Part shown: positions 1 to 27,002 of the stretch, in pieces
How positions within the stretch are numbered: position 1 is the stretch's first letter
How the letters are laid out: every line of letters begins with the position of its first letter
Virus record (IMG/VR): IMGVR_UViG_3300015360_000166
Coordinates: 1 to 27,002 of that record
Origin: a virus
Length of the DNA stretch: 27,002 bases
Strand: one strand, 5' to 3'
Notes under the pieces: model-generated
Seen by the model: the letters and a program-made list of their open reading frames with translations, nothing else
Databases searched by the model: none
Told to the model about the DNA's origin: nothing
Position numbers and translations under genes: made by a program

Positions 1-166
1 ATGCGACATGATTGGAACCATGAATGGTACAACCAACGGCACAGCCCTTGCCGCCCTCCCAATATTGTCCCTTGATTATTTCGTCAGCCTTGGCGTGAGC
101 GCGTACCCGCGAGAGATATTTCTTCTTGACGGCAGGGTCAGCGTGGAAAGAAAGTAGCTTGTTCAT
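1..166 (-). CDS. Partial phage early protein (N-terminal 55 residues)
   Basis: The reading frame opens with ATG at 166 on the minus strand and runs off the left edge of the window without a stop. It begins MNKLLSFHADPAVKKKYLSR and continues with a K/R-rich helix, then a segment containing GGKGCAVGCTIHG. From memory, small proteins with this start and the CAVGCTIH motif recur as uncharacterised early genes of many tailed phages, so I consider it real. No function is known to me. It lies 11 bp downstream of the 171-residue gene on the same strand and is probably the next gene of the leftward early operon that starts near 1797. Confidence 0.75.
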   Translation of the reverse strand, partial: MNKLLSFHADPAVKKKYLSRVRAHAKADEIIKGQYWEGGKGCAVGCTIHGSNHVA

Positions 167-177
167 TGTGTTTTTGG

Positions 178-693
178 TTAGCGGATTATTATTTTCAGTC
201 CACTTGTAGATTTCTTATGCGGCGGGGTGATAATAGAAACCTCCCCCGTTCCCTCGTCGAGTAAATTGAAGGGCTCCTTCACGGCCCTCAGAAAGGTCTC
301 CCGCTCCTTGAGTTGAGCGGCGGCGTCCTCCAGGATTTTCAGGCGCTGGTTATACACGGGGTCGCCACTTGAGGCGTAGTCGTATTTTGTCCCGAACTCT
401 GCCTTTTCAATATCGTTTCCGAGGAACTCAAACTTCGTTCCTGGAAATTTTTCCGCTTCGGTGAGGGCGTTCACCATGATTTCCTTTCTGATGCGTTCAC
501 TCGCGCGCTCCATAGCCTTCAATTGGATGAGGACTTTAAGTGGGCTTTCGTTTCCCTCTTTGACCGCCGTGATCACCTGGTCTGAGAAGTGATCTACTTC
601 GGTGGAGGTATTGGCGAAGAGGTGTAATACCCCGGTGGCCGTTGTCGGGAGTTGATCGGAATAATCTTTGTCCCGAATAAAATATTTATCCAT
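178..693 (-). CDS. Hypothetical phage early protein, 171 aa
   Basis: A 171-residue soluble protein with no membrane segment. Charged helices fill the middle (about residues 45-85, rich in K, E, R and A), followed by a segment around residue 110 (GDPVYNQRLKILEDAAAQLK) that looks like a helical hairpin or short coiled coil. It sits between the SSB-like gene and the CAVGCTIH-type gene in the leftward early operon. Comparable proteins occur next to recombination or replication genes in Bacteroidota phages, so a role in phage DNA metabolism is plausible by context only. I recognise no catalytic motif. Confidence 0.75.
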   Translation of the reverse strand: MDKYFIRDKDYSDQLPTTATGVLHLFANTSTEVDHFSDQVITAVKEGNESPLKVLIQLKAMERASERIRKEIMVNALTEAEKFPGTKFEFLGNDIEKAEFGTKYDYASSGDPVYNQRLKILEDAAAQLKERETFLRAVKEPFNLLDEGTGEVSIITPPHKKSTSGLKIIIR

Positions 694-704
694 ATCAATG
701 TTGT

Positions 705-1322
705 TTAGAAGTGGTCCGGGTCGCTGTCTATATTTTTATGCTCGGCCCCCTCGGTGTGGGCTGGGTTCATCATGGCGGCATATTCTTTTGATCCTTCAAT
801 TTTCTTGCGCAGGAACTCCGGCAGGGCCGCAAATATTGCCTGGTCGAAGGCGTCGAAGGAAAGCAAGCGGGAAGGGTTCACCTGGGCCGGGCACTCAAAC
901 CCTTTCGGTAATGTGGCCACGCTGGATATCTGAACATAAGCATTGCCGGCGGCGCTCATACGATGGATGACAGATAACATGCAGGGCTTACCGAGCAATT
1001 TTGAAACGTCAAATTGTTTGGCCTCATCTTCGGTGAACGCCTTCCCGCGCCATCCTTCGAGCATCTTGCGCAGGCTGGCTTTTTCGTGCATGGATAGGGT
1101 CAACTCCTGGGATATAGAAAAAGGTTGGGGCCCCTTTCCGAAGTCGTGAGTTTCTTCGGGTGTTTCCCACGATAGGCGCACCTTGTTCACCTGCTTTCCG
1201 GCATAGAGGCCGGTAGCTTCGATGATGGTTCCGATATGGATCATCTCATAGCAGCGGGCTATGTGATTGCCGGCGGGGATCAGTACGCGGGGCTGGCTGT
1301 TGTTTTCTGCGATAATTGGCAT
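705..1322 (-). CDS. SSB-like/OB-type phage DNA metabolism protein
   Basis: A 205-residue protein whose first two thirds read as a small beta-barrel: it begins with IPAGNHIARCYEMIHIGTI, continues with a strand-rich segment (VNKVRLSWETPEE), then a helical insert (SMHEKASLRKMLEGWRGKAF) and LLGKPCMLSVIH. From memory, this pattern belongs to a phage family usually placed with single-strand-binding or recombination-associated proteins encoded near replication genes. The C-terminus is acidic (DSDPDHF at the very end), as in many SSB proteins, where an acidic tail recruits partners. ssDNA binding is therefore the best guess, but it is inferred from fold impression and context, not from a defined motif. 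It lies 11 bp upstream of the 171-residue gene. Confidence 0.6.
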   Translation of the reverse strand: MPIIAENNSQPRVLIPAGNHIARCYEMIHIGTIIEATGLYAGKQVNKVRLSWETPEETHDFGKGPQPFSISQELTLSMHEKASLRKMLEGWRGKAFTEDEAKQFDVSKLLGKPCMLSVIHRMSAAGNAYVQISSVATLPKGFECPAQVNPSRLLSFDAFDQAIFAALPEFLRKKIEGSKEYAAMMNPAHTEGAEHKNIDSDPDHF

Positions 1323-1330
1323 AATTGTTT

Positions 1331-1519
1331 TTATTTGTTGGCTAAAAGTTCTTTCGCTTCCTTGAAAGCTGCGATCTGGCCGTTGTTGAATATTCCCTTG
1401 ATTTCCAAATCAAGGAGGTCTTCGATCAGCGATTCAGTTGTTTCATTCTTGGTCTGGATGTGATAGCAGACCATTTCCATAATTTTTAGTCTGGCGGCGG
1501 TGATGTCTTCTGGTTTCAT
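1331..1519 (-). CDS. Hypothetical small early protein, 62 aa
   Basis: A 62-residue, mostly helical and acidic protein (pattern E-T-T-E-S-L-I-E-D-L-L-D-L-E in the middle). It is 8 bp upstream of the SSB-like gene and in the same direction, so it belongs to the leftward early operon. I see no motif giving a function. Its support is position, tight packing and amino-acid composition typical of a real small protein. Confidence 0.6.
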   Translation of the reverse strand: MKPEDITAARLKIMEMVCYHIQTKNETTESLIEDLLDLEIKGIFNNGQIAAFKEAKELLANK

Positions 1520-1529
1520 GGCTTTGTTT

Positions 1530-1742
1530 TTAGGTTGATGGATTTAGATACTCTGGATCGGTGTAAGGGTTCTGCCCGTATCGCCCCGCATCTTCTATCT
1601 GGCCCTGAATCCAAGCGGCGCGCTGGCGTAGGCGTGAAACTCTTCCGGCCTTAGAATGGCGGCGGTCTTGTCCCGCTGCGAGTTCTTTGTGGAGGCGGTT
1701 AATTTTCGAGGACAGGAGCAGGAGTTCTGTGGTATGGTTCAT
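1530..1742 (-). CDS. Hypothetical small basic early protein, 70 aa
   Basis: I place the start at the ATG at 1742 rather than an upstream one at 1799. The upstream extension would be a hydrophobic stretch overlapping the probable transcription start near 1797. From 1742 the protein begins MNHTTELLLLSSKINRLHKE, then has a basic helical segment (GRVSRLRQRAAWIQGQIEDA). It is the first gene of the leftward early operon, just downstream of the divergent promoter region. A small DNA-binding or regulatory protein is possible from charge and position, but I see no defined fold. Confidence 0.55.
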   Translation of the reverse strand: MNHTTELLLLSSKINRLHKELAAGQDRRHSKAGRVSRLRQRAAWIQGQIEDAGRYGQNPYTDPEYLNPST

Positions 1743-1803
1743 AGGTGCGGGTTTGTTTGATAACGAGAGTAAAGGTAATACGTTTAATGATATATGCAAT
1801 AGA

Positions 1804-1811
1804 CAAAGGTA
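1804..1811 (-). promoter_or_regulatory. Leftward early promoter, -7 element
   Basis: On the minus strand 1811-1804 reads TACCTTTG, a perfect match to the Bacteroidota -7 consensus TAnnTTTG. Transcription would begin around 1797 and give the early operon (first ATG at 1742) a leader of about 55 nt. I see no clear TTG -33 element at the right distance, so it may be weak or activator-dependent. Confidence 0.5.
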
Positions 1812-1828
1812 AAATAACTCAAATATAT

Positions 1829-1858
1829 TTTGTGTATCGCTAAATAATACTACCTTTG
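1829..1858 (+). promoter_or_regulatory. Rightward Bacteroidota-type promoter
   Basis: TTTG at 1829-1832 is followed after 18 nt by TACCTTTG at 1851-1858. This matches the Bacteroidota sigma-ABfr promoter (TTTG, about 19 nt, TAnnTTTG) closely. The predicted transcript would start at or just upstream of the ATG at 1863, giving an almost leaderless message. The -7 element is the mirror image of the leftward one 40 bp away, so both promoters may share a regulator. Confidence 0.65.
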
Positions 1859-1862
1859 TTCT

Positions 1863-2015
1863 ATGGGAAAGAAAGCAAAAACAGGGCGAAAGCCCGTAGA
1901 ACCCCCTGAAAAGGTCATTTTAGTGGGTTTTTACACCAAACAAAAGGTAGTCGATCGGAGAGGAGGGATGGACAAGATACGTCAGAAATGCAAGGAATTT
2001 GTTGAGGCAGAATGA
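1863..2015 (+). CDS. Small basic protein, 50 aa
   Basis: ATG at 1863 lies directly behind a strong-looking promoter. The 50-residue product starts with a lysine-rich tail (MGKKAKTGRKPVEPPEK), then a strand-like segment VILVGFYTKQKVV, then a helix (GGMDKIRQKCKEFVEAE). A short strand followed by helix after a basic tail recalls small ribbon-helix-helix or phage regulatory proteins, but I cannot assign a family. It may be complete as it stands. The same frame stays open after its TGA at 2013-2015, which is treated as a separate remnant. Confidence 0.5.
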   Translation: MGKKAKTGRKPVEPPEKVILVGFYTKQKVVDRRGGMDKIRQKCKEFVEAE

Positions 2016-2135
2016 TGGTTGAAGCCACACGTTAAGATATACCACGATTATTTCAACCTCAAACCAGGTGACTTCATTGCCTGCGAAAGCTGTGGGGCAA
2101 AGGTTAAGGGGTTAAGCCCTTACTCACATTACTGA
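2016..2135 (+). pseudogene. HNH/zinc-finger-like gene fragment
   Basis: Directly after the TGA at 2013, and in the same frame, 39 further codons read WLKPHVKIYHDYFNLKPGDF, then IACESCGAK, and end at a TGA (2133-2135). From memory this resembles the start of small phage HNH proteins (aromatic-rich start, then DF-x-P/A-C-E-x-C-G). Here the expected HH of the HNH core is missing: after CESCGAK the frame reads VKGLSPYSHY and stops. There is no in-frame start codon of its own. I read it as the remnant of a truncated gene, with readthrough of the upstream TGA as a less likely alternative. Confidence 0.35.
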
Positions 2136-2144
2136 ATAATCTTA

Positions 2145-2324
2145 ATGTTTTTTAAGGGGGCAAGGTCAACGGAAGCACTGGAGGAAGCGGGGAGAATTCA
2201 CACGAACAGCCTACCGGATGCGTTCGCCCAGGATGGCAAGACTTCCCAACTCAATCCCCTATTTGTCGAAGAGATGATGGGCTTTCCGGAAGGCTGGATG
2301 GAATCACCTTACTGCATTAACTAA
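2145..2324 (+). pseudogene. C-terminal remnant of a phage DNA methyltransferase
   Basis: A 59-codon frame from the ATG at 2145. Its C-terminal part KTSQLNPLFVEEMMGFPEGW followed by MESPYCIN matches, from memory, the very end of phage DNA methyltransferases, where LNP-x-FVE-x-MMGFP-x-W is a frequent closing motif. The SAM-binding and catalytic motifs would lie upstream and are absent. The last 8 bp overlap the end of the convergent gene 2317-2553. It lies in the same frame as the two reading frames just upstream, so 1863-2324 may be the leftover of a deletion in a formerly larger region. Confidence 0.55.
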
Positions 2325-2553
2325 AATGGACTCTTGAATAAAATGATTGGGTGTAGTCGGCCTTGCCCGGAGAGCATCTTTGAACTATGAAATTTCCAAT
2401 ACCACACTTTTCAACCCCAGAGTCATATGCCTCTTTCATTGTGTCAAAAGCATCGATAAGTTTTTGATTTGAGATAACCAATATCTTGCCATTGTATTTC
2501 TTAACAAATTCAGCTTGGTTATCTAAATAATATTGAAAGTCCTTTTCTGACAT
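2317..2553 (-). CDS. DUF5678-like small protein with its own promoter
   Basis: A 78-residue protein: MSEKDFQYYLDNQAEFVKKY, then NGKILVISNQKLIDAFDTM, an E/A-rich helix, and a closing segment with GNFIVQRCSPG and the ending YSRVHFS. The layout (helix, YxGKxLVI strand, helix, short C-terminal strands ending in SRV-x-F) is that of small DUF5678-like proteins common in Bacteroidota; the assignment is from memory. It is transcribed against the neighbouring late genes from a well-formed promoter at 2612-2583, so it looks like an independently expressed accessory gene (moron). Its 3' end overlaps the methyltransferase remnant. Confidence 0.65.
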   Translation of the reverse strand: MSEKDFQYYLDNQAEFVKKYNGKILVISNQKLIDAFDTMKEAYDSGVEKCGIGNFIVQRCSPGKADYTQSFYSRVHFS

Positions 2554-2582
2554 TTTCTTTATCCCTTAACTTTTTAAAGATA

Positions 2583-2612
2583 CAAATATACTAGTTATTT
2601 GGCTATGACAAA
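2583..2612 (-). promoter_or_regulatory. Bacteroidota promoter for the 78-aa gene
   Basis: On the minus strand TTTG (2612-2609), 18 nt, then TATATTTG (2590-2583). This is a full match to TTTG-N18-TAnnTTTG. The start of transcription would be near 2577, about 24 nt before the ATG at 2553. Confidence 0.7.
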
Positions 2613-2702
2613 TGTCATTTTAACGAGCAGAAAGTCAATAAGTTACATAGCTGTCGGCAATATTGTCACTTTGGGTTGTCTGTTCAATCCAATACTCGTT
2701 TT

Positions 2703-2843
2703 TCAGTCCACCGTTACTTTGTCCTCTGGGTCGCGGGTGGGAGAGTCAGGCTCTTTTGCATTGCTTTGGTTTGAGAAACTACGGGTACTTACCGGATTAT
2801 ACCCTGATTTGGGAGGACTAGCCCACCAAATTTTTTTAGCCAT
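2703..2843 (-). CDS. Possible small protein, 46 aa
   Basis: From the ATG at 2843 the minus strand encodes 46 residues: MAKKIWWASPPKSGYNP, a polar S/N-rich middle, and an acidic end (PTRDPEDKVTVD). The basic/aromatic start and acidic end look like a small phage protein rather than random sequence, but there is no family match I can name and no convincing promoter. It would be read away from the late operon. The rest of the 2554-2947 interval holds the promoter at 2583-2612, a possible rightward promoter at 2855 and a G/C hairpin near 2904-2945. Confidence 0.35.
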   Translation of the reverse strand: MAKKIWWASPPKSGYNPVSTRSFSNQSNAKEPDSPTRDPEDKVTVD

Positions 2844-2854
2844 AGAAAAAACAA

Positions 2855-2862
2855 TATCTTTG
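2855..2862 (+). promoter_or_regulatory. Possible rightward late promoter, -7 element
   Basis: TATCTTTG at 2855-2862 fits TAnnTTTG. The expected TTTG about 19 nt upstream is only TTTA within a T-run (2831-2838), so the match is partial. It is the best candidate for driving the ParB-like/terminase operon and would give a leader of about 80 nt containing the G/C hairpin at 2904-2945. Confidence 0.35.
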
Positions 2863-2903
2863 CCCCATGCGCAAAATTTAACGGAACCCCCCAACAACTG
2901 AAA

Positions 2904-2945
2904 CCCCCCCCCAAGGGCGAATAAGGGCGGGGGATTCTTTTTCAA
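2904..2945 (+). terminator. C-run/G-run hairpin followed by a T-rich tail
   Basis: A run of nine C (2904-2912) can pair with GGGCGGGGG (2925-2933) with one mismatch across a short loop, and ATTCTTTTTC follows. This has the shape of an intrinsic terminator. It lies between the candidate promoter at 2855 and the ATG at 2948, so it would be either a leader attenuator or a barrier to stray transcription entering the late operon. Confidence 0.35.
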
Positions 2946-2947
2946 AT

Positions 2948-3436
2948 ATGATAATCCAATTATCAAAATTAACAGCCAACCCCTCGAACCCGCGCCTGAT
3001 AAAGGATGAGAAATTTCATTCCCTCGTCGCCTCCCTCAAAGCCTTCCCCGAAATGGCCACCGTCAGGCCGATCGTCGTAAACAAGGACTACCTCGTGCTG
3101 GGCGGAAATATGCGGCTGCGGGCCATGAAGGAGGCGGGATGGAAAGAGGGTCCCGTTACCGTCGTGGACTGGCCGGAAGGATTGCAACGGGAATTTATCA
3201 TCAAAGATAATGTCGGCGTCGGTGAGTGGGACTGGGACACGCTGGCGAACAGTTGGGATGCTGATCAGGTGACCGAGTGGGGTTTGGATATACCCGGATT
3301 TGATATGCCGAATGGAAACAAAAACCAGATAATGAAGATAACTTTTAAAAGTCCCGAACAATTACAGAGTGCAGAAAATGACATAACGGAATTAATTGAC
3401 ATGAAATATAATGGGGCTTTCTATTCAGTAAAGTGA
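2948..3436 (+). CDS. ParB-like nuclease-domain protein
   Basis: A 162-residue protein with a compact ParB/sulfiredoxin-type domain: an N-terminal strand IIQLSKL followed by NPSNPR, a helix, then VRPIVVNKDYLVLGGNMRLR at about residues 39-58. GGNMRLRA is the family hallmark motif that contacts phosphate. Such single-domain ParB-like proteins are commonly encoded just before phage terminases, where they are thought to act in DNA recognition or nicking; the exact role here is inference. It starts the terminase operon. The ATG follows an A/T-rich stretch, as usual for this phylum. Confidence 0.85.
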   Translation: MIIQLSKLTANPSNPRLIKDEKFHSLVASLKAFPEMATVRPIVVNKDYLVLGGNMRLRAMKEAGWKEGPVTVVDWPEGLQREFIIKDNVGVGEWDWDTLANSWDADQVTEWGLDIPGFDMPNGNKNQIMKITFKSPEQLQSAENDITELIDMKYNGAFYSVK

Positions 3437-3465
3437 GAAGGGAAAACAACGCATGAACTACGTAA

Positions 3466-3798
3466 ATGCCAAATCCTAAAAACATTGAGGGGCAGGGGTT
3501 CCAGACCAACCCCGAACGCATCAACAAGGAAGGCCGCCCACCAGGATCGCGCAACCTATCGACGATCCTGCGCGAGATGCTCGACGAGCACATCGACGTA
3601 GTCATCGACGGCAAAAAGGTAAAGAAGCAATTCAAGGACGCCATCATACGCAAGCTGATAAAGAAAGCCAACGACGGCGACCTGCGCGCGATACAGGAAA
3701 TCTTCGACCGCGTAGAAGGTAAGGCCAAACAGGAAATGAAAATAGACCAAACGCTGGTCGTGGTAGAATTTGGGGACGCTCCAAAAAATAAGGATTAA
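3466..3798 (+). CDS. Terminase small subunit-like protein
   Basis: A 110-residue protein with the layout of small-terminase-like (DUF5681-type) proteins: an N-terminal flexible segment with NKEGRPPGSRNLSTILREML, where GRPxGSxN-x-ST is a typical motif, a central helical DNA-binding region, and a C-terminal helix (AIQEIFDRVEGKAKQE). It would recognise packaging sites and pass DNA to the large subunit. It overlaps the start of the large subunit by 29 bp, which fits translational coupling. No ATPase motif is present, as expected. Confidence 0.75.
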   Translation: MPNPKNIEGQGFQTNPERINKEGRPPGSRNLSTILREMLDEHIDVVIDGKKVKKQFKDAIIRKLIKKANDGDLRAIQEIFDRVEGKAKQEMKIDQTLVVVEFGDAPKNKD

Positions 3799-4978
3799 CC
3801 CCCCCTGGCTTCCGGATTATCAGAAAGAGATAATCTACTCGCCGGCCCGGTTCACGGTCACGGAGGCATCGACGAAAACCGGAAAGACCTTTTCACACCT
3901 CTGGTGGCTCTTTGAGATGGCCTCCCGCGACCCACAGCCAAAGGAGGGGGCAAACTATTGGTGGGTGGCGCCGGTATTTTCACAGGCTAAGATAGCCTTC
4001 ACCCGCCTGAGGATGATGATAATGAAGTACGGCATCTATAAAATCAATGAATCAGACTTATACATTCAGACCCCGAAGGGATCGGTGATATGGTTTAAGT
4101 CCGGCGAAAAGCCTGACAACCTATACGGCGAGGATGTCTATGGGGCGGTATTCGATGAGTTCACCCGCGCCAGGGAGGAGGCCTGGACGGCGCTGCGTAC
4201 GACATTGACAGCAACGAAGGGGCCCTGTAAATTCATTGGGAACGTGCGGGGTAAAAAGAACTGGGGCTATAAGCTGGGCGTGAAGGCCCGCGCCGGCACG
4301 GATGGCTATCAATATTTCAAGGTCACCGCACAGGACGCGGTACGCGAAAGGATATTAGATGCCGAAGAAATTCAGCAGGCCCAGCGTGATCTACCTCCCG
4401 ATGCCTTCCGGCAACTATACCTTGCCGAGGCCCTTGACGACCAGGCCAACCCCTTCGGTATAGACTTCCTGCGAAGGCAGATACAGCCGTTACCGTTATC
4501 TGTTTACCCTACGGTAGCCTTCGGCATAGACCTCGCCAAGTCGGTGGACTGGACGGTAGTTACGGGATTGGATGCAAAGGGCGGCATCACCGTCTTTGAG
4601 CGCTGGCAGTCGGACTGGGCTCAGACGCGGGTGCGGATAATTCAGATGGTGGGACAAAAAAGGGGCTACATTGACTCTACCGGCGTCGGTGACCCTATCG
4701 CCGAAGATATAATCAGGGTATGCCGTGGCATAGAGCGCTATCATTTCACGTCCAAGTCCAAGCAGCAGCTCATGGAGGGGCTGGCCTCCTCGATCCACAA
4801 GGGCGAGGTCAGTGTCCTTGAGGGCGTCATGTTTGAGGAGTTGGAGGGCTTTGAGTTTGAATATTCACGCACAGGCGTTATCTACCGAAGCACCGTACAT
4901 GATGACTGCGTATGTTCGCTGGCTTTGGCAGTGCAAAAGTTAAAAGAAAAAACCCCTACCTTGCGGGTAATACGATGA
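3770..4978 (+). CDS. terL: Terminase large subunit (packaging ATPase/nuclease)
   Basis: A 402-residue motor protein that pumps DNA into the prohead and cuts it. Walker A is STKTGKT at residues 34-40, Walker B is VFDE at 127-130, and a coupling-like LRTTLTAT follows. The RNase H-type nuclease half begins near residue 246 with GIDLAKSVD (D254, D260), then IDSTGVGD (D302, D308) and HDD (D378, D379), so all expected acidic residues are present. The start is a TTG at 3770 overlapping the small subunit. The ATGA overlap at its end couples it to the next small gene. Confidence 0.93.
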   Translation: MGTLQKIRINPPWLPDYQKEIIYSPARFTVTEASTKTGKTFSHLWWLFEMASRDPQPKEGANYWWVAPVFSQAKIAFTRLRMMIMKYGIYKINESDLYIQTPKGSVIWFKSGEKPDNLYGEDVYGAVFDEFTRAREEAWTALRTTLTATKGPCKFIGNVRGKKNWGYKLGVKARAGTDGYQYFKVTAQDAVRERILDAEEIQQAQRDLPPDAFRQLYLAEALDDQANPFGIDFLRRQIQPLPLSVYPTVAFGIDLAKSVDWTVVTGLDAKGGITVFERWQSDWAQTRVRIIQMVGQKRGYIDSTGVGDPIAEDIIRVCRGIERYHFTSKSKQQLMEGLASSIHKGEVSVLEGVMFEELEGFEFEYSRTGVIYRSTVHDDCVCSLALAVQKLKEKTPTLRVIR

Positions 4979-5193
4979 CCCACGCCGAAGCCATCAGACT
5001 GCTGAAAGAAAACCTGGACAAAGCCCCCGCCCGGGCCCGCTCGTTTTCTATATCCCGCGACATAGCCGAGGCCCTTGTCCAATGTCATAAGCGGCCAATA
5101 ACAATCAGGAAAGAGGACGTTAGCTTTGTCAGTTGGTACGACCAGACTACGGCCGAGGAACGAGAAAAAATGAAGGCTCACTTAATGCAATAA
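4975..5193 (+). CDS. Hypothetical 72-aa protein after terminase
   Basis: I start it at the ATG at 4975, which overlaps the terminase stop as ATGA. The 72-residue product MTHAEAIRLLKENLDKAPAR and onwards is helical and charged, with VSFVSWYDQTTAEEREKMKA near the end. No motif identifies a function. The 4-bp overlap and compact packing make it a credible member of the late operon. Confidence 0.6.
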   Translation: MTHAEAIRLLKENLDKAPARARSFSISRDIAEALVQCHKRPITIRKEDVSFVSWYDQTTAEEREKMKAHLMQ

Positions 5194-5198
5194 AATTT

Positions 5199-5348
5199 AT
5201 GAAAGATTTTTGGAAAGGCTACAGGCAAGTTCTATCCGGTGCGCTGGTCATGCTAGCAACCGCGCCGGCGGTGTTAATCGTCGTGGCCGTGGCAACGCTC
5301 CTAGTGAAATATATTTGGGCGGTGGCAAAATTCATCTGGATGTGGTAG
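5199..5348 (+). CDS. Small single-pass membrane protein, 49 aa
   Basis: ATG at 5199 opens a 49-residue protein: a short charged start (MKDFWKGYRQ) followed by one long hydrophobic segment, about residues 11-40, and an aromatic end (KFIWMW). One transmembrane helix is clear. It lies 5 bp after the previous gene and overlaps the next by 7 bp, so it is embedded in the operon. Function unknown; a holin-like role is possible on size alone but its position far from the lysis genes argues against it. Confidence 0.55.
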   Translation: MKDFWKGYRQVLSGALVMLATAPAVLIVVAVATLLVKYIWAVAKFIWMW

Positions 5349-6186
5349 GGCTTACCGTCAACGGTGTCCATACTTATTGCCCCGACCGCTGGGCCCTGAC
5401 TTCGACGGACATCTTTCAGAAGATCATCCCCACCGGGGAGCTTGACAAAGACCCGCGCGACCGCGACCCCGTGAAACTTTTTGCCATCCTCACCGGCACC
5501 TCCTACGAGGGGCTGCGTGATTCGGAGGACTACAATCTGGAGGCCGCCGTTTATGCGTTGACGAAATTTGTCTATGAAGAAAGTCGTGATTTTGCATCCC
5601 TGCCCATTCCCTTATCTCTCCGGGTAGGGGGCAAGACGCTTGAAATCCCGCGTGATGTTGGTAAGCTCACCATAGGCCAGAATGCTCATGTAAGGCGGGC
5701 GGCCGCCGGGGTAAAAGATGCCGCCGCGGTCATGAGCCTGATCGTGGCCATCTATTTGCAGCCCCTTTTTGATGCCGGGGCCCGGGACGGCAAGATGGTC
5801 AAGGCCCCCTTTGATTTTGACCGCGCCTTAGAATTAGAAAAAGATATATTACTTTTGCCTATCGTGAACATTTATCCGATAGGTTTTTTTTTCTTGTCGC
5901 GGCTAAAGAAATTTGGGGCCGGGCCCTGGCACAACTCACTCCGGACGATACAGAGGAAAATTCAAGACGTGCACTTATCGCTAAGATCGCCGAGGCTTCA
6001 CGCCTGGATGGATTTTTTGAGGCCTCACTTATAGACACCTATGCAAAAACATACGCTATGGATCCCGATGATGTTTTTCAGAAAGATTTCAATACCATAT
6101 TTTTGTTCATCAACCTGTGGAAGCAGCAGACAGAATATGGGCAGCGGTTCCGGGCGGTGGAGAAGACCATGAATGAAGTAAAATGA
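5342..6186 (+). CDS. Tail-assembly-chaperone-like protein made by -1 frameshift
   Basis: From a GTG at 5342 the zero frame runs 184 codons to a T-run at 5884-5892. It then either continues 46 more codons to 6034 in an R/H-rich tail that does not look native, or shifts -1 at 5893 and continues 97 codons to the TGA at 6184-6186 with a natural acidic helical sequence (LVAAKEIWGRALAQL to AVEKTMNEVK), giving about 281 residues. The upstream part has PRDVGKLTIGQNAHVRRAA and a helix DILLLPIVNIYPIGFFF directly before the slip site. A pair of products joined by -1 frameshift upstream of the tape measure is the hallmark of siphophage tail assembly chaperones. A homopolymer sequencing error is the main alternative. 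The next gene overlaps the -1 frame stop as ATGA, confirming that this frame is used. Confidence 0.7.
5887..5893 (+). promoter_or_regulatory. Slippery heptamer T TTT TTC
   Basis: In the zero frame the codons are GGT TTT TTT TTC, so positions 5887-5893 are T TTT TTC, a perfect X-XXY-YYZ heptamer for simultaneous -1 slippage of both tRNAs. The -1 frame is open for 97 codons beyond it. A G/C-rich stretch (GGGGCCGGGCCC, about 24 nt downstream) could act as a stimulatory structure, but I have not folded it. Confidence 0.65.
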
Positions 6187-6344
6187 AACCGGCAGGATGG
6201 ATCGAATTACATACCACGATGTTCTACTGGAACGGCATGGGTTATATAATTTTGAGGCGCGAGGCGGGCATGGTGGAGGTCAAAGATGATAACGGTAAGA
6301 AGTGGGCCTGGAATATACGGGCCGTTGAAAACATGATGCGATGA
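6183..6344 (+). CDS. Hypothetical 53-aa protein
   Basis: ATG at 6183 overlaps the -1-frame stop of the preceding gene as ATGA. The 53-residue product MKPAGWIELHTTMFYWNGMG and onwards has several aromatic residues and a short basic/acidic C-terminus ending in AVENMMR. The pattern WIELHT...G...I..R resembles small beta-strand proteins of Bacteroidota phages, but I cannot name a function. Its tight overlap supports both its own reality and the frameshift upstream. Confidence 0.55.
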   Translation: MKPAGWIELHTTMFYWNGMGYIILRREAGMVEVKDDNGKKWAWNIRAVENMMR

Positions 6345-6377
6345 TTAACGATGAATTAGAATTTCAAAGATGACGCG

Positions 6378-6851
6378 ATGATAAGAACGACAATTGAAAA
6401 TGTAGTAGACAACTTGTCGAAGCCTTGCGCCTTCTACTATGCTAATCTATATGAAGCCTCCGGTGACCTGGGGATGGGAACCTTCTCCGAGGGCAAGGAT
6501 ATTTTCTTTGTCTATATCCCTCCCTTCGAGGCTACGGACGACTACGCCCTGAACAGACTGATACACACAAAATTTCCTTTGCAATTCTTCCTCATGAAAA
6601 AACTGGAACTGCCAACATCTGACTACCGAAGTGAAGACGTTGACCCCGTTATCGATGAAATGAGGGAGCTGGCCCGTGAGTTCATCCACTCCCTGCAGGA
6701 TGAGGCCGTGGTGGAGAAGGGTGGCCCCGCGCGTGGCATCACGAGGACAACGATAACAAGTGAGTATGCCTGGCAGGACATCCACCTTTTTGGTGTGAGC
6801 GTGCAATGTGAGGTGCCGATTATGCAAAATAAAACAGGTTGTGTAAACTAA
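6378..6851 (+). CDS. Hypothetical late protein, 157 aa, possible neck/tail component
   Basis: A 157-residue protein: an N-terminal helix (MIRTTIENVVDNLSKPCAFY), strands with DIFFVYIPPFEA, a stretch with FPLQFFLMKKLELP, a long charged helix (about residues 90-112), and C-terminal strands (HLFGVSVQCEVPI). The helix, strand and strand order with FP-x-x-FF-x-x-LE is similar in outline to small tail-terminator or completion proteins of siphophages. This is a layout impression only. It sits between the chaperone-like gene and the tail-tip genes. Confidence 0.65.
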   Translation: MIRTTIENVVDNLSKPCAFYYANLYEASGDLGMGTFSEGKDIFFVYIPPFEATDDYALNRLIHTKFPLQFFLMKKLELPTSDYRSEDVDPVIDEMRELAREFIHSLQDEAVVEKGGPARGITRTTITSEYAWQDIHLFGVSVQCEVPIMQNKTGCVN

Positions 6852-6864
6852 AATAAAAACAATA

Positions 6865-7035
6865 ATGAAAACAAAACTATTAGTTGTCGCTAAATGTGCG
6901 GTCGTGGGCCTGCTTGCCTATGCCTGTGGGTTTGTCTTTGGCAACATTTTTCCCGTGCTGTTATATTCTTCCGGCTTTCTATTCGGGATTATAGCGTCCT
7001 ATGTAATGAGAAAGCAATATGACAAAGGACATTAA
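6865..7035 (+). CDS. Small membrane protein, 56 aa
   Basis: ATG at 6865 opens 56 residues with two hydrophobic segments (about residues 5-24 and 27-47) separated by a tight GN turn and a basic end (MRKQYDKGH). The result is a helical hairpin in the membrane. It overlaps the following gene by 17 bp. Function unknown. Confidence 0.5.
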   Translation: MKTKLLVVAKCAVVGLLAYACGFVFGNIFPVLLYSSGFLFGIIASYVMRKQYDKGH

Positions 7036-7162
7036 GGCGGCGGTACTTTATTTTCATGTGCTGATGACTAAGGGCAGCGAGAAGCCTTTCGTGCAAGGCG
7101 AGCCCTGGACTTATTCACCTGAGAAGGTCATCAAGAAACCAAGAAAATATCTATCGTCATGA
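7019..7162 (+). CDS. Hypothetical 47-aa protein
   Basis: ATG at 7019, inside the end of the membrane protein gene. The 47-residue product MTKDIKAAVLYFHVLMTKGS continues into a basic C-terminus (KVIKKPRKYLSS). It overlaps the large tail gene downstream as ATGA. Amino-acid use and overlaps on both sides suggest a real gene, but no function can be given. Confidence 0.45.
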   Translation: MTKDIKAAVLYFHVLMTKGSEKPFVQGEPWTYSPEKVIKKPRKYLSS

Positions 7163-9018
7163 GCCTCACCGTCACGCAGCGCCCCGATCAGAGCAACGCC
7201 TGGGTGGCAGGATATAATCCCGTCCTCTACAAGATGCAGCGCAAGGATTATTCTATCACGGCGGTAGCCTCCTCGGGCGGGGCCCTGGCGATAACCGTGT
7301 CCACCAATCTAACAACGCTGGCCACCAATAAAGGCGGCCCCGTTGTCGTGGGATCAGTTCTTTGGGTGACCACCGACAACGGCATTTATAATGCGGCCTA
7401 TACTGTTGTCACCGTCACCTCGGCAGCCTCTTCTATCGTCACCTTCGGGGCCGGCACCTATATATCGGCAGCCACGACGGGGCATATCAATCTCGCCCAG
7501 CGGACGGGCTATCGGGTGGCGACAGAAATATTTGCCGCCAATGGCGTGGCCTCGGCGGCGGTGCTGTTCACGATGCAATTCTCACCCGCTAAGTCCGGGG
7601 CCGTGACGATGGACGTAGCCATTACGAGAAACTACCTGCAGCCGGAACCCTTTGCGTTTCTTTCCACGACGACAAACGCGGGACTCGTTTCAAAGCTCCG
7701 CACCAATACGGTGACGTCCTATCAATTCTATATCAAGTACACCGAAACGTGGATAGGCACTAACGGCGTGGCCTCGGCGGAAACACAAGTCGATGACACC
7801 GCCGCCAGACATTATATTGTGACGGCAGCGCGGCAGATCGGTGAGCTCTATGGGGGGTACCTCAAAGAATATTCCGAACCCAACGCCACGCCCACAAGAA
7901 AGTTTCTCACAAAATTCTCCTCCCCTCCCCTGTGGCCAGGGCGCAAGTTCACGCTCTCCTACATTGATTCCGACGTCTCGGCCACGGTAAGGACGTTAAT
8001 AAAAAAGAAGCGCTACACGGCGGCAGGCACGTTGAACATGGCAACTTATGACCTGCCCGAATATGCGGGGTCTACCGTGAAGAGTGTCTATGAAGTATTC
8101 GAAGACCTTACTACGCCATACCAATTATTGTATGACAAGGAAAACGGGGCCGGCACGGCGTGGTCAAACCTGGGGACGGTCACCCCGTCGGCCGTTACGC
8201 TTGCGGTGGCGGCAAGCTCCAAGATGAAGCTCTATCCCGTCCAGTTAATTCTTGGGTCTACTTATTCTATGACCGTCAGCGCCACGGTGGCGGCCGGCGC
8301 CGCAGCCGACACCGTAAAAGTTCGTCTGACGGCGGTCACCTTAGATGCAACGGTACGCTATACCGTTGACAGCGTCAATCTCTCACAGGCAACGACAACG
8401 GTGCTGACTTTTGCGGCCATCCTGCCGGCCACCTCGGACACCTACTACATCGGGCTGGAGGTCATCCACAACGGGGGCACCACGGCCCGCACCCTCACCG
8501 TTGACTATGCGCGCATAACGATTCCTGTCGTCAATAAGATTGAGTTTCAAATTGTCACCCTCTCCTCCACCATTCCGGCAACGGAGACGGTGGTGAGCGA
8601 AACATTAACGGGAGTAGTTAAGGCGCTTTGTGATTCGCCTATTCAATTATTCTGGAAGAACACCTTAGGCGGGGACGCCAATTATGTATTTGATTTCTCC
8701 CAGGACTATACCACAAAATACACCACCACAAAAAATAAAAGATATGTTTGTTTTGCACAGAGCATTTCCCTTTCAGACTTCGAGGCCATCAACGAAATAA
8801 ATACGCTGGGTGAAATCTATGACCCGGCCATGATTGAGTTAACCACCGCGGTAAATAAAACGCAGGGCCGCAACGGGCAGCAGGTATATAGTGCCGATGC
8901 CTCCGGCAATAAGACGGGGGTGATTGTTATCCCTACGGAAATCAGGACGCGCACGTTCCAAACCCGCCACAACATGGAGGTATTGATTGAACTCCCTGAG
9001 AGCCTCCACCCGCGATGA
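7159..9018 (+). CDS. Large distal tail protein with a CBM-like insert
   Basis: A 619-residue structural protein rich in T, A, V and S with alternating strands throughout. The outer parts (about 1-320 and 455-619) look like a distal-tail scaffold, with a conserved-looking segment PIQLFWKNTLGGDANYVFDF near residue 495. Residues about 325-452 form a self-contained block with WSNLGTVTP, a strand-rich core and DYARI, the layout of a carbohydrate-binding-module or jelly-roll insert. It is joined to its neighbours by ATGA overlaps on both sides and precedes another tail-tip protein. A Dit-like hub with a sugar-binding arm is the best guess; exact function is inferred. Confidence 0.65.
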   Translation: MSLTVTQRPDQSNAWVAGYNPVLYKMQRKDYSITAVASSGGALAITVSTNLTTLATNKGGPVVVGSVLWVTTDNGIYNAAYTVVTVTSAASSIVTFGAGTYISAATTGHINLAQRTGYRVATEIFAANGVASAAVLFTMQFSPAKSGAVTMDVAITRNYLQPEPFAFLSTTTNAGLVSKLRTNTVTSYQFYIKYTETWIGTNGVASAETQVDDTAARHYIVTAARQIGELYGGYLKEYSEPNATPTRKFLTKFSSPPLWPGRKFTLSYIDSDVSATVRTLIKKKRYTAAGTLNMATYDLPEYAGSTVKSVYEVFEDLTTPYQLLYDKENGAGTAWSNLGTVTPSAVTLAVAASSKMKLYPVQLILGSTYSMTVSATVAAGAAADTVKVRLTAVTLDATVRYTVDSVNLSQATTTVLTFAAILPATSDTYYIGLEVIHNGGTTARTLTVDYARITIPVVNKIEFQIVTLSSTIPATETVVSETLTGVVKALCDSPIQLFWKNTLGGDANYVFDFSQDYTTKYTTTKNKRYVCFAQSISLSDFEAINEINTLGEIYDPAMIELTTAVNKTQGRNGQQVYSADASGNKTGVIVIPTEIRTRTFQTRHNMEVLIELPESLHPR

Positions 9019-10922
9019 ACGTATTGCTCATAGCCACATCGGGGGAATACACGGCCGTGGATTTGTTCCCGGGGACGGTGATAGCCTATACCGTCACCAA
9101 GGTCGACATCGGGAACTTAACGGCCAGGGGCGTGAGCTACTCGAATCAAATTTCTGTACCCAGGTCGCGTACTAATGAAATTCTTTTTGCCCTCGCCGCC
9201 GGTGAGCCGGTATCGTCTTCGCTACAATATAATTTATTCGACTGCAAAATGATTTCTAATGGCGTGGAAGTACTCACAGATGGCAGGTGTGTGGTGAAGA
9301 AGGTTGACGCCGGGGAATATTATCTTGAGATTTATGAGTCTATGTTCAACATATTTACTTTTATAAAAGGAAAAGACACTTCGTATCTTAATTATATAGC
9401 CACTACGGGATGGGCTGGGCCCTCTCAGGATACCGCCCGCACGAATACCACGGGCATAATATCGGCGGTCTTAAATTGGGGCCGGGCGGGAGCTATTTTT
9501 CAGACAAACTATTTTCTCCCCTGTTTTTTCTATGGTGAGATGGTTAGAAAGACGCTTGAGCTTACGGGCCTGACATTATCGGGATCGATACTTACAGACA
9601 CCAGATTTACTGATTTGGTAATTCCCTACGGCAAGGAGGATTTCTTTTATCCTGAATCTTTTGTGGAGCCCTATCGGCTTAACGTAGGGAAGAGCGCCAA
9701 CACCTCTGTCGTTCCGTTAGCCATCGGGGCGGTTCACCGGGCGGTAATGAATACGATCGTCACGCAGGGGTCGGCGGCAATGTATAGCACGTCGGCGTAT
9801 GAAGCTACTATTCCCGCGGTTGCCGGGCTGACTGGTACCTTCATGAATATCACCGGGAGTATGCGCTTTGATTTTTCCGCTTTCTGGCCGGCTGGCCCAG
9901 GGGGTGGCGACCTCTTCGCGGTACGGCTTCAGCGTGACCGTGGGGGGGTGGTAACTCCGATCGTAACATTGAACCTTACGGAGGCGGCCTATCCGGCGGG
10001 AGGGGATGCCTCTACTGGAGCCGTTCAGGTTTCCTTTCAGGCCGCGGATAAAATTTATATGGAAGTACTGGGATCAAATAATAATTTATTGGAGGTAACG
10101 TACACCACCGTCACAAACTTTACCCTCACGACAAATACAACCATTGACCGCACCTTTGTTGCATGGAATAAAATCCTTCCTGACATTTCGTTAACGGATT
10201 TGATACGTGATTTCTCTGTACGTTTTGGAATAGTTTTCAAACAAGTGGGGAACGTCCTACACATGAAGACCCTACAGGAAATTATCACCGACACTATCAA
10301 TGCCGTGGACTGGACGAGCAAACGGGTAAACACACATAAAGACGTCACATCCTTCACTTCGGAGTACGCGCAGGTGAACGAATTTTTACATTCCGATTTA
10401 ATTGATGACCCATTAGTAGGCCGTGGCACTATTGATATTATATCTACGGCCCTAGCTCCGATTAAAACGATATTCACTTCCGCGCTGGGGAATTCCATCA
10501 CCGGGCCTGTAGGCGTTTACAACGTGGCTACTATTCCCGTTTATGATGCTACGAGCACGGCGATGGATACTTTCGCCTCCTCTCCGGGCCTGAGGGTGCT
10601 TACATTGAAGGCGCGCACGACGGAGACGGCTATCACCTTCAATGCGATAGCCCGGACAGACTACCGGCTGGCGTATTTCCTGGACACGGAAAAGGCAAAA
10701 GATACTGGATTTAAATATTTCCTATCCCAATTTTATCCTGCCTTAGGCCGGAGCCTCCAGCGTACGAAGATGAAGGATCACTATTACAATCTCTCTGAAC
10801 AGGACGTAGCCGACTACGATCCGCATAAGTTGATTTATGACAACGGCAGTTACTATATCGTAAATAAAATTTTTACCTTCGTGTCGGGAAAGGTTTCAAA
10901 GGTTAATGTTTTCAGGATATGA
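9015..10922 (+). CDS. Large tail-tip/receptor-associated protein
   Basis: A 635-residue beta-rich protein. The N-terminal third resembles a tail-hub or Tal-type fold from Bacteroidota phages: VSVPRSRTNE-like segment near residue 50, FDCKMISNGVEVLTDGRC at about 75-92, and EYYLEIYESMFNIFTFIKG near 98-116. Residues about 255-365 contain a separate jelly-roll-like block (SMRFDFSAFWPAGPGGG, then strands ending TTVTNFTLTTNT). The C-terminal part (DISLTDLIRDFSVRFGIVFK) resembles hub-domain repeats. It probably sits at the tail tip next to the 619-residue protein and takes part in host binding; this is inference from layout and position. Confidence 0.65.
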   Translation: MNVLLIATSGEYTAVDLFPGTVIAYTVTKVDIGNLTARGVSYSNQISVPRSRTNEILFALAAGEPVSSSLQYNLFDCKMISNGVEVLTDGRCVVKKVDAGEYYLEIYESMFNIFTFIKGKDTSYLNYIATTGWAGPSQDTARTNTTGIISAVLNWGRAGAIFQTNYFLPCFFYGEMVRKTLELTGLTLSGSILTDTRFTDLVIPYGKEDFFYPESFVEPYRLNVGKSANTSVVPLAIGAVHRAVMNTIVTQGSAAMYSTSAYEATIPAVAGLTGTFMNITGSMRFDFSAFWPAGPGGGDLFAVRLQRDRGGVVTPIVTLNLTEAAYPAGGDASTGAVQVSFQAADKIYMEVLGSNNNLLEVTYTTVTNFTLTTNTTIDRTFVAWNKILPDISLTDLIRDFSVRFGIVFKQVGNVLHMKTLQEIITDTINAVDWTSKRVNTHKDVTSFTSEYAQVNEFLHSDLIDDPLVGRGTIDIISTALAPIKTIFTSALGNSITGPVGVYNVATIPVYDATSTAMDTFASSPGLRVLTLKARTTETAITFNAIARTDYRLAYFLDTEKAKDTGFKYFLSQFYPALGRSLQRTKMKDHYYNLSEQDVADYDPHKLIYDNGSYYIVNKIFTFVSGKVSKVNVFRI

Positions 10923-11434
10923 GTGAGATGGTTATTTTGCGGGTGTCGGGGACGCGGCGTGAGGAGAACAAAGAAACTATTTTTAGATTTCTCGAAGTCG
11001 TCCGCCGTGGGATTATCTCCGACCAGCAGCAGAAGGGCCTCCGCTCCAGCGGCGAGAGTGCGGCCTCCCTTTCGATAGCCGAAAAGAACCGGGGCGCGGA
11101 GCTGCGGGGGTCGGCATATTTCCAGCAGCAGATCAAGGGCCGACGGCCGGGCCGCTTCCCGCCCATAAAAAGTATTTTGGAGTGGATCGACGCGAAGGGT
11201 ATTTCTTTCGATGGCATATCTAAGAAATCGCTGGCCTTCGTAATCGCCCGCAAGATCGCAAAGAAGGGCACGGATATATTCCTGCGTAAGTCTCCAGCGT
11301 TAGACGTTAAGAAAATTGTGAAAACATACGAGCCCACCTTCAGGGGAGAGCTTATAAAAGCCAAAAAGATTGTCCTCCAGACAGCCATCCGGGGGGCACT
11401 GTATAAATCCGCGCAAGCGCTGAGAGTAACATGA
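10919..11434 (+). CDS. HK97 gp10-like tail/neck protein
   Basis: A 171-residue basic helical protein. The diagnostic part is QIKGRRPGRFPPIKSILEWI at about residues 73-92, followed by DAKGI and LAFVIARKIAKKGT. In HK97-gp10-like and related tail-completion proteins the motif G-R-x-P-G-x-x-P-P followed by I-x-x-W-I and I-A-R-x-I-x-x-x-G-T is common. It would act at the head-tail joint. It overlaps both neighbours by 4 bp (ATGA). Its place in front of the tape measure rather than near the portal is unusual. Confidence 0.65.
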   Translation: MSEMVILRVSGTRREENKETIFRFLEVVRRGIISDQQQKGLRSSGESAASLSIAEKNRGAELRGSAYFQQQIKGRRPGRFPPIKSILEWIDAKGISFDGISKKSLAFVIARKIAKKGTDIFLRKSPALDVKKIVKTYEPTFRGELIKAKKIVLQTAIRGALYKSAQALRVT

Positions 11435-11796
11435 GTGAGCTAAGAACGGTAGGCGGCCTTTCCCTTCGGCAGGTGGTAAATCGGCAGATAGTCATTAAAT
11501 TAAAATACTACCCTAATCAGGACGGGCAGCAGCGGATAGGGTGGCGCACGGTGTTGCCATTAGACCTATACACCTACCGAGGCATTCAGTATATATTATG
11601 CTGGTTTACGGGGGGGTCTTCTGTTTCTGGTGGGTCTGGCTACAGATTATTTTTCACACAGCGCATCCATGAGATACAGGAGACGGACACAACCACCCAG
11701 CAGCCCTTTGCTTTGAGGCGTGAACTTTTGGCCAGCGTGAAACAAAATTATAAAGTGATGGCGTGGGTACTTTTGAAAACAGGAAAGATAGAATAG
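11431..11796 (+). CDS. WYL-like small barrel protein
   Basis: A 121-residue protein: after MSELRTVGGLSLRQVVNRQ comes a strand set with VIKLKYYPN, WRTVLPLDLYTYRGIQYILC (about residues 38-57), a glycine/serine loop, YRLFFTQRIHEIQ. The order of a strand, PLDLY-x-x-RG-x-x-YIL and R-x-x-x-x-x-RI resembles the Sm-like barrel of WYL domains, which bind nucleotides or small ligands. There is no HTH. From its position it may instead be a structural or assembly protein of the tail that merely has the same fold. The ORF is followed by 50 bp without a gene before the tape measure. Confidence 0.5.
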   Translation: MSELRTVGGLSLRQVVNRQIVIKLKYYPNQDGQQRIGWRTVLPLDLYTYRGIQYILCWFTGGSSVSGGSGYRLFFTQRIHEIQETDTTTQQPFALRRELLASVKQNYKVMAWVLLKTGKIE

Positions 11797-11846
11797 GCTG
11801 AACCGTCGGCGGTCAGTCAGGTTCTTTAATTTTTATTTTTTATGTC

Positions 11847-13754
11847 GTGGCGGAAGATACAGATAAGATCATCTATGAAATCGTCATAGACGATTCTAAG
11901 GCGCGGGAAGCTACCGACAAACTTTCAGGGGCGATAGGTGGCGCTACCGAGCAAAATAAAAAGTTCGGCGCAACGGTAAAAGATAACAGCGCCGCTATGG
12001 ATGTGTTCGTGCCCGGACTGGGCGGCGCCATTTCCGGATTGAAGGGAATGGTAACATCTTCGCTGGCTTTCATAGCCACGCCCATCGGGGCCGTCGTCGC
12101 CACCCTGGGTCTAGCGGTTGGGGCGTTGACAAAATACTTCAAGGGCTCCGAAGAGGGCCAAGATAATCTTACAAAAGTTGTAAATATTGGGAAGGTAGCC
12201 TTTGAGCTTATTGGGCAGGTGGTCGAGAACGTCGGTAAAGTCATATTCCAGACGCTAGAATTCTTGGGGGGCGTGGCGGAAAAAGTAATCGGGTTTATTT
12301 CCGATTCTGCCGGCGCCTCATTGAAGGCCGTAAAAGAAGCCGCTATGGCTATCTCAATATTGGACGATGAGATTGAAGCTAATGAAACGCGCTTAATTGA
12401 ACGGCGTGCGGCCGTGGACAATAAAGTGCAGAAGCTACGGGCGAATGCCCTCGACCAGCAGGGGGCGCAGAAGAGGGCGACGATACAGGAGGCCATTAAG
12501 TTAGAGCAAGACCTCGCCGCCGAAGAGGTGGCCCATTTCCAAAATAAACTTAAACTTTTTGATGCCGAGCGCACGGCTGCGGGGGACATGACGGAGGCAA
12601 AAGAAATTGGGCGCGAGGAGGAAAAGATTGCGCTAAATGAGATTGTAAACGGATATTTTAAGCGGGGGTTGGCGGGCGACTTTGAAGAAGATCGGAGGGT
12701 TAAGGCCGCTATCGCGACTTTGCAAAGTTATAGAGAAGAAGAAACGGCATCCAACAAGCTAACCGAAGGACAGAAGAAAGATCGAGCGACACTCGCGGCT
12801 GCTATCATGGCAGCCGATACGGCAGCATTTTCAACTACACTTCGTCTGAAGAAAGAAGTTGAGGCACTGGATATTGAAATAGAGAAAGCTGCCGCCGAAA
12901 GGGAGGCGGCGAAGTTTGATAAGGCTAATGCGGAACAGAAACGGTTAATAGAGGATGTCGAGATAAAGAAAGTCACTTTAGAAAACGCGAAGGCATCGGG
13001 TGAATTAGCCATAGCCATCGATCAAAAAGCAACAGATGACAAAATAAACAACTCATTAAAAGTAGTAAACGCAATATTTGCCGATGCTCAAAAAACGGAC
13101 GCCATTGCAAAAAAGCAGTTTTTAAGTGAGAAGGCATCTTATTCCGACAGGATAATTTTAGTTCAGGGCTTCGGGTCAGCCCTGCAACTGCTTGGTTCAA
13201 AAGTTCGGGAACTTGCCATCGCGGGAATAATTATTGAAAAGTTTGCCGCCATTTCGCAGATATGGTCTGCCACATCGGCGGCCAATGCTAAAGCGGTATT
13301 AGCCTCTCCTCTTACTTTTGGGATGCCGTGGGTGGCGATTAACACGGGCTCCGCCATTGCGAGTACCGCGTTAGTGATAACTACGGCGGCGAATTCTTTA
13401 TCTGGCTTCGCCCGCAGCGGCGTTGTCTCAGAGGGTGACGGCTCACCCATCCAGCGCGCCAACGGGGACAATAGATTAGTGACCGCCCAGGTGGGCGAGG
13501 TGTTCCTAAACAAACGCCATCAGGATATGCTCGGCGGCGCCGCTACCTTTGCCTCCATCGGGGTGCCTGGATTTGCCTCCTCCGGTATTGTTTCCTCGGC
13601 CCCCTTTGAAACAGCGGCGGAGGGGTCGCGGTCAGCAATAAGCAGAGCTCTGCTGAACTCTATTCAGAATATTCCCCGAGTGGCTGTTGTGATCGAGGAC
13701 GTGGAAAACCTTGTTGCCCAGCGGGCGCAGATACTTGAGCGGGCATCACTATGA
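11847..13754 (+). CDS. Tail tape measure protein
   Basis: A 635-residue helical protein starting at a GTG (11847). The N-terminus has the DDSKAREATDKLSGAIGG pattern typical of tape measures, followed by hydrophobic membrane-like segments (about residues 60-95), then long charged coiled-coil helices to about residue 440. The C-terminal third is rich in A, G and S and contains GDNRLVTAQVGEVFLNKRHQ and two F-A-S-x-G-I-V segments, a common C-terminal signature of these proteins. It sets tail length and enters the host on injection. By the usual 1.5 angstrom per residue it would span roughly 95 nm, a rough estimate only. The start overlaps no gene; its end overlaps the next by 4 bp. Confidence 0.9.
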   Translation: MAEDTDKIIYEIVIDDSKAREATDKLSGAIGGATEQNKKFGATVKDNSAAMDVFVPGLGGAISGLKGMVTSSLAFIATPIGAVVATLGLAVGALTKYFKGSEEGQDNLTKVVNIGKVAFELIGQVVENVGKVIFQTLEFLGGVAEKVIGFISDSAGASLKAVKEAAMAISILDDEIEANETRLIERRAAVDNKVQKLRANALDQQGAQKRATIQEAIKLEQDLAAEEVAHFQNKLKLFDAERTAAGDMTEAKEIGREEEKIALNEIVNGYFKRGLAGDFEEDRRVKAAIATLQSYREEETASNKLTEGQKKDRATLAAAIMAADTAAFSTTLRLKKEVEALDIEIEKAAAEREAAKFDKANAEQKRLIEDVEIKKVTLENAKASGELAIAIDQKATDDKINNSLKVVNAIFADAQKTDAIAKKQFLSEKASYSDRIILVQGFGSALQLLGSKVRELAIAGIIIEKFAAISQIWSATSAANAKAVLASPLTFGMPWVAINTGSAIASTALVITTAANSLSGFARSGVVSEGDGSPIQRANGDNRLVTAQVGEVFLNKRHQDMLGGAATFASIGVPGFASSGIVSSAPFETAAEGSRSAISRALLNSIQNIPRVAVVIEDVENLVAQRAQILERASL

Positions 13755-13969
13755 GTGTGCAGGAATATTATCATAATGGCATCATGAAAGACCTTTTGAA
13801 TCGTGGACTGATTACCCCCACCGTGTACCGGTATATGGATTATTTCATTGAGGTGAAGGCCCTTGAGATGAAGGGTGTTAAGACCTCTCATGCCGTCGAG
13901 CAGGTGTCCGACAAGTGCCGCGTCTGCGAGGATACCGTCTGGAAGGCCATGCGCAAAATGAAGGGGTAA
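13751..13969 (+). CDS. Small HTH-like protein after the tape measure
   Basis: A 72-residue protein overlapping the tape measure end by 4 bp. It is all helical: MSVQEYYHNGIMKDLLNRGL, a middle helix (YRYMDYFIEVKALEMKG), then VSDKCRVCEDTVWKAMRKMK, which has the turn pattern of a recognition helix (V-S-x-x-T-V-W-K-A-M). It would suit a small DNA-binding regulator. Such HTH proteins are frequent in Bacteroidota phages. Its operon position is unusual for a regulator, so a structural role cannot be ruled out. Confidence 0.6.
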   Translation: MSVQEYYHNGIMKDLLNRGLITPTVYRYMDYFIEVKALEMKGVKTSHAVEQVSDKCRVCEDTVWKAMRKMKG

Positions 13970-14026
13970 GGGTACTATACATTTTTAAATAGAAAATATT
14001 CATCCTAAGGGCTTCACTTTTGAGGC

Positions 14027-15154
14027 GTGACGGGAAAAATTTCTATTGTTGGCCCCATCGGGGCGGTAGAAGAAAACGGCAAAATGGCCGGTGTGCTACT
14101 GATTAACGTCATCTCGCAGGTAAAAGCCCTCCCCGCAGGAACTCAAATAATTGAAGTTAACATATCCTCCCCCGGCGGATTGGTGGACGAAGGAGATAAT
14201 ATCTATAATTATCTTGAGTCCCTCAAAAAAGATTTTGTAGTCAACACCGTACAAATAGGACACATTGCGTCGATAGCAACAAAGTTATTTTTGGTCGGAA
14301 CTTCCCGCGTTGCTGACCGTGCCTTTGACTTCATGATTCATAACCCCTGGGTAGACCCGGGGCCGGGAGACTCAAACCATCAGGCTGATATTCTTGAATC
14401 CTTATTGGCTTCGGAGGCCTCATTAAGAAAATTCTATTCTAAAGTATTGAATATCACCGAAGAGGGGCTGACTCCTCTTATGGATCAGGAGACAACGATC
14501 ACCCCCGATCAGTTGGTGAGTTTGGGATTTGCGACATCATTAAAAAATAATCAATTAGTCATGGCAATGAAGACAGAGAAAAAAGAAAAATCCCTGACCG
14601 ACCGGATCAAGGCCCTCGCCGAATCCGTTGGCATAGGAAAAATTAAAGGCATGGACGTGGCCCTCATGGACGGCAGGATGCTGGTCGTGGAGGCCCCCTC
14701 GGAGGATGATATGGTCGGCGCTGCCGCCACCATCGACGGGGCACCGGCCCCCGATGCAGACTATCAATCCGCCCCCGACGCGGCGGGCGTGAGTGACGTT
14801 ATCACCGTCAAGGGTGGTAAGGTTACCGCTGTCGCCGAGGCCCCGATGGCGGTCGAACAAAATGCCAAGATCGAAGCTCTGGAAAAGAACCTGGCCAGCC
14901 TTACCGATGCGGTGAGCGCCCTGGTGGAGGCCGCAAAAGGTGGTACCATCGAAGCCTCCGTAAAGGAGTCAGAGAAGAAATTTGCGGCCCAGATCATGGC
15001 CCTCCGCACTGAAATAGGCACTACGCACGAGCCCAAAAAAGGGGCCGTCGTCTATGCCCAGTCGGTAGCAAAAGAACAGTCCTCCCATCGGTCAATCTCC
15101 CAGGTGATGGCAGAGAAGGCCGAGGCAAGAAAAAAACAACTTAACGGAAATTAA
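14027..15154 (+). CDS. ClpP-type prohead protease fused to scaffold
   Basis: A 375-residue protein from a GTG start. Residues 1-170 are an S14/ClpP-like serine protease: ISSPGG at 47-51 with an oxyanion-type glycine pair, nucleophile Ser82 in GHIAS, His105 in DFMIHNPW, and a candidate Asp153 in PLMDQET. Residues about 180-375 are a charged scaffold region with a short coiled coil (KIEALEKNLASLTDAVSALV) and a basic tail. The protease would cut the scaffold during head maturation. An in-frame ATG at 14561 (or 14567) after an A/T-rich stretch could give a separate scaffold. It lies directly upstream of the major capsid gene. Confidence 0.88.
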   Translation: MTGKISIVGPIGAVEENGKMAGVLLINVISQVKALPAGTQIIEVNISSPGGLVDEGDNIYNYLESLKKDFVVNTVQIGHIASIATKLFLVGTSRVADRAFDFMIHNPWVDPGPGDSNHQADILESLLASEASLRKFYSKVLNITEEGLTPLMDQETTITPDQLVSLGFATSLKNNQLVMAMKTEKKEKSLTDRIKALAESVGIGKIKGMDVALMDGRMLVVEAPSEDDMVGAAATIDGAPAPDADYQSAPDAAGVSDVITVKGGKVTAVAEAPMAVEQNAKIEALEKNLASLTDAVSALVEAAKGGTIEASVKESEKKFAAQIMALRTEIGTTHEPKKGAVVYAQSVAKEQSSHRSISQVMAEKAEARKKQLNGN

Positions 15155-15160
15155 ATTATT

Positions 15161-16102
15161 ATGGCAGCAAGTCCAGTACTAACCAGTAACTACAACGGCG
15201 ACGTCCTTGATTACATCATCACCGAGGCGGTGGTGAATAATGAGGCTGTAGAGAAGGGATCAATTTATGTTATCCCCGACGTGCCCGCGAAAATCTCCAT
15301 CGCCAAGATGGTTTCAACGGCTAACCCAATCGTTGACCGGGAGGCTATGCCCACAACCAAATCGGCAACCATAACCTGGTCTGAGGCCACCCTGACGCCG
15401 GTGGATATGATGATCTACGTACCGGACATCAATCCACGTATCTTTGAGGCGGCCTGGAGACCATTCCAGCCTACGGGGGCACTCCCTAACAAGGTTCTTG
15501 ACCCCAATATTCAGAAGACCTTCGCCGATGTTGTTCTGCGTCAGGCGCAAAAGCAACTGGGAAAAGTATTCTGGTCTGGCGACACCACGTTGGCGGCATC
15601 TAACCCGCTGCACTTCTTCAATGGGTACGTCACCCGGTCGGCAGCATCTTCAACAAACATAGACGTAGCCAATTTAGGGCTCATCACGGCGGCCACCGTC
15701 ATCGCCATCCTGGAGGCGTGCATTGCCTCTATCCCCGATGCCCTGTTCGGTGATCCTGATTTTGTCCTGCACATGAAAACGAGTGCCTTCCGCGCCTATC
15801 AGGCGGCGGATCGCGCCCTGCTCACAAAGGGGAGCCCTACCTATGGCGCCGCGGATCAAATGTATGGAGGCAAAGAAATCCGCCACTACAGCGAGTTTCC
15901 TGCCAATGTCGTCCTGGGCTGTCGGTCTACAACGGGCCCGGACTCCAATCTTTACGCCGCCACCGACAAGGTAACGGACGTAGAGAATTTTGTCATCGAA
16001 AAATTACGCCCCGAGGGAGAGCATTATTTCCTAAAGGCCCTCTTTAAGATGGACGCAAACTTTTCCATCGACAGCGAATCAATTTACTACATCGGCTCTT
16101 AA
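15161..16102 (+). CDS. Major capsid protein (HK97-fold type)
   Basis: A 313-residue protein 6 bp after the protease-scaffold gene, the usual place for the capsid protein. It begins MAASPVLTSNYNGDVLDYII, has a long helical spine (about residues 110-135, KTFADVVLRQAQKQLGKVFW) and ends in a strand-rich domain with PEGEHYFLKALFKMDANFSI. The size and the alternation of a spine helix with beta-rich segments fit an HK97-type major capsid protein of a Bacteroidota phage. I see no sequence hallmark that proves it, and position carries much of the call. Confidence 0.8.
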   Translation: MAASPVLTSNYNGDVLDYIITEAVVNNEAVEKGSIYVIPDVPAKISIAKMVSTANPIVDREAMPTTKSATITWSEATLTPVDMMIYVPDINPRIFEAAWRPFQPTGALPNKVLDPNIQKTFADVVLRQAQKQLGKVFWSGDTTLAASNPLHFFNGYVTRSAASSTNIDVANLGLITAATVIAILEACIASIPDALFGDPDFVLHMKTSAFRAYQAADRALLTKGSPTYGAADQMYGGKEIRHYSEFPANVVLGCRSTTGPDSNLYAATDKVTDVENFVIEKLRPEGEHYFLKALFKMDANFSIDSESIYYIGS

Positions 16103-16111
16103 TCCAAAAAT

Positions 16112-16498
16112 ATGGCAGCTATCACAGTACTAACAGAGTTCAACGCGATATCAGATAACAACTCTTACGCGGTCAAGGGGCTCAAATCTTTTACGCAAAT
16201 ATTTGCCGCCACTTCAATCCCGCTTTTGCGAACGGGGGCGAAGGAACAACACGTCTGCTATGCCGCCCTCACGGGTGCGATGACGATTAACTGCGCCACG
16301 GTGGTGGCACAACTACGGCAGTTTGACGTCGTGGTATTCCATTTCTCTTCCGATGCGTCCATACGGATTATAACTTTTGGCACAAATATGAAACCTCTCG
16401 GCACTTTGTCCACGATAGCCTCGGCGGATGCGCTGGCCACCTTCATGTACGACGGTGTTAACTTAGTAGAACAGTCACGGTCAATTAATTTGGCCTAA
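16112..16498 (+). CDS. Decoration-like head protein, one repeat domain
   Basis: A 128-residue protein with one copy of an approximately 80-residue beta domain: YAALTGAMTINCATVVAQLR, a strand FDVVVFHFSSDASIRIITFG, and FMYDGVNLVEQSRSI. The same domain occurs twice in the next gene. DNA around 16265 and 16627 is nearly identical over the ALTGAMTIN stretch, so the copies arose by recent duplication. A gene directly after the major capsid gene that encodes small beta domains is typical of head decoration or fibre proteins. It starts with MAAITV, like the next gene (MAAITK). Confidence 0.65.
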   Translation: MAAITVLTEFNAISDNNSYAVKGLKSFTQIFAATSIPLLRTGAKEQHVCYAALTGAMTINCATVVAQLRQFDVVVFHFSSDASIRIITFGTNMKPLGTLSTIASADALATFMYDGVNLVEQSRSINLA

Positions 16499-16503
16499 GA
16501 GAT

Positions 16504-17184
16504 ATGGCAGCGATAACCAAGATCACAAGGGCACAGGGGGAAAACGCGATACTGCGGGCATACGCGGCAGTGGATGCGCTCGTATTATCTTCCTTCCAGG
16601 CCCTCCCCCTTCATGTAAACTACGCAGCCCTCACGGGGGCGATGACGATTAACGTCACGCTAACGGCGCTTCAACAATTTCAGGACGTTACATTTTATTT
16701 TACCTCTGACGCTACATCGCGCACGGTGACACTGGGCACGGGATTCCTTCAGCTCACCTCAATAGGGATGACGGGAACCACGTTTTTAGTTCCCGCCAGC
16801 TTAGACGCCACGGTAAGAACCGTCTATGACGGCGTGTCTTTACGTGTCGTGAATTTGATGATAGGGGGACGGGGACGTACTACCGAGTCCCCAGCTTACG
16901 CCGCTACATTGGAAGTAACAGACCAGTTTGCGGTGATGCACATTATCTCTCCGGCCCAACTTACGGGGGCGCTGACGATCAGCGCCACGGCGGTGACAAA
17001 GTGGGTGGTTGGTGACGAAGCTGTTTTCCATTTCTCAACCGACGGCACACAAAGGATAGTAACATTTGGGGTGGGAATACTTTCATCGGGAACCGTCACC
17101 ATCCCTGCTTCCAAGACGGCGACGGCACGGGGATTTTTCAACGGCACTTCAATTTGTATTCTTTCAAGAGAAATAAGTCTCTAA
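16504..17184 (+). CDS. Decoration-like head protein, two repeat domains
   Basis: A 226-residue paralogue of the preceding gene with two tandem copies of the same domain. Copy one has YAALTGAMTINVTLTALQQF, FYFTSDATSRTVTLGTGF, and TVYDGVSLRVV. Copy two has AQLTGALTISATAVTKWVVG, FHFSTDGTQRIVTFGVGI, and FFNGTSICILSR. Copies share the spacing ALTGAMTI, then H/Y-F-S/T-x-D, then T-x-G. A 6-bp gap links it to the one-domain gene. A stacked decoration or head fibre protein fits the context; a function as a spike is possible. Confidence 0.6.
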   Translation: MAAITKITRAQGENAILRAYAAVDALVLSSFQALPLHVNYAALTGAMTINVTLTALQQFQDVTFYFTSDATSRTVTLGTGFLQLTSIGMTGTTFLVPASLDATVRTVYDGVSLRVVNLMIGGRGRTTESPAYAATLEVTDQFAVMHIISPAQLTGALTISATAVTKWVVGDEAVFHFSTDGTQRIVTFGVGILSSGTVTIPASKTATARGFFNGTSICILSREISL

Positions 17185-17188
17185 ATAT

Positions 17189-18043
17189 ATGGGCTGCGGA
17201 ACAATTACAACGGGATCAGTTTTACCATGTGCCACACCATTGGTTGGCGGCATCGGCGGGGATTCACGTCTGATCCTATGGAATCAGGCAGAAGTATCTT
17301 TCACCGAGTCGGGGTCAACGCCGAATCTATTGACGGGAATAACCTTGACGGCGGGCGCGTCGGGCTATCAGTTTCAGGGCTATTTGGTTTCGTTGAAGCC
17401 GTCGACAGATATTGTCGCCGGCCCCTCGGGACAGAATCTTCTCAAGCACCGCCTAGCGTTTGTTGTTTTCGAGAACACCCAGCTGGCAAAAAATAATTTT
17501 CAGACCATGATGGGCGGTAAATATGTAGCCGCCTATGAAAATAACGGAAAGAATTCAGATTCTTTTGAGATCGTGGGCATAAACTCAGGGCTGGTTTTGA
17601 AGCCTCAGAAAATCCGCGACCTACAGGAAACCGGTGGGGCTTATGTTCTCTTACTGGAGACCCTGGACAATGAACTGGAGACGAAGCTGCCACAAACTTT
17701 TCTCTCCACAAACTATGCCACCTCCCTGACGGCCATCAATGCAACCCTGTTCCTTCCTACAGTGACAACCATATCAGCCCTTTCTCTGGCGGCGGGTGGC
17801 GGCACGGCGGAAACGATTACGGGAACAAACTTCTGGGGCTCGGCAAACCTTTCTTCAGAGGTATCATTGGTACAGTGGGTGAACCAGGCCACGCAGGCGC
17901 TCACCACGCAGACAACCGTGACCGTTGGATCGACTACATCTATGACCTTTACCTCCGTGGCTCTGGCGGCGGGGTCTTACCGCCTTCGGGTCACCACGCG
18001 CAAAGGGGTGACCGATTCCACACAAATAGCAGTAGCAGCATGA
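17189..18043 (+). CDS. Tail tube-like protein with C-terminal Ig-like domain
   Basis: A 284-residue protein. Residues 1-180 follow the pattern I recall from Bacteroidota phage tail-tube proteins: MGCGTITTGSVLPCATPLVG at the start, then RLILWNQAEVSF, strands GITLTAGASGYQF, a hydrophobic HRLAFVVFENTQL segment and a helix near KIRDLQETGGAYVLLLETLD. Residues about 195-284 form a separate IPT/TIG- or Ig-like domain (TISALSLAAGGGTAETITGT, then SYRLRVTTRKGVTDSTQIAV). Such domains decorate tail tubes or bind host surface. Placed between capsid and portal genes, an unusual site for a tail tube. Confidence 0.6.
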   Translation: MGCGTITTGSVLPCATPLVGGIGGDSRLILWNQAEVSFTESGSTPNLLTGITLTAGASGYQFQGYLVSLKPSTDIVAGPSGQNLLKHRLAFVVFENTQLAKNNFQTMMGGKYVAAYENNGKNSDSFEIVGINSGLVLKPQKIRDLQETGGAYVLLLETLDNELETKLPQTFLSTNYATSLTAINATLFLPTVTTISALSLAAGGGTAETITGTNFWGSANLSSEVSLVQWVNQATQALTTQTTVTVGSTTSMTFTSVALAAGSYRLRVTTRKGVTDSTQIAVAA

Positions 18044-18243
18044 TAGCAAAAGTAAAATTTAAAGAACCGGGCGTTACGATCTGTATTAACGGGCAGCGTA
18101 TGCACGCCGGGAACCTCACACAGGAGGACTATGAATATCTGTTAAGCTGGAATCCAGAGTATGCCTCACACTTTGAGCCGGTGGAAGAAAAAGCTGAGGC
18201 ACGGCCAAAATTAAAGCAAGATGGCAAGACCAAAGAAGAGTGA
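18040..18243 (+). CDS. Hypothetical 67-aa protein before portal
   Basis: The start is the ATG at 18040, overlapping the tail-tube stop as ATGA. The 67-residue product has MIAKVKFKEPGVTICINGQR, a strand-rich start, then a helix (TQEDYEYLLSWNPEYASHFE) and a highly charged K/E end. Its last 23 bp overlap the next gene. No function is evident. Confidence 0.55.
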   Translation: MIAKVKFKEPGVTICINGQRMHAGNLTQEDYEYLLSWNPEYASHFEPVEEKAEARPKLKQDGKTKEE

Positions 18244-18481
18244 AGAAGTTGACGTAGATCAATTGGAGATACCTGAAAAAAGATATATGCCCCGCAATGG
18301 ATCGGTGCTCATGCCCGTGACCGCCGACGGTAAAACGGATTGGGTGGCGGTGCCGTCCTCCCGCTTCGACAAGGCGGCGCAGGATACGCTCCTCAACTTC
18401 TGGGATAAATGCCGTCAGGCCAACCCAACATTCAGCATCGAAGCCAAAATTGCTAAACTCCTCATTGAAGTAGTTGAATGA
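18221..18481 (+). CDS. Hypothetical 86-aa protein before portal
   Basis: ATG at 18221 starts inside the previous gene, and the end overlaps the portal gene by 4 bp. The protein begins with a basic stretch (MARPKKSEEVDVDQLEIPEK), has a short strand region (GSVLMPVTADGKTDWVAVPS) and a C-terminal helix (SIEAKIAKLLIEVVE). I know no family for it. It could be a portal-associated or head-completion protein by context. Confidence 0.55.
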   Translation: MARPKKSEEVDVDQLEIPEKRYMPRNGSVLMPVTADGKTDWVAVPSSRFDKAAQDTLLNFWDKCRQANPTFSIEAKIAKLLIEVVE

Positions 18482-19617
18482 TCTATGGCTACAAATACTC
18501 TCCCCTATTAATTCGCGTACCTACATGGATAGACAGGCGCTTCCAGATTCAGGGTTACGATTCAGATAACCTATACCCCCAACGGGCCAAGCAGGTACTA
18601 AACCGAAGCTATACGCTTAAATCGGCGTGTGCCCGTTACTCGGAGTTCATCAACGGCGAGGGGTTCACCGACCCGATTTTAGCGGGAACAGTCGTCAACC
18701 GCAAGAAGCATACCGCTAACGATATGCTGGATCACATAGGCAACGCCCTCTCCTGGGCGAATGGATTCTATTGCCACGTGGGATATAACCTGGCTTACAA
18801 AATCAATTCCGTTTCAGTAGTTCCCTTTGAATTTAACCGGTTTGGGATGCCCGACGAGGATGGAAATTTTTCAGACATAAAATATTCTACAAACTGGGAG
18901 CAGAATCCTTATAAGAATATTCATGCACAAATGGAAATCTTTGACTACCCTGTTTTCAATCCCGACCCCTATGTAGTCAAAGATCAGATTCTCGCCGCCG
19001 GCGGGATATTAAATTATACGGGTCAGATTTTCTACTGGACTCCCGAAGAGGGCGGATATCCGAAGGCTACCTTTGACGCCGTATTCGATCAGGCGCAGAC
19101 GCAAAGTGAGATAGGGGTATTCGATCTGGCTATGGAACAGAACGGATTCAAGGCCGGCCATGCTTTGATGTATCCGGGGAAGTTCGAAACTAAAAAAGAG
19201 GAGAACGACTTCAAGGAGGGCATAAATTCTTTCACCGGCCAGGGGGCGGGCGGTACGCTCATTATTGAAAACCCCGGCGGCACGTTGAAGGCTCAGGATA
19301 TTATCGCCCCTCTGCAAATGCAGAACACCGACGCCCTTCATGTGAACGTCGACAAGCGCGTGAGGAATGCGATAAGGACAAACTTTGGGATGCCCCCTGA
19401 AATTTTAGGTGAGCTGCCCGAAAGCGGGATGTTCAACCAGCAGCAGATGCAGGACGCGTATATCTATTATAATTCTCTGACCCGTAATGTCCGCAATGTG
19501 GTCGCCAGGCAGATGAAAAAGATTTTCGATAACTGGCAGACACCCCTTCCGGGGGACTATTCTATTATAGCGCAAAAATATTTAATCGAGCAAACGGCGA
19601 TAGGGAACAATGGTTGA
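18478..19617 (+). CDS. Portal protein
   Basis: A 379-residue protein I identify as the dodecameric portal by overall pattern: an N-terminal region with RRFQIQGYDSDNLYPQRAKQ, then LKSACARYSEFINGEGFTD, a beta-rich middle (YNLAYKINSVSVVPFEFNRF), and a long helical C-terminus with DKRVRNAIRTNFGMPPEILG and ESGMFNQQQMQDAYIYYN, the region that forms the wing and stem helices. It is somewhat small for a portal but within the range of Bacteroidota types. It lies behind the capsid genes, about 13.5 kb downstream of the terminase, a non-standard order. It overlaps the connector gene by 8 bp. Confidence 0.8.
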   Translation: MIYGYKYSPLLIRVPTWIDRRFQIQGYDSDNLYPQRAKQVLNRSYTLKSACARYSEFINGEGFTDPILAGTVVNRKKHTANDMLDHIGNALSWANGFYCHVGYNLAYKINSVSVVPFEFNRFGMPDEDGNFSDIKYSTNWEQNPYKNIHAQMEIFDYPVFNPDPYVVKDQILAAGGILNYTGQIFYWTPEEGGYPKATFDAVFDQAQTQSEIGVFDLAMEQNGFKAGHALMYPGKFETKKEENDFKEGINSFTGQGAGGTLIIENPGGTLKAQDIIAPLQMQNTDALHVNVDKRVRNAIRTNFGMPPEILGELPESGMFNQQQMQDAYIYYNSLTRNVRNVVARQMKKIFDNWQTPLPGDYSIIAQKYLIEQTAIGNNG

Positions 19618-20197
19618 AAAATATCTTATATCTAAGCAGGACGTGGTAAAGTTTCACCCTATGGCGGAAATCCCACAGGTGCGGTTTGACCCGTATATAA
19701 TCAAAGCGCAGGAACTGGATTTGAAGCCCGTCCTGAACGACTCTTTGTATTACGATTTCCTTTCAAAGTTCGACCAGACTGCAGACCCGATGTATGACGC
19801 GTATAAAAACCTTTTGAACGGCACCACCTACACGTATTCGGGCCAGACGGTGGAGTTCCCCGGCGTGAGGCCTATGCTATGTTCTTTTGTCATGGCCCGC
19901 TTCGTGGCTATGAACCAGACAAACGTCACCCGCTATGGGGTGGTGAACAAGATTTCACCGCAGTCCGAGCCGGTCTCTCAGTCCTCTATTACCTATTTGG
20001 TCAACGGGTTCAGAGCCGATGGGGTCGCCTATCAAAATCAGGTGGAACAATTTCTTTTAACTTTGCAGACTACCTACCAAAAATATGGAACCTTCCCTTC
20101 AAGTGTGCAATCACGCACGGGGGTAAAGTTCATTAACTCGGCGGGGGGTGGGCGGTCGGGCTTCGGCGGATGGTGGAACGGTAATTATTATCCTTAA
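19610..20197 (+). CDS. DUF6712-like head-tail connector
   Basis: A 195-residue protein: MVEKYLISKQDVVKFHPMAE, then PYIIKAQELDLKPVLNDSLY (about residues 28-47), a helical segment GVRPMLCSFVMARFVAMNQT, and a Gly/Ser-rich end ending in FGGWWNGNYYP. From memory, this arrangement of helical hairpins with LDLKPVL-x-DSLYYD matches DUF6712-family adaptors that join portal to tail in Bacteroidota phages. It overlaps the portal gene by 8 bp, consistent with a joint connector role. Confidence 0.7.
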   Translation: MVEKYLISKQDVVKFHPMAEIPQVRFDPYIIKAQELDLKPVLNDSLYYDFLSKFDQTADPMYDAYKNLLNGTTYTYSGQTVEFPGVRPMLCSFVMARFVAMNQTNVTRYGVVNKISPQSEPVSQSSITYLVNGFRADGVAYQNQVEQFLLTLQTTYQKYGTFPSSVQSRTGVKFINSAGGGRSGFGGWWNGNYYP

Positions 20198-20200
20198 CAT

Positions 20201-20803
20201 ATGGCACAGACATCATTTTTGACCTCCATTAACGGGAGCTATTCTCTTGGGGGCTTTACCCTGATCCTACCGGCGGCGCTGGCGGCGAACTCGGAGATAT
20301 TTCAGTTCCGCTGGACAAATACCACCCGCTTCGCGGCCATACATCGGGTGCGGATTTCGGCGGTGGTGAGCACTACCTTTTTTGCCGCCGGCGTGCCCGT
20401 GCAGATAGCCCTATTCAAGTCCACGGCCTGGACGGTGGCGGGGACGGGGGGCACGGCCGTAACGATGGCGGCCCTGAACAAGAAGCGCACGACGATGGAC
20501 TCGTCCTTGATTGCGGCTGGTGACATACGCGTGGCCACAACGGCGGCGCTGGGTGCGGGTACCAAGACCCTCGAAGGAAATGCGCTCGCAACGATAGCGG
20601 CGGCGGCGCCGATTACGGCGTCTTTGAATGGGACGATCATCCCCCCTTCGACATATCTATTCAACGCCGACGAGGGTGAATATCCACTCATCCTGGGCGC
20701 TAATGAAGGCATCTCCGTGCTGAGCGTGGCCGTACCAATTACAGGGACATGGACGGCGGAGATAGTAGTGGATTGGACGGAAGGATCAGTAATAATGCGG
20801 TAA
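20201..20803 (+). CDS. Structural protein, alanine-rich beta domain
   Basis: A 200-residue beta-rich protein: MAQTSFLTSINGSYSLGGFT, NSEIFQFRWTNTTRFAAIHR near residues 27-46, several short strands and a C-terminal GTWTAEIVVDWTEGS. It is rich in A, T and V with no helical region. FQFRWTN is a recurring motif in phage surface or fibre-adaptor proteins from memory. Placed between connector and fibre genes, it is probably a tail or neck decoration component. The 54 bp after it hold no gene. Confidence 0.55.
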   Translation: MAQTSFLTSINGSYSLGGFTLILPAALAANSEIFQFRWTNTTRFAAIHRVRISAVVSTTFFAAGVPVQIALFKSTAWTVAGTGGTAVTMAALNKKRTTMDSSLIAAGDIRVATTAALGAGTKTLEGNALATIAAAAPITASLNGTIIPPSTYLFNADEGEYPLILGANEGISVLSVAVPITGTWTAEIVVDWTEGSVIMR

Positions 20804-20857
20804 ACTTTGCTTTAAGCGTCTACACCGCCCCTGCGAGTCGGTGACAATAAAAATATC

Positions 20858-22081
20858 ATGAGCGCCATCGTCTTAGACCCATCCAGAGAAGTTCCGCTGT
20901 ACTTCCGTGCCAATCGTAATGCGGTGGCGCAGATACTTTCTTTCACCGACGCGGTGGGCAACCCCTACACCGTGTCAGGGAAAACATGGCAATTGAATAT
21001 CAAGAAGCGCAAGGACGACACGGCCAACGTCTTGCAGTTGCTTTCCGGCACGGGTCTGTCGATAGGGTCAACGACGATAACGATTTCCCCGACGGCGGCA
21101 CAGACCTCTATACGGGCGCAGGAATACTACTGGGAGCTATTCAATGTCACCGACTCGCAGACGTGGATTTGCGGAACCTGTTACGTCCATAACGGGATCT
21201 TCGACGGGGTTGCTAATTCTATTTCGACGACGATAACGATAACCGTTACCACCTTCACCAACCCCATGACCACCGAAGGAGATATTATTGTCGGCGGGGC
21301 GGCGGGTACTCCTACAAGGGTGGCGGCTCCGGCGGCGGGATTAGTTTGGACGGGAAACGGCGTGGGCGTGGCGCCGACTTATCAGGCGCCCGCCGCCGGC
21401 GCTCCCGCATGGCTCCTTGCTTCTGGCGGAACATTTACAGGAGCGAACGTCATAGCACAAGGAGCAAATGCGTTATCTTTCACAGGGTCAGGTGGAATGA
21501 CCATCAATTCTGGAAATGTTACCATAGGCTCTGGATCAAATACATGGGAATACACCGCCAGCAATGGGCAACTAAAAGACAATGGTAGTTATTTTGTATT
21601 CAACAGAATTGATGGCTTTGGCATTTCTTCAGCTGGCACAAGTACAATTCAGGTTGCCGGTGGAGGCAACGTTCTCATACTTACAACTAATAACGGAAAT
21701 ATCCAATTAAATCCCGGCACTTCGTCTGTTATTGTGAACGGCAACCTAAAACTTTTAGGCGTTGCCCCGGCACAAACCACAAACGCGCAAATTATTGCGA
21801 ACACAAATAACTACGCCATAGGTGGGGCAACTTCATTTAGGATTTCTACCGACGCGGCCCGAAACATCACCGGATTAACCGGCGGGGTGGACGGAAAAAT
21901 ACTTGTCATCAGAAATATTGGGGCCTTCACGATAACTTTTACCCATGAGGACGCGGCTTCTACGGCGGCAAACAGGGTCACCGCTTCAACAGCGGCATCT
22001 ATTTCATTGCTTGCTAACGGATGCCTAATCTTGCAATATGATGCGACGGCATCGCGGTGGTTTGATGTGGCGTTGAGATAA
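20858..22081 (+). CDS. Tail fibre/baseplate-type protein
   Basis: A 407-residue protein. Residues 1-110 form an N-terminal attachment domain like the upper baseplate proteins of siphophages (LDPSREVPLYFRANRNAVAQ, later QEYYWELFNVTDSQTWICGT). A linker with MTTEGDIIVGGAAGTPTRVA leads to a repetitive glycine/serine/asparagine region (about 185-320) of the fibre type, and the end (ILVIRNIGAFTITFTHEDAA then ISLLANGCLILQYDATASRW) resembles the tip domain of many phage fibres. DNA from about 21430 is clearly A/T-richer than before, so the distal part may have been acquired separately. It probably binds the host surface. Confidence 0.7.
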   Translation: MSAIVLDPSREVPLYFRANRNAVAQILSFTDAVGNPYTVSGKTWQLNIKKRKDDTANVLQLLSGTGLSIGSTTITISPTAAQTSIRAQEYYWELFNVTDSQTWICGTCYVHNGIFDGVANSISTTITITVTTFTNPMTTEGDIIVGGAAGTPTRVAAPAAGLVWTGNGVGVAPTYQAPAAGAPAWLLASGGTFTGANVIAQGANALSFTGSGGMTINSGNVTIGSGSNTWEYTASNGQLKDNGSYFVFNRIDGFGISSAGTSTIQVAGGGNVLILTTNNGNIQLNPGTSSVIVNGNLKLLGVAPAQTTNAQIIANTNNYAIGGATSFRISTDAARNITGLTGGVDGKILVIRNIGAFTITFTHEDAASTAANRVTASTAASISLLANGCLILQYDATASRWFDVALR

Positions 22082-22111
22082 AAAATAAAACAAAATATAA
22101 ACAACCCAAAT

Positions 22112-22399
22112 ATGAGGTTGACATTTAATTTTAAACTAAAAGATTTATCCGGCAATGAGTTCGCAAGTGATGAGAGCACGGCAAATAAGGTGGTCGCCGG
22201 TTTTCTATCGCAAATTAACAAGGGCAACGCTATTAAGCTATGGGACTGGGCGCTGAAATTGTATGGGGGAAAGGGAATTGAGGTTGACGATACCGACTAC
22301 AAAATCATTGAAGGGCTAATAGAAACTACGGAAACGCTGCCGGCCCTGACCAAAGCGCAGTTACTCTTATATCTTGAAGATCAAAACAAAAAGAAGTGA
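22112..22399 (+). CDS. Hypothetical 95-aa protein of Bacteroidota phages
   Basis: A 95-residue helical protein: MRLTFNFKLKDLSGNEFASD, then NKVVAGFLSQINKGNAIKLW (about residues 25-44), a W-D-W-A-L-K-L-Y-G stretch, and a second helix TKAQLLLYLEDQNKKK. I recall homologues with LKDL-x-G and K-x-W-x-WA-x-KLY in many Bacteroidota phages and islands, always unannotated. It begins the lysis cluster (GTGA overlap to the next gene) but its own role is unknown. Confidence 0.6.
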   Translation: MRLTFNFKLKDLSGNEFASDESTANKVVAGFLSQINKGNAIKLWDWALKLYGGKGIEVDDTDYKIIEGLIETTETLPALTKAQLLLYLEDQNKKK

Positions 22400-22659
22400 C
22401 AGAACAACTAATTTTAGACAAGTTCCTGGTTATTGCCTTCGGGTCAATTATCACTGTCTTGCTTGCCGTCATCGGCTATTTCTTACGACAATCCAATGAA
22501 GAAATTCGTACAATGCTAAAAACCATTAACGACCACGAAACAAGGGTAACCGTGACCGAAGCTGATGTAGCGCGACACGATGTGGCGATCATGAAACGAT
22601 CGGATGAGTTTGAAACTCTGCAGCGGACGATTATAGGGATGATGCAGAAACTTAAATGA
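22396..22659 (+). CDS. Membrane-anchored coiled-coil protein, 87 aa
   Basis: GTG at 22396 overlaps the previous stop as GTGA. The 87-residue product has one transmembrane helix (about residues 8-29, FLVIAFGSIITVLLAVIGYF) followed by a long charged helix (about 35-85). A short membrane anchor plus cytoplasmic coiled coil next to an endolysin fits a holin-associated or lysis-regulating protein; a phage haemolysin-XhlA-like layout is similar. The function is inferred from context. Confidence 0.55.
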   Translation: MTEQLILDKFLVIAFGSIITVLLAVIGYFLRQSNEEIRTMLKTINDHETRVTVTEADVARHDVAIMKRSDEFETLQRTIIGMMQKLK

Positions 22660-23216
22660 GACCCTCAGACATAGCGGCTAAATACGTTGGCCAAAAGGAA
22701 CTTCCCGGAAATGTCTGGGCTGACCAGGGGCTTGGCAAGAGCCTCCACGGGGCCGGCCAAAAAGACGGGGAGCCCTACTGTGCATATTTTACGGAGGTGG
22801 TTTTTAAAGAGTATTTTGATTTTATGTTCCCCCCCGTGGAGTTAGTAAAAGCAAAGGGTACGGTAATAGAACATTCAAAAAAGTGGAAGGAAATGGATAC
22901 CCTCTTTTCTGCTTCCGCCGTCCAGACGTTTAAGAATTTTGAGAAGGCCGCCTATGTGACCGGCATCCTCCCCGCTATTGACTGGCTCGTGATATGGAGA
23001 AGCTATAAAGATGGCCTGCCCTTACAGACCGGCCACGCCGGGGTGGTGTGTTCGATAAATGAAAATGACAAATATCTTTTTTCTTCCGTTGAGGCCAATA
23101 CCACCGATGGGACAAAGGAAAACAGAGAGGGTGGCGTGGTGGCTATAAAGCCTCACCGGGCTTCACCCGACGTTCAGAACGGATTGCGTGTGCTTGGCTT
23201 CGTTAAGATTATATGA
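22656..23216 (+). CDS. Cys/His endolysin (CHAP/NlpC-like peptidase)
   Basis: A 186-residue soluble peptidoglycan hydrolase candidate. The motif GQKDGEPYCAYF places the nucleophile at Cys42; TGHAGVV places the general base at His127; and a polar third residue (N148 or E146) lies in SSVEANT. These positions and spacing match cysteine amidases/endopeptidases of the CHAP/NlpC-P60 type. There is no signal peptide, so it would need a holin to reach the cell wall. It overlaps the previous gene by 4 bp and is followed by membrane and spanin-like genes, which confirms a lysis cassette. Confidence 0.75.
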   Translation: MRPSDIAAKYVGQKELPGNVWADQGLGKSLHGAGQKDGEPYCAYFTEVVFKEYFDFMFPPVELVKAKGTVIEHSKKWKEMDTLFSASAVQTFKNFEKAAYVTGILPAIDWLVIWRSYKDGLPLQTGHAGVVCSINENDKYLFSSVEANTTDGTKENREGGVVAIKPHRASPDVQNGLRVLGFVKII

Positions 23217-23223
23217 ACATGAT

Positions 23224-23478
23224 ATGAAGGTAACCGATAAGACAGACTTCAGCTGGGTCAACTACATGAAGCCAACGCCTAAGAACTTAGTGAGGTTCAC
23301 CACGTTCCTCCGGGATACGTTGGCGGCTAGTGCTGGTATCTCGGTGATAATGGAACACGAAACACTTGCCACCATCTTTGCCTTTTCTATCATAGCCGTG
23401 GGGCAGTTCTCCCGGTTTTTCTCAAGCATAGCCGAGGAGGAGGTTAACAAAAAAACCCCGGACGAATCCGGGGCCTAA
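23224..23478 (+). CDS. Holin-like small membrane protein, 84 aa
   Basis: I use the ATG at 23224 rather than a start inside the endolysin. The 84-residue protein has a basic start (MKVTDKTDFSWVNYMKPTPK), a hydrophobic region with one or two weak membrane helices (about residues 25-60), and a charged end (EEEVNKKTPDESGA). Size, position after an endolysin and hydrophobicity fit a holin, but the helices are not strongly hydrophobic. Its last codons form part of a perfect hairpin acting as a terminator for the other strand. Confidence 0.5.
   Translation: MKVTDKTDFSWVNYMKPTPKNLVRFTTFLRDTLAASAGISVIMEHETLATIFAFSIIAVGQFSRFFSSIAEEEVNKKTPDESGA
23449..23473 (-). terminator. Leftward intrinsic terminator inside the holin-like gene
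   Basis: Positions 23456-23473 form CCCCGGA-CGAA-TCCGGGG, a perfect 7-bp stem. Read on the minus strand it is CCCCGGA-TTCG-TCCGGGG followed by TTTTTTTG, the UUCG tetraloop and U-run of a strong intrinsic terminator. It would stop leftward transcription from the minus-strand genes at 23918-26819 before it enters the lysis cassette. On the plus strand the same bases code for the last residues of the upstream gene. Confidence 0.6.
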
Positions 23479-23508
23479 CCTAAACCCTATGAAAAACACA
23501 CAAAGGTT

Positions 23509-23850
23509 ATGAAGGGTTTATTGTATATCCTAATCGTTGTCGCTGTTGTGGCGGGTGTTTATTTTTGGACAGAATCTGTCAAGGCAAAAAATGACTTATC
23601 ACAAAAAGACAAAGCCTATGCCCGGTCGCTGGACAGTCTCACCCGCGTAGGGAATACCTACAAGCTGGAGGTCTTAAGATTGTCGACCAGGATCAATCTT
23701 TTGAAGGACTCTTTCTTTGTCCAGTTGGCCCAAACAAGGGCCGTCCAGAGGAGGTATTTAGACCTAAAAAATCAGCCCGTTAAGAAGTACTCGGATCAGG
23801 GGCTGGACTCCGTTTTGGCTACTCTGTATCCTTCTCTGTCTTTGAGATGA
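23509..23850 (+). CDS. Inner-membrane spanin-like protein
   Basis: A 113-residue protein with an N-terminal transmembrane anchor (about residues 4-22, LLYILIVVAVVAGVYFW) followed by a periplasmic coiled coil (Q-K-D-K-A-Y-A-R-S-L-D-S-L ... A-V-Q-R-R-Y-L-D-L) and a short end. This is the usual layout of an i-spanin, which joins the outer-membrane partner to fuse both membranes at lysis. It follows the holin-like gene and precedes the second spanin-like gene. No sequence family is certain. Confidence 0.6.
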   Translation: MKGLLYILIVVAVVAGVYFWTESVKAKNDLSQKDKAYARSLDSLTRVGNTYKLEVLRLSTRINLLKDSFFVQLAQTRAVQRRYLDLKNQPVKKYSDQGLDSVLATLYPSLSLR

Positions 23851-23917
23851 AAGTTCAAGAAAAAGTATGCGAAATCAGCCTAATTTAAGCCCTCCAAAAT
23901 AATCCTGCATTGAGAAG

Positions 23918-24151
23918 CTATGATTCAACCATAGGGCGGATATCCCTAACCCCGGAGGTTATTTCTTCGAAGATGGATTCAGCCCCTTCGAAAGAGTACG
24001 CCGTCCACGCCTTCACCCCAAAGTCCTCATCATTTGGTTCAATGAGTTGGTATTTTTTTGGCCCCATCGTCCAAAAGAGTTTTAACCATACTTCGAAATC
24101 TTCACCATTTTTCCAGATGATGGCTTTATCGTTTTCTTTGATATTTTTCAT
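23918..24151 (-). CDS. Small minus-strand protein, 77 aa, antisense to the lysis genes
   Basis: From the ATG at 24151 the minus strand codes 77 residues: MKNIKENDKAIIWKNGEDFE, then VWLKLFWTMGPKKYQLIEPN, ending in ITSGVRDIRPMVES. Charge, tryptophan and acidic-residue use look native, unlike the plus-strand reading of the same stretch. It is the last leftward gene before the terminator at 23449-23473. Its 5' end overlaps the start of the spanin partner gene on the other strand. Function unknown. Confidence 0.5.
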   Translation of the reverse strand: MKNIKENDKAIIWKNGEDFEVWLKLFWTMGPKKYQLIEPNDEDFGVKAWTAYSFEGAESIFEEITSGVRDIRPMVES

Positions 24152-24500
24152 GACAGCTAATTTACAAACGTTTGGGCAGGATTCACTTAAATACCCAGTC
24201 AATAAGGAAATATTATTTCGAATGATAGCCGAAATAAAAACCTGCCGCGTGGCGGATACCCTTATCAATTTTCAGGCCGACCAAATTAATCAGGGCCTCC
24301 GCATACAACTCGCACAGGATTCACTCATCACTGTACAGGGGTTTCAGATTAATAATGCCGAGGCTTCCGTTGCCGTCTGGGGCGAGAGGTATTCCAATCA
24401 GGTAGAGGCAACGGCGGTGGAGCGGAGGGAGAAAAGGAAATGGAAATTAATCGCCGTCACGGCAGGGGTGGTGGTGGTTCTTCAGTTTCTCTTTCGCTGA
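24117..24500 (+). CDS. Spanin partner with signal peptide and C-terminal membrane helix
   Basis: I place the start at the ATG at 24117 (or 24120) rather than at an upstream ATG, because the upstream reading is the reverse of the minus-strand gene 23918-24151. From 24120 there is a signal-like stretch (MALSFSLIFFMTANLQTFGQ) before DSLKYP, a charged coiled coil with DSLITVQGFQINNAEASVAV, and a C-terminal basic-hydrophobic anchor (KWKLIAVTAGVVVVLQFLFR). This resembles the second component of two-gene lysis pairs in Bacteroidota phages. The overlap with the antisense start is 35 bp. Confidence 0.55.
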   Translation: MMALSFSLIFFMTANLQTFGQDSLKYPVNKEILFRMIAEIKTCRVADTLINFQADQINQGLRIQLAQDSLITVQGFQINNAEASVAVWGERYSNQVEATAVERREKRKWKLIAVTAGVVVVLQFLFR

Positions 24501-24501
24501 G

Positions 24502-24741
24502 TTAGGATACCGCACCACCGAATATATTCCTTTTAATCATTCTCACCAGCGTCCTCAGCCTAGCGCTTGTCTGCAAGAAGCAGGTCATCGAAAAAACCAG
24601 CAGCATCACGACCAGCGCCAGCAGGGCGGCGATGCTGTGAGTAGTCATGAAGTCGTCAATTTCATGGCCATATATTATGGCCGTGATGGTTCCGTAGACG
24701 ATGAGGAATCCGGCGAGGACGGTGTAGAGGAGGTGCTTCAT
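24502..24741 (-). CDS. Two-pass membrane protein, 79 aa
   Basis: A minus-strand 79-residue protein with two hydrophobic helices (about residues 4-26 and 36-56) and a basic C-terminus (LRTLVRMIKRNIFGG). It ends next to the spanin partner gene (convergent stops 2 bp apart). A holin-like role is possible by size and topology, but it is read against the late genes, so an accessory role is as likely. Downstream bases to 24770 hold no gene. Confidence 0.6.
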   Translation of the reverse strand: MKHLLYTVLAGFLIVYGTITAIIYGHEIDDFMTTHSIAALLALVVMLLVFSMTCFLQTSARLRTLVRMIKRNIFGGAVS

Positions 24742-24837
24742 TTTCTGGTTATGGTGAATTTAGATTTCAGTCTTTTAAACAGTTTGATTTTTGTTTTGAA
24801 GTGTATGTTTACCTATATTCTCAACATTTTCCATCTT

Positions 24838-25197
24838 TTAATCTTTTACAAAATCATAAATTTTTGGAGCCGAACATATTCCTTTAAGCAGCTTAATGCT
24901 TGTCCCTGTTACTATGCAGGTGACGTGAGGATGGTGATTCTCGCATAGGTACTTCAGTAATGGCTCGGCAGCCTTCTTTAATGCTTCCCTTCTTTCTTTT
25001 GCTTGGCTCCTTGGCTCCTCCGCGTCTAAAAGTTGAGACGAAAATCCGTCAACCCAATTATCAAATTCAATCTCCTGCTTTTCTGCTGTCGTTGCCTCTA
25101 ATGGACATGCGTCTGATTCTCTTTGCCAGAAATCCCGTAGCAAATTTCTTGGATTCCTGTCCATTACATAGCGATCATTCATCATCTCGTCTTTCAT
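24838..25197 (-). CDS. Hypothetical 119-aa protein, starts at a repeated 5' leader
   Basis: A 119-residue soluble protein: MKDEMMNDRYVMDRNPRNLL, then charged helices, and a C-terminal part with LLKYLCENHHPHVTCIVTGT and IKLLKGI. From memory, the segment LxKYLxENHHPH is seen in small phage and plasmid proteins of unknown function. The ATG and the 8 bases after it lie inside a 53-bp repeat that is also the leader of the 73-residue gene at 26157-26378, so both genes share one 5' region while their bodies differ. The 24742-24837 interval after it has no gene. Confidence 0.7.
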   Translation of the reverse strand: MKDEMMNDRYVMDRNPRNLLRDFWQRESDACPLEATTAEKQEIEFDNWVDGFSSQLLDAEEPRSQAKERREALKKAAEPLLKYLCENHHPHVTCIVTGTSIKLLKGICSAPKIYDFVKD

Positions 25198-25242
25198 TTT
25201 GTTTGGGGTTTAAATATACGCAATGTGTGTACTTGGTTGTTA
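25190..25242 (-). repeat. 53-bp direct repeat, copy 2 (gene leader)
   Basis: Identical over 53 bp to 26371-26423. On the minus strand it begins at TAAC (25242-25239) and ends with ATGAAAGA, so it holds the whole leader and the start codon of the 119-residue gene. Identity stops exactly at the TAAC boundary. A near-consensus TATATTTA lies 23 bp from that boundary and may be a weak -7 element. Confidence 0.9.
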
Positions 25243-25249
25243 CCAGCAA

Positions 25250-25269
25250 TAAAATTTTTAAAACTTTTT
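25250..25269. repeat. 20-bp inverted repeat flanking the methyltransferase, left copy
   Basis: TAAAATTTTTAAAACTTTTT at 25250-25269 is the reverse complement of 26003-26022 with one mismatch. The pair brackets the methyltransferase gene on both sides. A/T-rich and partly self-complementary, so chance is possible, but position and length suggest a boundary. Confidence 0.5.
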
Positions 25270-25290
25270 TTCCTTCCCACATCAATTTTT

Positions 25291-25986
25291 TCAAAATTGT
25301 AAAAGGATTTGTTCATTGTCGTAATTCGTTTTATGGTTTGACCAAATGGCTTCTGTGGTTTTAAACATTGTCCCTTGCATTTCTTTCATCGGTTTAAATG
25401 GTAGCCAATCTGCTTTTGTGTTCTCGCAAACTATTACTTGTCCGTTTCTACTTTTACACCAATCCGAAAGGGCTGCAAAGTTTATATTCTTATTGCTCAT
25501 TTTGTATTCGTGTCCACCAAATTGATAAGGTGGGTCAATAAACCAAGTTGCATCTTCATTTTGCAAATCATCATAGCTTTCAAGTCTTATTTCCCAATGC
25601 TTTATTTTATGCAAGTTTTCTACAATAAAATTAAACTTTTCATCCATCCTTTTTACTGCGAAACAACTTGCAGTCCTTCTCATTCCAGTAGTGCCATCTT
25701 GCACCATAAATCCCATAAACTTTCTTTCAATATCTGACAATTCAAAATCATCAATAGTTTGCCCAGTATCTAATCTTGGCAGTTTTAAAATATCATTTTC
25801 ACTTGCATTTTTTAAGTAATTCCATACTTCAATTATCACAGGATATTTGTCAACCAATAAAACATCATTCTGCCAATACTTCAAACTATACCTTGCACTG
25901 CCTGCAAACGGTTCTATAATCCGTTTATGCTTCGGTGGTGGATAGTAATCTACAATCTTTGACTTGCTACCGTAATAACTAAACAT
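25291..25986 (-). CDS. D12-type adenine-N6 DNA methyltransferase
   Basis: I start at the ATG at 25986, so that the protein begins MFSYYGSKSKIVDYYPPP, as usual for D12/Dam-type enzymes that start FSYYGSK. The SAM-binding motif I is EPFAGSA at residues 25-31; the catalytic motif IV is DPPY at 151-154, with FID just before. It methylates adenine at a short target that I cannot predict. The DNA is much A/T-richer than the late genes. It lies between 20-bp inverted repeats and two attC-like boundaries, and downstream of its stop is the repeated leader. Likely a gene cassette and phage anti-restriction enzyme. Confidence 0.9.
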   Translation of the reverse strand: MFSYYGSKSKIVDYYPPPKHKRIIEPFAGSARYSLKYWQNDVLLVDKYPVIIEVWNYLKNASENDILKLPRLDTGQTIDDFELSDIERKFMGFMVQDGTTGMRRTASCFAVKRMDEKFNFIVENLHKIKHWEIRLESYDDLQNEDATWFIDPPYQFGGHEYKMSNKNINFAALSDWCKSRNGQVIVCENTKADWLPFKPMKEMQGTMFKTTEAIWSNHKTNYDNEQILLQF

Positions 25987-26002
25987 AAAAAAGCCCTCCC
26001 AC

Positions 26003-26022
26003 AAAAAGTTTTAAAATTTTTA
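26003..26022. repeat. 20-bp inverted repeat flanking the methyltransferase, right copy
   Basis: AAAAAGTTTTAAAATTTTTA at 26003-26022 is the inverse partner of 25250-25269 (19/20). It lies 16 bp upstream of the methyltransferase ATG on the minus strand and just inside the attC-like site A. Confidence 0.5.
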
Positions 26023-26030
26023 CAGACACA

Positions 26031-26159
26031 TAACAAGGGCTAAAAGAAATAGGGGGCTTACCTGCTTCTAACAAACCTTTGTGCTGTATCGAACTTTCGT
26101 TTTTCATATCTAAATTTGTGCTGTTAAATCCCCCTACTTCTCTTAGCCCCGATACGTTA
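26031..26159 (-). repeat. attC-like palindromic site A, 129 bp
   Basis: Outer ends are TAAC (26031-26034) and GTTA (26156-26159). Arms of 20 nt at 26037-26056 (GGGCTAAAAGAAATAGGGGG) and 26130-26149 pair with two mismatches; the 73-nt central region contains the direct repeat TTTGTGCTGT (26078-26087 and 26115-26124). The spacers between ends and arms are unequal (2 and 6 nt). The stop codon TAA of the 73-residue gene is part of the TAAC at its minus-strand start, as in integron cassettes where the attC follows the gene. Core GTTAGCGG differs from the canonical GTTRRRY. Confidence 0.7.
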
Positions 26160-26378
26160 GCGGTCATTGCGAACTAACTTTACAGCCCTATCAATCAACT
26201 TCATTATTTCGGTTATTGACTTTTTAGGTGAGCCATCTTCATCTAAATCAGTTATGTAGGTTTCGATTAGATCCTTGATTACTTGCTTATGTTCTTGCAA
26301 CGAACCGCTAACATCACCTACCAAAAAGGCGGGGCTTTGTGTTTCATCAGAAACATTTGTTTTTAAATTATCTTTCAT
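26157..26378 (-). CDS. Small 73-aa protein, start in repeated leader, stop in site A
   Basis: A 73-residue protein whose ATG is in the 53-bp repeat and whose stop TAA coincides with the TAAC end of site A. The first 26 residues read MKDNLKTNVSDETQSPAFLV, then GDVSGS; the codons GTT AGC GGT (V23-S24-G25) are a copy of the boundary motif. The rest (LQEHKQVIKDLIETYITDLD, then AVKLVRNDR) is helical and charged. So the protein body appears joined to a leader peptide at the boundary motif. No function is recognised; it could be a small antitoxin- or regulator-type protein. Confidence 0.6.
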   Translation of the reverse strand: MKDNLKTNVSDETQSPAFLVGDVSGSLQEHKQVIKDLIETYITDLDEDGSPKKSITEIMKLIDRAVKLVRNDR

Positions 26379-26423
26379 TTTGTTTGGGGTTTAAATATAC
26401 GCAATGTGTGTACTTGGTTGTTA
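26371..26423 (-). repeat. 53-bp direct repeat, copy 1 (gene leader)
   Basis: Identical to 25190-25242. On the minus strand it begins at TAAC (26423-26420), preceded by CCGC, and ends in ATGAAAGA, the start of the 73-residue gene. The upstream neighbour ends with TAG at 26433-26435. The two copies are 1,181 bp apart. Confidence 0.9.
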
Positions 26424-26432
26424 GCGGTAATG

Positions 26433-26819
26433 CTAATACAAGTCCTCTGAGAATAATCTGTTACCTCGAATTTCTTTAATATCCATTACCTGATTTTCTC
26501 TTAATGCAATAATTAGTGCTTCCTCTCTGCTCACAAACCTATTTTTGGAAGTCAAAAAACCTTGTTCATTTTCCCCACTTTCCGCATCTCTTAATCCAGT
26601 AACGGCACATTTGGTATAAATGCAATGTCCGTGCCTATGTCCGCTAAATACTAATCCTGTTGGGCAGTTTTTTGGGTTTGTACTTTCAAATGGTATTTCC
26701 TTTTTAATTGGAATTTCTTTATACCAAACGGCAGCACATATTATTCGCTCCGAACCCGTACTACCGCTAACAGCAGATAGGCAAAAAAGCCGTTTCAGTT
26801 TCATAAGAATATTTTTCAT
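26433..26819 (-). CDS. Phage/plasmid-type 128-aa protein fused to a site-derived leader
   Basis: The body from about residue 25 (RIICAAVWYKEIPIKKEIPF, then LVFSGHRHGHCIYTKCAVTG and QGFLTSKNRFVSREEA) belongs, from memory, to a family common in phages and mobile elements that starts at or just before RIICAA and ends in GLFSEDLY or NRLFSEDLY. Here it ends NRLFSEDLY, so the C-terminus is intact. Residues 1-20 (MKNILMKLKRLFCLSAVSGS) come from the attC-like site B and have no counterpart in that family. There is no in-frame ATG nearer the body. Codons 17-19 are GTT AGC GGT, the site boundary. Cys and His residues suggest a metal or redox role, unproven. Confidence 0.75.
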   Translation of the reverse strand: MKNILMKLKRLFCLSAVSGSTGSERIICAAVWYKEIPIKKEIPFESTNPKNCPTGLVFSGHRHGHCIYTKCAVTGLRDAESGENEQGFLTSKNRFVSREEALIIALRENQVMDIKEIRGNRLFSEDLY

Positions 26820-26886
26820 AAGTATTAAATTTATCGTTTCAAATTATGTTTTCGTTTCGGCTTCTTCGCCTATCTGCAAAACGTTA
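26768..26886 (-). repeat. attC-like palindromic site B, 119 bp
   Basis: Ends are TAAC (26768-26771) and GTTA (26883-26886). Arms of 20 nt at 26773-26792 (GCAGATAGGCAAAAAAGCCG) and 26858-26877 pair with two mismatches. As in site A, the two spacers between ends and arms differ by 4 nt (1 and 5). The 65-nt centre holds the two possible ATG starts of the 128-residue gene (26819 and 26804). The site shares its right end, GTTAAC, with site E. Confidence 0.7.
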
Positions 26887-26983
26887 ACGGTAATAAACCT
26901 TCTCAATAAAGCCCTGCTGCTGAGGCTCCACACACTCCACGCTCACGGGCTTTACCCAGCGCAACGGTTTACATACCGTTAAC
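26883..26983. repeat. Palindromic element E, 101 bp, without a gene
   Basis: Outer arms 26883-26899 and 26966-26983 pair through GTTAACGGTA/TACCGTTAAC (10 bp) and TAAACC/GGTTTA (6 bp). Inner arms TAAAGCCC (26907-26914) and GGGCTTTA (26947-26954) pair perfectly. The two-step stem is like the R and L boxes of an attC site. The boundary motif GTTAACGGTA points inward at both ends. There is no reading frame inside of useful size. Confidence 0.6.
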
Positions 26984-27002
26984 ACCATGTTTAACCAATG
27001 CC
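26984..27002. other. Right edge of the window
   Basis: Nineteen bases beyond element E hold no recognisable feature. Any neighbouring gene of the array, and any recombinase, would lie outside the window. Confidence 0.5.

Follow-up and report, generated by a model that had tools for sequence, protein, structure and literature searches.

The end of a tailed-phage contig carries what the evidence supports as a short run of exchangeable gene cassettes, with putative hairpin recombination sites as their boundaries. The contig is a 27,002-base IMG/VR virus record, analysed at its full length and called the window below. Its last part is very probably the attI-proximal portion of an integron-like cassette array in a tailed phage, with recombination, the strand that folds and translation from the site deduced from sequence comparisons. 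The original prediction of a cassette array with non-canonical integron-like sites in phage DNA is supported by the linkage of such sites to a recombinase, by the covariation of their arms and by changes of gene content at their boundaries. In the mechanism proposed, each cassette would consist of a gene and a palindromic attC-like site of ~126 nt. A tyrosine recombinase related to XerA and IntI but without the IntI additional domain, encoded by the host or by the phage, would act at the GTTA core, joining the folded single-stranded site to attI or to another such site, and cassettes would thereby be gained, lost and shuffled. In host arrays the genes point away from attI, the arrangement of ordinary integrons, and those in phage arrays are flipped toward attI, a large minority of them apparently starting in the loop of the site, where the hairpin would also form the 5' end of the gene.

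A family of sites, cassette boundaries defined by private tags, changes of context at these boundaries, linkage to an integrase and to attI, flipped gene orientation in phages and reading frames that stay open through the site were all observed. On balance, these arrays seem to represent a new integron lineage that would be widespread in Bacteroidota and captured by phages, with an integrase devoid of the additional domain, a core carrying a private tag, and a phage attC hairpin that would double as a translation leader.

The array and its phage context

The contig bears terminase, portal, head protease and tail genes, and its GC content changes from ~0.50 to 0.33-0.39 at the array, from ~25.2 kb onward (Table 1). 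No integrase was found within the window fragment. Relatives of the phage were sought with its 186-aa CHAP-like protein and none was found; blastn of the window array against annotated phages gave no match, nor did a search of viral contigs for the leader repeat AACCAAGTACACACATTGCG. The host of this phage is most likely a Bacteroidota bacterium.

On the + strand the order is attI copy 1, methyltransferase segment, site A, 73-aa cassette, hybrid site, phrog_839 cassette, site B and mini-cassette E. Only three to four cassettes are visible. All array genes lie on the minus strand, with stop codons within or just ahead of the ACCGYTAAC ends.

Table 1. Positions of the array elements and of tailed-phage genes in the window
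Feature	Position	Strand	Remarks
Terminase	3770-4978		tailed-phage gene on the array-bearing contig
Head maturation protease	14027-15154		tailed-phage gene on the array-bearing contig
Portal	18478-19617		tailed-phage gene on the array-bearing contig
Putative attI-like site, copy 1	25190-25238	+	95% repeat of copy 2; cassette junction GTTA 25239-25242
Segment with D12-class adenine DNA methyltransferase	25239-26030	-	ORF 25291-26004; PF02086 E 7.5e-8, phrog_56 E 3.7e-12
Site A, attC-like hairpin	26031-26159	-	TAACG...TTGTTA on the minus strand; fold z -5.7 as minus-strand RNA, -2.4 as + strand DNA
73-aa ORF cassette	26156-26312	-	most of ORF 26157-26378
Hybrid site C	26309-26423	-	attC half fused to attI copy 2 (26371-26419); R'' 26309-26312, GTTA 26420-26423
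Putative attI-like site, copy 2	26371-26419	+	junction GTTA 26420-26423; from leader-repeat copy and alignment
phrog_839 cassette	26420-26771	-	ORF 26433-26819, 128 aa; phrog_839 E 2.4e-20 from residue 23
Site B, attC-like hairpin	26768-26886	-	fold z -8.5 as minus-strand RNA, -2.8 as + strand DNA
Mini-cassette E	26883-26983	-	34-aa ORF ending YYR*; the contig end cuts off the following site

Sites A and B had been described as hairpins with TAAC/GTTA ends and long arms, and their positions, ends and arms all hold, with unrelated arm sequences in the two. The same inventory missed the hybrid site C, in which, on the + strand, an attC half comes first and attI copy 2 second. The attC half is homologous in alignment to sites of two other contigs (L049 and L156) and carries the leader MKDNLKTNVSDETQSPAFLVGDV, and the other half aligns with attI copy 1. 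The leader repeat reported earlier does recur, in two 61-nt copies (25190-25250 and 26371-26431) that are 95% identical, but it is now read as a probable duplicated attI-like site. Copy 1 resembles the host attI junctions found by tag pairing, such as that of L166 (TATATACGCAATAGTGCGTGTATTCACTC followed by GTTA).

The methyltransferase segment carries different end tags (CCAGCA and TGTGTC) and is therefore not a clean single cassette; its ORF is flanked, despite the non-matching tags, by a 20-bp near-perfect inverted repeat (25250-25269 and 26003-26022). In the 73-aa cassette, whose end tags GCGGTC and GCGGTT match at 5/6 positions, the ORF has its ATG at 26378 within hybrid site C and its TAA stop within the core. 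The phrog_839 ORF likewise has its start codon within site B, which encodes MKNILMKLKRLFCLSAV as the N-terminus of the next ORF, and its stop just ahead of the core; here both tags read GCGGTA (6/6). Element E, proposed as a further site with a two-step stem, is best read as a whole mini-cassette, since the tag ACGGTA at both of its ends (6/6) makes that stem the end-to-end complementarity of the cassette. The tags of the window are near-identical (GCGGTN) and a mismatched pairing of A to B likewise scores 5/6, so the tag test rests on the site family and not on the window alone. A search of Rfam with sites A and B returned plant microRNA matches, all sub-threshold, that were read as hairpin mimicry.

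A family of hairpin sites of uniform length

Sites A and B belong to a family of ~126-nt sites with TAACG...TGTTA ends and covarying arms. A strict pattern built from these sites matched viral and genome contigs, at least 120 of each, the genome contigs being nearly all from Bacteroidota among the matches listed; the few matches beyond Bacteroidota, such as L169 and L187, may be due to chance. A relaxed scan of 2.26 Mb of sequence, which also required GTTA, detected 588 sites with a median length of 126, against 9 on the reversed-sequence control. When 46 diverse sites were aligned, TAACG and TGTTA proved invariant and the arms variable, with compensatory changes at 18 of 24 pairs. Covariation amounted to 0.644, compared with 0.148 for shuffled and 0.10-0.12 for slid alignments, and 95% of cells were paired against 68% after shuffling, part of this covariation being built in because the relaxed scan selected on arm pairing. 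In sites selected by pattern only, outer-arm complementarity was 6.7/8 as opposed to 4.1 with shuffled partners, and the effect was smaller in the inner arm (5.1 vs 4.4 of 7). Many sites with variable arms had been anticipated, and the number of sites and the variable, covarying arms of those aligned answer to that expectation.

The architecture is uniform, with spacers of 5 and 1 nt and a length of ~126 nt, and there is one such palindromic, structure-conserved and sequence-variable site per cassette. G-T wobbles are conserved at columns 5/136 and 25/121 and at tag position 7; on the other strand these would be C-A mismatches. Of 553 cores, 40 on one side and 45 on the other (7-8%) fit the classical GTTRRRY consensus. 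The motif GTTARCGGTANT, counted with up to two mismatches, does recur in the window as originally reported (20 occurrences against 10.0 +/- 3.3 expected, 6 of them within the final 850 bases), but the core is GTTA plus a cassette-specific hexamer and not the GTTARCGG first proposed.

Cassette boundaries and exchange

When an integron cassette is circular, its two ends pair with each other. Across 322 pairs, the start of a cassette after GTTA matched the reverse complement of its own end before TAAC at 5.8 of 8 positions, compared with 2.7/8 for the two sides of a single site and 2.5/8 for random pairs. Identity was 0.92-0.97 at the first five positions, 0.71 at the sixth and near zero at the seventh, where one end has G and the other A, a G-T wobble on the TAACG strand; it was 0.72-0.91 at four positions past the seventh and fell to background beyond about position 11. 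Cassette lengths range from 158 to 1292 nt (5-95%), with a median of 394.

Relatives of the phrog_839 gene were found in viral contigs, and its GTTA/TAAC boundaries are identical in four contigs (the window and L004-L006) with different surroundings. The three other copies are 91-97% identical, starting with GCTGTTAGCGGTAGTAC and ending with ACCGCTAAC as in the window, and their neighbours and hairpins differ. A relative of site B is joined to a different gene in L027/L028. Units running from TAAC to TAAC, consisting of hairpin and gene, are common to L092/L141 (99%), L053/L093 and L004/L005, and these rule out a cassette made of a gene and its downstream hairpin in the phage gene direction. 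Other genes (in L056/L107 and L175/L247, and phrog_839 itself) occur in different contigs without a common hairpin, so the unit is not always site plus gene and exchange can involve the hairpin as well. Cassettes thus switch neighbours at the core and keep their ends, on the few pairs that are informative. Gene swaps between relatives, which the original prediction named as a check, fall exactly at the TAAC/GTTA boundaries. The gene content of relatives is not fixed, and the hairpins are not sequence-conserved terminators, the two outcomes that would have spoken against cassettes.

Linked recombinase and attI

A linked tyrosine recombinase had also been named as a check, and one was found near sites in hosts and on six viral contigs. 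Among 296 Bacteroidota genomes, 21 had sites and 94 had the integrase (E at most 1e-70); the integrase was present in 17/21 genomes with sites and in 77/275 without (p 2e-6). The best TIGR02249-like match in 20 site-bearing genomes ranged from 1e-20 to 1e-38, none of them above the curated cut-off, and in 11 of these 20 the best or second-best match, or a degenerate copy, lay at most ~6 kb from a site. The linked integrases align with IntI4 (2a3v) on either side of the additional domain, where chain residues 185-242 are replaced by 16 aa, and their box-to-box gap is 53-59 aa compared with 100 aa in IntI1; the IntI additional domain is thus absent from the linked recombinase. This domain is described as necessary for activity in work by Messier and Roy (2001), as cited in PMC2426708. 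In the integrase tree IntI1 is not separated from the linked integrases, support being too weak for placing IntI1. The best-scoring named family for both host and phage integrases is NCBIfam NF040815 (recomb_XerA_Arch), whose product name, 'site-specific tyrosine recombinase/integron integrase', implies nothing on attI, attC or cassettes. The integrases near sites fall into at least two subfamilies (L185/L186 and L224/L163/L244), and some have long N-terminal extensions, with open frames of up to ~600 aa.

A search with the private tag of the first site recovered GTTA plus its hexamer (0-1 mismatch) between the integrase and the first site at nearly all loci tested. In hosts this junction often lies ~100 nt past the integrase stop, after an AT-rich, TATATA-like stretch, so that an attI-like site stands beside the integrase gene and is abutted by the first cassette. 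The six viral contigs bear their own, shorter relative of the integrase adjoining the array; L047 unites terminase, portal, integrase and 3 sites on one contig, and in L080 a run of 15 sites is followed by the integrase. In a cultured isolate, Chryseobacterium sp. SNU WT5, a complete plasmid (L306, NZ_CP041688.1) encodes an integrase of this type at 8001-9044 (WP_143853951) and has a 126-nt site at 10405-10530; RefSeq gives this integrase the product name quoted above and leaves the adjoining array without annotation.

Flipped orientation and genes that appear to start inside the site

Relative to the TAACG strand, viral cassettes are 175 sense and 8 antisense (175/206), whereas host cassettes are 11 sense and 90 antisense (90/103). 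As attI is on the same side in both, host genes point away from it and phage genes point toward it. It follows that a phage site forms the 5' end of the cassette to which it belongs, as the shared TAAC-to-TAAC units support, and a platform promoter Pc at attI could not drive the genes of phage arrays. Sites had been described as placed after genes, which is the order of host arrays; the phage orientation of attC and gene is the opposite. DNA methyltransferases with a DLAIVDPPYG motif are frequent cargo of phage cassettes (L033, L043, L051, L086, L094, L099 and L144).

An ATG within the site that reads at least 100 nt past the core was found in 150 of 320 viral but only 10 of 219 host sites (5%). 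A stricter count took only the longest ORF per cassette, of at least 50 aa, and placed the start in the site for 90 of 305 phage cassettes. Depending on the count used, 30-47% of phage sites thus contain an ATG whose frame continues through the hairpin into the gene. Leaders such as MNDNLTTNASNEAESPAFLVGAV recur ahead of different proteins. Substitutions in the leaders are distributed over the codon positions as 37/28/35%, and with so little bias the leader peptide may be of minor importance compared with the start codon. A model in which every recombination event would produce a novel chimeric N-terminus was dropped: with shared units running from TAAC to TAAC, and with attI at the 3' end of phage arrays, the start codon would normally travel with its gene. 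Phage-type leaders with an ATG in the site also occur at rare host-contig sites (L156, L174 and L267), and these genome contigs may represent prophages, or else phage sequences that were binned with host DNA.

Alternative explanations

Hairpins at gene ends could be dispersed repeats or terminators, with ordinary mosaic phage evolution, through homologous or illegitimate recombination, accounting for the gene differences. The hairpins are indeed strong and at gene ends, those within one lineage are so alike that they could favour homologous exchange (matches of 150 nt extend over the hairpin only), and the hybrid site C and doubled attI of the window look like such an event. Private end-to-end tags and a tag match across attI would however be unexpected, the breakpoints fall at the core, and an integrase is linked; this explanation is disfavoured as scarcely probable. 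A classical IntI with the additional domain might have built the array in trans, leaving the linked recombinase a bystander. IntI1 recombined the predicted attC of a Polaribacter phage (PMC9892861), which indicates that IntI can act on some phage-borne sites, and the tree does not set IntI1 apart from the linked integrases. Against this stand the lack of any TIGR02249 match over the cut-off in the 20 site-bearing genomes, the repeated position of the recombinase without additional domain beside attI and the first cassette, the rarity of GTTRRRY cores and the near absence of reported classical integrons from Bacteroidota (PMC9024848), which together make an IntI acting in trans very unlikely.

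A third possibility is that phage ORFs with an apparent start in the site in truth begin past the core, the open frame through the hairpin being incidental. In 53% of phage sites there is no read-through ORF, 38 open read-through frames have an ATG at most 60 nt past the core, and the leader substitutions show little codon bias. On the other side, 97 of the 150 read-through ORFs lack an ATG in the first 20 codons past the core, and 39 lack one altogether. Homologues of phrog_839 outside arrays start with MNEKIICAA (L007), where the array copy reads AVSGSTGSERIICAA and offers no start. Upstream of the site ATG, A predominates at -3, -6 and -11 to -13 and G is almost absent, the same initiation context as in Flavobacterium johnsoniae, a member of Bacteroidota (PMC6847099). 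The read-through frames are skewed 103:41:6, and host sites of the same family have such frames in 5% of cases. A start past the core is accordingly considered unlikely, though less so than the other two explanations, and initiation within the phage site is preferred.

Relation to known integrons

The system works like an integron and departs from the IntI integrons in the additional domain and in the GTTRRRY core. It shares with integrons a recombinase gene beside an attI-like junction, an array of small cassettes with one palindromic, structure-conserved site each, complementary cassette ends and stop codons that merge with the core. Unlike IntI integrons, its integrase has no additional domain and 53-59 instead of 100 aa between the boxes, its core is GTTA plus a private hexamer, its sites have a uniform length of ~126 nt with spacers of 5 and 1 nt, and its phage genes are flipped, with many that appear to start within the site. 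Standard integron finders rely on the IntI additional domain and on classical attC models. According to the IntegronFinder 2.0 work, Bacteroidetes had earlier yielded only integrase-only (In0) elements, and one complete integron, in Salinibacter, is reported (PMC9024848). In the atypical integrons of Treponema the integrase runs in the same direction as the cassettes (PMC3607928), and the host arrays described here have the same gene direction. If active, the arrays would amount to a large gene-capture platform that has been missed in Bacteroidota and their phages, and cassette recombination would need no additional domain, which would open the origin of IntI to testing. In the flipped phage cassettes, a single stretch of DNA would be under two constraints at once, to fold for recombination and to encode the start of a protein.

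For a recombination site whose DNA provides a cassette gene with translation signals, there is a precedent in ORF-11 and ORF-18 of attI1 and in fused cassettes. ORF-11 is a short separate peptide in attI1 that acts by translational coupling (PMC8876359; PMC4670013), whereas here the site of the cassette itself would hold the start codon, with a frame unbroken through the core into the protein. Integrons and CALINs borne by phages have been reported (Qi et al., 2023; PMC9892861), with attC-bounded cassettes that often encode DNA methyltransferases and with the Bacteroidota phage P12002L among them. The present arrays likewise have attC-bounded cassettes and DNA methyltransferase cargo. That set was found by classical attC models and, in virulent phages, had no integrase, while several viral contigs here bear an integrase lacking the additional domain that adjoins the array; the 126-nt site family and flipped genes starting in the site are not described there (PMC9892861). 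In the open-access journal literature searched, no description was found of the site family, of integron integrases without the additional domain accompanied by cassettes, or of start codons internal to attC.

Two cultured Polaribacter phages carry smaller hairpins of related form. In P12002L a 58-nt TAACG...TTGTTA hairpin (L308, 38879-38936) lies just upstream of the methyltransferase gene gp54; this is the phage whose predicted attC was recombined by IntI1 (PMC9892861), and the hairpin is a candidate for the same site. Leef_1 has a small hairpin with TAACG/TGTTA ends (L304, 4249-4303) and a distantly related integrase of 32% identity.
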